Source: an uncultured Coriobacteriaceae bacterium (GTDB lineage Bacteria > Actinomycetota > Coriobacteriia > Coriobacteriales > Coriobacteriaceae). Taken from it: a DNA stretch of 64,000 bases. The notes below the pieces were generated by a model, which saw only the letters and a program-made list of their open reading frames with translations, had not been told where the DNA came from and did no database searches. Both the position numbers and the translations under genes were made by a program. Of the stretch, positions 1-64,000 are shown in pieces. The stretch spans positions 62,001 to 126,000 of the forward strand of contig CALUIM010000012.1 of assembly GCA_944320725.1 (NCBI GenBank), given 5' to 3'. Each line of letters begins with the position of its first letter. Position 1 is the first letter of the stretch.

Positions 1-1033
1 AGCTCACCACGCCGCACGTGCCCTGAGGCATGTATTTCTGCGCGAGTTCATACCAGCGGTCACCGGGGAGACCGGGATACTTTACGAAGCGCACCTTGGG
101 ATGCTCGGACAAGAACTCCGCCACAGCGCGACCATTCTTTACGTGCTGCGGCATGCGGACATGCAGGCTCTCGAGGCCCATGTTGAGCAAAAACGCGTTT
201 TGCGGGCTCTGGATAGAGCCGAGGTCGCGCATGAGCTGAGAGGTTGCCTTGGTGATAAACGCAGCACCCTGGCCAAACTTCTTGGTGTACACCACGCCGT
301 GATAGGTCTCATCGGGCGTCGTCAGGCCGGGGTACTTATCGGCATGCGCATCCCAGTCGAAGTTGCCCGAATCGACAATCGCACCACCCACGGCTGCGCC
401 ATGACCGTCCATATACTTGGTCGTGGAGTGCGTCACGATGTCGGCGCCCCATTCGATGGGGCGGCAGAGCACGGGCGTGGGGAACGTGTTGTCAACGATG
501 AGCGGGACGCCGTGGGCATGCGCGGCAGCAGCGAAGCGCTCAATATCGAGCACGTCGAGCGACGGGTTGGCAACCGTCTCGCCAAAGACAGCGCGCGTAT
601 TGGGCTGGAATGCTGCCTCGAGCTCTTCATCGGTGCAGTCGGGCGTAACGAAGGTGCTCTCAACGCCCATGCGGCGCATGGTGTGCGCGATCAGGTTGTA
701 GGTTCCACCATAAATGGCCGAGCTCGCAACCACATGGTCGCCCGCGCCCAAGATGTTAAAGAGCGCGAAGAAGTTGGCCGCCTGTCCTGAGCTGGTGAGC
801 ATGCCCGCCGTGCCGCCCTCGAGTTCCGCAATCTTTGCCGCAACGTAATCGTTGGTGGGGTTCTGCAGGCGTGTATAGAAATACCCCGCCTCCTCGAGGT
901 CGAACAACCGGCCCATGTGCTCGGACGTATCGTATTTCCAGGTGGTTGACTGGTAGATGGGCACCTGGCGCGGCTCACCGTCACCGGGACGATAGCCACC
1001 CTGAACACACGTGGTTCCGATATGCTCTGCCAT
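1..1033 (-). CDS. metY: O-acetylhomoserine sulfhydrylase (aminocarboxypropyltransferase), C-terminus cut by window edge
   Basis: A PLP enzyme of the Cys/Met metabolism family that makes homocysteine (or methionine directly) from O-acetylhomoserine and a sulfide donor, in the cytosol. The reading frame is open from the ATG at 1033 through base 1, giving 344 visible codons of an expected 420-430. Visible family features are an N-terminal QSTTWKYDT block, the YTRLQNPT block, SSGQAA, and HSTTKYMDGHG, whose lysine (about residue 206) should carry PLP. An AAGGAGG ribosome site lies 7 bases before the start, which fixes the start. Upstream are about 640 bases without a gene, containing a repeat array. 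Methionine gamma-lyase and cystathionine gamma-synthase are relatives, but the N-terminal blocks fit the OAH sulfhydrylase branch best. Confidence 0.93.
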   Translation of the reverse strand, partial: MAEHIGTTCVQGGYRPGDGEPRQVPIYQSTTWKYDTSEHMGRLFDLEEAGYFYTRLQNPTNDYVAAKIAELEGGTAGMLTSSGQAANFFALFNILGAGDHVVASSAIYGGTYNLIAHTMRRMGVESTFVTPDCTDEELEAAFQPNTRAVFGETVANPSLDVLDIERFAAAAHAHGVPLIVDNTFPTPVLCRPIEWGADIVTHSTTKYMDGHGAAVGGAIVDSGNFDWDAHADKYPGLTTPDETYHGVVYTKKFGQGAAFITKATSQLMRDLGSIQSPQNAFLLNMGLESLHVRMPQHVKNGRAVAEFLSEHPKVRFVKYPGLPGDRWYELAQKYMPQGTCGVVS

Positions 1034-1258
1034 ATCTGGCCTCCTTGATCTTCGAATCATCTATACCGGAGCGGGGCGCATCGACTCGGCGGATGCTCCC
1101 CACTCGACAGCGTGCGCGTTCAAGGATACTGCAACGCGCCGTCTCTCGTGGGCGCGACGCGCATCTCACCGAGACATTTAACGGGACGCGCATCCCCGGC
1201 CGCTGCGACCGCAACAAGCGTCGCGCACGCAGCCGCAATCCGGCGCCTCCCCCAAGAT
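1034..1258. other. Intergenic upstream region of the OAH sulfhydrylase gene
   Basis: No credible gene. On the minus strand a TATAGA hexamer at 1059-1064 could serve as a -10 box for the sulfhydrylase, but no convincing -35 box was found. I looked for a SAM riboswitch or T-box and saw neither conserved core. The remainder is GC-rich sequence leading into the repeat array. Confidence 0.4.
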
Positions 1259-1611
1259 GGTGGTCACCGCTCGGGACTTATGGGCGAACGAGGCGCTAGG
1301 GAGGTGCCCCCGTGGTCATCACCGGGGACTTATGGGCGAATCATGCGTACGGAGAGCCGCGCGGTGGTCATTGAACGAGGGTTATGGGTGCGCGGGCGCC
1401 AGAAATCGCCGCCCGGTGGTCACGGAAGGCGGGATATGGGTCGGATATGCGCCTTCGAGGCCCGTTTCCTACGTTGCGCGCACCCATAACCCTCGGCCCA
1501 TGACCATCGCTGCGCGCATCCTACCGCTGTTTCACCCATAACCCTCGCGCCGTGACCACGCACCGCGTCAGGCTGCGGCCGCATCGCCCATACCCCTCGC
1601 GCCGTGACCAG
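1259..1611. repeat. Array of seven ~28-bp degenerate repeats, four direct then three inverted, 52-bp period
   Basis: Seven copies share the pattern GTGGTCA-n6/8-GGG-n2-TATGGG-C/T-G. Forward copies begin at 1259, 1312, 1363 and 1415 (steps of 53, 51 and 52). Copies in the opposite orientation begin at 1481, 1533 and 1585 (steps of 52 and 52). The bases between copies are not alike. Because the period is not a multiple of three, the conservation is at DNA level rather than in a repeated protein. Opposed halves could also fold back on one another. No cas gene is nearby and the repeats are too degenerate for CRISPR. Function unknown: regulator-binding array, REP/BIME-like element or mobile-element remnant are the options. 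Confidence 0.75.
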
Positions 1612-1674
1612 TTTGCGCGGAGACCCGGTCCCTGGGACCTCAGACGACGCGTCACTATAACGATTGCGGATGAC

Positions 1675-2310
1675 TCAGAACTCGCCGAACCGAGGCTGCC
1701 CCGTCGTTGCGCAATCGCGTCCCGCCATCACCTCGCGAAGCCATTCGAGAAACGGCCGCTCCTCCCCCGTCTTGAAGACGGCATGAATCATCACGGTCTC
1801 GGTAAAATCTGTCGAGGCAATCTTGCCGCCACGCTGCTCAACTTCGCGGCGCACCTGCTCGAACAGCGGATAGGCAACTGAAATATCGACAGGGGTAATC
1901 TGCGTCATCTCGACCAGATTGCCTGCGGCACGCGCAGCCTCGACGGCCGCTTGCGCGGCAGCGGTATAGGCCCGCACAAGCCCACCCGGTCCCAGAAGCG
2001 TTCCACCAAAGTAACGCGTCGTCACGCAGCACACATCCTTGAGCCCTGCGCCGCGCAGAACCTCAAGCGTTGGCATGCCGCTCGTGCGCTGGGGCTCGCC
2101 ATCGTCGCTCGCGCGCTCGGTACCGTCGGCGAGAATCCACGCCGGCACGTTGTGCCGTGCATCATAGTGACGCGCACGCACGGCATCTTGATGCGCCGAT
2201 GCCTCCTCCGGCGTCTCCACGTGCACGAGCTGGGCGATGAAACGGCTTTTGCGATCGACAACCTCGCCGGTCGCCTCGACCCCCGTGCGCATCGTAAGAT
2301 AGTGCTCCAC
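1675..2310 (-). CDS. yigZ: YigZ/IMPACT-family protein (UPF0029 + DUF1949)
   Basis: A predicted 211-aa cytosolic protein of the YigZ/IMPACT family. Eukaryotic IMPACT modulates GCN2; the bacterial role is not settled, though nucleic-acid binding has been proposed. The N-terminal half carries KSRFIAQLVHV, the DARHNVPAW segment and TSGMPTLEVLRGAGL, with a TRYFGGTLLGPGGLVRAY block typical of the family. The C-terminal third fits DUF1949. I chose the GTG at 2310 because AGGGG lies 8 bases upstream and the family begins close to this point. The longer frame, opening with a GTG at 2370, has no ribosome site. It lies downstream of the terminator that ends the phosphate transport genes, so it is probably transcribed on its own. 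Confidence 0.88.
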   Translation of the reverse strand: MEHYLTMRTGVEATGEVVDRKSRFIAQLVHVETPEEASAHQDAVRARHYDARHNVPAWILADGTERASDDGEPQRTSGMPTLEVLRGAGLKDVCCVTTRYFGGTLLGPGGLVRAYTAAAQAAVEAARAAGNLVEMTQITPVDISVAYPLFEQVRREVEQRGGKIASTDFTETVMIHAVFKTGEERPFLEWLREVMAGRDCATTGQPRFGEF

Positions 2311-2385
2311 GAATCCCGCCCCTTCATCTCGTTTGAGTTCCCATCGACTATGGTACCGGAAGCTCTGCACGACGGGTCGGGATAA

Positions 2386-2423
2386 GAAAAACGCCCCAGC
2401 CGCGAAGCACGCGTACCAGGGCG
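2386..2423 (-). terminator. Rho-independent terminator after the pit-DUF47 pair
   Basis: On the minus strand an imperfect GC-rich hairpin (CGCCC…CGCG / CGCG…GGGCG arms around a short loop) is followed by TTTTTC. It lies just beyond the stop of the DUF47 gene. Confidence 0.7.
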
Positions 2424-2446
2424 CAAGGACGGTTGAAAAACTGAGA

Positions 2447-3070
2447 CTAGCTGTTCTTCATCACGATGCTGTCGACGGTGTCGGCAACATGCTCGACGGA
2501 ATCAACGCAGTACTCAAGGAACGTGTAGACCTCGTGCCATGCGAACACCTCACGGAAATCATCGCAGGTGGTATGGAGATTGCGCATCGCCTTGATATAG
2601 AGGTGATCGGCTTCCTCTTCAATCGAGTTGATCTCGATCACATGCTGGCGCAGGCTCTTCGAACGCTTGAACTGCGGAAGCTCCTCGAGCAGCGCGCGCA
2701 TCTCCTTGCACGCCCGCTCGATCATGTCGACGAGCTCAAGCGCGTCGGAACGGATGGAGGTGATGTTATCGAAGTAGATCCGATGCAGCACGCCCTCGAT
2801 CCGATCGGTCACAGTGTCGAGGTTCTCGCTCATCGCGGCGATGTCCTCACGCTCGATCGGCGTAACGAAGGCGGTCACGAGCGCATCGTGCATTTCGTGC
2901 TTCTTCTCGTCGGCAGCCTGCTCGATGGTGTGCATAGCTTCGATGGCCTCACCGATACGCGAGGGATCAAACGAGCGCATCGCCTCTGCAAGCACCTGCG
3001 CCGCTTGGTACGAAAGGTCGGCGCACTCGCAGAAGGTGTCGTAGTAGTAGGAATCTTTTTTCCTGGCCAT
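2447..3070 (-). CDS. DUF47 family phosphate-transport accessory protein (PhoU-like)
   Basis: A 207-aa, all-helical, soluble protein resembling PhoU, of the family that partners with Pit phosphate transporters and is thought to modulate their activity. It is rich in acidic/basic heptad-like helices (for example MHTIEQAADEKKHEMHDAL and FVTPIEREDIAAMS). The FVTPIEREDI motif, with nearby Glu and Asp residues that in this family can bind metal, is a hallmark. The ATG at 3070 is preceded by GGAG at 7 bases; the longer frame to 3124 adds residues with no family match. It lies 70 bases downstream of the Pit transporter gene on the same strand and is closed by a terminator, so the two form an operon. 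A separate classical PhoU is encoded at 10.2-11.0 kb. Confidence 0.9.
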   Translation of the reverse strand: MARKKDSYYYDTFCECADLSYQAAQVLAEAMRSFDPSRIGEAIEAMHTIEQAADEKKHEMHDALVTAFVTPIEREDIAAMSENLDTVTDRIEGVLHRIYFDNITSIRSDALELVDMIERACKEMRALLEELPQFKRSKSLRQHVIEINSIEEEADHLYIKAMRNLHTTCDDFREVFAWHEVYTFLEYCVDSVEHVADTVDSIVMKNS

Positions 3071-3140
3071 GTTCAATCTCCAAACTGTCGATGGCACTGC
3101 ATCTTGATACGGCCGTTCGGCCAATTCGTTGCGGGAATCC

Positions 3141-4193
3141 CTAGAAGAGCATCATGAAGAGCTTCGCCATGACGAAGCTGATAAGGCCGCATCCGGGGAA
3201 GGTGAAAATCCAGGTGAGCATCATGTCGCGCACCACGCTGAAGTTGATTGCCGAAAGACGCTTCACCGCACCGACGCCCATGATGGCGCTGGTCTTGGTA
3301 TGGGTGGTGGAAACGGGAATGCCGAACACGGTGGAAAGCAGGATGCAGATGGCTCCGGCGAGATCTGCAGAGAAGCCCTGATACTTCTCGAGCTTGACCA
3401 TGTCCATTCCCACCGACTTGATGATCTTCTCGCCGCCAACCGAGGTGCCCACGCCCATAACCGTGGAGCACAGCAGCATGAGCCATACCGGAATGATGGC
3501 GTTCGTGAGATCGGGCTGCCCGTTGCAGAAAGCAACACCCAGCAACAGCACGCCGATGAACTTCTGGCCATCCTGTGCGCCGTGCATGAAGCTCATGAAC
3601 GCTGCACCGAAGATCTGCGCGCCCGTGAAGAACCCATTGGCATGTCTTCGATCGAGACCGGCGCACAATAACGTGATCAATTTACAGAGTCCCCAGCCAA
3701 GCGCGAAGCCAATTGCCAGGCTCAGCACCAAGCCATAGAGCACCTTGACCCACTCGGCGCCATTCACACCATCAAGGCCGCCGTGAATTGCCAGCGCAGC
3801 ACCGGTGAGGCCGGCGATGAGGCTGTGGCTCTCGCTCGTGGGGATACCAAATACCGAAGCGCCCACGCTGTAGACCACGATCGAGAAGAGCGCCGCGCAC
3901 AGCGCAACAAGCGCCTCATGCGTGTTGGTACCAAAATCGACCATGTTGGAGATGGTGGATGCAACCGATGCATTGAGATGCGTCATGATGAGCACGCCGA
4001 GGAAATTGAAGATGGCGCTCATGATGATTGCCGGGCGAACATTCATGCATCGCGTTGAGATGCACGTCGCGATGGCGTTGGGAGCATCGGTCCAACCGTT
4101 TACGAAGATAACCCCGAGCGTAAGCAGTACCGTAACGGCCAAGATGGGATTGCTCGCCACCTGGGCCACGAAAGTCGCTAACGAAACGTCCAA
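3141..4193 (-). CDS. pit: Low-affinity inorganic phosphate transporter, PiT family
   Basis: An integral membrane transporter (about 350 aa, roughly ten hydrophobic segments) that imports inorganic phosphate, usually as a metal-phosphate complex with protons or cations. The duplicated PiT signature is visible: GWTDAPNAIAT near the N-terminus and STTHTKTSAIMG in the second half, with the ESHSLIAG and FMHGAQDGQK loops. I chose the TTG at 4193 (product beginning M-D-V-S-L) because AAGGAAGCGAGAG precedes it and the hydrophobic protein begins there. The extension to the TTG at 4247 would add an Arg-rich N-terminus. The start is the least certain part. It is co-transcribed with the DUF47 gene and divergent from rnpB. 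Confidence 0.9.
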   Translation of the reverse strand: MDVSLATFVAQVASNPILAVTVLLTLGVIFVNGWTDAPNAIATCISTRCMNVRPAIIMSAIFNFLGVLIMTHLNASVASTISNMVDFGTNTHEALVALCAALFSIVVYSVGASVFGIPTSESHSLIAGLTGAALAIHGGLDGVNGAEWVKVLYGLVLSLAIGFALGWGLCKLITLLCAGLDRRHANGFFTGAQIFGAAFMSFMHGAQDGQKFIGVLLLGVAFCNGQPDLTNAIIPVWLMLLCSTVMGVGTSVGGEKIIKSVGMDMVKLEKYQGFSADLAGAICILLSTVFGIPVSTTHTKTSAIMGVGAVKRLSAINFSVVRDMMLTWIFTFPGCGLISFVMAKLFMMLF

Positions 4194-4506
4194 GATCTCT
4201 CGCTTCCTTTGCGATACGCATGCCCTCGCGTGCGCACGCGCGTACAATACGGCAATATTCTAGCTGTTCTTGACCTCGCGCTTATGCTCAGTTGACATTT
4301 TAATGACGCTTCTTGGGTATCATTGCACTGTTTCACGCGCTGTAGCTGCATATTTCCTATCACGTCATGCGTAAGCTTACCAACTCCTTACATTCGGCTT
4401 ACCTGCATCTGACGGCATATCCCCAGCTGAACGCGCTGCGAGGGTGCACCTGTGACGCGTTGCGGACCTGCGTTGACCCCACTGCGCACAGCAGCGCGCG
4501 CTCGTG
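4194..4506. other. Divergent intergenic region between pit and rnpB
   Basis: About 310 bases relatively rich in AT compared with the genes. It must hold the leftward promoter of pit and the rightward promoter of rnpB. A TTGACA lies at 4293-4298 on the plus strand but no -10 box sits at 17 bases from it. A TAGAAT on the minus strand near 4257-4262 is a possible -10 for pit. No pho-box repeat was recognised. The 111-codon plus frame here has no ribosome site and is not called. Confidence 0.35.
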
Positions 4507-4507
4507 C

Positions 4508-4513
4508 TACAAT
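4508..4513 (+). promoter_or_regulatory. -10 box of rnpB
   Basis: TACAAT placed so that transcription would start close to the first base of the P1 helix of the RNase P RNA. The -35 region is weak; a TTGACC at 4473-4478 is too distant to be its partner. Confidence 0.55.
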
Positions 4514-4521
4514 GGCCTCTC

Positions 4522-4883
<362 letters not shown>

Positions 4884-4931
4884 CCCTCATCTCAATCGAT
4901 GCACGCGCGGCAGGCTCGCTTTCACAGTGGG

Positions 4932-4937
4932 TACAAT
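4932..4937 (+). promoter_or_regulatory. Possible -10 box of the nitroreductase gene
   Basis: TACAAT 36 bases before the gene start, in the short spacer after rnpB. No clear -35 box. Assigned from position and sequence only. Confidence 0.35.
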
Positions 4938-4973
4938 GGTCACAGCACATCCGCCACCATGATGGGAGCTGCC

Positions 4974-5504
4974 ATGTCTTTTATTGAACTTGCCCGCGCA
5001 CGCTATTCATGCCGCACCTATGAGCATCGCCCTGTCGAGCAAGAGCACCTCGATCTCGTGCTCGAGGCGGGCCGCATCGCACCCTCTGCGCACAACAACC
5101 ATCCAACGCGCGTCATTGTGTGCGACACGCCCGAGTTGCGCGCAAAGGCGGCAAAGGCCGCCTATCGCTTCGAGCACGACGGCAGCGTCTTCGGGGCGCC
5201 CGTTGTGCTCATCGCCTGCGCCATTACCGATGAGGCATGGGTCCGCCGCGGCGACGAGATGAATTCCTCGCTTATTGACACCTCGATCGTTGTCGACCAC
5301 ATGATGATGCAGGCCACCGAGTTTGGCCTTGGCACCTGCTGGGTATGCATGTTCGATCCCGATATCGCGCGCGAGGAGTTCAACATGCCCGAGGGCGTTC
5401 TCCCCGTCTCGATGCTCACCATGGGCTATCCCGCCGACACGATCGCCGATCCCGAGGCGCGCGAGGCGCGCTGCATCAAGCGCGAGCAGTTCCTCAGTTT
5501 GTAA
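4974..5504 (+). CDS. Nitroreductase-family flavoprotein
   Basis: A 176-aa cytosolic FMN enzyme of the nitroreductase fold; such proteins reduce nitro compounds, quinones or flavins with NAD(P)H. The N-terminal FIELARARYSCRTY matches the usual R-x-S-x-R FMN phosphate-binding motif. The conserved APSAHNNHP segment and the C-terminal GYPAD block (flavin contact, often GYP) are also present. Length fits the short, single-domain members. The ATG at 4974 has GGGAG five bases upstream. The frame could be extended back into rnpB, but that is implausible. The true substrate cannot be read from the sequence. It ends 14 bases before a strong hairpin that separates it from the convergent pspA gene. Confidence 0.88.
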   Translation: MSFIELARARYSCRTYEHRPVEQEHLDLVLEAGRIAPSAHNNHPTRVIVCDTPELRAKAAKAAYRFEHDGSVFGAPVVLIACAITDEAWVRRGDEMNSSLIDTSIVVDHMMMQATEFGLGTCWVCMFDPDIAREEFNMPEGVLPVSMLTMGYPADTIADPEAREARCIKREQFLSL

Positions 5505-5518
5505 CGATTAACGCAAAC

Positions 5519-5546
5519 GGGGCGGGAACTAGCCTGTTCCCGCCCC
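5519..5546. terminator. Bidirectional hairpin terminator between nitroreductase and pspA
   Basis: A perfect 11-bp stem (GGGGCGGGAAC / GTTCCCGCCCC) with a 6-base loop lies between two convergent genes. The minus-strand side continues GTTTGCGTT; the plus side lacks a T run, so termination may be more efficient leftwards. Confidence 0.7.
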
Positions 5547-5579
5547 GCTCATACACCGTTGGGTATGTAGCCCGTTACG

Positions 5580-6260
5580 CTACAGCCCCATCTCGGCCTT
5601 CAGCTTCGCAAGCTCGTCGTCCACTGCAGCGGTGGAACCAGCCTCGGCGTACTTCTTCTCAAGCTCGGCTGCCGTATCGACCTTCTGGGCATTCAGCTCG
5701 CTCATGGCATTCGAGCGATCGAGCATCTCGTCGGCCTTGGCCTCCATGCGGTCGAACGCAGCCATGGCGCCCTCGGCCCGGTCGCCAGCAGAGGTAACGT
5801 CGTTTACCTTATCCTGCGTCTTGGCAACGGCGACCTTCGCCTTCACGGCCTCGCGACGGCCCTTGAGCGTCTCGATATCGTTCACGAGCTTGTCGTGCAT
5901 CTGGCGCATCTTGGATGCGTTCTCATGCGCGGCGGCGTAGGCCTGCGCCAAGCTCTCGCCCTTCGCGGCGAGCTGCTGCTTCTTGGCGAGGAAGGCGCGG
6001 GCGTCGCCCTCGTTGCCCGCCTTCAGCGCCTGACGCGCGAGGTCGTCGTACTTGGCAACCTCGGCGGTGTTCTCGTCCACCAGCCGCTTGGTACGCGTCT
6101 CCTCCGCCATAACGCCGGCAGTTTCCTGCTTCACCTCAGCGAGCGACTCGGTAAGGTCGCGCAGGTACTGATCGACCATCTTTGCCGGATCCTCGGCATG
6201 GTCGAGCAGGTCGTTGATGTTGGCCTTCACGATGTCGGCGAACCTATCGAGCATTCCCAT
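5580..6260 (-). CDS. pspA: PspA/IM30 family membrane-stress protein
   Basis: A 226-aa, almost entirely coiled-coil peripheral membrane protein of the PspA/Vipp1/IM30 family. Members oligomerise on the inner leaflet and protect against envelope stress (ESCRT-III-like fold). The N-terminus GMLDRFADIVKANIND and the EDPAKMVDQYLRDL motif are family hallmarks and form the amphipathic membrane-binding helix. The rest is long heptad-rich helix (for example AFLAKKQQLAAKGESLAQAY). The start ATG at 6260 has AAGGGAG seven bases upstream; a longer frame to 6317 lacks this. The next gene upstream, 83 bases away, encodes a TPM-domain membrane protein on the same strand, so the two may act together at the membrane. 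Confidence 0.92.
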   Translation of the reverse strand: MGMLDRFADIVKANINDLLDHAEDPAKMVDQYLRDLTESLAEVKQETAGVMAEETRTKRLVDENTAEVAKYDDLARQALKAGNEGDARAFLAKKQQLAAKGESLAQAYAAAHENASKMRQMHDKLVNDIETLKGRREAVKAKVAVAKTQDKVNDVTSAGDRAEGAMAAFDRMEAKADEMLDRSNAMSELNAQKVDTAAELEKKYAEAGSTAAVDDELAKLKAEMGL

Positions 6261-6343
6261 GGTGCAGCTCCCTTGCTGTCTCGTTTCATGACACTGCGCT
6301 CGTTGCGCAGATGCCATAGTTCTACCCTATCTCACTGCGGATA

Positions 6344-7441
6344 TCACGCGTTCGTATCGTCTTCAGATGATTGTTGATACTTCTTCGCGCGCTCGTCCAT
6401 ATCCGTATCGCCAAACGTCTCGAGCGGCGTGTCGTAAATCTCCTGCATCCGCTCAGCCTCGCGCTCCTTCGAGGCACGGTAGCGCTTCACGCCCGTATAT
6501 GCGATTGCCGCCACGACAATAATCACCACGCCCGGCACGATATAGGCAAGTGGCGATGTGGTCTTGGTCATGATGCGCTCGGCGGTATCGGCAAAAGCCT
6601 TGGAGAAGATCTCTTCTTCACTCAGCGACATATCCTGATAATACCGGTCGAGATAATCCGCCAAGATGCCGATTGCCTCGTCGTCCATCACGGTCTTTGC
6701 CTGGCTTCCCACCGCATAGCCGCAGTTGAATGAACCCGCGCCATCATCGCAGAACACGAGCAGGAAATGAGCCTCGTCATCGAATAGCTCATCATAGGCC
6801 GCCCGGGCGATGCTGCCGAGCTCCGCCGTCGAGGTAACCGAACCGTTGGGCAGGATGTACACATAGGGCTCGACACCCGTGAGATCGGCAAACGTGCGCA
6901 TACCCGACTCAAACGTATTGGTGTCAGAAATCCAGTCGCCATCCTCGTCGGTAACATGGCGAGACGTCGTTTGCGCAGCACCATCGGGAAGCGCCTCGCG
7001 CGCGACGGTGGACGCCGCGATGTCGGAAGAGAACGACGATCCGCAGGAGGATGCGCTACCAAGCAGGGAGAACATCAAGGCAAGCACGATGAATGCGGCT
7101 ACGAGGCCCAAGCATCCGCCAAGTGAACAGCCCCCCGAGCTACGTTGGGTAGCAACAGGACCTCCCGGAGGGGCCACCGGAGCAGCTGAGCGACGCGAAA
7201 ACGAGCGTCCCAAGCTCATGCCGGCAAGAAACGGCCAGAAACTGCTACCCGAACCGCCACCCATAGATGGCCGCGGTGCCGGCCCTCTGTGCCCAAAGCC
7301 GCCCAAGCCGCCGCCAAAGCTCCGACCACCGCCGAAGCTCCTGCCGCCGCCACCGCCGGAGAAACCGCCGAACGATCTGCCGCCGCCGGAGAAACCGCCG
7401 CTGCGACCACCGCCCGATCTTCCGCCACCAGACCTGCCCAC
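6344..7441 (-). CDS. TPM-domain membrane protein with Gly-Arg-Ser-rich N-terminus
   Basis: A 365-aa membrane protein whose N-terminal ~52 residues are repeats of G-G-G-R-S-F and similar, followed by a hydrophobic segment at about 109-130. A soluble domain at about 140-290 fits the TPM/YgcG-like fold (VYILPNGSV, AHFLLVFCDDGAG). A second hydrophobic helix lies at about 305-325, and the tail is charged and cytosolic. The GTG start at 7441 has AAGGGAG six bases upstream. TPM proteins are linked to membrane-protein turnover, but function here is not established. The Gly-rich region at the start rather than the end is unusual, since TPM proteins more often carry a C-terminal Gly-rich tail. The neighbour downstream is pspA. 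Confidence 0.75.
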   Translation of the reverse strand: MGRSGGGRSGGGRSGGFSGGGRSFGGFSGGGGGRSFGGGRSFGGGLGGFGHRGPAPRPSMGGGSGSSFWPFLAGMSLGRSFSRRSAAPVAPPGGPVATQRSSGGCSLGGCLGLVAAFIVLALMFSLLGSASSCGSSFSSDIAASTVAREALPDGAAQTTSRHVTDEDGDWISDTNTFESGMRTFADLTGVEPYVYILPNGSVTSTAELGSIARAAYDELFDDEAHFLLVFCDDGAGSFNCGYAVGSQAKTVMDDEAIGILADYLDRYYQDMSLSEEEIFSKAFADTAERIMTKTTSPLAYIVPGVVIIVVAAIAYTGVKRYRASKEREAERMQEIYDTPLETFGDTDMDERAKKYQQSSEDDTNA

Positions 7442-7489
7442 AGCAAGCTCCCTTCATCAACTCAACGTAGCAGCAGTATACCCAAACAT

Positions 7490-7517
7490 AAAAAGGGCCC
7501 CGTACGAGACGGGGCCC
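7490..7517 (-). terminator. Rho-independent terminator after divIVA
   Basis: On the minus strand a 9-bp perfect stem (GGGCCCCGT / ACGGGGCCC) is followed by TTTTTATG. It ends the yggS-sepF-yggT-divIVA transcription unit. Confidence 0.85.
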
Positions 7518-7587
7518 TGGCACTGCAATCGGTTATCTACGGCCCGTTGCCGCGCAAAGCATTCAACAAGCCGTTACGAAAGCAAGA

Positions 7588-8241
7588 TTAGTCGAGATCG
7601 TCCATGCCGAAATTGTCGAGCGGAGCGAACGGATCGGCAACGGGAGCGGGCTCGGGAGCCGGTGCAGGCGCGGGAGCCGGTGCGGGCGCGGGCTGCGCGG
7701 GAGCGGAACCCACAGGCGCAGACGAAAGCAGATCGGACGGGAAGGAATTCTGAGCATCGTCCATGAAGTGCTGCAGAAGCTTGAGATACTCGTCCTTGAA
7801 CTCCTCGCGGGATGCCTTGAGACGATCGATCTCCTTGAGCTCCTCCTGCTTCTCCTGGAGCGCCTGGCGAATGACGTCACGAGCCTTGGCATCCGCCTCG
7901 TTGCTGATGCGCTCAGCATTCTGCTGCGCCTCGTTCACGATGGCCTCGGCGGTCTGCTGAGCAGCGATGAGCGCCGCAGAGATCTGACGCTCGGAAGCGT
8001 TGAAGCTCGGCTGCGCGGGCGCTGCGGGCGCAGCAGCAGGGCCAGCGGCAAGCTGGGCCTGAGCATCGGCGAGCTGCTGCTCGGTTGCGGTCAGGCGGTT
8101 CTTCAGGTCGACGATCTTGTTCAGCATCGCATCGACCTCGGCGGACAGCTGCTCGAGGAAAACGTCAACCTCGCCGGGATCATAACCGCGCTTTGCCTCA
8201 GAGAACGTCTGGGCCTGGATGTCTGCAGGTGTGATAGCCAT
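7588..8241 (-). CDS. divIVA: DivIVA-domain polar/septal growth protein
   Basis: A 217-aa cytosolic coiled-coil protein of the DivIVA/Wag31 family, which binds negatively curved membrane at poles and septa and guides wall growth in actinobacteria. The N-terminal lipid-binding module ITPADIQAQTF…KRGYDPGEVDVFLEQL occupies residues 3-35. A first coiled coil, an Ala/Pro linker, a second long coiled coil (about 85-160, many Glu/Gln/Ala) and a Pro-Ala repeat region before an acidic end follow. AAAAGGAG precedes the ATG. It is last in a run with sepF and yggT, 55 bases after yggT, and is followed by a strong terminator. The Pro-Ala tract (about 180-200) is low complexity. Confidence 0.95.
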   Translation of the reverse strand: MAITPADIQAQTFSEAKRGYDPGEVDVFLEQLSAEVDAMLNKIVDLKNRLTATEQQLADAQAQLAAGPAAAPAAPAQPSFNASERQISAALIAAQQTAEAIVNEAQQNAERISNEADAKARDVIRQALQEKQEELKEIDRLKASREEFKDEYLKLLQHFMDDAQNSFPSDLLSSAPVGSAPAQPAPAPAPAPAPAPEPAPVADPFAPLDNFGMDDLD

Positions 8242-8296
8242 CTAGAAACTCCTTTTCGTCGCCTGGGCCGAACCCCCATGCAGGCCGGCCATGCGT

Positions 8297-8602
8297 TTAG
8301 ACAAGTATACCTATAAGCAAGCGGGCTGCCGCGTTCAACGCAAGAATAGCAATAACCGGCGAGAAATCTATACCCCCAAACGGGGGGATGAATCTACGGA
8401 AGATGCCCAGCCACGGCTCGCATATCGAACGAAGCACCATCGCGATATCGTACGCAAGACCACCCTGACGAATGGGGAACCACGACATAAGAATATAGAC
8501 AAGAATCAGCGTCTCGTAGAAATTGACGAGCGTGCTGATAATCTGAGCAAGTTGATAAATGGTGATCAGAGCCCCTGAATTAGCTGAGATAGCCGTCGGC
8601 AC
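8297..8602 (-). CDS. YggT-family small membrane protein
   Basis: A protein of about 101 aa with two strongly hydrophobic segments (residues ~12-42 and ~75-98) around the family motif SWFPI…L-R-x-I-CEPWLGIFRRFIPPFGGIDFSPV. YggT proteins are linked by genetics and synteny to envelope assembly, cell division or ion homeostasis. The gene sits between sepF and divIVA, exactly the actinobacterial/cyanobacterial neighbourhood. The start is uncertain: the GTG at 8602 overlaps the end of sepF by 23 bases and has no obvious ribosome site, so translation may be coupled to sepF. Confidence 0.88.
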   Translation of the reverse strand: MPTAISANSGALITIYQLAQIISTLVNFYETLILVYILMSWFPIRQGGLAYDIAMVLRSICEPWLGIFRRFIPPFGGIDFSPVIAILALNAAARLLIGILV

Positions 8603-9296
8603 GCAGCTTAGAAAGATCGGAATCCTTTACCTCGCAGCCGGCAGGCAGCACCATGAAGACGCGGTCGCCCACCTCGCGCACCGAGGCACCCAGCCCACAG
8701 GCAAAACCGTAGCTGAAGTCGAGCACGCGCTTGGCGACCTCAGTCCGCACGCCCACGAACACCAACGCCACAGGCTGCTTGGTGCGCACACGACGCACGA
8801 CGGTCTCGACATCGTCATAGCTCTCGGGACGAAGCACGTATGCGGGAAGCTGCGGCGTGGAGGTCAGGATGGCGTTGGCACGAGACTCAGCGGCCTGCGT
8901 TGTAGGCGCGCTCGCATTCGCAGCGTGCACGCGCACCTGAGCAGCATAGCTCGAGGGCGTGTCATACGCACCGGGGCGATAGCTGTCCTGCGAGCGTGCG
9001 GGCGGGTTGTAGGTCGTGGCGTGCCGATCGGCGTCGCCTACCAGCTGGCCGGAACGCGTATACACGGCGACAGACTCAGCCTCACCGCGGCGCGTCTGGC
9101 CCAGCATGCCGTTCGAAGGGTCATGGGCGGCAACGGCAGGAGTGTAATCGTCGGCCTGCTCGCCGTACCCCTCCTGATAGCCATCGTCCTCGTAATAATC
9201 GTCCTCATAGCCGTCCTGGTCGTACTCGTCCGCGCCGTAGGCGTCCTGCGTCTGACCAAAGGGCAGCCTGCTTTTGATGTCATCTAAGAAGCTCAC
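8580..9296 (-). CDS. sepF: SepF cell-division protein
   Basis: A 238-aa protein that tethers FtsZ filaments to the membrane, the role FtsA plays elsewhere; ftsA is absent from the dcw cluster here. The N-terminus (FLDDIKSRLPFG) is the amphipathic membrane anchor. A long Asp/Tyr/Glu-rich disordered linker (about 20-60) precedes the C-terminal SepF domain (about 145-235), which contains VLRPESYDDVETVVRRVRTKQPVALV and DFSYGFACGLGASVREVGDRVFMVLP. The start is a GTG with GAGAGG upstream. It lies 30 bases downstream of yggS and overlaps yggT. Confidence 0.95.
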   Translation of the reverse strand: MSFLDDIKSRLPFGQTQDAYGADEYDQDGYEDDYYEDDGYQEGYGEQADDYTPAVAAHDPSNGMLGQTRRGEAESVAVYTRSGQLVGDADRHATTYNPPARSQDSYRPGAYDTPSSYAAQVRVHAANASAPTTQAAESRANAILTSTPQLPAYVLRPESYDDVETVVRRVRTKQPVALVFVGVRTEVAKRVLDFSYGFACGLGASVREVGDRVFMVLPAGCEVKDSDLSKLRADGYLS

Positions 9297-9326
9297 GATG
9301 CAACCTCTCTACATGGCGGTTTTGCC

Positions 9327-10064
9327 TTATTTTAGCTCAAAAGACGGGCTAAAGACCACTCGCCCCAGACGAACCAGGGTCGACCCCTCTTCGAGCGCCT
9401 CCTCGAAATCCTCGCTCATACCACACGACAGCTCGCCGAGCTCAAGCTCAGGACAGCGCGCCACGAGCTCATCACGCAGCTCCCTAAGACCGACAAAGGT
9501 CTTGCGGGCGATATTCTTATCCCCTTGAGGTGCCATGGTCATAAGCCCGATTACATGAATTCCACGATACGACCGCAGCTCATCGAGGCCGGCGCGCAGC
9601 TCATCGGGCGAAAAGCCGGATTTCGACGCCTCCCCCGAGACGTTCACCTCAAGCAACACATCCTGCGCGGCAGCAAGCTCACCCGAGGCCATCCGCCGCT
9701 CAGCGCGCGATGAGACCGCTCGGGCCAGATGCAGCGAACTGATCGAGTGGATACAGCAGGCCCGCCCCAGCACCGCATTGATCTTGTTGGTCTGGAGGTT
9801 GCCAATCATGTCGAAACGAACCTCAGGGAGATTCGCCTCGCCGGCGAGCCCCTCGAGCTTGCGCACCAGCTCCTGGGGACGGTTCTCGCCAAACAGACGG
9901 TATCCTGCGGAGATTGCTGCCAGGACCTCGGGAACATCCACGGTTTTGGAGACCGCCATGATGCGCGCGGCATCGTGCGAACGGCCGCTGCGCTCGAGCG
10001 CCGCTTCAACACGCGCGACAATCTCCTCGCGACGGCGTTTTATTTGCTCTTCATAGCCACTCAT
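9327..10064 (-). CDS. yggS: YggS-family PLP homeostasis protein
   Basis: A 245-aa single-domain TIM-barrel protein with the alanine-racemase-like fold (PLPBP/YggS/ProSC). It binds pyridoxal phosphate and buffers its level rather than catalysing a known reaction. AVSKTVDVPEV carries the PLP lysine, GENRPQELVRKLE is the second hallmark, and FDMIGNLQTNKI (usually WHFIGxLQxNK) and VSGEASKSGF follow. C-terminal GLMTMAP and LSCGMSEDFEEALEEGSTLVRLG close the barrel. I chose the ATG at 10064, preceded by AAGG at 7 bases, over the GTG six bases upstream. As in many actinobacteria it precedes sepF. Confidence 0.95.
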   Translation of the reverse strand: MSGYEEQIKRRREEIVARVEAALERSGRSHDAARIMAVSKTVDVPEVLAAISAGYRLFGENRPQELVRKLEGLAGEANLPEVRFDMIGNLQTNKINAVLGRACCIHSISSLHLARAVSSRAERRMASGELAAAQDVLLEVNVSGEASKSGFSPDELRAGLDELRSYRGIHVIGLMTMAPQGDKNIARKTFVGLRELRDELVARCPELELGELSCGMSEDFEEALEEGSTLVRLGRVVFSPSFELK

Positions 10065-10181
10065 GGGCACACCTTCTCATCGTTTCATGATGTACCCATA
10101 CTAGCGCGAACGCGGCCCCGCACACTGCGAGACCGCGCTCGATTTACCAGAGTTTCCCAAATGAGTCAGGCCCGCGCCGAA

Positions 10182-11033
10182 CTACTCATCATCCTCATCA
10201 TCGTCGCCGTTTTGGACGCTCTCAATGAGGCGCTTGAGATCCTCGCCCACCTCGTCGAGCGGCAGCGCCGCCACGTAGCGCGCGTCGTTTTTCGGCTCGA
10301 GGATCACGCCCTCGCCCGATGGCACGCGCAAGCTCTCGAGCTCGTCCTCGTCGGACTCGGCGATATCCGAGGCGCTCAAGCGCTGCCCGGTGAGCAGGAA
10401 GGTGAGACGAGTCGCGATCTCAACCGACACGCTCGAGATGCGCTCAAGATAGCGCGAGGTCATGATGGCACGGCGCAGGTGATCGTAGTTCTCCGGCGCG
10501 GGGTCATCGGCTGAAACAATGCGGTTATAGACGCGGAAGAACTCCTCGTACACGTCGTGCACCGGCTCGTCGAGCGTGATGAGGGCGCGCATCTCGGCAA
10601 GATCGTTGTTCACGAGGCACGAAATCGAAGCGCCCATGACCCGGTACACATAGCCCGCCTCGCGATCGATCAGCTCGATGAGCTCAGCCGGGATCTCTAC
10701 CTCCGCCTTGGCCTTCGCCTTGGCGCCGCGCGCAATCGAGCGGATATGGTCGCTCACGCGCTGGAGGTTGAAGTTCACGTAGATAATCGTCTGCAGCAGG
10801 CGGAAATCCGAAGCCACCGGCGACTGCGTGGCGATGAGGTTGTAGCATACCGCCTCGAGGTTCGCACAGCGTGCATCGATCTGCAGCGTCTTTTTCTTCG
10901 CCTTGTTCGCAAGCTTCTTGTCGCCCGTGTTGAACGCCGTAATGGCGTCATGCAGCGTCAAGTCGAGCGCCTCAAAGATAGACAGCATCTCGTGCCGCGC
11001 TTCGATCAGCTGGCGTGAGAACAGTTTGCGCAT
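10182..11033 (-). CDS. phoU: PhoU phosphate-signalling regulator
   Basis: A 283-aa helical protein with two PhoU domains (three-helix bundles, about 10-95 and 120-210) that normally links the Pst transporter to the PhoR/PhoB-type two-component system. Motifs: RVSDHIRSIARG in the first repeat and SRYLERISSVSVEIATR in the second (usually E/D-R-I/V-G/A-D). The C-terminal 60 residues are acidic, ending in a run of Asp/Glu. The ATG at 11033 has GGAG six bases upstream. Neither pst genes nor a phoR/phoB pair are next to it, and its place inside the division gene run is odd. It could also serve the Pit system at 2.4-4.2 kb, although that has its own DUF47 partner. Confidence 0.87.
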   Translation of the reverse strand: MRKLFSRQLIEARHEMLSIFEALDLTLHDAITAFNTGDKKLANKAKKKTLQIDARCANLEAVCYNLIATQSPVASDFRLLQTIIYVNFNLQRVSDHIRSIARGAKAKAKAEVEIPAELIELIDREAGYVYRVMGASISCLVNNDLAEMRALITLDEPVHDVYEEFFRVYNRIVSADDPAPENYDHLRRAIMTSRYLERISSVSVEIATRLTFLLTGQRLSASDIAESDEDELESLRVPSGEGVILEPKNDARYVAALPLDEVGEDLKRLIESVQNGDDDEDDE

Positions 11034-11255
11034 AAAGAGCTCCAATCAGATGCCCGCGGGACGCGCGTGCCCCGCAACCGGTAGGCACTGGCGGCACAGC
11101 CGACAGCCGACAGGCGCGATGTGCCTGCCGTAACGCGGTTCAGTCTAGCAAGCCATCGTAAGCTGGCTGTAAAGGGAATGACGTGCGTTGATAAGCGAAT
11201 CGCTGGGGCATCGGGCGGATGGATGAGCGGAGGCGTGCGTGTGTCGCCGACCCCC

Positions 11256-12056
11256 CTAGCGAGCCTTCTCCCCAACAACAGCCACCGCCGCATGCCTGCC
11301 GCACGAGCCATGCTCGGCACGGTATGAGTAGAACCGGTCGTTAAGCTTCATCGTTGAAAGCTGAGGATCGCAGACGGCATCAGCCGCTATGCCCGCTTGG
11401 ACAAGCGACGTACGGATGCACGCCGCCAAATCGAGCAGGCGGTCGCCCGCCGCGCACACCTCGCCGAAGTGCTCGTGGAAGCGATCCATAAGCTCCTCGG
11501 ACACCTCGTATTCATCGCCCAGAATATGCGGGCCAACAAACGCCGCAAGCTCGCCCGCCGCGCAGCCCGTGAGCTCCATGAGCATACAAGCAGCCTTGCC
11601 CGCGATGCCTGCATACGTGCCCTTCCAGCCTGAATGAACAACCGCCACAGCATGAGGGCTCGTTATGACCACGGGGACGCAGTCTGCAAAACACAGCATG
11701 ACCGGCACATGGGGTACGGTGCAGATGATGCCGTCGGCACCGTGGGCAATCTCCTCGCGGACCCGCGCAAGCGCTTCGGGCGAACTGTCCTGGACGCACG
11801 CGATATGATCGCCATGCACCTGATTCGGCACGAGCAGGCGATCCGCATCCTCCCTTGCCCCCAGCGCCTCGAGCACCCGCAAGCGGTTCTCGCGAACCGC
11901 GGCAGGATCATCGCCCACATGCGAGCCAAGGTTGAGCGAAGCATAGGGCGACTGCGAGACACCACCGGTGCGCTCGGTAAATCCAAAGCGAACCGGCCCT
12001 TCGAACACACCTGTCATCGCAATGCCGTTCGCATATGTTCTGCGCTCAAGCTTCAT
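11256..12056 (-). CDS. pgeF: Peptidoglycan editing factor PgeF (YfiH/laccase-domain purine nucleoside phosphorylase)
   Basis: A 266-aa member of the multicopper-polyphenol-oxidase/YfiH family. E. coli PgeF helps prevent mis-incorporation of L-Ser into peptidoglycan precursors, and other members act as purine nucleoside phosphorylase/adenosine deaminase. The zinc triad is visible: His81 (NQVHGD), Cys126 (CFADCVPV) and His141 (HSGWKGT). Length and start (GAAAGGG upstream of ATG 12056) are normal. It follows ftsZ on the same strand, a common actinobacterial and firmicute order, but is separated from it by about 300 bases holding a terminator and palindromes, so it probably has its own promoter. 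Confidence 0.93.
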   Translation of the reverse strand: MKLERRTYANGIAMTGVFEGPVRFGFTERTGGVSQSPYASLNLGSHVGDDPAAVRENRLRVLEALGAREDADRLLVPNQVHGDHIACVQDSSPEALARVREEIAHGADGIICTVPHVPVMLCFADCVPVVITSPHAVAVVHSGWKGTYAGIAGKAACMLMELTGCAAGELAAFVGPHILGDEYEVSEELMDRFHEHFGEVCAAGDRLLDLAACIRTSLVQAGIAADAVCDPQLSTMKLNDRFYSYRAEHGSCGRHAAVAVVGEKAR

Positions 12057-12148
12057 GGGGCACCCTTTCCGCCTGCAATCGATTCATTTCGAGCATGTTG
12101 TACCCATCTCGGGCGCACTGCACCTCCTGCACCGCGCGCCCAAGACGT

Positions 12149-12255
12149 GAGTACGCGATGTTTCGCGTACTCGGGACGTCTGAGCGATCGAGTACGCGAA
12201 ACATCGCGTACTCGACTGCTCTCTCGCAACCAATACGCGCCATATCGCGTATTGG
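12149..12255. repeat. Three related palindromes, two of them reverse complements of each other
   Basis: Between ftsZ and pgeF lie three perfect 10-bp-arm hairpins. The first (12149-12172) has arms GAGTACGCGA/TCGCGTACTC around TGTT. The second (12190-12213, flanking C/G extends it) has the same arms around AACA and is the exact reverse complement of the first. The third (12230-12255) has arms CCAATACGCG/CGCGTATTGG around a six-base loop and shares the TACGCG core. The whole block is therefore a palindrome of palindromes. It carries no T run and is distinct from the ftsZ terminator 35 bases away. It could be a regulator-binding cluster, an extragenic repeat (REP/BIME) or a site for a structural protein. 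Confidence 0.8.
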
Positions 12256-12287
12256 AGATGGCTCTTAGGTGAGTGACACGCGCCATA

Positions 12288-12313
12288 CAAAAGGGCGCCC
12301 CCATGAGGCGCCC
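12288..12313 (-). terminator. Rho-independent terminator at the end of the dcw cluster
   Basis: On the minus strand GGGCGCC-loop-GGCGCCC (7 bp perfect) is followed by TTTTG, about 47 bases past the ftsZ stop. Confidence 0.85.
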
Positions 12314-12359
12314 TTGTGCACGTTGCGATGTTTGCGCCGCCGCATGGGCGACGTACATG

Positions 12360-13508
12360 TTAGAAGCTGCCGCGCTTGAGGAAATCAGGCAGCTCAAACT
12401 GATCGTTACCGAAGTTATGAACCTCCGTGCCACCGATGGTGCGGCTGCTGGACGTGCTCGCCGGCGCGGCCTGCTGGGTGCTGTGCGCACCTGCGGGCTC
12501 GGAGCTCTTGGGAGCATGCGCAGCTGCAAACAGATCATCCTGGCGGTTGACGTTCGAATCGGAGAAGCCGGTGGCGATGACGGTGATGCGCACCTGGTCG
12601 CCGAGCGACTCGTCGACCACGGTACCGAAGATGATGTTCGCCTCGGGATCGACCGCGTTGGCCACGAGGTCGGCAGCGTCGTTGATCTCCTGGATGCCAA
12701 GGTCCTTGGAACCGGCAATGGAAAGCAGGACGCGGGTGGCACCATCGATGGAGCTCTCGAGCAGCGGGCTGGAGATGGCCTGCTGAGCGGCGTCGACCGA
12801 GCGGTTGTCGCCGGAAGCGGTGCCGATGCCCATCATGGCGGTACCGGCCTGCTTCATGATGGTCTTCACGTCAGCAAAGTCGAGGTTGATGACGCCGGGG
12901 ACCGTGATGAGGTCGGTGATGCCCTGGGTACCCTGGGAAAGCACGCCGTCGGCGTTCGAGAAGGCCTCGAGCATGGTGGTCTTCTTCTCGGCGGTGGCGA
13001 GCAGACGGTCGTTCGGGATGACGATGAGGGTGTCGACGCTCTGCGACAGCGTGCGGATGCCCTCTTCGGCGGCCTGCTTGCGCTTGCGGCCCTCGAAGGT
13101 GAAGGGCTTGGTCACCACGGCGACGGTGAGCGCGCCGATGTCGTTCATCGCGATATCGGCCACGATGGGCGCAGCGCCCGTACCGGTGCCGCCACCCTCG
13201 CCCGCGGTGATGAAGACCATGTCGGCGCCAGCGAGCGCCTCCTGGATGTCGTCACGGCTCTCGTCGGCAGCCTTACGGCCGATCTCAGGGTTCGCACCGG
13301 CGCCAAGGCCGCGCGTAAGATCGGTGCCGATGTGCACCTTGATGTCAGCATCCGAGATCGCAAGCGCCTGCGCGTCGGTGTTGATGGCCACGAACTCGAC
13401 GCCGCGGATGCCCTCTTCGATCATGCGGTTGACCGCGTTGGTTCCGCCGCCGCCGACGCCGACCACCTTGATGACGGCAAGATAGTTGTTGATCTCGTTC
13501 TCGTGCAT
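12360..13508 (-). CDS. ftsZ: Cell-division GTPase FtsZ
   Basis: The 382-aa tubulin homologue that polymerises into the Z ring at midcell. The N-terminal [14 protein letters not shown], the tubulin signature [12 protein letters not shown] (about 105-116) that binds GTP, and the T7 loop region are all intact. A variable Ser/Thr/Ala linker at about 318-365 leads to the C-terminal peptide LPDFLKRG, which should bind SepF. GGAGG precedes the ATG. A TATACT -10 box lies 37 bases upstream, so ftsZ has its own promoter in addition to read-through from ftsQ, 195 bases away. No ftsA lies between ftsQ and ftsZ. Confidence 0.98.
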
Positions 13509-13544
13509 GTCGGTCCTCCGCTTGATGGATTGTCGAACGCCTTA

Positions 13545-13550
13545 AGTATA
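13545..13550 (-). promoter_or_regulatory. -10 box of a promoter for ftsZ
   Basis: TATACT on the minus strand, 37 bases before the ftsZ start, within a comparatively AT-rich 195-base spacer. The -35 region is weak. An imperfect inverted repeat (AATTTGTG … CACAACAATT) at 13633-13656 further upstream may be an operator, but support is only the symmetry. Confidence 0.5.
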
Positions 13551-13703
13551 ACCCTCAAGTTCACGTTAAACGTCGAGGTAAATCGGCATATGTTTGCACA
13601 AAATGCAGGTCAAAGTCAAATCGACTTTCACCAATTTGTGAACGTGCACAACAATTCGCAGGTAGATGCCTTAACCGTTCGCCGAAGCCACGATGCTCAG
13701 GGC

Positions 13704-15239
13704 CTACTCCCCCGGCGCGCTCCTGAACGAGTAGCTATCGGGCGTGCGAACGTTGATATAGGTGACACCCTGCTCCTGTTCGAGCAGACGCGTAACGATG
13801 AGCTCCTTGTTCTGAATATCGTCGGGCGCACCAAGCGCGACCTCAACACCCGAGGTCAAATAGGCCGTAATTGCCTCGACCGAGGGAAGCGAGAGATATT
13901 GGATCTGCGCGATGAACTCGTCTGAGAATCCGTTGGCGTAGTCGATGCCGGCGAGCATGACCTCCGAGGTCACCGGCTGGTTGGACGACGGGTCAACATC
14001 GGCCGCAACATCGGCGAACAGCAGCACGCCGTTCTGACGCGCAAGCGCAAGCGCCGCATCAAGGCCGCTCAGCTGCTGGGAGCCATCCTGCGAGGTCTGC
14101 TGGGCGGCATCATCGCCCTCCCCCGCGGCGTCCGCCGTGTCGGCATCGTCGGACGACTGATCATCATCGGTCGCCCCCTTATCGGTCGCATCTCCTGCGG
14201 CATCCGAGCCCTCATCGCCATCGACAGCCGCATCGCTCGACGGCTCATCCGTATGTGCCGCGGTATCGTTCTCGTCAACCGGCGCAGGGTTGCCCGCGCC
14301 GCTTCCCACCACATTGCCCTCGGCATCTACGGTGACAGCGAGCGAAATGGGCGCGATCCACATACCGTCGTCGCTGATTGCCCACGCGATATCATCGGCG
14401 GTGATATAGGCGATAGCAGCGATGGTCCGCTCGTGTGGCGTGATGACGAGCGTGTTGGGGAACTGCCGCTCGATATCGACGCCCTCGACCCAGGGATTCG
14501 ACTCGAGACTCTCGGTAATCTTCTCGGCGTTCACGTTGAGCAGCGTCGTGCCCTCGGGAATCTGCGCGAGCTGTTCCACCGTGTGCTGCGACACATGCGC
14601 GCTCCCGTTGAGCTGAATGTTGGTCGCGGCAAAAATGGGTGCATTCACCACGACGATGGCAACCACCGCCACCACGGCGACGGCGGCTACCACGGCCGCA
14701 ATGATTCCGCCTGGCAGCTTGACGCTCGGCAGCGGTATGCGTGGCAGCTTGATCGCCGGCGCGCCCGCGGCCTTCTCCTTCACGGTGCGCGGTTTAGCCG
14801 CAACCGAGACGAACGAGGTCGCCGGCGCATTCCGAGGCGCGGTGCGTTTTTTCAGCACCGGTGCCGATGCGTGCGGGACGGCCTTGCGCTTGGTGGGGCG
14901 CGCCTTTTGCGGTGCAGCCGCACCTCGCGCGAGCGTTGTTGCTGTCGAGGTGCTCTGCTTGGGCTTCGATGCCTTCTGCACCGAGATCTTACGCGGGGAC
15001 GGCTTGGCTACCGTCGAAGCTGATGCGGAACGCGCCGTCACCGCCTTGCGGCGGGTGCTCTTGGTGGGCGTGGAATATGAGCTGATGGGTTTGCGCTGGG
15101 GAGCACGGGAGGCGCCGCCGCTCGATGCGCGCGGAGCGCTGGCGGACGAAACGCGGAGGGCACCTCGACCCCCCGCTCGGCGAAACGTGGGCTTCGAGGC
15201 GCTAGAACCCGAGGAATTTGACTTCCGGCTGGAGTTCAA
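13704..15239 (-). CDS. ftsQ: FtsQ/DivIB division protein with long basic N-terminus and acidic insertion
   Basis: A 511-aa bitopic membrane protein of the divisome that links the periplasmic side of FtsB/L/W/I. An unusually long Ser/Ala/Lys/Arg-rich cytosolic region (about 1-170) precedes the membrane helix (GIIAAVVAAVAVVAVVAIV, about 185-208). The POTRA domain follows (IQLNGSAHVSQHTVEQL…NPWVEGVDIERQFPNTLVI). Within the extracytoplasmic beta domain lies a stretch of about 80 residues made mostly of Asp, Ala, Glu, Ser and Thr. The start is probably the TTG at 15239, nine bases after GGGAGG; the ATG at 15266 lacks a ribosome site. It overlaps the end of murB by 38 bases. Typical FtsQ proteins are 250-320 aa. 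Confidence 0.88.
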   Translation of the reverse strand: MNSSRKSNSSGSSASKPTFRRAGGRGALRVSSASAPRASSGGASRAPQRKPISSYSTPTKSTRRKAVTARSASASTVAKPSPRKISVQKASKPKQSTSTATTLARGAAAPQKARPTKRKAVPHASAPVLKKRTAPRNAPATSFVSVAAKPRTVKEKAAGAPAIKLPRIPLPSVKLPGGIIAAVVAAVAVVAVVAIVVVNAPIFAATNIQLNGSAHVSQHTVEQLAQIPEGTTLLNVNAEKITESLESNPWVEGVDIERQFPNTLVITPHERTIAAIAYITADDIAWAISDDGMWIAPISLAVTVDAEGNVVGSGAGNPAPVDENDTAAHTDEPSSDAAVDGDEGSDAAGDATDKGATDDDQSSDDADTADAAGEGDDAAQQTSQDGSQQLSGLDAALALARQNGVLLFADVAADVDPSSNQPVTSEVMLAGIDYANGFSDEFIAQIQYLSLPSVEAITAYLTSGVEVALGAPDDIQNKELIVTRLLEQEQGVTYINVRTPDSYSFRSAPGE

Positions 15240-16113
15240 CGCCGTATACCTCCCGAATCTTCTCATGGACGTGCTTGATGACTGCTACGACATCTGCTGC
15301 GGTAGCAGTACCCGTGTTGACGATAAAGTTACCGTGAACCGGAGAGACCTCGGCACCTCCCACGGAAAAACCCTTCAATCCACAGTCCTCAATCATTTTT
15401 CCCACACTATTGCCCGGCGGATTCTTGAACACCGAGCCGCAGGTGGCGCACCCGATGGGCTGCGTGCGACGTCGCCGCGACAGCAGCTGCTCCATCTTGG
15501 CGCGAATCTCTGCCTTGTTGCCCGGCTCGAGCTTGAGCGTGGCTTCCAAAACGATCTCGTCGCGCGGCAGAGAGCAGTGTCGATACTCCCAGTCGATGTC
15601 GCCGTGTGCATAGTGTTTGATACCCTGCCCTTCCTTGAAGGTCACGACATCGCTCACCAGCGACCCAATCCACGCATCGCGCGTACCGGCGTTCATGGAA
15701 ACCGCCCCGCCCACGGTGCCCGGAATGCCCACGGCAAACTCGAGCCCCGTGAGGCTGCGGGTAAACGTCTCGTTCACCAGCCGTGCCAGAATCACGCCCG
15801 CGCCCGCGGTGATGGTGCATCCGTCCTCGGCGACCACTGTGCGGGAAAACTCCCTGCCCAGCGAGATGACCGCGCCATCATAGCCCTCATCGGCAACGAG
15901 CAGATTCGACCCCTTGCCAACGATGACCCACGGAACCTGCTCTTTCTGAAGAACATCGACCGCGCGGCGCAGCGCGTGATAGCTATGGCACACGACAAAC
16001 AGCGCGGCTTTGCCACCGATGCGGTAGCTCGTATGACGCGCAAGGCGCTCGTTCTCAATCACGTCGGTGTCGGCGGTGCCCGACAGCGACATCACGGCGT
16101 TGAAAAGACCCAT
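15202..16113 (-). CDS. murB: UDP-N-acetylenolpyruvoylglucosamine reductase MurB
   Basis: The 303-aa flavoenzyme that reduces UDP-GlcNAc-enolpyruvate to UDP-MurNAc with NADPH, the second committed step of peptidoglycan synthesis. The FAD domain is marked by IVGKGSNLLVADEGYDG, the GLEFAVGIPGTVGGAVSMNAG core and YRHCS. The C-terminal GSVFKNPPGNSVGKMIEDCGLKG carries the catalytic Ser, and the glutamate lies in the last segment (ELQPEVKFLGF). This is the type II (short) form usual in Gram-positives. It begins 6 bases after murC. Confidence 0.97.
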   Translation of the reverse strand: MGLFNAVMSLSGTADTDVIENERLARHTSYRIGGKAALFVVCHSYHALRRAVDVLQKEQVPWVIVGKGSNLLVADEGYDGAVISLGREFSRTVVAEDGCTITAGAGVILARLVNETFTRSLTGLEFAVGIPGTVGGAVSMNAGTRDAWIGSLVSDVVTFKEGQGIKHYAHGDIDWEYRHCSLPRDEIVLEATLKLEPGNKAEIRAKMEQLLSRRRRTQPIGCATCGSVFKNPPGNSVGKMIEDCGLKGFSVGGAEVSPVHGNFIVNTGTATAADVVAVIKHVHEKIREVYGVELQPEVKFLGF

Positions 16114-16119
16114 GGGCCC

Positions 16120-17538
16120 TTATGCCTCCTGCTTGGAGACGTACTCGATGTAGTCGGGACCCACCGTGGTCACGTCGCCCGCCCCCATGGTGATCAGCAA
16201 GTCGCCCGGCTCGGCCACCGTATCGAGCGTCTCGTAGAGGCTCATACGGTCGGCAACATAGACGACCTCCTTTTCGGGGTGGCGCGCACGCACCACGTCG
16301 GCGAGCATCTTGCTCGTGACGCCGGGGATGGGCATCTCGCCGGCAGAGAACACATCGATGAGCACGAGACGGTCCGCACAGGCGAACGCATCGGCAAAAT
16401 CATCGACGAGCGCCTGCAGACGCGAGTAGCGATGCGGCTGGAAGACAACATCGACGTGCTTGAACCCAAGCCCGGAAGCCGCCTTGAGCGTCGCGGCGAT
16501 CTCGGTGGGATGATGGCCGTAATCATCGACGACGGTGACACCGCGCACATCGCCCACATGCGTGAAGCGCCTGCGAACGCCTTCGAAGGTGGAAAGCGCA
16601 CGGGCGGCGTCGTTCACATCAAGCCCCAAGGCGCGCGCAACCGCCAGCGAGGCCGTCGCGTTGAGCATGTTGTGCAGGCCGGGATTGCTGGAAAGCGTGA
16701 CGGCGCACGCGTTACCCTCGGGCAAGCGCACCGTGAAATGCGTCTCGATCGAGCGCTCGCGCTGCTCGGGCACGCAAACAATATCGTTGCTCTCATCGAA
16801 GCCGTAGGTCACCACGGGGCGTCCCGCAGAGCGCGCGAGCTCGGCCAGGTGCGCGCTGTCACCGCACACAATCACCGTGCCGTCTTCGGGTACGAGCTTC
16901 ATGAACTTGACGAAGGTCTCCTCGATCTCCTCGAGGGAGGAGTAATGGTCGAGATGGTCGGCCTCGACGTTCGTGACGACGACCACATTGGGATCCAGGA
17001 ACAAAAACGAGCTATCCGACTCGTCTGCCTCGGCAACGAAATACGAGCCCTCGCCGTTTTTGCCGTTCGTATCGTACCCCTCTACGATACCGCCGATCAA
17101 AAAACTCGGAGAGAGCCCCATGCGATCGAGCATGGTGGCGCACATTGACGACGTGGTCGTCTTACCATGCGTGCCGGCGATCGCCACGGTGGTATAGCCA
17201 TGGCCAAGGGCCGAGAGCATCTTCGCGCGCGGCCACACCGGGATGTTGAGCTCGCGTGCGCGCATGAGCTCGGGATTGGTTTCGGGAATCGCCGTGGAGA
17301 CCACGACGACGTCGGGAGCGACCTCGTCGATCGTTTCGGCGTGGTGGCCGATATGAATATCAACGCCGGCACGCGTGAGCTGCCGGATATAGCGGGACGT
17401 CTTGAGATCGGAGCCGCTCACCGCATAGCCGCGCTCGTGCAGCACGAGCGCGATGCCACTCATGCCCGCACCTCCGATACCAATGAAGTGCGCCTTCTTG
17501 AACATCGGAGCGGCGGAGGAAGTGGAAGTTTCTGTCAT
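16120..17538 (-). CDS. murC: UDP-N-acetylmuramate--L-alanine ligase MurC
   Basis: The 472-aa ATP-dependent ligase that adds L-Ala to UDP-MurNAc in the cytosol. The N-terminal Rossmann domain is marked by KKAHFIGIGGAGMSGIA, the P-loop by AGTHGKTTTSS, and the central domain by ADESDSSFL and NVEADHLDHY. The C-terminal domain contains DDYGHHPTEIAATL and FQPHRYSR. The ATG at 17538 has GAGGAG nine bases upstream; the frame could extend to 17721 but those residues do not match the family. It lies between murG (94 bases) and murB (6 bases). Confidence 0.97.
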   Translation of the reverse strand: MTETSTSSAAPMFKKAHFIGIGGAGMSGIALVLHERGYAVSGSDLKTSRYIRQLTRAGVDIHIGHHAETIDEVAPDVVVVSTAIPETNPELMRARELNIPVWPRAKMLSALGHGYTTVAIAGTHGKTTTSSMCATMLDRMGLSPSFLIGGIVEGYDTNGKNGEGSYFVAEADESDSSFLFLDPNVVVVTNVEADHLDHYSSLEEIEETFVKFMKLVPEDGTVIVCGDSAHLAELARSAGRPVVTYGFDESNDIVCVPEQRERSIETHFTVRLPEGNACAVTLSSNPGLHNMLNATASLAVARALGLDVNDAARALSTFEGVRRRFTHVGDVRGVTVVDDYGHHPTEIAATLKAASGLGFKHVDVVFQPHRYSRLQALVDDFADAFACADRLVLIDVFSAGEMPIPGVTSKMLADVVRARHPEKEVVYVADRMSLYETLDTVAEPGDLLITMGAGDVTTVGPDYIEYVSKQEA

Positions 17539-17632
17539 GCCGTACATCTCCTCTTGTGCGGTTTGTTCCATAGATGCTAGGTACTTTACCGCAACTTGAC
17601 CGTATGCGCGACGAGACGCTTCAACCGCGCGC

Positions 17633-18763
17633 TTACGAACGCGCCAAACCTTCGAGAGCATCGGCGAGCTTCTGCGCCGCCGTATCCTGGCCCAGACCCC
17701 GCGCAGCAGCGCGCATCTCATCGCGTCGGTCCTTGTTCACAACGAGGTCGAGCAGGGTTGTTGCGAAATCCTCAGCATCGATGGCATCGTCGGCAAACAG
17801 CACGGCCGCCCCCGCATCAACAAGATAACGGGCGTTCGTGGTCTGATGGTCTGCCGTGGCGAACGGATACGGCACGAGCACCGCAGGCACCGCGAGCGCC
17901 GCGATCTCGGCCACCGAGGAGGCGCCGGAGCGCGACAGCACGATATCGGCGGCAGCAAGCATATCGCCCATGTTGTCGATATACGGCATCACGCGGTAAC
18001 GGCGCGCCTCCTCATCGGTGAGGGCGAGCGCGCCGCGCGTCTCCTCATAATCCTCGGCACCCGTCGAATGAATCACATAGAGTCCGTCGACCGCAAGCAA
18101 ACGATCCTTAAGCTGCGCCAAGCGTTGGTTGAGATGATGGGCACCGAGCGATCCGCCGAACACCAGCAGTACCGTGGCATCATCCGGAATTCCCATGCCG
18201 CCCCTGCCGCGCGCGCGATCACCGGCAAGCACCGACGAGCGGACCGGGTTGCCCGTGAAGCGAATGGCGTCTGGAGCGGCACCGGCGCGCTCGAACACGC
18301 CGGCGACGCTCGGCTGAGCGATGGCGATGAGCGCCGCATCACGCGCCGTCTGCTTGTTGGCGAGCCCGGGTACCGAGTTCTGCTCGTGCAGGGCAAGCGG
18401 AATGCCGAGGCGCTTGGCGGCACGCATGAGCGGGAGCTCGACATAGGCACCAAACCCGATAGCGATGTCGGGCGTGAGCGACGGATCATCGCGGAACGCC
18501 TTGACGATACGCCGCTCCTCGTGCGCCAGGTGCGCAAGCGCCGTTACGAGCGTCCAAGGGCGCTGGCGATCGAAGCCGGTCACGTTGACCGGGAAGAACG
18601 CAAAGCCAGCCTGCGGGACCAGTGTTCCCTCGAGGCGGCGTTCCTCGCCGAAGAAACGCACCTCGTGCCCGCGGTCGCGCAGCTCCTCGGCAAGCGCCAG
18701 CGCCGGGTTGACGTGTCCCGCCGTACCACCGGCGGCAATTGCGATCTTGAGCTTATCTGCCAT
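17633..18763 (-). CDS. murG: UDP-GlcNAc:lipid I N-acetylglucosaminyltransferase MurG
   Basis: The 376-aa peripheral glycosyltransferase (GT28, GT-B fold) that converts lipid I to lipid II on the inner face of the membrane. GGTAGHVNPALALAEEL is the N-terminal G-loop; LHEQNSVPGLANK and LLVFGGSLGAHHLNQ are the second and third conserved loops; LSRSGASSVAEIAALAVPAVLVPYP forms the UDP-sugar binding site. GGGAGG precedes the ATG at 18763, and the start overlaps the ftsW stop by 11 bases, pointing to coupled translation. Confidence 0.97.
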   Translation of the reverse strand: MADKLKIAIAAGGTAGHVNPALALAEELRDRGHEVRFFGEERRLEGTLVPQAGFAFFPVNVTGFDRQRPWTLVTALAHLAHEERRIVKAFRDDPSLTPDIAIGFGAYVELPLMRAAKRLGIPLALHEQNSVPGLANKQTARDAALIAIAQPSVAGVFERAGAAPDAIRFTGNPVRSSVLAGDRARGRGGMGIPDDATVLLVFGGSLGAHHLNQRLAQLKDRLLAVDGLYVIHSTGAEDYEETRGALALTDEEARRYRVMPYIDNMGDMLAAADIVLSRSGASSVAEIAALAVPAVLVPYPFATADHQTTNARYLVDAGAAVLFADDAIDAEDFATTLLDLVVNKDRRDEMRAAARGLGQDTAAQKLADALEGLARS

Positions 18764-20273
18764 TTCGGTTCCTCCCTCTCGAAGCCCCGTCGCGCCGACG
18801 GTCCTCCCCCGTGCGAGAAGCACTCACGCGCGGCCCCCGGCTACGCAAACGGTCTGCGGGGTCCGAGCCCAGGTTGACGCGCTCGTAGGCGCCCGAGCCG
18901 CCACGCGAGCTCGAGCGGCTGTCTTGCCCGCGGCGCGGTGGCCGCGCAGGCGCCGCGGGGCGCGACGTGCCATCGACGACGCTGAAGCCGGCATGCGAAC
19001 CCGAACGCACGCGCGGCTCACCCGCGGTGCTCTCGTCGACGAGCTCGATGCTCTCGCGACGAACATCGTGCACCGTCGCAGCCGAGCTCTCAAGCGAGAC
19101 GCGCAGCACAAGCCCCATCAAGATGAGCGACGCGATCATCGAAGATCCACCGTACGAGATAAACGGAAGCGTCTTGCCCGTCATGGGCGTCACACCAAGA
19201 ATACCTAACGAGTTGATGAAGAACTGCAAGGCAATGAGAAAGGCCGAACCGCTGGCGATAAGCCTGCCCTGGAGCGTGGGCGATTGCGACGCGATATGAA
19301 AGGCCGAGATGACGAGTCCCGCCACGATGGCGAAAAAGACCAGCGTGCCCACAAATCCCAGCTCCTCACCAATGATGGCAAGGATGTAGTCGTTGTGCGC
19401 CTCCGGCAGGTAGTTGTACTTCATCGTTGAGTTGCCAATGCCGCGACCGGTGAGCCCTCCCGACGCAAACGCCATGATGGCGAGTACCGCCTGATAGCCA
19501 TCGCCGTACGGGTCGGCCCACGGATCGCTCGCCGTCAAGATGCGTGCCGAGCGGTATCCCGAGCTCAACACGAGCACCGCCGCCGCGAGTCCGCCGATGA
19601 TGACAAGGAGCGCGATGAGCTTATACGAGAATCCCGCGAAGTAGCACATGACGAACACCGTCGCGGCGATGATCACGCAGCTGCCAAAGTCGGGCTCGAG
19701 CATGATGAAGATGAGCGGTAGGCCCACACAGGCGAGTAGCAGCACGAGGAACGATTGCACATCGAGCGAACGTGCCTCGTAGAACTCGTACATGATCTTC
19801 GCCGCGGTGACGATAACCACCGACTTCGCAAACTCAGAGGGCTGCAGCTGCGTGAAGCCGATGTCGATCCAGCGGCGCGCGCCGCCGGCATCGGTGCCCA
19901 CCACAAGCACGAGCATGAGCACCACCAGCGTGGCCGCCCAGATCCACCACATGGCCGGCGAGCGCATCACGTACAGCGGCACCCGCGAGATGGCGATCAT
20001 CACCGCAAGACCAACGACGATGAAAAAGGCTTGACGCTCGAGAAAGTACGTTGAGCTGCCGTATTCCTTCAGCGCTTCAACCGACGAGGCAGAATAGACC
20101 ATGAGCAGGCCGAAGGCGAGCAGCGCTCCCAAGCACGACAGGAAGACGAGACGCGGACGCATAACGCGCGCCGGCACCCCCGCGATATAGCGCTCCTCAA
20201 GCGACGGGCGCGATGCAGCCCGCTGCCTGCCGCCAGACGTCGCGCGGGCGGTCTTGCGGGACTCCCCCGTCAC
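18753..20273 (-). CDS. ftsW: FtsW, septal peptidoglycan glycosyltransferase (SEDS family)
   Basis: A 506-aa membrane protein with about ten transmembrane helices that polymerises lipid II at the septum together with FtsI. Hallmarks are GARRWIDIGFTQLQPSEFAK, EPDFGSCVIIA, GLTGRGIGNSTMKYNYLPEAHNDYILAIIGEELGF and the conserved GVTPMTGKTLPFISYGGSSM. The N-terminal ~40 residues are cytosolic and basic, and the C-terminal ~110 are a hydrophilic Ser/Arg/Gly-rich tail, longer than in most FtsW proteins. The GTG start has GAGGAG five bases upstream and overlaps murD by four bases. Confidence 0.97.
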   Translation of the reverse strand: MTGESRKTARATSGGRQRAASRPSLEERYIAGVPARVMRPRLVFLSCLGALLAFGLLMVYSASSVEALKEYGSSTYFLERQAFFIVVGLAVMIAISRVPLYVMRSPAMWWIWAATLVVLMLVLVVGTDAGGARRWIDIGFTQLQPSEFAKSVVIVTAAKIMYEFYEARSLDVQSFLVLLLACVGLPLIFIMLEPDFGSCVIIAATVFVMCYFAGFSYKLIALLVIIGGLAAAVLVLSSGYRSARILTASDPWADPYGDGYQAVLAIMAFASGGLTGRGIGNSTMKYNYLPEAHNDYILAIIGEELGFVGTLVFFAIVAGLVISAFHIASQSPTLQGRLIASGSAFLIALQFFINSLGILGVTPMTGKTLPFISYGGSSMIASLILMGLVLRVSLESSAATVHDVRRESIELVDESTAGEPRVRSGSHAGFSVVDGTSRPAAPARPPRRGQDSRSSSRGGSGAYERVNLGSDPADRLRSRGPRVSASRTGEDRRRDGASRGRNRNGR

Positions 20274-21691
20274 TGCTGCTCCTCAGCTGCAGCTGCGGCA
20301 TCGTCGCGCAGGCGCGCGAGATAGTCCTTATACACCCTGCCGCGCTCTTCGAATCCCGAAAACTCATCGAACGACGAGCACGCCGGCGAAAGCAGCACCA
20401 CATCACCGCGTCGTGCGAGCCTGCGCGCCACATCCACCGCATCGCACATGTTCTCGGCCTCAGCCAGCTCGACGGCACCCGCACGGTTAGCGTCGACGAA
20501 TGTCTGCAGGAAGCGCTCGCGCGCCTCGCCATAGCACACAACCGCGCGCACCGTGCTTGCAACAACGTGCGCCGCGAACTCGTCGAGCGGCGTACCCTTG
20601 TCGTGGCCGCCCAGCAGCAGCACCACCTCATCGTGCGCAAAGGCCGTAAGCGCCTTCTCGACCGCATCGGTGTTAGTGGCTTTCGAATCGTTGTAGAACC
20701 GCACGCCATCGATCGTGCACACCGGTTCGATACGGTGCTCGAGCGCCGCGAACGTTTTCAAGCCCGCGCGCACGTCGTTTGCCGCGGCGCCCAAAAAGAG
20801 CGCGATCGCCGAAGCGGCAAGGGCGTTGATGCAGTTATGCTGACCGGCGATCTTGAGCTCAGAGACCGCGACGAGCGGCGTCTCCGTACCGTCAAGACGC
20901 ACGACCAACGTGCCGTCGCGCACAAACGCCGCATCGCGCGTACCCGCATCGGCAAGCCCGAGCGACAGCACGCGCACGCCATCGTGCGCGATATGCGCAA
21001 GCATCGATGCGGCACCTGGGTCCTCGACATCCACGATAGCGAGGTCGTCCGGGCCCATATGCGAGAACAGGCGACACTTGGCAAGCGCGTACGCCTCGTG
21101 CGTGCGGTGCCATGCAAGATGATCGGGGGTGATGTTGAGCAGCACGCCCACGCGCGGATGAAGCGTCGACGACGTTGCCAGCTGATAGCTTGAGAGCTCA
21201 GCGACGAACCAGGAGCCACCAGGCCTGTTCGCCACCTGCGACGTTGGCGTATCGCCGATATTGCCCACCGCGCAGGCGTCCATACCCGCCGCACGCAGCA
21301 GATGGGTCGCGAGCGCCGTTGTGGTGGTCTTGCCGTTCGTGCCGGTGATGCCCACCCAGCGCTCGGGCGAGAGCCGGTAGGCAAACTCGGGCTCGCCCAT
21401 GATCTCGTGCGACGCCGCGCGCCCGCTTTCGAAGAATGCCGAGAACTCCGAGATGCCGGGACTTGCCACGCATACGTCGTAGCTGCCCTCGACGTCCTCG
21501 GTGCCCCACACAAACCGCACGCCCGCATCCTCGAGCGCACGCGTGGCGTCAGACGGCGTCGAGGTGGCTCCGCCGTAGACGGTGATCGAGGCCACGGCCT
21601 CGCCTAGATGCGGCACCGCCCAGCGCACCACATCGAGTCCCGAGGTTCCCTGTCCCAGCACCAGAAGATCCATATGATCCGGTAACGTCAT
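20270..21691 (-). CDS. murD: UDP-N-acetylmuramoyl-L-alanine--D-glutamate ligase MurD
   Basis: The 473-aa ligase that adds D-Glu to UDP-MurNAc-L-Ala. The P-loop GITGTNGKTTTTALATHLL, the AELSSYQLATSSTLHPRVGVLLNITPDHLAWH block and the C-terminal NDSKATNTDAVEKAL and SPACSSFDEFSGFEERG motifs are all present. The N-terminal domain (LLVLGQGTSGLDVVRW) binds the UDP. The ribosome site is weak (GTGAG), consistent with coupling to mraY, whose stop is only 7 bases upstream. The last four bases overlap the GTG of ftsW. Confidence 0.97.
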   Translation of the reverse strand: MTLPDHMDLLVLGQGTSGLDVVRWAVPHLGEAVASITVYGGATSTPSDATRALEDAGVRFVWGTEDVEGSYDVCVASPGISEFSAFFESGRAASHEIMGEPEFAYRLSPERWVGITGTNGKTTTTALATHLLRAAGMDACAVGNIGDTPTSQVANRPGGSWFVAELSSYQLATSSTLHPRVGVLLNITPDHLAWHRTHEAYALAKCRLFSHMGPDDLAIVDVEDPGAASMLAHIAHDGVRVLSLGLADAGTRDAAFVRDGTLVVRLDGTETPLVAVSELKIAGQHNCINALAASAIALFLGAAANDVRAGLKTFAALEHRIEPVCTIDGVRFYNDSKATNTDAVEKALTAFAHDEVVLLLGGHDKGTPLDEFAAHVVASTVRAVVCYGEARERFLQTFVDANRAGAVELAEAENMCDAVDVARRLARRGDVVLLSPACSSFDEFSGFEERGRVYKDYLARLRDDAAAAAEEQQ

Positions 21692-21698
21692 GTTCTCA

Positions 21699-22730
21699 CT
21701 ATCCCAACTGGAAGAACAATGCCAGGCCCAACGCGCCGAACGCGGCGGCGATGATCCAGAAGCGAATAACCACTTTCGTCTCGGCCCAGCCCATCTTCTC
21801 GAAATGGTGATGGATGGGCGCCATGAGGAAGACGCGCTTGCCCGTCGCCTTGAAACTCAGCACCTGAATCATCACCGAGAGCGCCTCGACGATGAACAGA
21901 CCACCGATGATCAGCGAAACGACCTCGGTATTGGTCATGATGGCAACGCAGGCAAACGCCGTGCCGAGCGCAAGCGATCCGGTGTCGCCCATGAAGATGC
22001 TCGCCGGATAGCAGTTGAACCACAGAAAGCCCAGGCACGCTCCGGCGCACGCGGCAGAGAACACCGCGAGGTTCACATCTCCGTGCAAAAAGGCAATACC
22101 CGCCATGATGAGCATCGCGATCATCGAGGTACCGCCCGCAAGGCCGTCGAGGCCGTCGGTGAGGTTAACGGCGTTCGAAAGGCCGGCGATCAGCAGCCAT
22201 GTGAACGCAACATACAGCCACGGAATGACAAATGGCTCCCCACCGATGTGCACCGTGGTGGAAAGCGCCGAGAGGTCGATGGCGAAACCGCCCGGAAAGC
22301 GCACCTCGGCAGCAACGCCGCACCAGTTGACCGCGAACAGGCAGAACAGCACGCAGATGATGGTAAGCCCGATCATCTTGGCGTGCGGGGTGAGGCCGAG
22401 CGAGCGGCCATGGGTCACCGATGTGACATCGTCGATGAAGCCAAGCAGGCCCGTGGCGATGGTCGCTGCGAGCACGAGCACGAGCTCGGTGGTAAGGCGC
22501 CCCATCATAAGGCACGACACGAGCACGGCGACGAGAATGATGACGCCGCCCATCGTTGGCGTACCTTGCTTGACGAGATGGCGCTGAGGGCCGTCGGCAC
22601 GAACCTGCTGGCCGATACCCTCGTACTTCAGCAGGTGAATCCACAGGGGCATGAGCAGTGCCGCCACGGCCGCGGCGATACCAAGCGCGAAAAACGCCAT
22701 GAACGTTGGGTAGGACGGGTTAGCGAGCAT
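21699..22730 (-). CDS. mraY: Phospho-N-acetylmuramoyl-pentapeptide transferase MraY
   Basis: The 343-aa membrane enzyme with about ten helices that transfers phospho-MurNAc-pentapeptide to undecaprenyl phosphate to form lipid I. Motifs include KQGTPTMGG near the N-terminus, FIDDVTSVTH (the Asp-Asp pair that binds Mg), NLTDGLDGLAGGTSMIAM, FMGDTGSLALG, and APIHHHFEKMGWAETKV, which holds the HHH signature. The ATG at 22730 overlaps murF by 11 bases and has GAGGTG upstream. A longer frame is open to 22853 inside murF but is not needed. Confidence 0.97.
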   Translation of the reverse strand: MLANPSYPTFMAFFALGIAAAVAALLMPLWIHLLKYEGIGQQVRADGPQRHLVKQGTPTMGGVIILVAVLVSCLMMGRLTTELVLVLAATIATGLLGFIDDVTSVTHGRSLGLTPHAKMIGLTIICVLFCLFAVNWCGVAAEVRFPGGFAIDLSALSTTVHIGGEPFVIPWLYVAFTWLLIAGLSNAVNLTDGLDGLAGGTSMIAMLIMAGIAFLHGDVNLAVFSAACAGACLGFLWFNCYPASIFMGDTGSLALGTAFACVAIMTNTEVVSLIIGGLFIVEALSVMIQVLSFKATGKRVFLMAPIHHHFEKMGWAETKVVIRFWIIAAAFGALGLALFFQLG

Positions 22731-24168
22731 CTGAGCACACCTCTTCAACGAAGCGATCGAGACCGACGAAGCGCGAGGCCTTGACGAGCACGATATCGCC
22801 AACAGCAAGCGCATCGCGCAGGCGCGCGGTCGCCGCAGCGGCATCGGGAACATGCACGATGCGGTCGTCGTTCATGCCCATCAGGCGCGCCGCAGCCGCC
22901 ATCTCACGAGCATGCGCGCCGCCCACGCACACGAGCAGATCGAGCTTCTTCGCAGCCGCATACGCGCCCACGAGCGCATGCATGCGCGGGGCCTCATCGC
23001 CCAACTCGCCCATCTCGCCAAGCACGGCGATGCGTGCGCCGGAAGCCTGCAGTCCCGCCAGCAGGTCGAGGCCGGCAGCCATCGACTCGGGACTGGCGTT
23101 ATACGAATCATCGATGATGCGCGCACCGCTCGCAGCAGTCCTCGATTGCTGGCGACGATCGGTAATCGACAGTTCGTGGAGCACCTCGTCGATCTCGAAC
23201 TGGGGCACGCCCAGACGATGCGCTACCGCCACGGCGAGCAGCGCATTATGGACCGCCGGCATACCCGGAATCGAAAGCCCGGTGCGGTACTGCGAGCCGT
23301 TCTCGAGCATGATATCGAAGCTCGCGCACCCCTCCTCGTCAACCGAGATGTTGCGCGCCGATACGTCATCGTCGGCATTCATGCCCGCGAGCACAACGTC
23401 GATACCCGCCGGGCGCGCGAACTGCTCGATGATAAACGGGGTGAAGTCGTCCTCGCCCGAGAGCACGAGCGCGGCATGATGCCCCTCGAAGTTGATCTTC
23501 GATGCCGGCATACCCGCGATGATCTCGGCCTTGGCGCGCGCGATGTTCTCGCGGCTGCCCAGCATGCCAAGGTGCGAGGTGCCGATTTTGGTGATGATGG
23601 CATACGTGGGTTGCGCGCAGCGCGAGAGGCGCTCAATCTGCCCCGCGCCGTCCATACCCATCTCGAGCACCATGACCTGTGTATCCTTTGGAGCAGCGAG
23701 GATGGTGAGCGGAAGCCCGATGAGGTTGTTGTAGTTGCCGCGCGTAGCGTGCACGCGGTAGCGCTTCGCCAGCAGGCGCGCCAGGATGTCCTTGGTCGTG
23801 GTCTTGCCAATCGAGCCGGTGACACCCACCACAGTGCAGCGCATGCGGGCGCGATACCCTTGCGCCAAACGGAGCAGAAACTCCTCCGGGTCATCGGTGA
23901 CAAAGAGCGCTGCCTCGTGATCGTCGGCACGTCGAATGAGCGCGCGATCGGGCTCGCGCGTCATCACCACGGCAGCAGCCCCCGCCTCGATAGCTTGGGC
24001 GGCGAAATCGTTTCCGTCTACACGCTCGCCCGGAAATGCGACGAAGATGGCATCCTGCTCGACAGCGCGGGAGTCGATCACGCACCCGCGACACAGCCGA
24101 TCGGCAACGCCCGTAACACCGCGCGCGCCGGTAACCCCCTCGATATACTTCACGGCGATCTCTACCAT
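22720..24168 (-). CDS. murF: UDP-N-acetylmuramoyl-tripeptide--D-alanyl-D-alanine ligase MurF
   Basis: The 482-aa ligase that adds D-Ala-D-Ala to the UDP-MurNAc tripeptide, the last cytosolic step. Visible: DSRAVEQDAIFVAFPGERVDGNDF, P-loop GVTGSIGKTTTKDILA, RGNYNNLIGLPLT, EMGMDGAGQI, and the C-terminal DDSYNASPESMAAGL and LGEMGELG blocks. AAGGGG precedes the ATG. Ends overlapping mraY. No murE is present in the window, so the third amino acid is added by an enzyme encoded elsewhere. Confidence 0.97.
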   Translation of the reverse strand: MVEIAVKYIEGVTGARGVTGVADRLCRGCVIDSRAVEQDAIFVAFPGERVDGNDFAAQAIEAGAAAVVMTREPDRALIRRADDHEAALFVTDDPEEFLLRLAQGYRARMRCTVVGVTGSIGKTTTKDILARLLAKRYRVHATRGNYNNLIGLPLTILAAPKDTQVMVLEMGMDGAGQIERLSRCAQPTYAIITKIGTSHLGMLGSRENIARAKAEIIAGMPASKINFEGHHAALVLSGEDDFTPFIIEQFARPAGIDVVLAGMNADDDVSARNISVDEEGCASFDIMLENGSQYRTGLSIPGMPAVHNALLAVAVAHRLGVPQFEIDEVLHELSITDRRQQSRTAASGARIIDDSYNASPESMAAGLDLLAGLQASGARIAVLGEMGELGDEAPRMHALVGAYAAAKKLDLLVCVGGAHAREMAAAARLMGMNDDRIVHVPDAAAATARLRDALAVGDIVLVKASRFVGLDRFVEEVCSDAR

Positions 24169-24251
24169 GCGATCCCCTTCGTTTTGGCCTACCTTGCCAA
24201 CCTATGATTGTAGCGTAGGCATACCGCCTAGCGCATGCAGGCCCTATGGAG

Positions 24252-26048
24252 TTAGCGCGTCTTGGGGACGTGCAGCGTCGAGAGCGCGCTCGACATGATG
24301 CGCTGGAACGGGATGGCGGCCGCGCTCGAGCCCTGCGGCGTCTTATCGAGGGTCACGTACACCTGAACGCGCGGATCGGTAGCGGGAGCAAACCCCATGA
24401 ACGATGCCATGTAGATGCCCTCGGCATAGCCGCCCGACTCGCTCGCACGCTGCGCCGTGCCCGTTTTGCCGGCAACGTCGTAGCCCTCGACCTGGCCATC
24501 CTCGCCCGTACCTTCATCGACAACCGTAACCATCATCGAGGTGACCTCGGATGCCGCCTCCTCGCTGATTACGCGAACCTCTTCGTCCCACGCTACGTTC
24601 TCGCCGCCCTTCGCCTGCAAAAAGTGCGGCGTGCGCATGACGCCCTTGTTCGCAATCGCGCCCACGGCGCGCATAACCTCGATAGGAGATACCGCGATAC
24701 CCTGCCCAAACGACATCGAACCCAGCGACGAGCCGTCCCAGTCTTCGAGCTCGCGCACCGTGCCGGTGGACTCGCCGGGAAAATCGACGCCCGAGAGCTC
24801 GCCGATGCAGTAGGTGTCGAGGTACTTCGCGAAGTTCTCGGCACCAATCTTGCGCCCCACGAGCACCATACCGGTATTCGACGACCGGCGCATGATCTCG
24901 CGTACGGTCATGGTCATACCATAGTCGCGGTGGTCGGAGTCGCCCACCATGTAGTCGCCCACCTCGATCTTCGCGGGCACCTCAAACGTGGTATCGGGCG
25001 TTACGAGCCCCAAATCGATCGCCATGCCGCACACGAGCGCCTTGAACACCGATCCCGGCTCGTAGGAATCGGTCACCACGCGCAGATTCATGTCCTCCGC
25101 GCTTGTATTCGCAAGGTCTGTCTGGTCGTAGGTCGGGTTGGAGCAGCATGCGAGAATCTCGCCGGTACGCGGATCGGTCACGCATGCCGAGCCATACGAC
25201 GCGCTCATATCCTGCACCGCCTGCGCCATCGCCTCCTCTGCCGCCGCTTGGATGTTCGCGTCGATGGTGAGGATGATATCGGTGCCGTCCTGCGCTTCCA
25301 CACGCTCGTAGGCACCGCCGGCGATAAACGAACCGTCACGGGCGCGCTCGCGCACGAGCGACCCGTTGACGCCTGAGAGCACGTCGTCGTAATACGCCTC
25401 AAGCCCGGACACGCCCTTGTTGTCCGTGTTCACCACGCCGATGATCTGCGAGGCAAGGTTGCCGTAAGGGTACACGCGCTTGATGGCCTGCTCGAACTCG
25501 ATGCCGGCGATCTCGCGGTTCGACAGCTCCTCCACCACGTCCATATCGACTTGGCGCTTGAGGTAGACGAACGTGGTGTCGCGCTCGAGCTTCTCGCGCA
25601 CCTCCTGCTCGTCAAGCACCAAGACCTCGACAAGCGCGGCAACCGCGTCGTCGAGATCCTTGATGAGCTTGGGGTTAGCGTAGACGTTGCGGCATTCGGC
25701 GCTTGCAGCAAGCACGTTGCCGTTGCGGTCGTAGATGGTGCCGCGCTTTGCATAGAGCGTCTGGCTCGACACGCGGCGATCATCGGCGCGCTTGCGGTAC
25801 GTCCCTGCGTTGATAATCTGGTAATCGGCAAGCTTGAAGACACCAGCCAGCGAAGCCAAGCCCATGAGGCCGAGCACCACCGTACGGCGTGAGACCGGCT
25901 CGTGGGCAAGATCGCTATGGAACAAGTCGGTTTTCACGCGTCCTCCCCGTGGCGGGCGCGTGCCGCCCGAGGAGCCGCGGGATGCGTTTGAGCGCCCCCG
26001 ATAGGAGGCGCTGTCACGATATCGGGAATCTCTGGAATCGCGTGCCAT
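24252..26048 (-). CDS. ftsI: FtsI, septal penicillin-binding transpeptidase (class B PBP)
   Basis: A 598-aa class B PBP that cross-links septal peptidoglycan. A basic Arg/Ser/Gly-rich cytosolic region (about 1-50) leads to one membrane helix (VVLGLMGLASLAGVFKLAD, about 56-75). The dimerisation domain begins with RGTIYDRNGNVLA. The transpeptidase domain has SxxK in EPGSVFK (catalytic Ser), SxN in RRSSNTGM and KTG in VAGKTGTAQ. No PASTA domain is visible. Spacing to ftsL is 20 bases, to murF 83. Confidence 0.96.
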   Translation of the reverse strand: MARDSRDSRYRDSASYRGRSNASRGSSGGTRPPRGGRVKTDLFHSDLAHEPVSRRTVVLGLMGLASLAGVFKLADYQIINAGTYRKRADDRRVSSQTLYAKRGTIYDRNGNVLAASAECRNVYANPKLIKDLDDAVAALVEVLVLDEQEVREKLERDTTFVYLKRQVDMDVVEELSNREIAGIEFEQAIKRVYPYGNLASQIIGVVNTDNKGVSGLEAYYDDVLSGVNGSLVRERARDGSFIAGGAYERVEAQDGTDIILTIDANIQAAAEEAMAQAVQDMSASYGSACVTDPRTGEILACCSNPTYDQTDLANTSAEDMNLRVVTDSYEPGSVFKALVCGMAIDLGLVTPDTTFEVPAKIEVGDYMVGDSDHRDYGMTMTVREIMRRSSNTGMVLVGRKIGAENFAKYLDTYCIGELSGVDFPGESTGTVRELEDWDGSSLGSMSFGQGIAVSPIEVMRAVGAIANKGVMRTPHFLQAKGGENVAWDEEVRVISEEAASEVTSMMVTVVDEGTGEDGQVEGYDVAGKTGTAQRASESGGYAEGIYMASFMGFAPATDPRVQVYVTLDKTPQGSSAAAIPFQRIMSSALSTLHVPKTR

Positions 26049-26068
26049 GGCGTATGTGTTCCTTGCGC

Positions 26069-26518
26069 CTACTCGGCGGCGGCACCCGTCGCGGCATCGC
26101 CGGCGGCGGAAGCGCCCAGATCGAGCGTGACCGTCTCATGCGCCTCGACCATGCCGAGGGTTCCCGTAGCAAGGTCGTAGATGCGCGAATCGGCGCCGTA
26201 GACGGAACGCATCACCTCGAGCTCGGAGCTCGCGTCGCGCGCGGCGGTGAGGCTCGTGCTGGCCTCGGCGCCGGCATTGAGCTCGGCGGTCGTGAAGCTG
26301 GCGATGGTTACGCGCGCAAGACCGATGGCGCAGAACAGCGCCATGAGCACGCAAAACAATTTGATCACATGGACGAATGCGGGGCTCGCCTGCTGATTTG
26401 CCTCGCGGCCCTCGCCGGTGTAGACGTCGAAACGGGGACGAGATGCCTCGCGCGGCGCGCGCGACGGGGCTGCCTGCATATCATAGGCATAAGCTGCGTT
26501 TGTGGTGTGGTAGCCCAT
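26069..26518 (-). CDS. ftsL: FtsL-like bitopic division protein
   Basis: A 149-aa protein with a single membrane helix at about residues 50-72 (VIKLFCVLMALFCAIGLARV), a Pro/Arg-rich cytosolic N-terminus and a short extracytoplasmic region with helix-forming residues (TSLTAARDASSELEVM) that could form the FtsL coiled coil. Sequence similarity is too low to name it from motifs. The call rests on topology, size and position between rsmH and ftsI, where ftsL always lies. The ATG at 26518 is ten bases from GGGAGG. Its C-terminus is Ala/Gly-rich. FtsL normally scaffolds FtsQ-FtsB and activates FtsWI. Confidence 0.75.
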   Translation of the reverse strand: MGYHTTNAAYAYDMQAAPSRAPREASRPRFDVYTGEGREANQQASPAFVHVIKLFCVLMALFCAIGLARVTIASFTTAELNAGAEASTSLTAARDASSELEVMRSVYGADSRIYDLATGTLGMVEAHETVTLDLGASAAGDAATGAAAE

Positions 26519-26612
26519 GATATGCATGCCTCCCATCCCATGGGTGTGTTGGTGGTTCGTTTAAGCTCTGTTCATGCTGCTGCGGGATGGTTCGAATGGC
26601 GCGTCTCGACAA

Positions 26613-27563
26613 CTACAGTCGTTCGGCGACGCGTATCTTCGCCGATCTCGCCCGCGGGTTGCGCTCCACCTCCTCGGCCGATGCAACCAGCGGTTTTCGG
26701 GTTATGACCTTGAGTACCGGCACGTTGCCGCACACGCACACCGGAATATCCGGTGGACAAGTGCACCCGCGGCTTCGCTCCTGGAACGTATGCTTGACGA
26801 TGCGGTCTTCCAGCGAGTGGTAGCTGATGACGCACACGCGCCCGCCGGGGTTGAGCCAGCGAATCGCGGCGTCGAGGCCACGCTCGAGAACGTCGAGCTC
26901 GTGGTTCACCTCGATGCGAATCGCCTGGAAGCTCTTGCGCGCAGGATGGTGTCCATGCCGACGCGCGGAGGCGGGAATGCCCGCCTTGATTGCCTCGACG
27001 AGCTCGCCGGTGGTGCGGATCGGCTGCTCGGCGCGACGGCGCACAATCTGGCGCGCGATCTGTCGAGCGTACTTCTCCTCACCATAGACGCGAAGGATTC
27101 GGGCGAGGTCGGCTTCGTTATAGGTGTTAATGACCTCAGCTGCGTTTAGGGTGTTGTTTCCCGAATCCATCCGCATGTCGAGCGGGGCGTCCTCGTGATA
27201 GGAGAAGCCCCTTCCAGGGATATCGAGTTGCGGGCTCGAAACGCCCAGATCGAACAGGATGCCGTCGACGCCGGGCACCTCTGCTTGGCAGAGGAGCTCG
27301 TCAAGATCCCCAAAGTTACCCTTGAGGAGCTTGATGCGCGCGTTCGGTGCCTCACGCTCGAAGCGCGCAGAGGCAGCAGCGAGCGCCATGTCGTCCTGGT
27401 CGATGCCAATGAGCAGCCCCTCGCTCCCGATGGCCCGCGCCATATGAATGGAATGGCCGGCGCCACCGAGCGTGCAGTCGCACACGCAGGAGCCCTCGTG
27501 GAGGCGAAGTGCATCGAGCACTTCCGTGAGCATCACGGGTTCATGCCGATATTCGTGTGTCAA
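26613..27563 (-). CDS. rsmH: 16S rRNA (cytosine1402-N4)-methyltransferase RsmH (MraW)
   Basis: A 316-aa SAM-dependent methyltransferase that N4-methylates C1402 in the ribosomal P site. Motifs: HEPVMLTEVLDAL at the N-terminus, DCTLGGAGHSIHM (SAM loop), GIDQDDMAL, FDLGVSSPQLDIPGRGFSYHEDAPLDMRMD, and the C-terminal ISYHSLEDRIVKHTF. The start is a TTG at 27563, after GGTGGG, 25 bases past mraZ; the frame is open further upstream inside mraZ but there is no other start with a ribosome site. Length matches the E. coli enzyme (313 aa). Confidence 0.96.
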   Translation of the reverse strand: MTHEYRHEPVMLTEVLDALRLHEGSCVCDCTLGGAGHSIHMARAIGSEGLLIGIDQDDMALAAASARFEREAPNARIKLLKGNFGDLDELLCQAEVPGVDGILFDLGVSSPQLDIPGRGFSYHEDAPLDMRMDSGNNTLNAAEVINTYNEADLARILRVYGEEKYARQIARQIVRRRAEQPIRTTGELVEAIKAGIPASARRHGHHPARKSFQAIRIEVNHELDVLERGLDAAIRWLNPGGRVCVISYHSLEDRIVKHTFQERSRGCTCPPDIPVCVCGNVPVLKVITRKPLVASAEEVERNPRARSAKIRVAERL

Positions 27564-27588
27564 TGTCCCACCCTGCCTTGCGTCTCGA

Positions 27589-28017
27589 TCACTCGTCGAA
27601 GAAGAGGCTCTCATCGTCGTCCTCCTCGGCCTCGGCGGCATTCCAGCGGTCACGGTCCCAGATCTCGAGGTGATCCCAGTTACCAACCACGGTCACCTCG
27701 CGAACGAGACCGGCCTTCTCACGGAGCTGCTCCGAGATGCCGATACGAGAGGCGGAGTCGATGTCGAGCGGCGTTGCCTTCGAGGTGACCTTGCGCATGA
27801 GCGCCTGATCGGCACGCGAACGGGCATTGAAGCCGCCGCGCTTCTCGAAGAGCCCCAGGACCCACTTCTCGAACTCGTCCTTCGAGAACACGTACAGGGC
27901 ATCAACATCCGGTGCGGGCAACACGTACACATGCTCGGCAAGCTCGGAGCGAACGGCGGCAGGCAGCGAAAGACGACCCTTGGCGTCGAGATTGCGCTCG
28001 AATGTGCCGGTCAACAT
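27589..28017 (-). CDS. mraZ: Transcriptional regulator MraZ
   Basis: A 142-aa protein with two AbrB/SpoVT-like swapped-hairpin domains that binds repeats upstream of the dcw cluster and adjusts its expression. Visible: the first domain FERNLDAKGRLSLPAAVR (D-x-K-G-R signature) and the second ATPLDIDSASRIGISEQLREKAGL (D-x-x-x-R signature). The C-terminal ~12 residues are almost all acidic. ATG at 28017 has GAGGAGGG ten bases upstream. It is the first gene of the cluster, with a candidate operator directly upstream. Much longer frames into the spacer are spurious. Confidence 0.95.
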   Translation of the reverse strand: MLTGTFERNLDAKGRLSLPAAVRSELAEHVYVLPAPDVDALYVFSKDEFEKWVLGLFEKRGGFNARSRADQALMRKVTSKATPLDIDSASRIGISEQLREKAGLVREVTVVGNWDHLEIWDRDRWNAAEAEEDDDESLFFDE

Positions 28018-28093
28018 GGCTGCTGCGCCCTCCTCTCGGTTGCTCGGTGCGGGCAAGGTAACGGGGAACCACCCCGGTGTCGACGATTTACAT

Positions 28094-28147
28094 ATTATGG
28101 GCGAGAGCGATTTTTCGCAACACTTTCTCCCACCTTCTCCCCCACCG
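28094..28147 (-). promoter_or_regulatory. dcw promoter with candidate MraZ operator repeats
   Basis: On the minus strand the sequence has GGTGGGGGAGAA, then GGTGGGAGAAA, then GTG, a direct GTGGG repeat at roughly 10-12-base steps (plus coordinates about 28120-28147), as in known MraZ boxes. A CATAAT -10 box lies at 28094-28099, about 80 bases before mraZ, with TTGCGA as a poor -35 at 15 bases. Repressor binding here would overlap the promoter, giving autoregulation of the cluster. Confidence 0.65.
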
Positions 28148-28321
28148 GCTTCATTTGACCCACCGACGGCGCAGCATGATGGGTACGCGGCAGCGAGGCG
28201 ACAACACAAGATGTTGTGCTGAGGGCATACGTTGGCACCACCGGTCGAGCAACCGGCGGCAAACCCTAACCTTCGAGCTGAGGTTGAACCGTTTTTTGAG
28301 GATGCGATTTCATTTGTGTCG
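28148..28321. other. Rest of the xerD-mraZ spacer
   Basis: No gene seen. The spacer has small hairpins: CAACA-n5-TGTTG near 28200-28217, and CCGGT-n6-ACCGG near 28244-28260. Neither is followed by a T run. They may be part of the dcw upstream regulatory region. Confidence 0.35.
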
Positions 28322-28353
28322 AAACGAAGAACGCCGCAGCTCGTGCTGCGGCG
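28322..28353 (-). terminator. Terminator of the pyrG-xerD unit
   Basis: A perfect 9-bp stem (CGCCGCAGC / GCTGCGGCG) with a four-base loop, 17 bases past the xerD stop. The minus strand continues TTCTTCGTTT, so termination is leftwards. Confidence 0.75.
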
Positions 28354-28370
28354 CTGGGTGTGCGCACGAA

Positions 28371-29294
28371 CTACGCGCGCGGATGGGCGGCGAGATACAC
28401 CTCGCGCAGTTGGGTGCGATCGATGTGCGTATAGATCTGCGTGGTCGAGATGTCGGCGTGGCCTAGGATCTCCTGCAAAACGCGGAGATCGGCGCCACCG
28501 GCGAGCATATGCGTGGCAAACGAGTGGCGCAGCGTATGTGGATGGAGCCCCTCGATACCCGCGGCGCGACCGTACCGTTCGCACATGGCATGCACCGATT
28601 GGCGTGAGATGCGGCCACCATTCTTGTTGAGAAAGACTGCATCGGTTTCCGGGGTGCGCCGCGCATGGGCGGCAAGCTCGGCGCGCGCATGGGCAAGGTA
28701 CTCTGCAAGCGCGCTCGCCGCTGAACCCAATATTGGCACGAGGCGTTCTTTCGAGCCCTTGCCGAACACGCGCAGAAAGCCCTCGTCAAGATAGACGTCA
28801 CGTATAGTAAGACCGCAGAGCTCGCTGACGCGCAGACCGCACCCGTAGAGAATCTCAAGCTCGGTGCGGTCGCGCTCGCCTGCCGCCGACGCGGGAAACA
28901 CCTGGTCGAGCAGGGCACGCGCTTCCTCAACGGTAATGAAGTCGGGCAGGCGCTCCTCTTTTTTTGGCAGCTTGATAAGCGATGCCGGCTGGTTTTGGGA
29001 GATTCCTTCGCGCACCAGATGGGCATGAAGGCCCTTGATGGCGGAAAGGGCACGCTCGATCGAGCTGGACGCATACCCGCCCTGCCGACGGTCGGCCACG
29101 AAGTCGTCGATATCGCCGCGTGCAACGCCGTCGGGGTCGGTGATACCGCGTATCCGGAGAAACGCCGCATACGCCGCAAGATCACGCCGGTATCCTTTGA
29201 TGGTGTTTTCGGAAAGGCCACGCTCGACCGCAAGGTAATCGAGGTACTCCCCCACCGCGCGGTCGAGCTCATCGTGTACTCGCGTGCCAGCCAC
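28371..29294 (-). CDS. xerD: Site-specific tyrosine recombinase XerD
   Basis: A 307-aa tyrosine recombinase that resolves chromosome dimers at the terminus with XerC and FtsK. The N-terminal SAM-like core-binding domain (YLDYLAVERGLSENTIKGYRRDLAAY) and the catalytic domain are complete. The catalytic residues are in GCGLRVSELCGL (Arg), GKGSKERLVP (Lys), HPHTLRHSFATHML (His-x-x-Arg), LGHADISTTQIYTHI (His and Tyr nucleophile). XerD and XerC cannot be parted with certainty by eye; XerD is preferred from LLGHADISTTQIYTHI and location away from the recF/dprA neighbourhood. It begins with GTG, 9 bases after pyrG. It is a housekeeping gene, not evidence of a mobile element. Confidence 0.9.
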   Translation of the reverse strand: MAGTRVHDELDRAVGEYLDYLAVERGLSENTIKGYRRDLAAYAAFLRIRGITDPDGVARGDIDDFVADRRQGGYASSSIERALSAIKGLHAHLVREGISQNQPASLIKLPKKEERLPDFITVEEARALLDQVFPASAAGERDRTELEILYGCGLRVSELCGLTIRDVYLDEGFLRVFGKGSKERLVPILGSAASALAEYLAHARAELAAHARRTPETDAVFLNKNGGRISRQSVHAMCERYGRAAGIEGLHPHTLRHSFATHMLAGGADLRVLQEILGHADISTTQIYTHIDRTQLREVYLAAHPRA

Positions 29295-29303
29295 AAACCC
29301 TGC

Positions 29304-31013
<1,710 letters not shown>

Positions 31014-31015
31014 TT

Positions 31016-31021
31016 ATCGTA
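31016..31021 (-). promoter_or_regulatory. Extended -10 box of pyrG
   Basis: TGC-TACGAT on the minus strand 51 bases before the pyrG start, in the 135-base spacer after proC. A TTGCGT occurs upstream but at 21 bases, so the -35 is poor. No attenuator hairpin of the kind that controls pyrG in bacilli was seen. Confidence 0.45.
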
Positions 31022-31100
31022 GCACTCCGCAGCCCCGGCGGTACGCAACACAATGTGTTTATCGATTTGAAATCGCCCGCGCGGCGTTTCATGCACAATG

Positions 31101-31901
31101 CTACATGTCGCGGTTGCGCTGTGCCGCGGCGCGAGCGGCATCGATCACGGCGGCACGCATGCCGCCCGCCTCGAGTGCGGCAACCGCTTCGATGGTTGTG
31201 CCCGCCGGCGAAGACACCATATCTTTGAGCACCGCCGGATGGGTACCGGTTTCAAGCAGATACTTCGCCGTACCGAGCACGGCCTGCTCGGCAAAGGTGT
31301 ATGCCTGGGCGCGCGGCATGCCCTCGGCAACGGCTGCATCGGCAAGCGCCTCGATAAACACGCACACGTACGCCGGCGAGCTACCGGAAGCCGCGATCAC
31401 CGCATCGATCAGATGCTCGGGCACCACCTCGGCGCGCCCGAAACTCTCGAACAGCCGCTTCACGTAGACAATCTCGTCGGGCGAAACGTTGGCGTTTGGC
31501 GTGAGCGAGCTCATCCCCGCGAGCACCATCGCCGGAAGGTTGGGCATGACGCGCACGATCTTGCGGTCATGACCCACCAGGCCTTCGAGTCGCGCTATCG
31601 TAACGCCGGCGGCAATCGAGATGACCAGTGTGTCCGAGCCGAGAGCAGGCGCGAACCCCGCTACCACATCATCGAGATACTGTGGCTTGACCGCGATGAG
31701 AACCATCTCGGCCCCATCAACCGCCTCGGTGTTGTTGCACGTCCCCGTGCATCCCAGCTCGCCCGCAAGGCGTTCTTGCGAAGCGGCAGCCACGTCGGAC
31801 ACCACGATCTCGTCGGGAGCGATGAGCCCTGCCGACACGATGCCCTTCACGATGGCGCTTCCCATGTTCCCGCAACCAATGAGCGCGAGCTTCTTCTGCA
31901 T
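31101..31901 (-). CDS. proC: Pyrroline-5-carboxylate reductase ProC
   Basis: A 266-aa NAD(P)H enzyme that makes L-proline from pyrroline-5-carboxylate. The N-terminal Rossmann motif is LALIGCGNMGSAIVKGI; LIAVKPQYLDDVV and RVMPNLPAMVLAGMS follow; the C-terminal dimer domain has SGSSPAYVCVFIEALADAAVAEGM (catalytic Ser/Thr region) and MVSSPAGTTIEAVAALE (the usual SPGGTT varies to SPAGTT). AAGGAGG precedes the ATG. It stands alone between pyrG and a divergent DUF1846 gene. Confidence 0.95.
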   Translation of the reverse strand: MQKKLALIGCGNMGSAIVKGIVSAGLIAPDEIVVSDVAAASQERLAGELGCTGTCNNTEAVDGAEMVLIAVKPQYLDDVVAGFAPALGSDTLVISIAAGVTIARLEGLVGHDRKIVRVMPNLPAMVLAGMSSLTPNANVSPDEIVYVKRLFESFGRAEVVPEHLIDAVIAASGSSPAYVCVFIEALADAAVAEGMPRAQAYTFAEQAVLGTAKYLLETGTHPAVLKDMVSSPAGTTIEAVAALEAGGMRAAVIDAARAAAQRNRDM

Positions 31902-32211
31902 GACGAGCCTCCTTGCAACGGATCAAAACGGCACGCGAACCTGAGAGCGGCAACGAGACCGTTGCGCCCATGTCCAGAATCCGAGCCGTTCCTGCATCGT
32001 AGCAGATGCCGCCACGCTAGGTCGATACAGGCACGACGTGCCGCAAACCGTAACATGTGCGTTCGCACGAAACGGCTCGCATGTTGCTCTCGCGCAAAAC
32101 GCACGATCGGCCGTTCGTTGTGGCACAATTGAGACCGTTGGCCCGCACCGCGGAGCCGCTTGGAATCTACCGGCATCTGTCGCCTGTTCGCCGCGTAAGA
32201 AAGGCATACCT
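31902..32211. other. Divergent spacer between proC and the DUF1846 gene
   Basis: 310 bases with no gene. It should contain two divergent promoters. On the plus strand a TGTGGCACAAT segment near 32118-32128 looks like an extended -10 about 85 bases before the DUF1846 start. No repeats or terminators were recognised. Confidence 0.3.
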
Positions 32212-33693
32212 ATGCGTCAAGGGTTCGATAACGACCGTTACATCTCTTCCCAGGCTGCCCACATCAAAGAGCGCATCGCACAATTCGGCGGCAAGCTCTA
32301 TCTCGAGTTCGGCGGCAAGCTCTTCGACGACTACCATGCCAGCCGTGTGCTTCCCGGCTTCGAGCCCGACAGCAAGTTCCGCATGCTCAAGAGCCTCTCC
32401 GACGACGTCGAGGTCATCATCGCCATCAATGCGAACGACATCGAGAAGAACAAGGCACGCGGGGATTTGGGCATCACCTACGATGAGGACGTGCTGCGCC
32501 TTGCCGATATCTTCCGCAGCAACGACTTCAAAATCGCCGCCGTCGTGCTCACCCAATACGCGGGACAGCCTGCCGCGGAGGCCTTCCGCCGGCGCCTGGC
32601 GATGCTCGGCATCTCCTGCAAGCTTCACTACCCCATTGAGGGCTATCCGCACGACATCGAGTCGATTGTCTCCGAAGAGGGCTACGGCAAAAACGAGTTC
32701 GTCGAGACGACGCGCCCGCTCGTTGTGGTCACCGCGCCCGGCCCCGGCTCGGGCAAGCTCGCCACCTGTCTCTCCCAGCTCTACCACGAGCACAAGCGCG
32801 GCGTGGCAGCCGGCTATGCAAAATTCGAGACCTTCCCGGTGTGGAATCTCCCGCTCAATCACCCCGTCAACATTGCCTACGAGGCGGCGACGGTCGATTT
32901 GGACGACTCGAACATCATCGATTCGTTCCACCTCGAAGCACATGGCGAGACGACCGTGAACTACAACCGCGATGTGGAAGCCTTCCCGGTGGTGCACGCC
33001 CTTATGGAGAAGATCTTGGGCGAGAGTCCGTACCAGTCCCCCACCGACATGGGCGTGAACATGGTGGGTTTCGCCATCTCCGACGACGAGGCGTGCCGCG
33101 AAGCTGCCAAAATGGAGATTGTGCGCCGCTATTTCACCGCAGCGGTCAACGTGAAGCGCACCGGCATGGGCCAAGATCATGTGGACAAGCTCAAGCTCAT
33201 CATGAAGAAGGCCGGTGTAGACAAGGACTACTCGCCTGCTCGCTCGGCAGCGCTGCTTAAAGAAGAGACCACCGGGGCGCCGGTGGGTGCGATGATCCTG
33301 CCCGACGGCCACGTGGTAACGGGCAAAACCTCCACGCGCCTCGGCGCGGCCAGCTCGCTCATCATGAACGCCCTCAAGGCTGTAACGGGTGTCGACATGG
33401 AGCTCGAGGTCATCAGCGACGACGCCATCGAACCCATCAGCCGTCTCAAAACCCAGCAGCTCGGCAGCCGCAATCCGCGCCTGCACCCCGATGAGACGCT
33501 CATCGCGCTCTCCATCACCTCGGCCACAAGCGAGGTGGCGGCGCGCGTGCTCGCCGGCCTGCCCGAGCTACGCGGCTGCGATGCGTTCTTCTCGGTGATC
33601 ATCTCCTCCACCGATGAAGCGCTGCTCAAGCGCCTCGGCATCAACGTATGCTGCGAGCCCAAGTTCGAGCGGAGCGGCTACTACCACAAGTAG
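32212..33693 (+). CDS. DUF1846 family protein
   Basis: A 493-aa soluble protein that matches the DUF1846 family in length and overall sequence (N-terminal FDNDRYISSQAAHIKERI…LYLEFGGKLFDDYHASRVLPGF, then VTAPGPGSGKLATCLSQLYHE). The GPGSGKLAT segment resembles a P-loop, so nucleotide binding is likely, but no reaction is established for the family. Conserved blocks further on are HLEAHGETTVNYNRDVEAFP and SSTRLGAASSL-like residues (TSTRLGAASSLIMN). The ATG at 32212 has AAAGG seven bases upstream; the frame to 32038 runs into divergent promoter sequence. Confidence 0.88.
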   Translation: MRQGFDNDRYISSQAAHIKERIAQFGGKLYLEFGGKLFDDYHASRVLPGFEPDSKFRMLKSLSDDVEVIIAINANDIEKNKARGDLGITYDEDVLRLADIFRSNDFKIAAVVLTQYAGQPAAEAFRRRLAMLGISCKLHYPIEGYPHDIESIVSEEGYGKNEFVETTRPLVVVTAPGPGSGKLATCLSQLYHEHKRGVAAGYAKFETFPVWNLPLNHPVNIAYEAATVDLDDSNIIDSFHLEAHGETTVNYNRDVEAFPVVHALMEKILGESPYQSPTDMGVNMVGFAISDDEACREAAKMEIVRRYFTAAVNVKRTGMGQDHVDKLKLIMKKAGVDKDYSPARSAALLKEETTGAPVGAMILPDGHVVTGKTSTRLGAASSLIMNALKAVTGVDMELEVISDDAIEPISRLKTQQLGSRNPRLHPDETLIALSITSATSEVAARVLAGLPELRGCDAFFSVIISSTDEALLKRLGINVCCEPKFERSGYYHK

Positions 33694-33743
33694 GCGGCGC
33701 ACCGGCGCACCGCCTGCCATACACCCAACGTGGGCATTTCGCA

Positions 33744-33779
33744 CGAAGGGCGCGCTTGCACCTGCGAGCGTGCCCTTCG
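33744..33779. terminator. Bidirectional terminator hairpin between the DUF1846 gene and argF
   Basis: A 13-bp stem with one G-T pair (CGAAGGGC-G-CGCT / AGCG-T-GCCCTTCG) and a ten-base loop lies between convergent genes. Neither side has a real T run, so it may act as a transcript-end stabiliser as well. Confidence 0.55.
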
Positions 33780-33791
33780 CGTGTTCGTGGC

Positions 33792-34793
33792 CTATTTCAG
33801 CGTGGCGTACATCACGGCCTTGATGGTGTGCATGCGGTTCTCCGCTTCGTCGAACACCTTGGAGCGGCGCGACTCGAACACCTCGTCCTCGGCCTCCATC
33901 TCGGTGACACCAAACTTGGCGGCGATATCGGCACCGATGGTGGTATTGGTGTCGTGGAAGCTGGGCAGACAGTGCAGGAAAATCGCCGAGGGGTCGGCAA
34001 GCTCCATAACCTGCGTGGTAACGCGATAGGGCTCGAGCTGTTCGATGCGCTCGGCCCATACCTCGTCGGGCTCGCCCATCGAGACCCATACATCGGTATA
34101 GATGACATGCGCGCCAGCACATGCCGCCTCAACATCTTGGGTCAGCGTGATGGTGCACCCGTTCTCAGCGGCGATGGGCTCGCACGCCTCGACAACATCG
34201 GAGGCGGGCATGCATGCCTCGGGTCCGCAGGCAACGAAGTTCATGCCGAGCTTCGCGCATACCACCATGAGCGAACGAGCCACGTTGTTCTTCGCATCGC
34301 CCATAAAGACCAGCGTTTTACCTTTGATGTCGTAGTTGAAGTTCTCCTGGACGGTCAGGATGTCGGCGAGCATCTGCGTGGGATGCCACAAATCGGTGAG
34401 GCCGTTCCACACGGGTACGCCAGATTTGGCGGCAAGCTCCTCAACGTCTTCCTGCGCGAATCCGCGGAACTCGATGCCGTCGTACATGCGGCCGAGCACG
34501 CGCGCGGTGTCCTCGATGGACTCCTTCTTGCCCATTTGCGACGAACCGGGGTCGAGATAGGTCACGCCCATGCCCAGATCCATCGCGCCCACCTCGAAGG
34601 CGCAGCGGGTACGCGTTGAGGTCTTCTGGAAGAGCAGGACGATGTTTTTGCCCTCGAGGTAGCGGTGCGGAGTACCGGTGCGCTTGAGATCCTTGAAATT
34701 GCGGGAAAGCGTAAGCAGGTACTCGATTTCCTCGGTAGAGAAATCCAGCAGCTTCAGAAAGCTGCGACCGGAGAGGTTGACACCCATCGTCAT
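33792..34793 (-). CDS. argF: Ornithine carbamoyltransferase
   Basis: A 333-aa trimeric enzyme that joins carbamoyl phosphate and ornithine to citrulline. The carbamoyl-phosphate motif is FQKTSTRTRCAFEV; the second is LTDLWHPTQMLAD; ornithine binding is DVWVSMGEPDE; and the catalytic loop is FLHCLPSFHD. No other arginine synthesis or arginine deiminase (arcA, arcC) gene is in the window, so whether it acts anabolically or catabolically cannot be read. The length and the LSGRSFLKLLDFS N-terminus fit both. ATG at 34793 has AAAGG close upstream (a second ATG six bases on is equally placed). Confidence 0.95.
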   Translation of the reverse strand: MTMGVNLSGRSFLKLLDFSTEEIEYLLTLSRNFKDLKRTGTPHRYLEGKNIVLLFQKTSTRTRCAFEVGAMDLGMGVTYLDPGSSQMGKKESIEDTARVLGRMYDGIEFRGFAQEDVEELAAKSGVPVWNGLTDLWHPTQMLADILTVQENFNYDIKGKTLVFMGDAKNNVARSLMVVCAKLGMNFVACGPEACMPASDVVEACEPIAAENGCTITLTQDVEAACAGAHVIYTDVWVSMGEPDEVWAERIEQLEPYRVTTQVMELADPSAIFLHCLPSFHDTNTTIGADIAAKFGVTEMEAEDEVFESRRSKVFDEAENRMHTIKAVMYATLK

Positions 34794-35089
34794 CGTCCTT
34801 TCTTCCTTGCGGCTACCATATACGATCGCGCGCGTGCGCGCCGGGTTGCATCGACGCAGCGGTGCCGCCGCGTTCGAATCAGCGTACCACGCGCCACGGG
34901 CGATACCGTCGCGAAGGCAGATGGAAACAATTGGCATCTCGCGCGCGACGCGACAGCAAGCATCCTGCTCCCGCTCGTAAGGACTTGATAAAGCTTTTGC
35001 ATCCCCGCTGCAGCGGCATCGAGGTGCGCGTATAACTAGAGAGCTTATATACTGAGAGGGATAGCGAGCGATGAAGAGACGAGGTCGTC
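34794..35089. other. Divergent spacer between argF and ppk1
   Basis: About 295 bases without a gene. It must hold the promoters of argF (left) and ppk1 (right). On the plus strand a TATACT near 35048-35053, about 40 bases before ppk1, is a fair -10 box. ARG-box palindromes were looked for and not recognised. Confidence 0.35.
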
Positions 35090-37591
35090 ATGGCATCGAA
35101 ACACAATAAAGCGGCAGACAAGGGCAAGAAGAAGCGCAAGGAGCAGGGCATGCGCATCTCGCGCTCCGATCGCTACGATTACTCATACACGCAAAATCGC
35201 GAGCTGAGCTGGCTGCGCTTCGACAACCGCGTGCTCGACGAGGCATTCGACGAGAGCGTGCCGCTGTTCGAGCGCATGAAGTTCGTCTCAATCTTCGAGT
35301 CGAACCTCGACGAGTTCTTTATGATCCGCATCGGCGGTCTCTCCGATCTGGCCACGCTCAAACATCAGCCGGTCGACAACAAGAGCAACCTCACGCCGTC
35401 CGAGCAAATCGACGCCGTGTTCAAGACGCTCCCGCCGCTCTGGGATCGCGCGGTCTCGGTTTTCCACGATATCGAGGAGGCGCTCGACGGCTACGGGATG
35501 TCGCGTGCGCGTCCAGATGAGCTTTCCGGCGATGAGCGCACCTTCGTGGAACGCTACTTCCAGTCCTACGTGTCGCCCGTCATCTCGCCGCTCGTCATCG
35601 ATCCCCGCCATCCCTTCCCCAACCTGCGCAACGGTGCGCTCTATCTGGTATGCGCGCTCGACAGCGATGAGGAAGGGCGCCTGTTGGGCCTCATCGAGAT
35701 TCCACCCTCGATGAATCGTGTGGTCGAGATTCCCAGCACGCCCGGTCTGTATCGCTACATCCTGCTCGAGGACATCATCCTCACCTGCCTCACGAGCTGC
35801 TTTGGCTCCTTCACGCCGCTTGACCGCGCCGTCATCCGCGTCACGCGCAACGCCGACATCGATCCCGATGGCGAAGGCGTCGAGGAAGAGGAAGACTACC
35901 GTCAGCACATGAAGAAGATCCTGAAGAAGCGCCTGCGCCTCCAGCCGGTCTGTCTTAACGTGTGCGGATCGCTCGAAACAGGCACGCTCAAGATGATTCG
36001 CAAGTCGCTCGGACTTGCCGCGCGCTCGGTTATGGTGCGCGACATCCCGCTCGATCTGGGGTATGTCTACTCGCTCGAAAGCCACGTGCCCGAGGCGGCG
36101 CGCACGGCACTGCTGTTCAAGCCGTTCCGCCCTCAGCCGAGCCCTATGTTCGAGGCAGGCAGGCCCATCTCCGAGCAGGTCATCGAGGGCGACAAGCTCT
36201 TGTTCTACCCGTACGAATCGATGAATCCCCTGCTCGACCTCATGCACGAGGCCGCCTTCGACGACGCGTGCATCTCGATGCGCATCACGCTGTACCGCGT
36301 GGCGAAGCAGTCGCGCCTGTGCGAAGCGCTCATCGATGCCGCCGAGAACGGCAAAGAGGTCACCGTGCTCATGGAACTCCGCGCGCGCTTCGATGAGCAA
36401 AACAACATCGAGTGGGCGGAGCGCCTGGAGGAGGCGGGCTGCACTGTCATCTACGGCTCCGAAGGGTTCAAGGTCCATTCCAAGATCTGCCAGATCACCT
36501 ATCGCCACGGCATGGCGCTCACCCGCATCACGCTGCTCGGCACCGGCAACTTCAACGAGAAGACGGCACGCCTCTACTCCGACTTCATGCTCATGACGGC
36601 GCACCCCGGCATTGGTGAGGATGCCAACTCGTTCTTCCGCAACCTCACCCTCGGCAATCTACGCGGCCACTACCGCTACCTGGGCGTGGCGCCGGCGGGG
36701 CTCAAGCCCATGGTGATGAACGGTCTCAACCGCGAGATCGAGCGTGCGCGCGCCGGCGAGAAGGCCCGCGTGTTCTTCAAGATGAACTCGCTCACCGATC
36801 GCGAAATCATCGACAAGATTGCCGAGGCGAGCTCGGCGGGCGTCGAGGTCCAGATGATCATCCGCGGCATCTCCTGCCTGTTGCCCGGCATCCCCGGCAA
36901 AACCGAGAACGTGCACATTCGCTCTATCGTGGGCAGGTTCTTGGAGCACGCCCGCGTGTATTCGTTCGGCGTCGACTCCGACCTCATCTACCTCTCCTCC
37001 GCAGACATGATGACGCGCAACACTGAGCATCGCGTGGAGATTGCCTATCCGGTGCTCGACCCCGCCTGCCGCGCGCTCGTGCAAAGCTACATCCAGGCAC
37101 AGCTCAAAGACAACGTCAAAGCACGCGAGCTCTCGCCTGCCGGCACCTGGGAGCATGTGAAGGTAGAGCCCGGTGCCGAGCCGTTCAACTCCCAAGAGGT
37201 CTTACTGGCGCAAGCCTATGAGAAGGCTGGCCGCGAGGCAGCAAAGCAAGCCGATCGCATCTCGCCGGTGCGGCCCGCGGCATCTGCCGCTCCAGCAGCG
37301 CCAGCCGCACCCGCCACGGCAACAGCACCCGTAACGCCCGCGCATCCAGAGCCCTCCGCCGAGGCGGCCGCCACCGCACCCGAGCCCACATCGACGCCCC
37401 AGGCGCAGGCTGCACCCGACATCGCCGTGCAGGCAACGTTGATCGAACCCCAAGAAGATGCACACGCTGAGCGCCCGCAGCAAACGAAGCGCGCCGCGCT
37501 CGCCAAGCGACCTGCGGGACGCGTGCGCACGGGGCTTGCGCTCATCGGGCTCGGCATCAAAACGCTCATCCGCGGCAACAAGAACAAGTAG
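35090..37591 (+). CDS. ppk1: Polyphosphate kinase 1 with long Ala/Pro-rich C-terminal extension
   Basis: An 833-aa enzyme that reversibly transfers the ATP gamma-phosphate to polyphosphate. N-domain NRELSWLRFDNRVLDEA and ESNLDEFFMIRIGG, head domain, then the two PLD-like C-domains with IRITLYRVAKQS-type (MRITLYRVAKQSRLCEAL), GFKVHSKICQI (autophosphorylated His) and the second-domain LSSADMMTRN…VEIAYPVLD. The conserved enzyme ends at about residue 700. A further ~130 residues are dominated by Ala, Pro, Thr and Glu, ending in a basic tail with a short hydrophobic stretch (TGLALIGLGIKTLIRG). Usual length is 690-720. The N-terminal ~20 residues are Lys-rich. Start ATG after GAGGTCGTC. Confidence 0.95.
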   Translation: MASKHNKAADKGKKKRKEQGMRISRSDRYDYSYTQNRELSWLRFDNRVLDEAFDESVPLFERMKFVSIFESNLDEFFMIRIGGLSDLATLKHQPVDNKSNLTPSEQIDAVFKTLPPLWDRAVSVFHDIEEALDGYGMSRARPDELSGDERTFVERYFQSYVSPVISPLVIDPRHPFPNLRNGALYLVCALDSDEEGRLLGLIEIPPSMNRVVEIPSTPGLYRYILLEDIILTCLTSCFGSFTPLDRAVIRVTRNADIDPDGEGVEEEEDYRQHMKKILKKRLRLQPVCLNVCGSLETGTLKMIRKSLGLAARSVMVRDIPLDLGYVYSLESHVPEAARTALLFKPFRPQPSPMFEAGRPISEQVIEGDKLLFYPYESMNPLLDLMHEAAFDDACISMRITLYRVAKQSRLCEALIDAAENGKEVTVLMELRARFDEQNNIEWAERLEEAGCTVIYGSEGFKVHSKICQITYRHGMALTRITLLGTGNFNEKTARLYSDFMLMTAHPGIGEDANSFFRNLTLGNLRGHYRYLGVAPAGLKPMVMNGLNREIERARAGEKARVFFKMNSLTDREIIDKIAEASSAGVEVQMIIRGISCLLPGIPGKTENVHIRSIVGRFLEHARVYSFGVDSDLIYLSSADMMTRNTEHRVEIAYPVLDPACRALVQSYIQAQLKDNVKARELSPAGTWEHVKVEPGAEPFNSQEVLLAQAYEKAGREAAKQADRISPVRPAASAAPAAPAAPATATAPVTPAHPEPSAEAAATAPEPTSTPQAQAAPDIAVQATLIEPQEDAHAERPQQTKRAALAKRPAGRVRTGLALIGLGIKTLIRGNKNK

Positions 37592-37618
37592 CGAGGACAC
37601 AGGCAGCGAGGACACGAG

Positions 37619-38935
37619 ATGAATCTAACCATCGAGCGCATGGTATATGGTCCCGATGGGCTGGCGCACACATCCGACGGCAAGACGGTCTTCGTCGCCG
37701 GCGGCGTAGCCGGTGACGTGGTTGAAGCTCAGATCACCCGCGAGGAAAAGAGCTACGCCCGCGCGCAGGCAACCGCCATCCTCGAGCCGTCGCCCCTTCG
37801 CGTCGACGCCCCCTGCCCCTACATCGGCGTGTGCGGCGGTTGCCCGTGGGGTGCGCTCAGCATCTCCGCTCAGCGCGCCGCAAAATCCGAAAACCTCGCA
37901 AGCGCGCTCGAACGCACCGGCAAACTCACGCCCTCTGAGGTCGCCTCGATCGTGCAGCCGCTCCGCCATGCAAAAGCCGCTTGGGGCTATCGCAACAAAG
38001 TCGAGCTCTCGCCCACCGAAATAAACGGCAAATTCGCCCTCGGCATGCACGGCCGCGACGCCGCGCAGATCATCCGGGTCGATCGCTGCCCGCTTTTCGA
38101 GAAGAAATTCCCGCGCGCCGTGAAATCCGTAGCCGGGGCGCTCGCCTATATGGGCAACTCGCGCGACCTTGCGCTCGAGCGCGTGGGCATCCGCGCCAGC
38201 AGCCGCACCGGGCAGCTCCAAGTAGCACTCTGGACGCCCACGGGCGGCTTCCCGCGCGCGCAGGTCGCACGCGTTCTTGGCGATGCGCTTGCGCCTTCGA
38301 GCGTGGTGCGCGTTATGAGCAAGGGAGACGCTGCGGCCAGGCGCGTGAGCGCGCTCGAGGTACTCTCGGGCAACCCCACGTGGGAAGAGCACATCTCAGG
38401 CGAGCGCATGCGCATCTCGGCTCCCTCGTTCTTCCAAGTCAACACCGCCGCTGCCGAGCTGCTCATCGAGCTTGTCATGGAAGCCCTCAACCCGCGCGAA
38501 GATGAACTCGCCTGCGACCTCTACTGCGGCGCCGGCACGTTCACCATTCCGCTTGCCCGCCGTGCGGCGTTTGTCTCCGCCGTCGAGGCGTATGGCCCGT
38601 CCGTGCGCGATCTCAGACGCAACATCGACCTTGCGGGGCTCGACAATGTTGATGTGATTGGCGGCGATGCGGTGCGCGAGTTTCCCGACCAGGATATCGA
38701 CGTGCTTGTGGTCGACCCACCGCGCGCGGGACTTGCGCCTGAAGCAATCGACCTCATCGCGCAGACCGCTGCGCGCGACGTGGCGTATGTCTCCTGCGAT
38801 CCCGCAACATTTGCCCGCGATATCAAGCGCTTCCACGACGAGGGGACGTTCCGGCTCGTCTCGGCCACGCCGGTCGACCTGTTCCCGCAGACGTTCCACT
38901 GCGAAACCGTAGGACATCTCACGCGCACGCGCTGA
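37619..38935 (+). CDS. rlmD: 23S rRNA (uracil-C5)-methyltransferase, RlmD/RumA family
   Basis: A 438-aa radical-free, SAM-dependent RNA methyltransferase with an iron-sulfur cluster. An N-terminal TRAM-like RNA-binding domain (about 1-55, IERMVYGPDGLAH) precedes the cluster cysteines (CPYIGVCGGCPW, with a later Cys in DRCPLF). The catalytic domain has DLYCGAGTFTIPLA (SAM), VVDPPRAGL and YVSCDPATFARDI with the nucleophilic Cys, ending in FPQTFHCETVGHL. It could be any of the m5U enzymes (RlmD at U1939, RlmCD or TrmA-like); family is certain, site is not. Starts 27 bases after ppk1, so probably co-transcribed. Confidence 0.9.
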   Translation: MNLTIERMVYGPDGLAHTSDGKTVFVAGGVAGDVVEAQITREEKSYARAQATAILEPSPLRVDAPCPYIGVCGGCPWGALSISAQRAAKSENLASALERTGKLTPSEVASIVQPLRHAKAAWGYRNKVELSPTEINGKFALGMHGRDAAQIIRVDRCPLFEKKFPRAVKSVAGALAYMGNSRDLALERVGIRASSRTGQLQVALWTPTGGFPRAQVARVLGDALAPSSVVRVMSKGDAAARRVSALEVLSGNPTWEEHISGERMRISAPSFFQVNTAAAELLIELVMEALNPREDELACDLYCGAGTFTIPLARRAAFVSAVEAYGPSVRDLRRNIDLAGLDNVDVIGGDAVREFPDQDIDVLVVDPPRAGLAPEAIDLIAQTAARDVAYVSCDPATFARDIKRFHDEGTFRLVSATPVDLFPQTFHCETVGHLTRTR

Positions 38936-39017
38936 TAGCGGCGCGCAGAGCGGGGTATAACCCAAGATGTTCGTACCTCTCGCCCCTTTTTGGGGCACGC
39001 GCGCGAAAGGAAGCCCC

Positions 39018-39563
39018 ATGTCCGCTGTTGCCGTGCTTGTCGCCGACGGTTTCGAGACCATCGAATGCTTAACGATTGTCGATGTGCTTCGGAGGGGCGG
39101 CGTGCGCGTCGCGCTGGTGTCCACCATGTCCACGCGCGATGCGGTGAGCTCCCAGCAGATTGGCATCGTGTGCGACTACACACTCGACGAGGTCGATTTT
39201 GACGAGTACGACTACATCGTGCTGCCCGGCGGGCTTCCCGGCACCACGAATCTCCGCCGCAACCAGCGCGTCTGCGATCTGGTGAGCGAATTTGCCACAA
39301 CCAAGCACGTCGCCGCCATCTGTGCCGCCCCCTCCATCTTGGGCGAACTTGGACTTTTGGTGGGACGTCGCGCCACGTGCTTCCCCGGCTTTGAGAAGAC
39401 CTTCCCCGCGGGCACCTATGCGGGCGGCAAGACCGTTGTGGTCGACGGCAATATCATCACCGCATCCGCCATGGGGCAAGCGCTGCCGTTTGCACTCGCC
39501 GTGCTCGAAGATATCGCCGGCAAGACCGCTGTCGCCAAGGTTCGCGAGGGTATCCAGCTATGA
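39018..39563 (+). CDS. DJ-1/PfpI family protein
   Basis: A 181-aa flavodoxin-like protein of the DJ-1/ThiJ/PfpI superfamily. VAVLVADGFETIEC at the N-terminus, YIVLPGGLPGTTNL in the middle, and the nucleophile elbow AAICAAPSILGELGLL with its cysteine are typical of DJ-1/YajL-like members. Proposed activities include glyoxalase or deglycase action and protection of thiols; none can be assigned from sequence. The ATG at 39018 has GAAAGG upstream; a TATAAC at 38956-38961 may be a -10. Its last four bases overlap maf (ATGA). Confidence 0.9.
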   Translation: MSAVAVLVADGFETIECLTIVDVLRRGGVRVALVSTMSTRDAVSSQQIGIVCDYTLDEVDFDEYDYIVLPGGLPGTTNLRRNQRVCDLVSEFATTKHVAAICAAPSILGELGLLVGRRATCFPGFEKTFPAGTYAGGKTVVVDGNIITASAMGQALPFALAVLEDIAGKTAVAKVREGIQL

Positions 39564-40141
39564 TCCTCGCCTCACAGTCCCCGCGCCGTATCGAACTCAT
39601 GCACGAAGCGGGCTATGAGTTCCGCGTCATCCCCGCCGATATCGACGAGACCCCTCACGCAGGCGAAGACCCCTTTGCGCTCGTGCAGCGTCTCGCGAAC
39701 GAGAAGGCGCAGTGCATCTGCAGCACAGACGCTGCTCCTGGCGAGATCGTCCTTGCCGCAGACACGACCGTCTGCCTTGACGGCTGCTCGCTCGGTAAGC
39801 CCGCAGACGAAGACGAGGCGTTTGATATGCTGCAGCGCCTCTCCGGCAAAACGCATCAGGTTGCCACAGGCGTCTGCATCGCCACGGGAAACGGTGCGCT
39901 GCCGACATGCTCGTTTATCGACATCTCCGATGTCACGTTCTTCCCGCTCACCGAGCAGGAAATGGTCGACTACGTTCGATCGGGCGAGGCGCTCGACAAA
40001 GCCGGCGCCTACGGCATCCAGGGAGCGGGCGGCAGGCTCCTGGTTGAGCGCATCGCCGGCGACTTCTACAACGTTGTCGGCCTGCCCATCGCAAAGGCCT
40101 ATCGCACGATTAACCACCTTATGAGACAGGGCGGTTTCTAG
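39560..40141 (+). CDS. maf: Maf-family nucleoside triphosphate pyrophosphatase
   Basis: A 193-aa house-cleaning NTP pyrophosphatase; Maf proteins hydrolyse dTTP/UTP or modified nucleotides to monophosphates. The N-terminal ILASQSPRRIELMHEAG (S-x-R-R) is the phosphate-binding loop, and ADTTVCLDG, GKPADEDEAFDMLQRLSGKTHQVATGV and the DKAGAYGIQGAGG block follow. C-terminal NVVGLPI is conserved. It overlaps the DJ-1-like gene by four bases, so translation is coupled. Overexpressed Maf blocks septation in Bacillus, which is a loose tie to the division theme of the window. Confidence 0.95.
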   Translation: MILASQSPRRIELMHEAGYEFRVIPADIDETPHAGEDPFALVQRLANEKAQCICSTDAAPGEIVLAADTTVCLDGCSLGKPADEDEAFDMLQRLSGKTHQVATGVCIATGNGALPTCSFIDISDVTFFPLTEQEMVDYVRSGEALDKAGAYGIQGAGGRLLVERIAGDFYNVVGLPIAKAYRTINHLMRQGGF

Positions 40142-40168
40142 CCCCAAGCGCAAAGGAACAATCACTCC

Positions 40169-41173
40169 ATGTCTGCATCACCCCAGCTCACACCCCTGCC
40201 CATCACCTCGATCGAGGGCTTTTGCATGGGCCATGCCACCAACCTCGAGGCAGGCACGGGCTGCACGGTCATCGTAGCGCCCCGCGGCGCCGCTGCCGGC
40301 GTGGACGTACGCGGGGGCGCTCCCGCCTCACGCGAAACCGATCTCTTGCGCCCGGAGAACACCGTCGAGGCAATTCACGCCGTATGCCTCTCGGGTGGAT
40401 CGGCGTACGGGCTCGAAGCTGCCTCCGGCGTAGCGCGCGAGCTCGAACAGCGTGGTATCGGGCTCGATACCGGCCCTGCACTCGTGCCCATCGTGTGCTC
40501 GAGCTGCATCTTCGATCTTGCCTTCGGCGACGCTCACGTGCGCCCAGGCACAACAGACGGCATCGCCGCCACACGCGCCGCGCTCGATGGCCCATCGCAA
40601 AACGGGCTCGCAGAAGGATGCGTGGGCGCCGGTACCGGTGCCACCGTGGGCAAGCTCAACGGGCCGGCATGCGCCATGAAGGGCGGCCTTGGAGCACGCG
40701 CCTATCAGCTCGGCACGCTCAAGGTTGGTGCTATCGCCGTGGTAAACGCGTGCGGCAATGTTTGCGATCCTGTGACGGGAAACGCGATCGCCGGCATGCG
40801 CCACACGCCCGACTCCTCTGAGATCGTCAACATGGAAGAGGCCATGCTTGCCGCAGGCCTGCATGCGCAGATGCCGCTCGACCGCACGAACACCACCATC
40901 TCGTGCATCGTGACCAACGCACGCCTCACCAAAGCGCAGGCAACCAAGGTGGCGCAGATGGCCGCAGACGCCTATGCGCACGTTATTCGACCCACGCACA
41001 CCACAAACGACGGGGACACCATCTACGTGCTCGCATCGGGCGAGATCGATGAGACGGTCCCGCTCGACGTCATGGGCCTTGCCGCTACGCGAGCCCTCGA
41101 GGCGGCACTCGTTGCCGGCGTCACCGAAGCAACCGGGCTCCACGGCATCCCCGCCGCGTGCGATCTCGCCTAG
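40169..41173 (+). CDS. P1 (S58) family peptidase / DmpA-like aminopeptidase
   Basis: A 334-aa N-terminal-nucleophile hydrolase of the DmpA/BapA (P1, MEROPS S58) family, normally made as a precursor that cleaves itself to alpha and beta chains and then removes N-terminal residues or cleaves beta-peptides. Visible: VDVRGGAPASRETDLLRPENTVEAIHAVCLSGGSAYGLEAASGV and the GVGAGTGATVGKL-like block (EGCVGAGTGATVGKL). The likely processing/nucleophile region is the DRTNTTISCIVTNARL segment at about 248-263. The exact residue cannot be fixed by eye. AAAGGAAC precedes the ATG. The stop overlaps the convergent glycosyltransferase stop in the palindrome CTAG. Confidence 0.9.
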   Translation: MSASPQLTPLPITSIEGFCMGHATNLEAGTGCTVIVAPRGAAAGVDVRGGAPASRETDLLRPENTVEAIHAVCLSGGSAYGLEAASGVARELEQRGIGLDTGPALVPIVCSSCIFDLAFGDAHVRPGTTDGIAATRAALDGPSQNGLAEGCVGAGTGATVGKLNGPACAMKGGLGARAYQLGTLKVGAIAVVNACGNVCDPVTGNAIAGMRHTPDSSEIVNMEEAMLAAGLHAQMPLDRTNTTISCIVTNARLTKAQATKVAQMAADAYAHVIRPTHTTNDGDTIYVLASGEIDETVPLDVMGLAATRALEAALVAGVTEATGLHGIPAACDLA

Positions 41174-42201
41174 TTGAACTTGAAGATCTTCTCTGCCAGA
41201 TGGTAGCCGCCGAGCGTGATCTTCTCCCCCGCCTTGGTGGGAAGATTCGTGCCGATGCCCAGCAGGCCCCAACGAGCCTTGCGATACATCTTCTCGTCGA
41301 ACTGCTTAAGATCGTCCCAAAGCTTGCGCAGATTCCCCGGCATGGCAGGATCATCGGAAAGCTTGGTGAACACCGAGCAGATCGTCATCATCATGGTGAA
41401 GTAGTGCATCATGTATGCGCGCAGGCGCGGCTCGGCAACCTCGGTATAGAGGTGATACGACTCCATCATGATACGCGTGATACGGAACTGCTGGTCGAGA
41501 CGCTTGACCATCGTCGCCTCATTGACACTCTGCCCCTCGCGACCGATGAAGTACCGGTACAGGTCGATATCCGCATAGTAGAGCGTCTTGCAGCGTGGCA
41601 GCGGCACGTAGGCGTAGATGTTATCGACGTAGAACGTATGCGCCGGCATGGGGAGCTCGGCAGAGCGAAGCACGTCCGTGCGATAGCACAGGCTGTGCAT
41701 GAGCAGGTTCTGATCGGGGCGGAAATGTCCGATCTCGTTCCAGCCAAACACCTTCTTGCGAGGCAGCGCCGAGCGATAACTCACCGCGTTGCGTTTGTTC
41801 TCGTAAACCTTCTCGTACACGTAATTCGAAATAAACAGATCGACGCGCACGCCGCGCTCTTCGAAACCGCGCAGCATGGAGAGCATCGTAGAGAGCGCCG
41901 TGGCATCGAGCCAGTCGTCTGAGTCGACCACCTTGTAGTAGGTGCCTTGTGCCTCGCGAAGCCCCGCGAGCACCGCCATGCCGTGCCCACCGTTCTCCTG
42001 ATGCACGGCGCGAATGATGCCGGGGCAGCGCGCCTCCCACTCGTCTGCCTTCGCAGGGGTCTCGTCCACGCTGCCGTCATCGACGATGATGATCTCGATA
42101 TCACCGGCATACCCCGATCCCTCGAGAATCGAGGTGATACAGCGGTCCATATCGGCCGCGGAGTTATAGCACGGAATACCGAAGCTGATGATCTTATGCA
42201 T
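41170..42201 (-). CDS. Family 2 glycosyltransferase
   Basis: A 343-aa GT-A-fold glycosyltransferase, probably cytosolic and membrane-associated. FGIPCYNSAADMDRCITSIL is the GT2 N-terminal motif; IIIVDDGSVDETP binds UDP-sugar; VVDSDDWLD is the metal-binding DxD region. The C-terminal third carries many aromatic residues and no clear membrane helix. It overlaps glf by eight bases and follows it on the same strand, so it may use UDP-galactofuranose or build the backbone to which galactofuranose is attached; this is inference from context. Ribosome site weak, consistent with translational coupling. Confidence 0.9.
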   Translation of the reverse strand: MHKIISFGIPCYNSAADMDRCITSILEGSGYAGDIEIIIVDDGSVDETPAKADEWEARCPGIIRAVHQENGGHGMAVLAGLREAQGTYYKVVDSDDWLDATALSTMLSMLRGFEERGVRVDLFISNYVYEKVYENKRNAVSYRSALPRKKVFGWNEIGHFRPDQNLLMHSLCYRTDVLRSAELPMPAHTFYVDNIYAYVPLPRCKTLYYADIDLYRYFIGREGQSVNEATMVKRLDQQFRITRIMMESYHLYTEVAEPRLRAYMMHYFTMMMTICSVFTKLSDDPAMPGNLRKLWDDLKQFDEKMYRKARWGLLGIGTNLPTKAGEKITLGGYHLAEKIFKFN

Positions 42202-43396
42202 GGCAGGCGATAATCTCATCCGAAAGATCGAGAGCAGAAGCCGTTACTGCATCCATGTCGTAGTAACGATACTCAGCAAGGCGGCCCACCGGATGGAAGT
42301 TGGTGAGGTTCTGCACGCGCTCGAGATAGCGCTCGTAGAGCGCCTGGTTCTCGGGATCGATGATGGCGTAGTACGGGGTCTGGCCGCTGCCGGGTTCGTA
42401 GGCGTGGCTGAACTCCTTCATGATGGTGGTCTTGCCCGGCACCACCTGACCGGTCATGTTCTTGAACTCGGTGATGCGGGTGAAGTCCTCACTCGTGGTG
42501 TAGTTCACGGTACCCACCGGCTGGAACTGATCCTCATCGAGGGTCTCGAAGGCCATATCGAGCGTGCGGTACGGCAGCGCACCCAGATCGAGGCTGAAGA
42601 GCTCATCGAGGGGACCCGTGTAGACGACCTCGCCGCCATAGCACTTGCCACACACGTTGACATTCGTGTCGGTGATCTCGAAGATATCGCGGGCATCGAC
42701 GTCCAGGAACACGTCGATCAGATCGTGATCGAGCATGTGCTCGAAGAGCTTCGTGTAGCCCTCGGCAGGCATGCCCTGGAACGGTGCCTGCGGGAAGTAG
42801 CGATCGTCGTCGCCGATGAAGATCGGCACGCGCCCCGTAACGGAGGGATCGATCTCGTCGGGGGTCTGGCCCCACTGCTTCATCGTGTAGTAGAGGAAGA
42901 CGTTCTCGTAGACGTAGTCCGCGACCTCCTGGAGGTCGGGGTCGTTCTTCTTGCGCAGCTCCATGATGGGAACCTTCTTGTTCTCACCGAAGGCCTCCAC
43001 GAGCTTCTGATAGAGCTCCTCGCCGCGCTCCTCACCGAAGGCGAGCTTGAGCGAGGTGTGGTTAAAGGGCACGGGCATGAGCGTGTCGTGGATGTTCGCA
43101 AGTACCTTGTGCTGGTAGTCGGTCCACTTGGTGAAACGCGACAGGAAGTTGTGCACGCGCTCATCGAAGGTGTGATAGATGTGTGGACCGTACACGTGAA
43201 TAAGGATGCCGTCCTCGTTCTCGCAATCATAGGCGTTGCCCGCGATGTGGTCGCGGCGCTCGAGCACGGCAACACGGAAGCCGGCGCTCTCGGCGAGACG
43301 ACGGGCGCAAACGGAACCAGCGTAGCCAGCGCCCACAACGATCATGTCATACGAGTCGGGGTTGAAGGTCTCGGGAAGACCAGATGTGATGTGCAT
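42194..43396 (-). CDS. glf: UDP-galactopyranose mutase
   Basis: A 400-aa flavoenzyme that converts UDP-galactopyranose into UDP-galactofuranose, the donor for surface galactofuranose polymers. FAD-binding motif MIVVGAGYAGSVCARRLAE; RDHIAGNAYD; HVYGPHIYHT; and the active-site blocks MKQWGQTPDEI, RVPIFIGDDDRYF and TSEDFTRITEFK follow. AAGGAG before the ATG at 43396 (the GTG two codons earlier is inside the site). It is transcribed divergently from pta and co-transcribed with a glycosyltransferase. Confidence 0.95.
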   Translation of the reverse strand: MHITSGLPETFNPDSYDMIVVGAGYAGSVCARRLAESAGFRVAVLERRDHIAGNAYDCENEDGILIHVYGPHIYHTFDERVHNFLSRFTKWTDYQHKVLANIHDTLMPVPFNHTSLKLAFGEERGEELYQKLVEAFGENKKVPIMELRKKNDPDLQEVADYVYENVFLYYTMKQWGQTPDEIDPSVTGRVPIFIGDDDRYFPQAPFQGMPAEGYTKLFEHMLDHDLIDVFLDVDARDIFEITDTNVNVCGKCYGGEVVYTGPLDELFSLDLGALPYRTLDMAFETLDEDQFQPVGTVNYTTSEDFTRITEFKNMTGQVVPGKTTIMKEFSHAYEPGSGQTPYYAIIDPENQALYERYLERVQNLTNFHPVGRLAEYRYYDMDAVTASALDLSDEIIACHA

Positions 43397-43472
43397 CGAC
43401 ACTCCTTATTCGGGAAGCTCGGTCATGGAACTTCCAGCCAGCTCGGCGCGTACCGCCGAATTGTTCAGAGCG

Positions 43473-43497
43473 ATTATAGCGCTCAGCGGCCTATAAT
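43473..43497. promoter_or_regulatory. Back-to-back -10 boxes of the glf and pta promoters
   Basis: A TATAAT on the minus strand (plus bases ATTATA, 43473-43478) faces glf and a TATAAT on the plus strand (43492-43497) faces pta. They are 13 bases apart, so polymerase could hardly occupy both at once. The -35 elements are poor on both sides. Confidence 0.6.
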
Positions 43498-43577
43498 AGA
43501 TGTGCCACACAAGGAAAGCTCACTTGCCGGTCTGCAAAAAGCGGTCTGTGTACGTGAGCAAGATCTCAAGGAGCATC

Positions 43578-44564
43578 ATGAGCGATTTCCTGACACGCAT
43601 GAAAGACGCCGCCAAGTCCGACGTCAAGACCATCGTCCTGCCCGAGGGCGAGGACCCGCGCACCATCGAGGCGGCGAAGAAGATCGTTGCCGAGGGTCTC
43701 GCCAACCTTGTTATTTTGGGCGATCCCGCAAAGATTGACGTCGAGGGCGTCACGGTTATCGATCCAACCTCCCCCACCGCCCCCAAGCACGAGGCCTATG
43801 CGCAGAAGTTCGCCGAGCTCCGCGCTAAGAAGGGCGTGACCATCGAGCAGGCCCGCGCCCAGATGATGGATGCCACCTACTACGGCACCATGATGGTCAA
43901 GATGGGTGATGCCGACGGCCTCGTCTCCGGCGCGTGCCACTCCACGGCAAACACGCTGCGCCCGGCGCTGCAGATCTTGAAGACCGCCCCGGGCACCAAG
44001 CTCGTCTCCGCCTTCATGGTCATGTGCACCCAGACCCCCGAATTCGGTGCCGACGGCACGCTGGTCTTCGCCGACTGCGGCCTGAACATCGCCCCGACCT
44101 CTGATGAGCTCTCCGAGATCGCCATTGCTTCTGCCAACTCCTTCAAGACGTTCATGGGCGATGTCGAGCCCAAGGTCGCTATGCTCTCCTACTCCACCAT
44201 GGGATCGGCCGGCGGCGACACGGCCAAGAAAGTCCAGGAAGCCACCGCGTTCGCCAAGGAAAAGGCTCCCGAGCTCGCCATCGATGGCGACCTGCAGCTC
44301 GATGCCGCCATCGTGCCCGAGGTAGCGCAGCTCAAAGCTCCTGAGTCCGCCGTGGCCGGCCATGCCAACGTGCTCGTGTTCCCCAACCTCGAGTGCGGCA
44401 ACATTGGCTACAAACTCGTCCAGCGTTTCGGGCGCGCCGATGCGTACGGCCCCATCCTTCAGGGCATCGCCAAGCCGGTAAACGATCTGTCCCGCGGCTG
44501 CTCCGCTGACGACATCGTGGGCGTCGTGGCCATCACCGCCGTTCAGGCCCAGATGGCCGAGTAG
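43578..44564 (+). CDS. pta: Phosphate acetyltransferase
   Basis: A 328-aa enzyme that interconverts acetyl-CoA and acetyl phosphate; with acetate kinase it yields ATP in fermentation. TIVLPEGEDPRTIEAA at the N-terminus, the DGLVSGACHSTANTLRPALQI segment, SYSTMGSAGGDTAKKV and the C-terminal VFPNLECGNIGYKLVQRFG and GPILQGIAKPVNDLSRGCSADDI are characteristic. This is the short class of about 330 aa without the N-terminal regulatory domain. CAAGGAGC precedes the ATG at 43578. ackA lies about 3 kb away on the other strand, not in one operon as usual. Confidence 0.97.
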   Translation: MSDFLTRMKDAAKSDVKTIVLPEGEDPRTIEAAKKIVAEGLANLVILGDPAKIDVEGVTVIDPTSPTAPKHEAYAQKFAELRAKKGVTIEQARAQMMDATYYGTMMVKMGDADGLVSGACHSTANTLRPALQILKTAPGTKLVSAFMVMCTQTPEFGADGTLVFADCGLNIAPTSDELSEIAIASANSFKTFMGDVEPKVAMLSYSTMGSAGGDTAKKVQEATAFAKEKAPELAIDGDLQLDAAIVPEVAQLKAPESAVAGHANVLVFPNLECGNIGYKLVQRFGRADAYGPILQGIAKPVNDLSRGCSADDIVGVVAITAVQAQMAE

Positions 44565-44590
44565 TCACACGCGCAATATAATCGCACCCC

Positions 44591-44675
44591 AAGCCCCGGA
44601 AAGTCTTTTCGGCCATCCTCTAAGCCCTTGCTTCGGATGTACCGGATTCTTTTCCGGGGCTTCCCATTTTCTTTC
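44591..44675 (+). terminator. Terminator after pta
   Basis: AAGCCCCGGAAA (44591-44602) pairs perfectly with TTTCCGGGGCTT (44651-44662), a 12-bp stem closing about 48 bases of loop, followed by CCCATTTTCTTTC. The long loop is unusual. Confidence 0.6.
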
Positions 44676-44763
44676 ATCAGATAATTACAATCGCGCTGAT
44701 TGGGTCAACATTCGCTGCGGATTTCCATGCACGCCGCGTTTTTCTCATTTCTACGATCATTTT
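44676..44763. other. AT-rich spacer between pta terminator and the inverted-repeat element
   Basis: About 90 bases with base composition clearly lower in GC than the genes. No gene or motif recognised. Confidence 0.4.
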
Positions 44764-44933
44764 TGTCATTTAGTTCAGATTCCGGAGCGCTGGGGCCCTG
44801 GATAGGCCATATTACTAGGAATGTATCTAATTTAGGCGGCATAATTCTATAATATCTAGAATTATGCCGCCACTTTGACCAGCTTTGAAAGGCTGATGCG
44901 CCTTGAAAGCTCCGGAATCTGAACTAAATGACA
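44764..44933. mobile_element. 170-bp MITE-like element with perfect 25-bp terminal inverted repeats
   Basis: The left end (44764-44788, beginning TGTCATTTAGTTCAG) and the right end (44909-44933) are exact reverse complements over 25 bases, and the element starts with TG and ends with CA. A second perfect inverted repeat lies inside (15-bp arms GGCGGCATAATTCTA / TAGAATTATGCCGCC, seven-base loop, about 44835-44871). The interior is AT-rich, unlike the flanking genes, and has no reading frame of note. This structure fits a non-autonomous miniature transposable element or IS remnant. No clear target duplication was seen (flanks ATTTT and TATTT are only similar), and no transposase is in the window. 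A stable hairpin/terminator with long arms is the alternative. Confidence 0.65.
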
Positions 44934-44985
44934 TATTTCAGGCTGTGATTCGTTTTTTTAATCGATATGCCTGTTCCCCAAGCGC

Positions 44986-46590
44986 TCATCCCCGCTGCGG
45001 AATGGTGAGCGTAAAGGTCGTAACGCCGTTCTCGCTCCTAGCCGTGATGTCTCCCCCGTGCGCGCGAGCAATCTCGCGGGCGATCGCCAAGCCAAGGCCA
45101 GCACCTCCCGTACTTGCACTCCGCGCGCTGCCTTCGCGGTAGAACTTCTCGAAGATCCTCTCAAGGTGGGCGGGCGATATCTCCTTGCCGTGGTCCACCA
45201 CGGCTATCGAGCAGTTGCCACACGACTTGTGCTCTGCAGCGGAATCTGCAGTTGAATCCACCTGAGCGATGACCTGTACCACGGAATTCGTATCTGCATA
45301 AGCCAGAGCGTTTCGCATGATGTTGCCCATAGCGCGGAACAGCTTTTCCGCATCGGCGAATATATCGGTTTCCTCCGGAGCACTCACAGCGATTTGGATG
45401 GCGCGCCGCGCCGCTTCCGGCTGAAACTCATCGGCAAGCTGCTCGCAGAAGGTCGCAAGGTCGAACCGGGAGCGCTCCAGCTCGAGCGAACCGATGTTGA
45501 AGCGCGTGATGTCAAAGAACCCATCCATCATCTCGTCAAGGCGATAGGCCTTGTTCAGCGCTGATGAAATATACCGCTCACGCTGCTGAGCAGGCATATC
45601 TGGCGCCTCGTCGAGCAATGACAGGTAGCCGATCACCGATGTAAGGGGCGTCTTGATATCGTGCGCGAGATAGGCAACGAGCTCATTTTTGCGCCCCTCC
45701 GCCTCGCGCGCCGCGCGCTCGCGCTGCTCTTGCTGCTTGCGTACGTCCTCGACCATCGCGCGGTCCTCGGTAACGTCATCGGGAAGATCGGGCAGCTGAT
45801 CACGCCCGTCGACGACCGCCCGCACCATCTCGTAAAGCGCATCGTATCGCACGAGCGGACGACGCAGCGATGTGGCAATGATGAGCACCGGGCCGCCCAT
45901 GATCGCGATTACGGTGCCTATGCGCAGCATCCATCCCAACAGCTCGTAGAGGGTGCTATCCGTACGGACAACGTGCCCGTCTCCGTAGGCGTTGTACGTT
46001 ACAAAGGGGTTACTGTCATCTGCCCATGAATAGACGACCGCGCTTTCGAGGTCATCTGCCAAAGCGAGCGCCGCTTCGGGGGCAACCCGGTCGAGCAAAC
46101 CAGCATCTTGCTCAAGCGCTGCTCGCAACGTGACGCGCGCCAGGTCATACGCGATGCTCTCGATCCCCCATTGGTCCGTCCATGTTTCCCAAAGCTCACC
46201 CATATCGTTGCGAGCCTGCTGCGCTGAGGCGAGCAGCGATTGCATGTCCGCCGATGTGGGCTGGAGCGAACCTTCGAGACAGCTCGCGAGGTATGTTGAC
46301 ACGAGATCCTTCTTGACATCCTCCTGGGCACGAGCAATCTCAAGCTTGAGGCTGGACCCAAGCTCGTCGGGCGAGACCTCCTCTTCTGTGTTCACGGCTG
46401 ATCGAAATGCGGTATAGAACGTCATACTCTGATTGAGCTCGAGCAGCACGAACCACATGCCAGCGAGTACCGCGAAAAAGAGTGCAAACAGGGCAACGAC
46501 GCGCACCATCTCGCGTTTGAACAGGCGCACACCGCGCGCAGAAAGGTGGTAACGAGAACGAATGGCGCATTCTTTCGCATGATTTAGCAT
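44986..46590 (-). CDS. VanS-like membrane sensor histidine kinase
   Basis: A 534-aa sensor kinase. Cytosolic N-terminus, first membrane helix about 31-52, a large extracytoplasmic sensing region of about 165 residues with many Ala/Glu/Gln helices and Trp clusters (LWETWTDQWGIE), second helix about 218-240, a HAMP-like linker, then HisKA with the phosphorylated His310 in LVAYLAHDIKTPLTSVIGYL, an N box (NIMRNALAYAD), G1 (VVDHGKEIS) and G2 (TGGAGLGLAIAREIARAHGGDI). HD-I-K-T-P-L is characteristic of VanS-type kinases, and the partner is a VanR-type regulator. The signal cannot be inferred. Its start overlaps the regulator stop by 7 bases. Confidence 0.92.
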   Translation of the reverse strand: MLNHAKECAIRSRYHLSARGVRLFKREMVRVVALFALFFAVLAGMWFVLLELNQSMTFYTAFRSAVNTEEEVSPDELGSSLKLEIARAQEDVKKDLVSTYLASCLEGSLQPTSADMQSLLASAQQARNDMGELWETWTDQWGIESIAYDLARVTLRAALEQDAGLLDRVAPEAALALADDLESAVVYSWADDSNPFVTYNAYGDGHVVRTDSTLYELLGWMLRIGTVIAIMGGPVLIIATSLRRPLVRYDALYEMVRAVVDGRDQLPDLPDDVTEDRAMVEDVRKQQEQRERAAREAEGRKNELVAYLAHDIKTPLTSVIGYLSLLDEAPDMPAQQRERYISSALNKAYRLDEMMDGFFDITRFNIGSLELERSRFDLATFCEQLADEFQPEAARRAIQIAVSAPEETDIFADAEKLFRAMGNIMRNALAYADTNSVVQVIAQVDSTADSAAEHKSCGNCSIAVVDHGKEISPAHLERIFEKFYREGSARSASTGGAGLGLAIAREIARAHGGDITARSENGVTTFTLTIPQRG

Positions 46591-47324
46591 GATGAACCCT
46601 CCGTTTCTGGTGGTAGCGGATGCTTGGTGTTACATACGCCCGTTGCCAAGCGGTAGCCCACACCCCACACCGTCACAATATGCTCGCTCGCAGGGTCGAC
46701 CGCCGCGAGCTTGCGACGAAGACGCCGGATATAAACCATGACGGAGTTGCGCGAGGACGGAAGCGGATCCTCGTGCCAAGCGCTTCGGTAGAGCTCGCCG
46801 GTTGGTACCGCCGCTCCACCGGCGCGCGCAAGCGCAACGAGCAGATCGAACTCCGTGGGCGTGAGCTCGAGCGCAACGTCCATGAGCTCGGCGGTGCGTC
46901 TCATAAGATCGCACGTCACCGGACCGCATCGGACCACGGTTGCGCTCTCAGGACCAGCATGGCCACGCGCGCGTCTCAAATGAGCCTTGATGCGCGCCAC
47001 CAGACCACGGGGCTTGAAGGGCTTGGTTACGTAATCGTCGGCACCCACGGCGAATCCTGCAACTTGAGAGATATCGGTGTCCTTCGCCGTAAGAAACAGC
47101 ACGGGAACCTGTGAGGTGGCGCGGATGCGACGACACACCTCGTAGCCATCCATCTCGGGCATCATGATGTCGAGCACCACCATGTCGATGTCGTGCTCCT
47201 CGAGCAGCGCGAGCGCCGCCCGTCCGCTTGTGCAGGTGAGCGCCTCGATTCCCTCACGTCGCAAAAGCTCGGCCACGATGGCAACAACATCAGGCTCGTC
47301 ATCGCAGATCAACACCGTTGACAT
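46584..47324 (-). CDS. OmpR/VanR-family response regulator
   Basis: A 246-aa regulator with a receiver domain (about 1-115) and an OmpR/PhoB winged-helix domain (about 130-230). Acidic pocket DDE at 8-10, phosphorylated Asp52 in VVLDIMMPEMDG, Thr in FLTAKD and Lys in YVTKPFKPRGL. The DNA-binding domain contains ELTPTEFDLLVALARAGGAAVPTGELYRSAW and SSRNSVMVYIRRLRRKL…VWGVGYRL. AAGGAGG precedes the ATG. Co-transcribed with the kinase. No vanH-vanA-vanX cluster is nearby, so it is not a vancomycin resistance operon. An envelope-related target is plausible but not shown. Confidence 0.93.
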   Translation of the reverse strand: MSTVLICDDEPDVVAIVAELLRREGIEALTCTSGRAALALLEEHDIDMVVLDIMMPEMDGYEVCRRIRATSQVPVLFLTAKDTDISQVAGFAVGADDYVTKPFKPRGLVARIKAHLRRARGHAGPESATVVRCGPVTCDLMRRTAELMDVALELTPTEFDLLVALARAGGAAVPTGELYRSAWHEDPLPSSRNSVMVYIRRLRRKLAAVDPASEHIVTVWGVGYRLATGVCNTKHPLPPETEGSSC

Positions 47325-47471
47325 CACGTCCTCCTTCCGCTGGCATCTTTCCAGCGCGCGCTTTTTCACCTTCATGGTATGCCTTGGGCGCAATGCGGCT
47401 GCATACGAGCGCTTGTTTTCAGCATTGTTCAGAGATGGCGCGGGCAAGACGCTCCCCTTGCACGCCAAACG

Positions 47472-47503
47472 CAAAAAGGCCGCCGGCTGAAATGCCGGCG
47501 GCC
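47472..47503 (-). terminator. Strong terminator after ackA
   Basis: Perfect 10-bp stem (GGCCGCCGGC / GCCGGCGGCC), six-base loop, followed on the minus strand by TTTTTGCGTTT. About 30 bases past the ackA stop. Confidence 0.9.
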
Positions 47504-47532
47504 CGTCAAGTCGTCTTGCGATAGCTTTGACG

Positions 47533-48699
47533 TTAGCCCAGAAGCGCCTCGACGTCGAGCGCAATCATGAGCTCCTCGTTCGTGGGAACGACGAGCACCT
47601 TGATCGCCGAGTCGGGCGTAGAGATGACGCGCGGATCATCCGAGCGCACCGCGTTGAGCTCGGGATCGATCTTCACACCCATCCAGCCCAGGCGCTCGGC
47701 AACGGCAGCACGGAGGTAGTCGGAGTTCTCGCCAATACCAGCGGTGTACACCATGGTGTCGACGCCCTCCATGGAAGCAGCCATCTCGGCGAAGAGCTGC
47801 GCCACGCGGTAGGTGAACATCTCGACGGCGACCTTGCAGTCGTTGTTGCCCTCCTCCATGCCGGCGATAACGTCGCGGGAGTCGCTCGAGACACCAGAAA
47901 CGGCGAGCAGACCGGACTGCTTATTCATCATGGTATCGATCTCGTCGATGGACATGCCGGCCTCGCGATAGAGGTAGAACACCGTCGCCGGATCGAGCGT
48001 GCCGCAGCGCGTGCCCATGATGAGGCCGTCGAGCGGGGTGAGACCCATGGTGGTGTCCTTGCAGCGGCCATCCTCGATGGCGCAGAGGCTCGCACCGGAG
48101 CCCAGGTGGCAGCTGACAACCTTATGCGCCTCGCCGCCCAAGAACTCGTTGACGGTACGCCAGATATAGCGATGGCTCGTACCGTGAGCGCCGTACTTAC
48201 GCACATGGTACTTGTCGACCACGTCACGCGGCAGGGCATAGCGCCATGCGTGCTCGGGCATGTTGTAGTGGAACGCGGTATCGGGAACGATCACGTTGCC
48301 CAGATCGGGGAACATATCGCGGCAGATCTCGATAACGTCGGCCTCGGCGTAGTTGTGCAGCGGCGCCAGCGGGGCAACCTCGCGCACCCAACCGAGCGTC
48401 TCGTCGGTCACGACGGCGGACTCGGGGAAGTACCAGCCACCCTGCACCACGCGATGGCCGATGCCCTCGATGGGGGCGTCGACACCCTTGAGTAGATCGA
48501 ATACGTGGCCAACGGCGGTGCGATGATCGGGCATCTCGACCTCGAGCGTGCCCTTCTCGCCGTTCAGTGTGTAACCGATGAACGAACCATCGATGCCGAT
48601 GCGCTCGCAGTTGCCCTTGGCGAAGACCGTACCGGTCTGGGTGTCGAGCAGCTGGAACTTAAGGCTCGAGCTACCGGCGTTGATAACGAGAACGTTCAT
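47533..48699 (-). CDS. ackA: Acetate kinase
   Basis: A 388-aa ASKHA-fold kinase that makes ATP from acetyl phosphate and ADP. Signatures: VLVINAGSSSLKFQL (family signature 1), GHRVVQGGWYF, FDTAFH-type (VPDTAFHYNMPEHAW), YGAHGTSHRYI, SCHLGSGASLCAIEDGRCKDTTMGLTPLDGLIMGTRCG, and MVYTAGIGENSDYLR. GGGGAG precedes the ATG at 48699. The partner pta is on the opposite strand about 3 kb to the left, with the MITE-like element and the two-component pair between them. It may share transcription with the HIT gene upstream (87 bases). Confidence 0.97.
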   Translation of the reverse strand: MNVLVINAGSSSLKFQLLDTQTGTVFAKGNCERIGIDGSFIGYTLNGEKGTLEVEMPDHRTAVGHVFDLLKGVDAPIEGIGHRVVQGGWYFPESAVVTDETLGWVREVAPLAPLHNYAEADVIEICRDMFPDLGNVIVPDTAFHYNMPEHAWRYALPRDVVDKYHVRKYGAHGTSHRYIWRTVNEFLGGEAHKVVSCHLGSGASLCAIEDGRCKDTTMGLTPLDGLIMGTRCGTLDPATVFYLYREAGMSIDEIDTMMNKQSGLLAVSGVSSDSRDVIAGMEEGNNDCKVAVEMFTYRVAQLFAEMAASMEGVDTMVYTAGIGENSDYLRAAVAERLGWMGVKIDPELNAVRSDDPRVISTPDSAIKVLVVPTNEELMIALDVEALLG

Positions 48700-48786
48700 G
48701 AGACTCCCCTCGTGAAGACCATCGGCCGTCACACACGGCGGCCACATACAGTTTAATCATACCGCAGAATGAAGGACGGGCGCGGC

Positions 48787-49122
48787 TTAGACCAGACCCT
48801 CACCAAGGTCCTTGCCGCCCAGCACGTGCATATGAAGGTGCATCACCGTCTGACCCGCCGCGGCGCCGGTATTGGCGATCACGCGAAAGCCCTCGTCGAG
48901 GCCTTTAATCCGTGCGACCTCGGCGATGGCGTGAGTCATCGCCTCGAGCACCGCTCCGGGCACACCGTCGACGATGTTCTCGAAATGCTGCTTGGGAACG
49001 ACGAGCGTGTGAACCGGCGCTTGGGGATTAAGGTCGTCAAATGCGATGACGAGCTCGTCTTCGTACACAACGGTGGACGGGATCTCGTGGTTGGCGATCT
49101 TGCAGAAAATGCAATCAGACAT
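48787..49122 (-). CDS. HIT-family (HINT-type) nucleotide hydrolase
   Basis: A 111-aa histidine-triad protein; HINT members hydrolyse nucleoside phosphoramidates. N-terminal CIFCKIANHEIPSTVVYEDE binds the purine; the triad is QTVMHLHMHVLGGKD (His-x-His-x-His). Full-length for the HINT branch. Lies in a tight same-strand run after xseB (29 bases). Confidence 0.95.
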   Translation of the reverse strand: MSDCIFCKIANHEIPSTVVYEDELVIAFDDLNPQAPVHTLVVPKQHFENIVDGVPGAVLEAMTHAIAEVARIKGLDEGFRVIANTGAAAGQTVMHLHMHVLGGKDLGEGLV

Positions 49123-49151
49123 GGAAGCTCCTCTCGTGCATTACCGGTAGT

Positions 49152-49418
49152 TTACAGCTTCAGCTCATCCGAGGTGTCGGCGGGGCCAGCATCGACAAGG
49201 GTATCGCCACCGTCGACGTCCTTCATAAGAACGCTCACCTTCTGCTCGGCATCGGCCAGGCGCTCACGAAGGCTGCGCAACAACTCGACGCCGCGCGTAT
49301 AGCTCTCGAGCGACTCCTCGAGCTCCATATCACCCGATTCAAGTGCGCGAATAATGCGCTCGAGCTCCTGAGACGCCTCCTTGTAGCTCAGATCTGCTAC
49401 GGGTTTCTGATCTGCCAT
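49152..49418 (-). CDS. xseB: Exodeoxyribonuclease VII small subunit
   Basis: An 88-aa helical protein that binds the C-terminal coiled coil of XseA to form exonuclease VII, which degrades single-stranded DNA to oligonucleotides. SYKEASQELERIIRALESGDMELEESLESYTRGVELLR is the family-defining helical pair; the C-terminal 25 residues are acidic. Adjacent to xseA (28 bases). Confidence 0.95.
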   Translation of the reverse strand: MADQKPVADLSYKEASQELERIIRALESGDMELEESLESYTRGVELLRSLRERLADAEQKVSVLMKDVDGGDTLVDAGPADTSDELKL

Positions 49419-49446
49419 GCTCTATGCCTTTCTCTCAGGGTATGCA

Positions 49447-50895
49447 CTACCCGTTGTCTACCACACCGGTTACCGTACCGGCAACCTCGCCATCGCCAAA
49501 GCGCACGCGCAGCGCATCGCCCGGCGCGAAGTTCTTGGCACTCGTCGCAACTCCGCGCTCGTCGTACGCGATGGCATAACCGCGCGCGAGCACCTTGAGC
49601 GGCGAGAGCGCATCGAGCTTCGCCGCCTGTGCCGCAAGGCCCGCGCGGTGCCCGGCGAGCAACGACTCACCCGCCCCATCGAGCCGCGAGGCGGCAAGCT
49701 CAAGGGCGGGGCGCGGTGCAGAGATAGATGCGCTCGCTGCACGGAGACGCGTCGCAAGATCGGCAACCGCACGCGCGAATCGCTCCTGCGCCTGCACGCC
49801 TGCGCGCTCGAAGCGGTCGGCCGTCTGCACAAGCTCGGAGGCACGACGCTCGACGATGTACCCTGGGCTGGTAAGACAACCATGTCGAGCAAACGCCTCG
49901 GTTGTGCGCCGCTCCTGCGCGAGCGTCGCCGAAATCGCCTGGCGAGCGCGCTGCGCACACGCAACGAGGTCGCGACGGGCGGCTTGCACGATGCCAGAGG
50001 TCGCCGTCGCCAAGCGCCGCTCGCGCGTGGCAAGCAGCTCGGCAAGCTCGGTGATGGCAGGAGCCACCGACTCTGCTGCCGCCGTAGGCGTCGAGCAGCG
50101 CCGATCGCTTACCATGTCGCAAATCGAGGTATCGGGCTCGTGCCCGATACCCGTGATTACGGGGACGGGACACGCGGCAACAGCGCGCGCAAGCTCTTCA
50201 TCGTTGAAGGTCATGAGATCCTCGAAGGAACCGCCGCCGCGCACCAGCAAGATGCAATCGGGCGCAAGGTCGAGCGCCGCGGCGCGGGCAAGCCCCTCGA
50301 TGAGCTCGGCGGGCGCACCGTCGCCTTGTACCTTCGCACCCACGCATACGAGCTCCACAAGCGGGTTTCTGCGGCGCAGCGTGCGCTTCACATCGTCGAT
50401 AACGGCGCCGGAAAGCGACGTCACCACGGCAACACGCGTGCAAAACGCGGGGATGCGCCGCTTGCGCGCGTCGTCCATAAGGCCCTCGCGCCGCAGCTTC
50501 TCGGCAAGCGCTGCAACCTGCTGGCGCAGCAATCCCTCCCCCGCCAGCGCCAGCGAACGCGCCACGAAGCTCATACGGCCCGTGGGTTTATAGAGATTGA
50601 AGCCGCCGGTCAGCAGCACCTGCATACCGTCGCGCAGCTCAAACGCGCATTTCGCATAGACGCCGCGCCACACGATGCAGTCAACCGCACTCGAGTCGTC
50701 CTTGATCTGGAAGTAGCAGTGACCGCTCCGTGCGTTAGGGCCGCGAAAACCCGTCACCTCGCCGAGCATCGTAATCTGCGGCAACGCATCGAGCGCACCG
50801 GCGGCGAGTTCAACCGCCTGGGTGACGGAAAGCGCGTCTTTCGCCGTGCCACGCGGTGCGGACGCGGCTGTACCCGTTAGATTCCAAGCGCCCAC
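49447..50895 (-). CDS. xseA: Exodeoxyribonuclease VII large subunit
   Basis: The 482-aa catalytic subunit of exonuclease VII. An N-terminal OB-fold (about 20-120, LGEVTGFRGPNARSGHCYFQIKD), the central nuclease domain with VVTSLSGAVIDDVKRTL, LLVRGGGSFEDLMTFNDEELARAV and GIGHEPDTSICDMVSDRRCSTPTAAAE, then a long Ala/Arg-rich coiled coil (about 290-420) and a short C-terminal barrel (KVLARGYAIAYDERG). The GTG start is preceded by GGAGG. Co-transcribed with xseB and the HIT gene. Confidence 0.96.
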   Translation of the reverse strand: MGAWNLTGTAASAPRGTAKDALSVTQAVELAAGALDALPQITMLGEVTGFRGPNARSGHCYFQIKDDSSAVDCIVWRGVYAKCAFELRDGMQVLLTGGFNLYKPTGRMSFVARSLALAGEGLLRQQVAALAEKLRREGLMDDARKRRIPAFCTRVAVVTSLSGAVIDDVKRTLRRRNPLVELVCVGAKVQGDGAPAELIEGLARAAALDLAPDCILLVRGGGSFEDLMTFNDEELARAVAACPVPVITGIGHEPDTSICDMVSDRRCSTPTAAAESVAPAITELAELLATRERRLATATSGIVQAARRDLVACAQRARQAISATLAQERRTTEAFARHGCLTSPGYIVERRASELVQTADRFERAGVQAQERFARAVADLATRLRAASASISAPRPALELAASRLDGAGESLLAGHRAGLAAQAAKLDALSPLKVLARGYAIAYDERGVATSAKNFAPGDALRVRFGDGEVAGTVTGVVDNG

Positions 50896-51030
50896 GAAGC
50901 CTCCTTATCCTTCGATTCGTCGATGACAAGCATACGGCATCGCCCGGACACGCATCCAGCAGCTCCCTTGGCCGATGCCGGCCAACAGCACGCGATGATG
51001 CCACCCGAGAGAGGCGGCCCGCCCCTTCTG

Positions 51031-51735
51031 CTACGACCGATCGGAGCGCTGCAGGCGCCCCATGAGGTACAGCAGCTGCATAATCGAGGTCAGCGCAGCC
51101 GCCACATACGTGAACGCGGCAGCCGTGAGCACCTTGCGCGCGCCCTGGATCTGCTGGACGCTCATGCCGGAGTCCTCGATATAGGCAACGGCACGGCGAC
51201 TTGCATCGATCTCGACAGGCAACGTGACCAGCTGGAAGATGACAGAGAAGGCAAACAGCGCAATGGAGAGCGTCTGAAGGCCGGCGAGATTCATGGCGAC
51301 GCCGAGCATGAAGACCACGATCCACGCACTCTGCGTGAAGCTCACCACCGGCGCGAGCGTCTGGCGCACCTTCATGAATCCATACCCCTGTGCGCGCTGA
51401 ACCGCATGGCCCGCCTCGTGGCAGGCAACCGCCACGCTTGCCACCGAGCCGCCCGACAGGTTCTCGGTCGAGAGGTACAGATTGTTGTCGCGCGGGTCGT
51501 AGTGGTCGGTGAGCCTGCCGTCGACGTGCTTGATGCCCACCTCGGTGCATCCCGCCTCGTTCAGCATGCGACGCGCCACCTCGGAGCCGGTGTCGCCGTC
51601 AGAGGGCACCTGCGCCCAGCGCTTGTACGTGTTGTTGATATAGGTCTGAGCAAGAAAACCCAACGCGATCGAGGCGGCAACCAAGATGAGGTACGCCGGA
51701 TCGATCCCGAATCCATAGCCATAGTACAGCGGCAT
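51031..51735 (-). CDS. Membrane-embedded zinc metallopeptidase (YugP/DUF2268-like neutral peptidase)
   Basis: A 234-aa integral membrane protein of the YugP zinc-peptidase family. An N-terminal membrane helix (about 8-30), a soluble part with DHYDPRDNNLYLSTENL, the zinc motif VACHEAGHAVQRAQG (HExxH), and three or four further helices in the C-terminal half. Function unknown; members are predicted to cut membrane or secreted proteins. GGAGGGC precedes the ATG. It follows rnd after 18 bases on the same strand, so they are co-transcribed. Confidence 0.9.
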   Translation of the reverse strand: MPLYYGYGFGIDPAYLILVAASIALGFLAQTYINNTYKRWAQVPSDGDTGSEVARRMLNEAGCTEVGIKHVDGRLTDHYDPRDNNLYLSTENLSGGSVASVAVACHEAGHAVQRAQGYGFMKVRQTLAPVVSFTQSAWIVVFMLGVAMNLAGLQTLSIALFAFSVIFQLVTLPVEIDASRRAVAYIEDSGMSVQQIQGARKVLTAAAFTYVAAALTSIMQLLYLMGRLQRSDRS

Positions 51736-51753
51736 TGCATGCCCTCCGAATCG

Positions 51754-52887
51754 CTAGAGTATCTCGACGCGACGGTCTTTGACCGTAAGGCCCATGTTCC
51801 CCGAAAGCAGATCGTCTAAACGCGTTCCCACCAACTCGAAACGCCAACCCTCACGCAAGCGGCTGCGCTCGGGGCACTCGATATAGTCGACAAGATCGTC
51901 GCGCGAGGCAATCATGGCGGTTGCCACCCCCGAACGCTCGGACACCAAGCGGATGAGCGCATACATGAGGTCGCTCACGCTCTCCACGTCGCTCGAGGGC
52001 GACTTGCGCGCATGGTGCACCTCGGGCAGACGCTCTGCCGGACAGCGCATGCCGCGCGACACCGCGACGAGCGCCGCATCGACATCGGCCTCGGACAACT
52101 GCTCGGTACCGCGAATGCTTCGGAAATCGGCGGCGCTTTGAGGTGTGCGTTTCACCAGCGCGAGCAGCACTTCGTCTGACATGATCCACTTGCGGGGTAT
52201 GTCGAGTTTCTCGGCACGCGCCTCGCGCCACGCCGCAAGCTCGCGGGCGATGGCAAGTTGGCGCCGCGTGAGCGAGTTCACGCGCTTCACCCGTCGGTAC
52301 GCCTCGCGGCGATCGACCACGTAATGCGCGCGCTGTGTGAGCGGCCGCAGTTCATCGGCAACCCACGACAGTCTGCCAGCCGCCTCGAGACGGCAGCGAA
52401 TGACGTCGTAGGCCTTGATGAGATAGCGCACATCGTCGAGCGCATACTCGATCTGTTTCGACGAGAGCGGGCGGCGCGACCAGTCGGTCAGCGATTCGGT
52501 TTTGGGCAGCGTCACCCCGCAGAATGCATGCACGAGCCCGTTGTACGAGATCTGCAGGCGCTCGCCCAAAAACGCCGCCGCAACCTGGGTGTCGAAGATG
52601 GGTGCCGGCAGCACGCCCAGCGTATGCAGCAAGACTTCCATATCTTGGGGGCACGCGTGAAACACCTTGAGGACGTGCTCGTTGGCGAGCAGCTCCTCGA
52701 GCGCGCTTGTATCGGAAAGCGCAAGAGGATCAATCGCCACGCACTCATCCGGCGTGGCAACCTGTACCAGGCAGAGCCTGGGATGATAGGTGCGCTCGCG
52801 CAAGAACTCGGTATCCACCGCAACGGCGGGATAGGTGGCCGCGCGGGAGCAGAATGCTTGTAAATCCTCAACTGTGGAAATATACAT
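51754..52887 (-). CDS. rnd: Ribonuclease D
   Basis: A 377-aa 3'-5' exoribonuclease that trims tRNA and other small RNA 3' ends. The DEDDy exonuclease motifs are AVDTEFLRERTYHPRLCLVQV (Exo I), FHACPQDMEVLL (Exo II, HACPQD in place of the more usual HAAxxD) and YALDDVRYLIKAY (Exo III with Tyr). HRDC domains follow (about 205-285 and a weaker second). The length fits RNase D. Its start faces the diacylglycerol-kinase-like gene. Confidence 0.94.
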   Translation of the reverse strand: MYISTVEDLQAFCSRAATYPAVAVDTEFLRERTYHPRLCLVQVATPDECVAIDPLALSDTSALEELLANEHVLKVFHACPQDMEVLLHTLGVLPAPIFDTQVAAAFLGERLQISYNGLVHAFCGVTLPKTESLTDWSRRPLSSKQIEYALDDVRYLIKAYDVIRCRLEAAGRLSWVADELRPLTQRAHYVVDRREAYRRVKRVNSLTRRQLAIARELAAWREARAEKLDIPRKWIMSDEVLLALVKRTPQSAADFRSIRGTEQLSEADVDAALVAVSRGMRCPAERLPEVHHARKSPSSDVESVSDLMYALIRLVSERSGVATAMIASRDDLVDYIECPERSRLREGWRFELVGTRLDDLLSGNMGLTVKDRRVEIL

Positions 52888-52905
52888 ACACGTCCGATGC
52901 AGGGG

Positions 52906-52935
52906 TTGTCGCGAGGGAAACGCGGGTAGGATACA
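52906..52935 (+). promoter_or_regulatory. Promoter of the DagK-like gene
   Basis: TTGTCG (52906-52911), 18-base spacer, GATACA (52930-52935), about 45 bases before the gene. The spacer is one base over the ideal. Confidence 0.5.
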
Positions 52936-52980
52936 ACAACGTAACTATACATTCCCAACTCACGATTAGGAAACCACGGC

Positions 52981-53895
52981 ATGCGTTGCCTCATTATCCA
53001 CAATCCGGTGTCCGGCCCCCGCTCAGACGAGATCTTCGCGTTCGCCCACGCGCTCTCGGCAGCAGGCGACGAGATCGTCATGCGCTTTTTAGGGCCTGCG
53101 GTGAAAAACGACGAGGTCGTTGCCGATGTCCGTTCGTTCGACCGCGTTGTCGTGTCGGGCGGCGACGGCACGGTCTCGAACCTGCTCGACTGTCTGCGCG
53201 ACACCCACGTCCCCATTCTGGTGTTCCCCTCGGGAACCGCCAATCTGTTCTTCAACAACATCGGCAACGCCCCCGAGATCGCCGCGCTGGCGAGTGCGTG
53301 CCGCGCGGGGCGCACCGCATCGGTCGACATGGGCGAGCTGTTCTGGAAAGACGGCGCCGGCGAGCTCAAACGCCATGGGTTCATCATCATCGCCGGCTCG
53401 GGCTTCGACGCTACGATCATGGAGAAAGCCGAGCCGGCAAAGGGCGAGATCGGTGAGATTGCCTACTTCCTCTCCGCCCTCTCGACGCTCAAACCCGATG
53501 TGGCACATTTCACCATCGAGCACGATGGCGAAATCGACGAGATCGATGGCATCTCCTGCATGGTTGCCAACACGTCGGTCATCCAAAACGACATCAACCT
53601 CTTCCCCGGCTGCCGCATGGACGACGGCCTCATCGACATCGCCGTGATCGAGCCTGCCGCCCTCGTGCAGTTGCTCCCCACCGTGCTTGCCGGCGTCCTC
53701 GATCCGCAGGGCTTGGGGCTCGGGCGTCCGCAATTCAAGATGTTCAAAGCAAAAGAGGTCAAGGTCACCTGCACGCCCTCACTCGGCATGCAATTCGACG
53801 GCGAGGTCATCTCCAACAACACCGGCGTCTTTGGCGCGCGCGTGCTGCCAAGCTGCCTCGACATCATCATCGACGATTTCTCGAACCTCGCCTAA
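52981..53895 (+). CDS. Diacylglycerol/lipid kinase family protein
   Basis: A 304-aa soluble kinase of the DAGK/YegS/DgkB fold, which phosphorylates lipid substrates such as diacylglycerol. N-terminal IIHNPVSGPRSDEI and the nucleotide motif VVVSGGDGTVSNLLDCL, followed by FPSGTANLFFNNIG, are characteristic. C-terminal half has the FDGEVISNN metal-binding region and VANTSVIQNDINLFPGCRMDDGLIDI. True DgkB, YegS-like and sphingosine-kinase-like members cannot be parted by eye. Starts with ATG after AGGAAACC. Confidence 0.9.
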   Translation: MRCLIIHNPVSGPRSDEIFAFAHALSAAGDEIVMRFLGPAVKNDEVVADVRSFDRVVVSGGDGTVSNLLDCLRDTHVPILVFPSGTANLFFNNIGNAPEIAALASACRAGRTASVDMGELFWKDGAGELKRHGFIIIAGSGFDATIMEKAEPAKGEIGEIAYFLSALSTLKPDVAHFTIEHDGEIDEIDGISCMVANTSVIQNDINLFPGCRMDDGLIDIAVIEPAALVQLLPTVLAGVLDPQGLGLGRPQFKMFKAKEVKVTCTPSLGMQFDGEVISNNTGVFGARVLPSCLDIIIDDFSNLA

Positions 53896-53965
53896 CGTGC
53901 CGAAACACGCTCGCAATCTTTACGCCTCATCGAACATCTTCGCAGGACCTGCGGCAAAGCTGTGC

Positions 53966-53971
53966 TATAGT
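53966..53971 (+). promoter_or_regulatory. -10 box of the ECF transporter operon leader
   Basis: TATAGT placed about 60 bases before the leader-peptide start, in the spacer after the lipid kinase gene. -35 not clear. Confidence 0.45.
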
Positions 53972-54027
53972 GCCCTCAACGCGATGCAACACCGCATCGA
54001 GCCGAGCACACGAAAGGAGCCGCCAGC

Positions 54028-54099
54028 ATGATGTACGCACACAGCAACTCCCTCATGAACTGGTGGTGGCGTGGTGAGAACTCGGCCGGTCGTCGGTGA
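54028..54099 (+). CDS. Tryptophan-sensing leader peptide (23 aa, three tandem Trp codons)
   Basis: A very short frame: ATG ATG … ATG AAC TGG TGG TGG CGT …, 23 codons then TGA, with GGAG eight bases before the first ATG. Three consecutive Trp codons (54061-54069) in a 23-codon frame are far above chance. It lies between a -10 box and a Rho-independent terminator, 140 bases before an ECF transporter gene. This is the arrangement of a trp-type attenuator: starvation for Trp stalls the ribosome at the TGG codons. The peptide is not expected to act itself. It is the best evidence that the following transporter carries tryptophan. Confidence 0.85.
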   Translation: MMYAHSNSLMNWWWRGENSAGRR

Positions 54100-54161
54100 G
54101 CCCCTTCGCGCCAGCATTTTTTGGCACGCACAGGCCTCCGGTTTGACCGGGGGCCTTTTTT
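54084..54161 (+). promoter_or_regulatory. Transcription attenuator of the ECF transporter operon
   Basis: GGCCGGTC (54084-54091), inside the leader peptide gene just after the Trp codons, can pair with GACCGG plus nearby CC (54145-54155), the 3' arm of the terminator. A ribosome stalled at the Trp codons would leave this segment free, form the antiterminator and let transcription proceed. A ribosome that reaches the TGA at 54097 would cover it and let the terminator form. A further hairpin (GCGCCA…TGGC-A-CGC) lies between them. The mutually exclusive pairing is my reading; it needs folding to confirm. Confidence 0.7.
54133..54161 (+). terminator. Attenuator terminator ahead of the ECF S-component gene
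   Basis: GGCCTCCGGT (54133-54142), loop TTG, ACCGGGGGCC (54146-54155), a ten-pair stem with one G-T, then TTTTTTAT. It lies before, not after, the transporter gene. Confidence 0.88.
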
Positions 54162-54241
54162 ATCGGCCGCCTCGCCCGTTCGCACCACGCGCCTCCCTCC
54201 CCCAACGGTTTTCGCACACACATTCAGAAAGGTTGATCATC

Positions 54242-54808
54242 ATGTCCCAGAACACTTCTCAGCCCCGCACCGTATCCACCGTCGACCGCGGCAAACTCGA
54301 CATCAAGGCCCTCGTCCTGCTCGCGGTGCTGCTCGCCGCCGGCTTCATCCTGAACTTCACCGTGGGCAAGGCTATCTCCACCATCTCCGCCGGCACCATC
54401 GCACCAGAATTCATCATCTCGGCGTTTTGCCTCACCATCCTCATCGTGCGCCCCAATGCCGGTCAGGCACTCATCATCGGACTCGTCTCGGCGGCTGTGA
54501 TCCAGATCACCACCACCTCCCCGGGTATCGACTTCGTGGCAGAGGGCATCGCCGCCGTTGTCATGGCGCTCATCGTCAACGCCGGCATGAAGACCGGCGC
54601 TAAGGCCATCATCCCCACCGTGGGCACCTTCGTGACGACGTTCCTCTCCGGTGCCATCTTCATGGTTATCAAGATGGCGCTCATGCAGTTTGACACGAGC
54701 CTCATCTCGCTTATGCTGCCCGTCGTCGCGCTCACCGCGGTATTCAATGCTATCCTCGTAGGCGCCCTGTATCTGCCCATCAAGCACGCGCTCAAGCTCG
54801 CCGACTAA
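54242..54808 (+). CDS. ECF transporter substrate-binding (S) component, predicted for tryptophan
   Basis: A 188-aa membrane protein with about six hydrophobic segments (from LKALVLLAVLLAAGFIL through FIISAFCLTILIV to ISLMLPVVALTAVFNAILVGALYL), typical of ECF S components. AAAGG is nine bases before the ATG. It heads an operon with a fused double ATPase (29 bases on) and EcfT, so it is a dedicated (group I) ECF importer. The substrate is inferred from the Trp attenuator just upstream; the protein itself has no substrate motif readable by eye. If the attenuator call is right, this is a high-affinity tryptophan uptake system. Confidence 0.82.
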   Translation: MSQNTSQPRTVSTVDRGKLDIKALVLLAVLLAAGFILNFTVGKAISTISAGTIAPEFIISAFCLTILIVRPNAGQALIIGLVSAAVIQITTTSPGIDFVAEGIAAVVMALIVNAGMKTGAKAIIPTVGTFVTTFLSGAIFMVIKMALMQFDTSLISLMLPVVALTAVFNAILVGALYLPIKHALKLAD

Positions 54809-54837
54809 TCGTGCGGCACGCGTCACGAAAGGTTCCC

Positions 54838-56601
54838 ATGCAGCCCATCATCGAGATGCGCGATGTCTCGTTCGCGTACGGGCATGACGCCCAAAACGCC
54901 CTCTCTCACATCACACTGAGCATTCCCGCAGGTTCTGTTACCGGTATCATCGGTCCCTCGGGCGCGGGCAAGTCCACCCTCGCCGCCGTGCTCTCCGGCG
55001 CGATCCCGCACCATTTCACCGGATCGCTCTATGGCGAGACCATCGTAGACGGCACCGATACCTGCGACATGACGCTCACCGACATCTCGCGCATCGTGGG
55101 CAGCGTCAACCAAGACATCGATGCCCAGATGGTCGCCTCGGTAGTTGAAGACGAGCTGTTGTTCGGACTCGAGAACTTCGGCGTCGCCCACGACCGCATC
55201 GAAGCGACCATCACCAGCGCGCTTGACGCCGTGGGCATCGCTGACCTGCGCGACCGTGAGATCGCCACGCTCTCGGGCGGACAGAAGCAAAAGGTTGCCA
55301 TCGCCGCGATTCTCGCACTCGCCCCGCGCGTGCTCGTGCTTGATGAACCTACCGCCGCGCTCGATCCGGTAAGTTCGCGCATGGTTTTTGAATGCCTGCG
55401 TGATCTCAACGAGCGCGCGGGCATCACGGTGGTAGTTATCGAGCAGAAGGTGGCGCTCCTGTCGGAGTTCTGCGACCGCATGGTGGTCATGAACAAGGGC
55501 TCGATTGCACTTGAGGGAACGCCGCATGAGGTATTCGGCCATGCCGCCGAACTGCGTGCGATTGGCGTCGATAGCCCGCGTGTGGCACGCATCTCCAACA
55601 GCCTCATGTCCAAGGGTCTCTGTACGGCACACGAACCGTGCCTGAATGTCGAGGAGGCAGCGCAGCTCGTAGCCTCGATCGTGCCCGCCGGCGCCACGTG
55701 CGAGACATGCGTCTCGCCTGCGCCCCACACACCACGGCCGCATGCCGAGGGCGCACAGCCTGTCGTGCGCTTCCGCGGTGTCAACTTCGCCTATCCAGGC
55801 GGCGGTGCCTCGGTTAACAACCTCGAGATGACGGTCTACCCAGGCGAGCTGGTGGGTATCGTCGGCCAAAACGGTGCCGGTAAAACTACGGCCACCAAGC
55901 TGCTGAATGGCCTGCTCAAACCCTCCTCGGGATCGGTTGAGGTCGCCGGCCTCGACACGCGCGATGTCCCGGTATCGCAGATCGCGCGCCACACGGCGAC
56001 CCTCTTCCAGAACCCCGATCATCAGCTCTGCAAGAACACCGTGCTCGAAGAGGTCGCCTTCGGCCTCGAACTCGCCGGCGTCCCGAGCAGCGAAGCGCAG
56101 CAGCGCGCCTCCCGCGTCATCGATCGCTTTGGACTGCCCGCCCACGAAGCGCCCTTTGCGCTCTCGCGCGGGCAGCGTCAGATGATTGCCCTCGCCTCGG
56201 TGGTCGTGCTCGAGCCTGAGGTCGTCATCCTCGATGAGCCAACGAGCGGTCTCGACTATCGCGAGTGTATGACCGTGATGGAGACGGTGCGCGAGATGGC
56301 CGAGCAAGGCTCTGCTGTTATCATGGTCTGCCACGACATGGAGGTTGTCTCCGATTTCGCCGAGCGCCTTGTGGTCATGGCAGACGGCTGCATCCTCGCC
56401 GCCGGACCCACGATGGAGGTCTTTAACGACGCCTCGCTCATGAGACGCGCACGGGTCAAACCGCCGCAGGTCGTCGAGCTCGCCGCGCAACTCGCGCGCG
56501 ATGTCTCGGGGGCGTTCGCGGGCGTCACCGAGGTCTCCGGCATCGTCGATACCACAGCGCAGCTCGTCCATGCGCGCAACGAGGAGGGCAGCCATGCTTA
56601 A
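54838..56601 (+). CDS. ecfA: ECF transporter ATPase, two ABC domains fused
   Basis: A 587-aa protein of two ABC ATPase domains in tandem, which power the ECF importer. First domain: Walker A GPSGAGKST, signature TLSGGQKQKVAI, Walker B VLVLDEPTAALDP. A linker of about 45 residues (about 265-310) follows. Second domain: Walker A GQNGAGKTT, Q loop QNPDHQLCKNTV, signature ALSRGQRQMIAL, Walker B VVILDEPTSGLDY. The second signature has Arg in place of the first Gly (LSRGQ), which is not rare in this family. GAAAGG before the ATG; its stop overlaps ecfT by 8 bases. Confidence 0.94.
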   Translation: MQPIIEMRDVSFAYGHDAQNALSHITLSIPAGSVTGIIGPSGAGKSTLAAVLSGAIPHHFTGSLYGETIVDGTDTCDMTLTDISRIVGSVNQDIDAQMVASVVEDELLFGLENFGVAHDRIEATITSALDAVGIADLRDREIATLSGGQKQKVAIAAILALAPRVLVLDEPTAALDPVSSRMVFECLRDLNERAGITVVVIEQKVALLSEFCDRMVVMNKGSIALEGTPHEVFGHAAELRAIGVDSPRVARISNSLMSKGLCTAHEPCLNVEEAAQLVASIVPAGATCETCVSPAPHTPRPHAEGAQPVVRFRGVNFAYPGGGASVNNLEMTVYPGELVGIVGQNGAGKTTATKLLNGLLKPSSGSVEVAGLDTRDVPVSQIARHTATLFQNPDHQLCKNTVLEEVAFGLELAGVPSSEAQQRASRVIDRFGLPAHEAPFALSRGQRQMIALASVVVLEPEVVILDEPTSGLDYRECMTVMETVREMAEQGSAVIMVCHDMEVVSDFAERLVVMADGCILAAGPTMEVFNDASLMRRARVKPPQVVELAAQLARDVSGAFAGVTEVSGIVDTTAQLVHARNEEGSHA

Positions 56602-57340
56602 TGTCATCGACTATGTTCCCGGCACCACGGTCTTGCATCGCCTCAACCCGGTGACCAAGCTGGCGCTCGCCGCATCGATCATCATCGCCACCATCCTGGC
56701 AGATGGCTATGCCGCACTCATCGCGCTGCTGCTCATCACCTTGTTGCTTGGCGTCTACGCAGGTACGGCAACGCGCTTGCTCTCGCTGCTCAAGGTCCTC
56801 GTGCCCATTGCCGCGCTCATGCTCGTGCTCCAGCTCGCTTTCGTGCGCCACGGCGACCCGGTGTTTTTGTTCGCCACCACCGATGGTCTCGTCTCGGGCA
56901 CCAAGGCGTGCCTGCGCCTACTCGGCGTGGCGCTACCGCTTGTGCTTGTGCTCACCGTGACCAAGACAACCGACCTTGCCAACGCGTGCGTTGAGAAGCT
57001 GCACATCCCCTACAAGTACGCGTTCACCTTCACCACAGCGCTACGGTTCGTGCCGGTGTTCACCCAGGAGATGAACGCCATCATGGAGGCGCAGACCGCA
57101 CGCGGAGTCGAATTCGATTCCAAGAATCCGTTCCGCAAGCTCTCCCTCATGCTGCCGGTTTGCATTCCGCTGCTCGTAACCTCGGTGGGCAAGACCGATG
57201 CCACCGCACTCGCGGCAGAGCAGCGAGGCTTCTATCTCCGCACCCGCACCAGCAGCTACCGCCGGTATCCCTTTGCGCCGCGCGATGCCGTCTGCGGCGC
57301 GCTCTGCGTGGCGCTCATCATCGCCGGCGCGATTCTGTAG
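56594..57340 (+). CDS. ecfT: ECF transporter transmembrane component EcfT
   Basis: A 248-aa membrane coupling protein with about five helices and two cytosolic helices that contact the ATPases. The N-terminal HRLNPVTKLALAAS and the coupling motifs QTARGVEFDS (A-R-G) and AAEQRGFYLRTRTSSYR (x-R-G) are the EcfT signature. It overlaps ecfA and is followed after 8 bases by an rRNA methyltransferase gene. Confidence 0.93.
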   Translation: MLNVIDYVPGTTVLHRLNPVTKLALAASIIIATILADGYAALIALLLITLLLGVYAGTATRLLSLLKVLVPIAALMLVLQLAFVRHGDPVFLFATTDGLVSGTKACLRLLGVALPLVLVLTVTKTTDLANACVEKLHIPYKYAFTFTTALRFVPVFTQEMNAIMEAQTARGVEFDSKNPFRKLSLMLPVCIPLLVTSVGKTDATALAAEQRGFYLRTRTSSYRRYPFAPRDAVCGALCVALIIAGAIL

Positions 57341-57348
57341 GAGGCGGC

Positions 57349-58329
57349 ATGTCCCACGACAACGCGCTTCCCGAGCTCCTTGCACAACTCGCCGCCTCCA
57401 AAATCGACACGCGCGAAAGCGACGCCATACGCACTGGCTTTGAGGCAGCGGCCACGCGTCCCGTAACGCTGCGCACCAACATGCTGCGCGCTACGAGCGA
57501 CGAGGTTGCGGAAGCGCTCACGGATGCGGGCATCTCATATGAGCGCGTACCCTGGTTTGAGGATGCCTTCGTACTCACCAACGTTCGCGAACGCGCAATC
57601 TGGGACCTTCCCATCTACCAAGATGGCAGCGTCTACCTGCAAAGCCTCTCTTCAATGCTGCCGCCGCTCGTGCTGGCACCACGCGATGGGGCCGATGTGC
57701 TGGACATGTGTGCAGCACCGGGCGGCAAGACATCCGAGATGGCGGCGCTCGCACCACGTGCTCACATCACGGCATGCGAGATGAAAGCACCCCGCGCAGA
57801 CAAACTCGAATACAACCTACGCAAACTCGGCGTGCACACGGCAAATGTCATGCGCGTCGACGCGCGACGCATCGATGAGTTCTTCTCGTTCGACCAGATT
57901 TTGCTCGATGCCCCCTGCACGGGCACCGGTACCTACCACATCGGCGATGAGCGGGCGCAGACGCGCATGACCTCGCATCTGCTGGCACGCGTGACCAAGG
58001 CACAGCAGGCACTGCTCGACCGCGCGCTTACCGTGCTGAAGCCCGGCGGCGAGCTCGTCTACGCAACGTGCTCGATCATGCCGGAGGAAAACGAGCGGCA
58101 AGTGATAACGGCGCTCAAGCGCCATCGCGATTGCGAGCTGGTACCGCTCACCGGACCCGTACCCGAAGACACGCCTGCGCGGGCTGCAACGGCACAAGCT
58201 GTCGCAGACGCCGTCGAAGCAGGAGCAATCCCTCGCCTGCCCAACGAACTTCCCGGCACGCTCACCGTATGCCCCTCGCAGCTCTTCGAGGGATTCTATA
58301 TCGCAAAAATCAAGAAGGTCGCGCGCTAG
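57349..58329 (+). CDS. RsmB/RsmF-family RNA (cytosine-5) methyltransferase
   Basis: A 326-aa SAM-dependent m5C methyltransferase. An N-terminal ~90-residue RNA-binding region precedes DMCAAPGGKTSEMAAL (SAM), DAPCTGTGTYH (motif IV, releasing Cys) and LVYATCSIMPEENERQV (motif VI, nucleophilic Cys). It is short and lacks the N-terminal NusB-like domain of RsmB, so it is closer to the RsmF/YebU or Nop2 type. Target base not known. GTAGGAGG before the ATG at 57349; it follows ecfT by 8 bases and may be co-transcribed with the transporter, which would place it under the same attenuator. Confidence 0.92.
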   Translation: MSHDNALPELLAQLAASKIDTRESDAIRTGFEAAATRPVTLRTNMLRATSDEVAEALTDAGISYERVPWFEDAFVLTNVRERAIWDLPIYQDGSVYLQSLSSMLPPLVLAPRDGADVLDMCAAPGGKTSEMAALAPRAHITACEMKAPRADKLEYNLRKLGVHTANVMRVDARRIDEFFSFDQILLDAPCTGTGTYHIGDERAQTRMTSHLLARVTKAQQALLDRALTVLKPGGELVYATCSIMPEENERQVITALKRHRDCELVPLTGPVPEDTPARAATAQAVADAVEAGAIPRLPNELPGTLTVCPSQLFEGFYIAKIKKVAR

Positions 58330-58475
58330 CGACGATGATGGCCCCCGCGTGACTCCCGCCGCGCCTCGAGTTTTGCCTTCACCGCCGAGACCACAAAATA
58401 CAGCAGCGCGGCACCTGCGACCACACCCAACATGAGCGCGATGGGGCCCAGCACCTCGCTAAGAATATCTACCAT
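58326..58475 (-). CDS. Small single-pass membrane protein (49 aa)
   Basis: A 49-codon frame read leftwards: an acidic N-terminus (VDILSEVLGP), one hydrophobic helix (IALMLGVVAGAALLYFVVSAV, about 12-32), then a basic cytosolic tail rich in Arg and His. AGGAG lies six bases before the ATG. Its stop TAG overlaps the stop of the convergent methyltransferase gene in the palindrome CTAG. Similar in shape to small stress-related or complex-stabilising membrane proteins. No family recognised; function unknown. It is likely transcribed from degV or its own promoter. Confidence 0.72.
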   Translation of the reverse strand: MVDILSEVLGPIALMLGVVAGAALLYFVVSAVKAKLEARRESRGGHHRR

Positions 58476-58508
58476 GGATGACTCCTGCTACCTGAGGGGC
58501 GTTTGCGA

Positions 58509-59396
58509 TTAATCGACGCGCTTGTCGCCCACGAAGAACAGCGCCACGGTACCCGGGCCCGTATGCGACCCGATGACCGTACCGATATTCGTGATGCGGA
58601 TCTTACCCTTGAGGCGCGGGCAAAGCTCCTCGATACCGCGGGCAACCGCCTCGGCATCGCCCTTGCACTCGCTTTGCGAGATGGCAACCTTGCCCTGGTA
58701 GTCGCAGCCGCCATCGGCATGTGTCTCGAACATGCGCACGAGCTCGGCAATAGCCTTCTTCACCGTACGGATTTTCTGGCGCGGAATAAGCTTGCCCTCG
58801 TAGTCGATGTTGAGCACCGGGCAGATTTTCAGGGCGTTGGCGAGCAGCGCGCTCGTAGCAGACACGCGACCGCCGCGCTTGAGGTACTCAAGGTCGGAGA
58901 CGAAGAACCATGCATTCACCTTGAGCAGGTTCTCATCGAGCCAAGCGAGCAGCTCATCGTACGACGCGCCCTCGTCGCGCATGTCGGCAAGGTACTCCAT
59001 GATGAGACCGAAACCTGCCGATGCGTTGAGCGAGTCGAGCACCGTGATGCGGCGCTCGGGATAGCTGGCGCGCAGCTGCTCGGCAGCGACGCAGGCAGAA
59101 TTGTACGTGCCCGAAATGCCCGACGAAAGTGCCAGGTGCAGCACGTCCTTGCCCTCCTTGAGAGCGGGCTCCCATAGCTCGACGTAGTCGCCCACACCCA
59201 CCTGCGAGGTGGTGGGCTGCTTGCCGGAGCGCATCATGTCAAAAAACGCCGTGGGCGTAACCGAGGTGTAGAGATCATCCGGATAGCTGCCACCGTCGAC
59301 GTTGTAGTGGAACGGCGCCCACAAAATGTTGCGCTCCTCGAAAAACTCCTTTGGATAGTCTGCCGTGGACTCGCAGGCCAAGATATAATCCGCCAT
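58509..59396 (-). CDS. DegV-family fatty-acid-binding protein
   Basis: A 295-aa cytosolic protein of the DegV/FakB family, which binds a fatty acid between two domains and, in Firmicutes, presents it to the kinase FakA. N-terminal ILACESTADYPKEFF (usually D-S-x-x-D), the TSQVGVGDYVELWEPALKEGKDVLHLALSSGISGTYNSA core and the C-terminal GTVIGSHTGPGTVALFFVG, which holds the HTGPG motif that caps the fatty acid. No FakA gene is adjacent. AGGGG before the ATG. Confidence 0.93.
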   Translation of the reverse strand: MADYILACESTADYPKEFFEERNILWAPFHYNVDGGSYPDDLYTSVTPTAFFDMMRSGKQPTTSQVGVGDYVELWEPALKEGKDVLHLALSSGISGTYNSACVAAEQLRASYPERRITVLDSLNASAGFGLIMEYLADMRDEGASYDELLAWLDENLLKVNAWFFVSDLEYLKRGGRVSATSALLANALKICPVLNIDYEGKLIPRQKIRTVKKAIAELVRMFETHADGGCDYQGKVAISQSECKGDAEAVARGIEELCPRLKGKIRITNIGTVIGSHTGPGTVALFFVGDKRVD

Positions 59397-59567
59397 GACA
59401 ATCCCCTAACCTCGCAAGCGAGTACCCCCTCTTGGAAGCTCTCGCCGATTGTTCGCAGTCGCGTGCCATTATCGCACGTTCTAGCCCTGTCTGCACAAGG
59501 CAAAGCAAATGCTCGCGAGTAATTCACCTATACTTGAAACTATCCTTTGAATCTGCGGAGGCCAGCC

Positions 59568-61472
59568 ATGGTATTCGAACAATCCGAGCAGACCCGTAAA
59601 TACCTCGATTTGCTTGCCCAGCACTTTCCTACGCAGCAAGCGGTCTTCACCGAGATCATCAACCTGCAGGCCATTCTCAACCTGCCCAAAGGCACCGAGC
59701 ACTTCATGAGCGACGTGCATGGCGAGTATGAAGCGTTCATGCACATCCTCAACAACTGCTCGGGTGTGGTGCGCGAACATGTCGATGAGACCTTTGGCGA
59801 GCGCCTCACCGAGCAGGAAAAGGCCGATCTGTGCACGCTCATCTACTATCCGCACGAAAAGATCGAACGCGTGCGACGGGCGCACGAAGACTCGCCGAGC
59901 TGGTATAAGGCCATGCTCGACGAGCTCATCACGGTAACGCGGCGCCTCTCCAGCCGCTACACGCGCTCCAAGGTGCGCAAAGCGATTCCGCACGCCTACG
60001 CCTACATCATCGATGAGCTCCTGCATACTCATCCCGACGAGAACAGCTATCGTGTTCAATACCACGAGCGCATCATCGCCTCGATTCTGGAGACGGATGC
60101 CGCCGAGGATTTCATTTCCTCGCTCGCCGAGCTCATCAAGCGGCTTGCCGTCGACCATATCCATCTTGTCGGCGACATCTTCGACCGCGGCGGCGGGGCG
60201 GCTAAGATCATGGACCGCCTCACGCAGTGCACACACCAACGCCTCGATATCCAATGGGGCAATCACGACCTGCTCTGGATGGGCGCTGCAGCCGGTCAGC
60301 CCGCGTGCATCATGACGGTGCTGCGCAACAACCTCCGCTACGGCAACTACGAGATCCTGGAAAACGACTATGGCATCTCACTGCGCGAACTGCTCGCCTT
60401 TGCCAACCGCACCTACTACGCCGAAGGCACGCTCACGCCGCTCATGAAGGCCGTAAACGTGTTGCTCTTCAAGCTTGAAGGACAAATCATCGGCAGGCAT
60501 CCGGAATTCGATATGAGCGGGCGGCTGCTCCTCGACAAACTTGACCTCGATCGCGGAACGGTCAAGATTGATGGCAGGTCATGGCCGCTCATCACGTGTA
60601 ACTTCCCCACCGTCGATACGTGCAACCCCTATGCCCTCAACGAGGCGGAGCGCGGAATTGTCGACAAGCTGGTGAGCGAGTTCACCTCGTCGGGGCACCT
60701 CGCAACACACGTCGATTTCCTCTACTGCCACGGTTCGATGTATCTTGTTGCCAACGACAACCTGCTGTTCCATGGCTGCATCCCCATGAACGCCGACGGC
60801 ACCTTCTCGAGCATGAACTGCTTGGGTACCTGGCGATCCGGTCGCGACTACCTTGATTTCTGCGACCGTATTGCGCGGCGCGCCTGGCGCGACCGCGACC
60901 AAGAGGCGCTCGACTGGATGTGGTATCTGTGGTGCGGGTGCAAATCGCCCGCCTCGGGCCGCGTGGTGAAGACCTTCGAGCGCTCCTATATCGATGATCG
61001 CAGCGCGTGGCGCGAGCCCATGGACGAATACTTCACCCTCACCCATGAACCGGGCCCCTGCGATGCGGTGCTGCGCGAGTTTGGCGTATCGCCTGAGCAC
61101 GGCCATATCATCAACGGCCATACGCCCGTCAAGACCACAAGCGGCGAGAAGCCCATCCGTGCCAACGGCAAACTACTCGTCATCGACGGCGGGTTCTGCC
61201 GCGCCTACCACCCCACCACGGGCATTGCCGGCTACACGCTCATCTCCAGCTCGCGCGGCATGCGTCTGAAGGCGCACGAGGCATTCAAGAGCATCGATGA
61301 AGCGCTCGCGCGCAACGCCGATATCCAAAGCGAAACGTTCCGCTTTGCCACCTCCGACCGGCGGATCATGGTGAGCGACACCGATACCGGCGCCGAGATA
61401 CGCGAGCAGATCGCCGATCTGCGCATGCTGTTGGATGCCTACCGCTCGGGGCTGCTCGAGGAACGCGCGTAG
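59568..61472 (+). CDS. fbp: Fructose-1,6-bisphosphatase class III
   Basis: A 634-aa manganese enzyme of gluconeogenesis, calcineurin-like phosphatase fold, unlike the class I enzyme. EHFMSDVHGEYEAFMHIL holds the first metal ligands (D-x-H); HLVGDIFDRGGGAAKIM the next; WGNHDLLWMGAAAG (G-N-H-D); and HGHIINGHTPVKTTSGE the last histidines. Length (B. subtilis about 670) fits. GGAG before ATG at 59568. Upstream has a TATACT-like element near 59530. Confidence 0.95.
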   Translation: MVFEQSEQTRKYLDLLAQHFPTQQAVFTEIINLQAILNLPKGTEHFMSDVHGEYEAFMHILNNCSGVVREHVDETFGERLTEQEKADLCTLIYYPHEKIERVRRAHEDSPSWYKAMLDELITVTRRLSSRYTRSKVRKAIPHAYAYIIDELLHTHPDENSYRVQYHERIIASILETDAAEDFISSLAELIKRLAVDHIHLVGDIFDRGGGAAKIMDRLTQCTHQRLDIQWGNHDLLWMGAAAGQPACIMTVLRNNLRYGNYEILENDYGISLRELLAFANRTYYAEGTLTPLMKAVNVLLFKLEGQIIGRHPEFDMSGRLLLDKLDLDRGTVKIDGRSWPLITCNFPTVDTCNPYALNEAERGIVDKLVSEFTSSGHLATHVDFLYCHGSMYLVANDNLLFHGCIPMNADGTFSSMNCLGTWRSGRDYLDFCDRIARRAWRDRDQEALDWMWYLWCGCKSPASGRVVKTFERSYIDDRSAWREPMDEYFTLTHEPGPCDAVLREFGVSPEHGHIINGHTPVKTTSGEKPIRANGKLLVIDGGFCRAYHPTTGIAGYTLISSSRGMRLKAHEAFKSIDEALARNADIQSETFRFATSDRRIMVSDTDTGAEIREQIADLRMLLDAYRSGLLEERA

Positions 61473-61517
61473 TATACTCGTTGCGTTTGCGTCGCGTAGA
61501 TGAGAAAGGACGAGAGC

Positions 61518-61913
61518 ATGCAGAAGCTGCTTGCACAGATTGTGAAATTCGGTGTGGTGGGCGTTGTTGCCTTCTTCATCGATTTCGGCGTGCTGGTGTT
61601 TTTAACCGAGGTCTTCGGCATCGACCCTGTCATCTCGGCCACGATCTCGTTCACGGTCTCGGTAGTCTTCAACTATCTCGCGAGCATGCGCTACGTCTTC
61701 AGTCACCGCGAGGGCATGAGCCGCAAGCGGGAATTTGTCATTTTCGTTATCCTCTCGGTCATTGGCCTTATCATCAACGATGTCATGATGTGGGCGGGCA
61801 CCGCGTTCACCGCGATCGATTACCGCATCATCAAGATCGTCGCCACCGCGGTGGTCATGGTGTGGAACTTCGTGACGCGCAAGATCTTTCTCGAAGGCGA
61901 CGAGAGCAAATAA
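61518..61913 (+). CDS. GtrA-family membrane protein (copy 1)
   Basis: A 131-aa protein with four membrane helices. QIVKFGVVGVVAFFIDFGVLVFL at the N-terminus and NYLASMRYVFSHREG in the middle are the GtrA signature; GtrA-like proteins are thought to flip undecaprenyl-linked sugars. Start ATG 61518 has AAAGGA seven bases upstream. A second, similar gene lies 170 bases on. No glycosyltransferase is adjacent; the glf-linked one is 20 kb away. Confidence 0.9.
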   Translation: MQKLLAQIVKFGVVGVVAFFIDFGVLVFLTEVFGIDPVISATISFTVSVVFNYLASMRYVFSHREGMSRKREFVIFVILSVIGLIINDVMMWAGTAFTAIDYRIIKIVATAVVMVWNFVTRKIFLEGDESK

Positions 61914-61974
61914 GGCGAAAACGTACGGACAACGTGGCGAAATTGCGATGTTTTGCAAATCGCTCGCTCACGCC

Positions 61975-62003
61975 TTACATTTCCCTGATATCTGCCGTAT
62001 AGT
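61975..62003 (+). promoter_or_regulatory. Promoter of the second GtrA gene
   Basis: TTACAT (61975-61980), exactly 17 bases, TATAGT (61998-62003). This is the clearest sigma-70-type promoter in the window by eye, so the second GtrA gene is independently transcribed. Confidence 0.65.
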
Positions 62004-62080
62004 ACACGTGCTCGCAGCGCTCTTCTTTGGCGTTCGCGGGCATGTTTCGTATCGTACGCCTTCATGCTAAGGGAGCATCG

Positions 62081-62479
62081 GTGCGCTCGGTTATCAACAA
62101 GCCAGCAACTCAGCAGTTCGCCAAGTTCGCGATCGTGGGCATTGTGTCCTTCGTCGTCGATTGGCTGTTGCTCATCGTGCTCGTTGAGGGGTTCCACATG
62201 GACTATCTTTTGGGAACCTCGATTTCCTTTTTGGCGTCGGTTGCGCTGAACTATGCGCTCAGCATGCGCTTTGTGTTTGAGCATCGCGATGATATGAGCC
62301 GTAAGCGCGAGTTCACCATCTTCGCAATTCTCTCTGCTATCGGGCTTGCCCTCACCGACGCCCTCATGTTCGTGGGCGTCACGGTCTTGGGCGTTGTATA
62401 CCAGGTCATGAAGATCGTCGCGACCTTCTGCGTGACCTGGTACAACTTCTTCAGCCGCAAGCGCTTCCTCGCGAGCTAG
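62081..62479 (+). CDS. GtrA-family membrane protein (copy 2)
   Basis: A 132-aa paralogue of the preceding gene. QQFAKFAIVGIVSFVVDWLLLIVLV, NYALSMRFVFEHRDDMSRKREF and FSRKRFL match copy 1 segment by segment (copy 1 has NYLASMRYVFSHREGMSRKREF). The GTG at 62081 has AAGGGAG five bases upstream and gives a length equal to copy 1. The longer frame to 62027 adds 18 residues with no match and a weaker ribosome site. Tandem duplication is likely. Confidence 0.88.
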   Translation: MRSVINKPATQQFAKFAIVGIVSFVVDWLLLIVLVEGFHMDYLLGTSISFLASVALNYALSMRFVFEHRDDMSRKREFTIFAILSAIGLALTDALMFVGVTVLGVVYQVMKIVATFCVTWYNFFSRKRFLAS

Positions 62480-62505
62480 GCGCGTTTTCCGGCGATTTTC
62501 ATTAT

Positions 62506-62622
62506 GTGAGTGTCTCGATTGGTGTACGCCAACTACACCACATTGCTATAGTAAAGCGTTATCTGCGGTTTTATAGCTTTTGCATAGCATGAAACTCTTG
62601 AGTTCGCTTACGAGACACTCAC
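62506..62622. repeat. AT-rich inverted-repeat segment with perfect 12-bp ends
   Basis: GTGAGTGTCTCG (62506-62517) and CGAGACACTCAC (62611-62622) are exact reverse complements; CATTAT before the left end and ATAATG 7 bases after the right end add to the symmetry. Between them TGGTGTA/TACACCA and GCTATA/TATAGC make smaller hairpins. No protein frame. Low GC for this genome. Possibly another miniature element or a complex terminator; it lies between convergent genes (gtrA copy 2 and the PNPOx-like gene), so a terminator role is equally possible. Confidence 0.6.
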
Positions 62623-62687
62623 TTCGCATATAATGGCCTTGTTTGCCCTCGGCTCGACGCATGCCGCTGGATCAGGATGTGGTTTTC

Positions 62688-63098
62688 TTAGAGCTCGACC
62701 GGCTTCCATTGTTCGTGGTCGCAAATCCACGCCTTCGGCTCCTCAACCGAGAAAAACGTCAGCGTAGGGTCATGCGGCCCCTCGTAATGCTCCCCGAGCC
62801 CGGTCAGGTGTCGATAGCCCGCCTCGCGCACCTCTTCGCTCACACGGTCCTCAAGGCCGGCAACGCCGCGCAGAATGAGCCAACCGCGACCAGGCCACCA
62901 TGCTGTCGCCTCGAGGCGAGGGTTGGCAACAAGCTCGCGCCACACGTCTTTGGTCGTCGCAGTGCAGAACCAGATCTTGCCATCGCATACCTGCGCAAAG
63001 CTAAACGGACGCACATGCGGCTGACCATCTTCGCTCGTGGCAAGATACCACGCCGGAACGCTCGTGAGATACGTTACAACCGTGTCGATGCCATGCAT
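62688..63098 (-). CDS. Pyridoxamine 5'-phosphate oxidase-like flavin-binding protein
   Basis: A 136-aa protein of the split-barrel FMN-binding fold. YLATSEDGQPHVRPF, GKIWFCTATTKDVWRELVANPRLEATAWW and the GWLILRGVAGLEDR segment match the PNPOx-like family, in which few members are true PNPOx and many bind FMN or F420. Not a PLP synthase by length. AAAGGGG before the ATG. Divergence from the ECF gene to the right is not seen: both are on the minus strand, with 30 bases between. Confidence 0.88.
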   Translation of the reverse strand: MHGIDTVVTYLTSVPAWYLATSEDGQPHVRPFSFAQVCDGKIWFCTATTKDVWRELVANPRLEATAWWPGRGWLILRGVAGLEDRVSEEVREAGYRHLTGLGEHYEGPHDPTLTFFSVEEPKAWICDHEQWKPVEL

Positions 63099-63128
63099 AG
63101 CAACCCCTTTCTTAGATGCGCCTGAGCG

Positions 63129-63926
63129 CTAGAACACCACGTTCACCGTGATGAGGCAAACAGCGAATACCACAAGCAACACGAGCGCCGCAACATCGAG
63201 CGCGCTGAAGCGCAAGGGATGCAGGCGCGTGCGACCAGCACCACCATGGTAGCAACGGGCGTCCATGGCGCAGGCAAGCGTCTCGGCATGGCGAAACACG
63301 CTCGTGAACAGCGGAACCATGAGCGCCGGCAGCATGCGTGCGCGGGCAAGCGCACTGCCCCTCCCCGCGCCGCGGCTCACCTGCGCCCGATAGATATTCA
63401 CCAGCTCGCTGGCAAACTGCGGCATGAAGCGCAGTGCGATACCCATAATCATGCCGATCTCGTGAGCCGGCACGCCGAAGCGCGCAAGCGGCGCGAGCAA
63501 GCGCTCGAGGGCCTCGGTAAGATCGAGCGTCTGCGTGGTCAAGGTAACCAAACTCATCCCGGCCATCATGAGCGCCAGCCGTGCTGCGACAAAGCAGCAC
63601 GACCAGACGCCGCCTTCGCTCACAACAAGAGGTCCCAAACGCAACAGCACATCGCCGCCCTGGACCACAAACAGGTTGAGCACCGAGGCGAGCACCACGA
63701 TGGCCATGAGCGGCGCGAGCGAAGCAAGCGCCTCATGAAGTGGAATGCGCGCGAGCGCGTAGAGCACGCCCACGAACGCAAGCACCACGGCAAGCCCTGC
63801 CCAATCGTGCGCGGTGAGCACAAGCACGATAAACGCAAGACCACCTAGGAGCTTCGTGCGTGGGTCAAGCCGATGCACGAGGCTTGTGCCCGGGTAATAG
63901 CTGCCAAACGAGAAGATGGTGCCCAC
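63129..63926 (-). CDS. ecfT: ECF transporter transmembrane component EcfT (second system)
   Basis: A 265-aa membrane protein with about six hydrophobic segments. HRLDPRTKLLGGLAFIVLVL at the N-terminus, ALRFMPQFASELVNIYRAQVSRG (first coupling motif S-R-G) and LACAMDARCYHGGAGRTRLH (A-x-x-A-R-x-Y coupling region) are EcfT features. GTG start right after the TAA of the upstream gene, with AGGTGA upstream. It is distinct from the EcfT at 56.6 kb and belongs to a second ECF system whose ATPases lie past the right edge. Confidence 0.9.
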   Translation of the reverse strand: MGTIFSFGSYYPGTSLVHRLDPRTKLLGGLAFIVLVLTAHDWAGLAVVLAFVGVLYALARIPLHEALASLAPLMAIVVLASVLNLFVVQGGDVLLRLGPLVVSEGGVWSCCFVAARLALMMAGMSLVTLTTQTLDLTEALERLLAPLARFGVPAHEIGMIMGIALRFMPQFASELVNIYRAQVSRGAGRGSALARARMLPALMVPLFTSVFRHAETLACAMDARCYHGGAGRTRLHPLRFSALDVAALVLLVVFAVCLITVNVVF

Positions 63927-64000
63927 TTACGCGTCACCTCCCGCGCCGCAGGCCGCCGCGATGCCGCGGGCGAGCGATTGCTCGTCGAGATATGCGCGCT
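63927..64000 (-). CDS. C-terminal end of an upstream gene, probably the ATPase of the second ECF system (partial)
   Basis: The minus frame is open from the edge to a TAA at 63927-63929, immediately before the ecfT start; 23 residues are visible (ending L-A-R-G-I-A-A-A-C-G-A-G-G-D-A). An ATPase gene normally precedes ecfT, which is the only reason for the suggested role. No motif lies within the visible part. Confidence 0.5.
   Translation of the reverse strand, partial: RAYLDEQSLARGIAAACGAGGDA

Follow-up and report, generated by a model that had tools for sequence, protein, structure and literature searches.

In the trp leaders of enteric bacteria the antiterminator has the 2:3 geometry, and in Bacillus the transporter TrpP is controlled by TRAP. 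Closer to the locus described here are the attenuators of the trp operons of Corynebacterium and Streptomyces, which, in the accessible part of the paper that describes them, are also predicted at a trpS gene and at a trpB2A operon (Seliverstov 2005, PMC1262725); that part makes no mention of Coriobacteria. Histidine leader attenuators have been proposed for his operons and for the hisZYX transporter (PMC9413887), and tryptophan T-boxes occur at transporters of the NSS family, to which the known tryptophan transporter TnaT belongs (PMC2494555). Uptake of tryptophan by an ECF system has been stated (PMC11487621). The name TrpP alone, it should be cautioned, proves nothing about transport: for a C. 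glutamicum protein so named, tryptophan transport was excluded (PMC11995493).

Here we analyse a window of 64,000 nucleotides, spanning positions 62,001–126,000 of its contig, from the genome of an uncultured Coriobacteriaceae bacterium; all coordinates are those of the window, and the leader and the importer operon lie on its plus strand. We are confident that a Trp-rich leader in this window acts as a ribosome-mediated transcription attenuator, with charged tRNA-Trp as its signal and a dedicated tryptophan ECF importer, made up of S, fused AA' and T components, as its target.

Results

The importer operon begins with an ECF S component (54242–54808), followed by fused ECF ATPases (A and A', 54838–56601; TIGR04520 E 4e-133, TIGR04521 E 5e-126) and a T component (56594–57340; PF02361 CbiQ, E 7e-25). 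The S component matches the TrpP profile PF17099 (E 1.3e-3) at 19 bits against a curated cut-off of 27.2, which makes it a distant relative of TrpP and not a member of that family. The initial annotation had described it as an orphan S component with tryptophan as its substrate; the label of orphan does not quite hold given this relationship, and tryptophan as substrate agrees with the TrpP match, which is found in 13 of 13 family members at E up to 0.1 and with a best E of 8e-5. Of six S relatives further removed within the order, five score above the TrpP cut-off. A predicted model of the S component (pLDDT 84.9) has other S components, ThiT among them, as its first PDB matches (TM 0.54–0.57, E above 0.1, probability to 0.99); a sequence search of the PDB with the S profile found no S component. 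Together, the S-component fold, taken from the predicted model, the two ECF ATPases and the T component make up an ECF importer. The S component is present in 64 of the 67 family genomes and in all 59 of the good ones. About a dozen family genomes carry a second S component, 43–49% identical to the first and directly 3' of it (e.g. L009:817-1356, L222:3335-3865), whose substrate may differ from that of the first.

Eight bases after ecfT lies a gene for an RsmB/F-like rRNA methyltransferase (57349–58329; PF01189, E 7e-50), which is probably co-transcribed with ecfT in the window genome. It adjoins ecfT in five of the 11 relatives in which ecfT was found, stands 1.3 kb off in one and did not turn up in the stretch taken from the others. 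The suggestion that control extends to this gene therefore applies locally at most, since the arrangement is kept in only part of the relatives. Elsewhere in the window, Rfam identifies a class A RNase P RNA (4524–4885).

TrpA was found neither in the window genome nor in 63 of the 67 family genomes, and the window genome contains no TrpB-like match; a cell with this gene set seems unable to produce tryptophan. Leader and importer are both retained by the four family members that do have TrpA, and the importer is thus independent of auxotrophy.

The leader peptide ORF (MMYAHSNSLMNWWWRGENSAGRR plus stop, 54028–54099) has 23 codons, with an ATG at 54028, a second ATG at 54031 and a TGA at 54097–54099. 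Its Shine-Dalgarno sequence, AAAGGAG, lies at 54013–54019, and an AAAGGAG-like site is kept 5' of the leader in relatives. Three adjacent regulatory Trp codons, TGG TGG TGG, occupy 54061–54069, and AACTGGTGGTGG has a single occurrence in the 2.07-Mb genome, at the leader itself. Frame, Trp codons and ribosome site are all present as first described and are kept in relatives, giving the short ORF with tandem Trp codons that characterises an attenuator. Further upstream, a promoter-like extended -10 element, TGCTATAGT (53963–53971), recurs in almost every family member, about as far from the TGG run as here; it has no -35 match, and a consensus promoter scan made no call there. A perfect hairpin (CGATGC-AACACC-GCATCG, 53982–53999) is located close to where the leader RNA begins and is seen also in L002, and not clearly in other relatives. 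A check for a 1:2 pause hairpin revealed no clear hairpin at the Trp codons; a small hairpin over the stop codon (GTGAG-CCCC-TTCGC, 54096–54109) is predicted in the consensus (columns 36–38 with 47–49) and is kept, with few two-sided changes, and may serve to bring the ORF tail and the terminator together. The raw folding energy of the region is ordinary (z -0.6) and uninformative, so that the case for the leader rests on conservation and not on energy.

Leader sites were sought with a covariance model built from 50 diverse leaders of relatives within the searched set, such that matches in the genomes used for building arise by construction and those in unused genomes are independent. The model identified a site in 66 of the 67 family genomes and, across the order, in 131 of 299; the remaining family genome is 86% complete. 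Among the 64 family loci taken, one of which (L017) has its leader cut off by a contig end, adjacent Trp codons are present in 62 of 63 readable copies. The 63rd (L045, genome G058), at first an apparent exception, keeps two Trp codons as W-A-W, and every family copy read retains two or three. A total of 79 distinct leaders have three Trp codons and a nine-codon tail, the exceptions in Trp number being L021 and L125, with two, and L286, with W-A-W. All family copies read, including L021, which has lost one Trp, have nine codons between the last Trp codon and the stop, as do most others; the N-terminus of the peptide varies in length and sequence and the WWW with its nine-codon tail is kept. 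Outside the family, of 40 loci that carry an S-gene relative, mostly in Olsenella-like genomes, 37 have a Trp-codon leader ORF. The leader is missing, however, from many genomes of the order whose TrpP-like S components are more distant. Relatives that kept the transporter and lost the Trp codons or the pairing had been named at the outset as evidence against attenuation; across two families we found instead that the Trp codons and the GGUC/GACC match described below are kept. In G039, G047 and G056, where the S genes are missing or cut, the leader is found elsewhere on the contigs. Slackia isoflavoniconvertens (L097, L191) carries a close copy of the S component (76%) together with its leader; since it belongs to an otherwise distant family, operon and attenuator were probably transferred together horizontally.

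An intrinsic terminator, as required of an attenuator, lies between the leader and the first structural gene (54132–54161). Its hairpin (54132–54156) has a 3-nt loop and 11 pairs, not the ten of the initial annotation, which had correctly noted the hairpin and its T run; five T follow. The scan found one terminator here against 0.2 expected in shuffles, and the stem covaries, with seven pairs showing changes on both sides. The antiterminator strand is placed in the ORF tail (54084–54096; core CCGGTCG, 54086–54092) by conservation, duplex energies and folding of the stalled state, and its partner, GACCGG, lies in the 3' arm of the terminator (54145–54150). The earlier proposal that GGCCGGTC at 54084–54091 pairs with this arm was right as to position and partner; the unbroken helix between CCGGUC and GACCGG, however, is only six pairs long, and a bulge must be skipped for the two outer G to pair. 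In a 50-sequence alignment, the seven-pair helix between the tail motif YYGGUCR and the terminator loop plus 3' arm (GACCGG) is paired in 95.1% of 350 cells, compared with 1–61% when the helix is slid by one to three columns. Compensatory covariation within this helix was not detected in the same alignment: there is no two-sided change and, because the columns are so conserved, no excess over shuffles. The antiterminator therefore rests on conservation and wobble.

Downstream of the Trp codons, codon 9 specifies at least eight residues (V/I/A/L/F/S/N/T), with C or T as its second base in 77 of 79 leaders and a pyrimidine as its third in 79 of 79. It is almost always followed by GGT CR (the Gly 10 codon is GGT 77 times and GGC once), and these pyrimidines and the GGT CR are the bases that face GACCGG. 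To judge from this pattern of sequence, the leader tail is constrained as RNA. The frames of L277 and L281 stop three codons past the Trp run, and in both the CCGRTCGGTCGATCG antiterminator element is kept outside the ORF, as non-coding sequence. On the partner side, the terminator loop differs in length and sequence between leaders except at its 3' edge, where GACC is retained apart from exceptions with GGCC, GATC or GGTC, all of which keep wobble pairing. The leader base after GGTC, when A, faces a partner T in 18 of 18 cases and, when G, in 30 of 55 (Fisher p 1.5e-4, with kinship ignored); this association is the only covariation signal found for the antiterminator, and is one-sided. Swapping tails among species costs little energy, with 120 of 5000 permutations as good as the native arrangement. 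The duplex reaches 14 pairs in L117, and in L160 it is extended with a different loop sequence.

We followed the competition between the two structures in minimum-energy folds of the growing window RNA. When a ribosome was placed on the second TGG, the tail remained bound to the terminator loop and 3' arm and was released only as the final bases of that arm emerged; when it was placed at the stop codon, the terminator was the sole structure to grow. This supports the earlier proposal that stalling at TGG would leave the tail free and that a ribosome at the stop would cover it, as does conservation. Across 81 distinct leaders in the stalled state, the tail GGTC has a probability above 0.5 of pairing with the terminator region in 77, 83 and 78% when eight, six and four bases are missing, compared with 31, 28 and 17% in shuffled-tail controls. 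Once the terminator hairpin is complete, the tail is still paired in 15% of the 81 leaders, and the completed terminator is favoured at equilibrium even with the ribosome stalled; antitermination must for this reason be kinetic. The attenuator model thus depends on kinetics, and the folding runs are not time-resolved. Conservation and folding together point to a mutually exclusive antiterminator, which a ribosome halted at the Trp codons would leave exposed and one at the stop codon would mask.

The same type of leader is found before other genes. Four genomes that were read from a single genus in a third family (L277, L278, L279, L281) have the Trp leader 5' of an NSS/SNF symporter gene (in L277, PF00209 sodium:neurotransmitter symporter, E 8e-47). 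In six further genomes (L282–L285, L288, L289) a WWW leader and terminator precede trpB2, encoding a TrpB-like enzyme (the two tested give NCBIfam E values of about 1e-166). Behind trpB2 in L289 comes a single frame whose start resembles a TrpP S component and which also contains an ECF ATPase. As all three kinds of gene with this leader fit tryptophan supply, a tryptophan sensor is the simplest reading.

Discussion

Our results suggest the following mechanism. When tryptophan is plentiful, a ribosome translating the leader would reach the stop codon and cover the ORF tail, upon which the terminator would form and the importer would be off. When tryptophan is scarce, the ribosome would stall at the TGG run and the YYGGUCR tail would remain free to pair with the emerging terminator loop and the first half of the 3' arm (GACCGG); captured in this way, the terminator would not be finished in time and RNA polymerase would read through into the importer genes, whose products would carry tryptophan. 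Because nearly all relatives retain the leader, it very probably switches on tryptophan uptake at tryptophan shortage in Collinsella-like gut bacteria. Here the attenuator would govern uptake and not synthesis, as first proposed. Tryptophan as the predicted substrate finds independent support in sequence comparison, from the TrpP match, the absence of tryptophan synthase genes and the presence of the leader at trpB2 and the NSS symporter.

The antiterminator could instead be of the classical four-segment kind, in which the partner of the tail is the terminator's 5' arm (2:3) and not the loop and 3' arm. This would match the geometry of the enteric trp leaders, and in folding runs with 16–24 nt missing the tail does pair for a time with the 5' arm while the 3' arm has yet to be transcribed; pairing of the tail peaks, however, once most of the 3' arm is out, and GACC at the loop and 3' arm is kept even where the 5' arm has changed (L048 and members with a GAGA loop), so we regard this geometry as unlikely. 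A somewhat smaller chance attaches to the attenuator being as described and the S component carrying another Trp-related compound, such as indole, another aromatic amino acid or a tryptophan precursor. Tandem second S components exist, and trpB2, which is thought to make tryptophan from indole, has the same leader and in L289 adjoins a TrpP-like S gene with an ECF ATPase; yet the S component matches TrpP, most family genomes including that of the window lack TrpA, and the window genome has no TrpB-like gene with which to use indole.

Two further readings, which dispense with attenuation, are both highly improbable. T-boxes commonly govern amino acid transporters (PMC2494555), and a T-box or other riboswitch might be accompanied by a Trp-rich ORF through chance. 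Against this, the Trp codons and the geometry from ORF to terminator are kept in dozens of species, there is no Rfam match at gathering score at this locus, RF00230 included, and a permissive scan gave nothing relevant; lacking Rfam support before the operon, a riboswitch was rejected. The terminator might also be a constitutive one serving the upstream lipid-kinase-like gene, which ends about 240 bases before it, with an unrelated small protein gene in between; but a conserved promoter element and the leader ORF both intervene, and the terminator is tied by sequence to the ORF tail in relatives.

Returning to the attenuator that would capture the terminator loop and 3' arm directly rather than the 5' arm, we lean towards the view that it underlies a lineage-wide tryptophan-acquisition regulon in the Coriobacteriales, in which a single leader-peptide attenuator has passed between a TrpP-like ECF importer, an NSS symporter and trpB2. 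On the leader reading, an ECF S component that almost every Collinsella-type gut bacterium carries gains a substrate. Most of these bacteria seem to lack the means of making tryptophan, and the leader indicates how they would tune the uptake of an amino acid contested by host and microbiota. This reading extends leader-peptide attenuation of tryptophan genes from synthesis to import, and leader codons become usable for transporter annotation in this group. A literature search, largely confined to papers available without subscription, found no tryptophan attenuator on an ECF importer or in Coriobacteria; as far as that search reached, the lineage, the ECF, NSS and trpB2 targets and the antiterminator geometry are new.

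Among known systems, TrpP (YhaG, PF17099) is likewise an S-component-type tryptophan importer whose profile the family members match, whereas the score of the window protein does not reach the cut-off and the protein comes with a fused ATPase and a T component of its own. The histidine attenuators (PMC9413887) share the extension of leader-peptide attenuation to an amino acid transporter, and differ in amino acid, in belonging to Firmicutes and in transporter class. As with the tryptophan T-boxes (PMC2494555), RNA-based tryptophan sensing here assigns substrates to transporters, with an NSS gene under a Trp leader in relatives; the T-box, however, is a tRNA-binding riboswitch, and the leader described here would be translated. 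Judging from the accessible part of PMC1262725, the actinobacterial attenuators are the most similar, coming from the same phylum and combining a leader ORF with two or three UGG codons, a GC-rich terminator with a U run and an alternative antiterminator pairing. They serve tryptophan synthesis or charging where this one would serve uptake, and the conserved complementary core given for them in that part is gGCC-rGCy-GGCC, while here it is YYGGUCR with GACCGG, the antiterminator strand lying inside the last codons of the leader.
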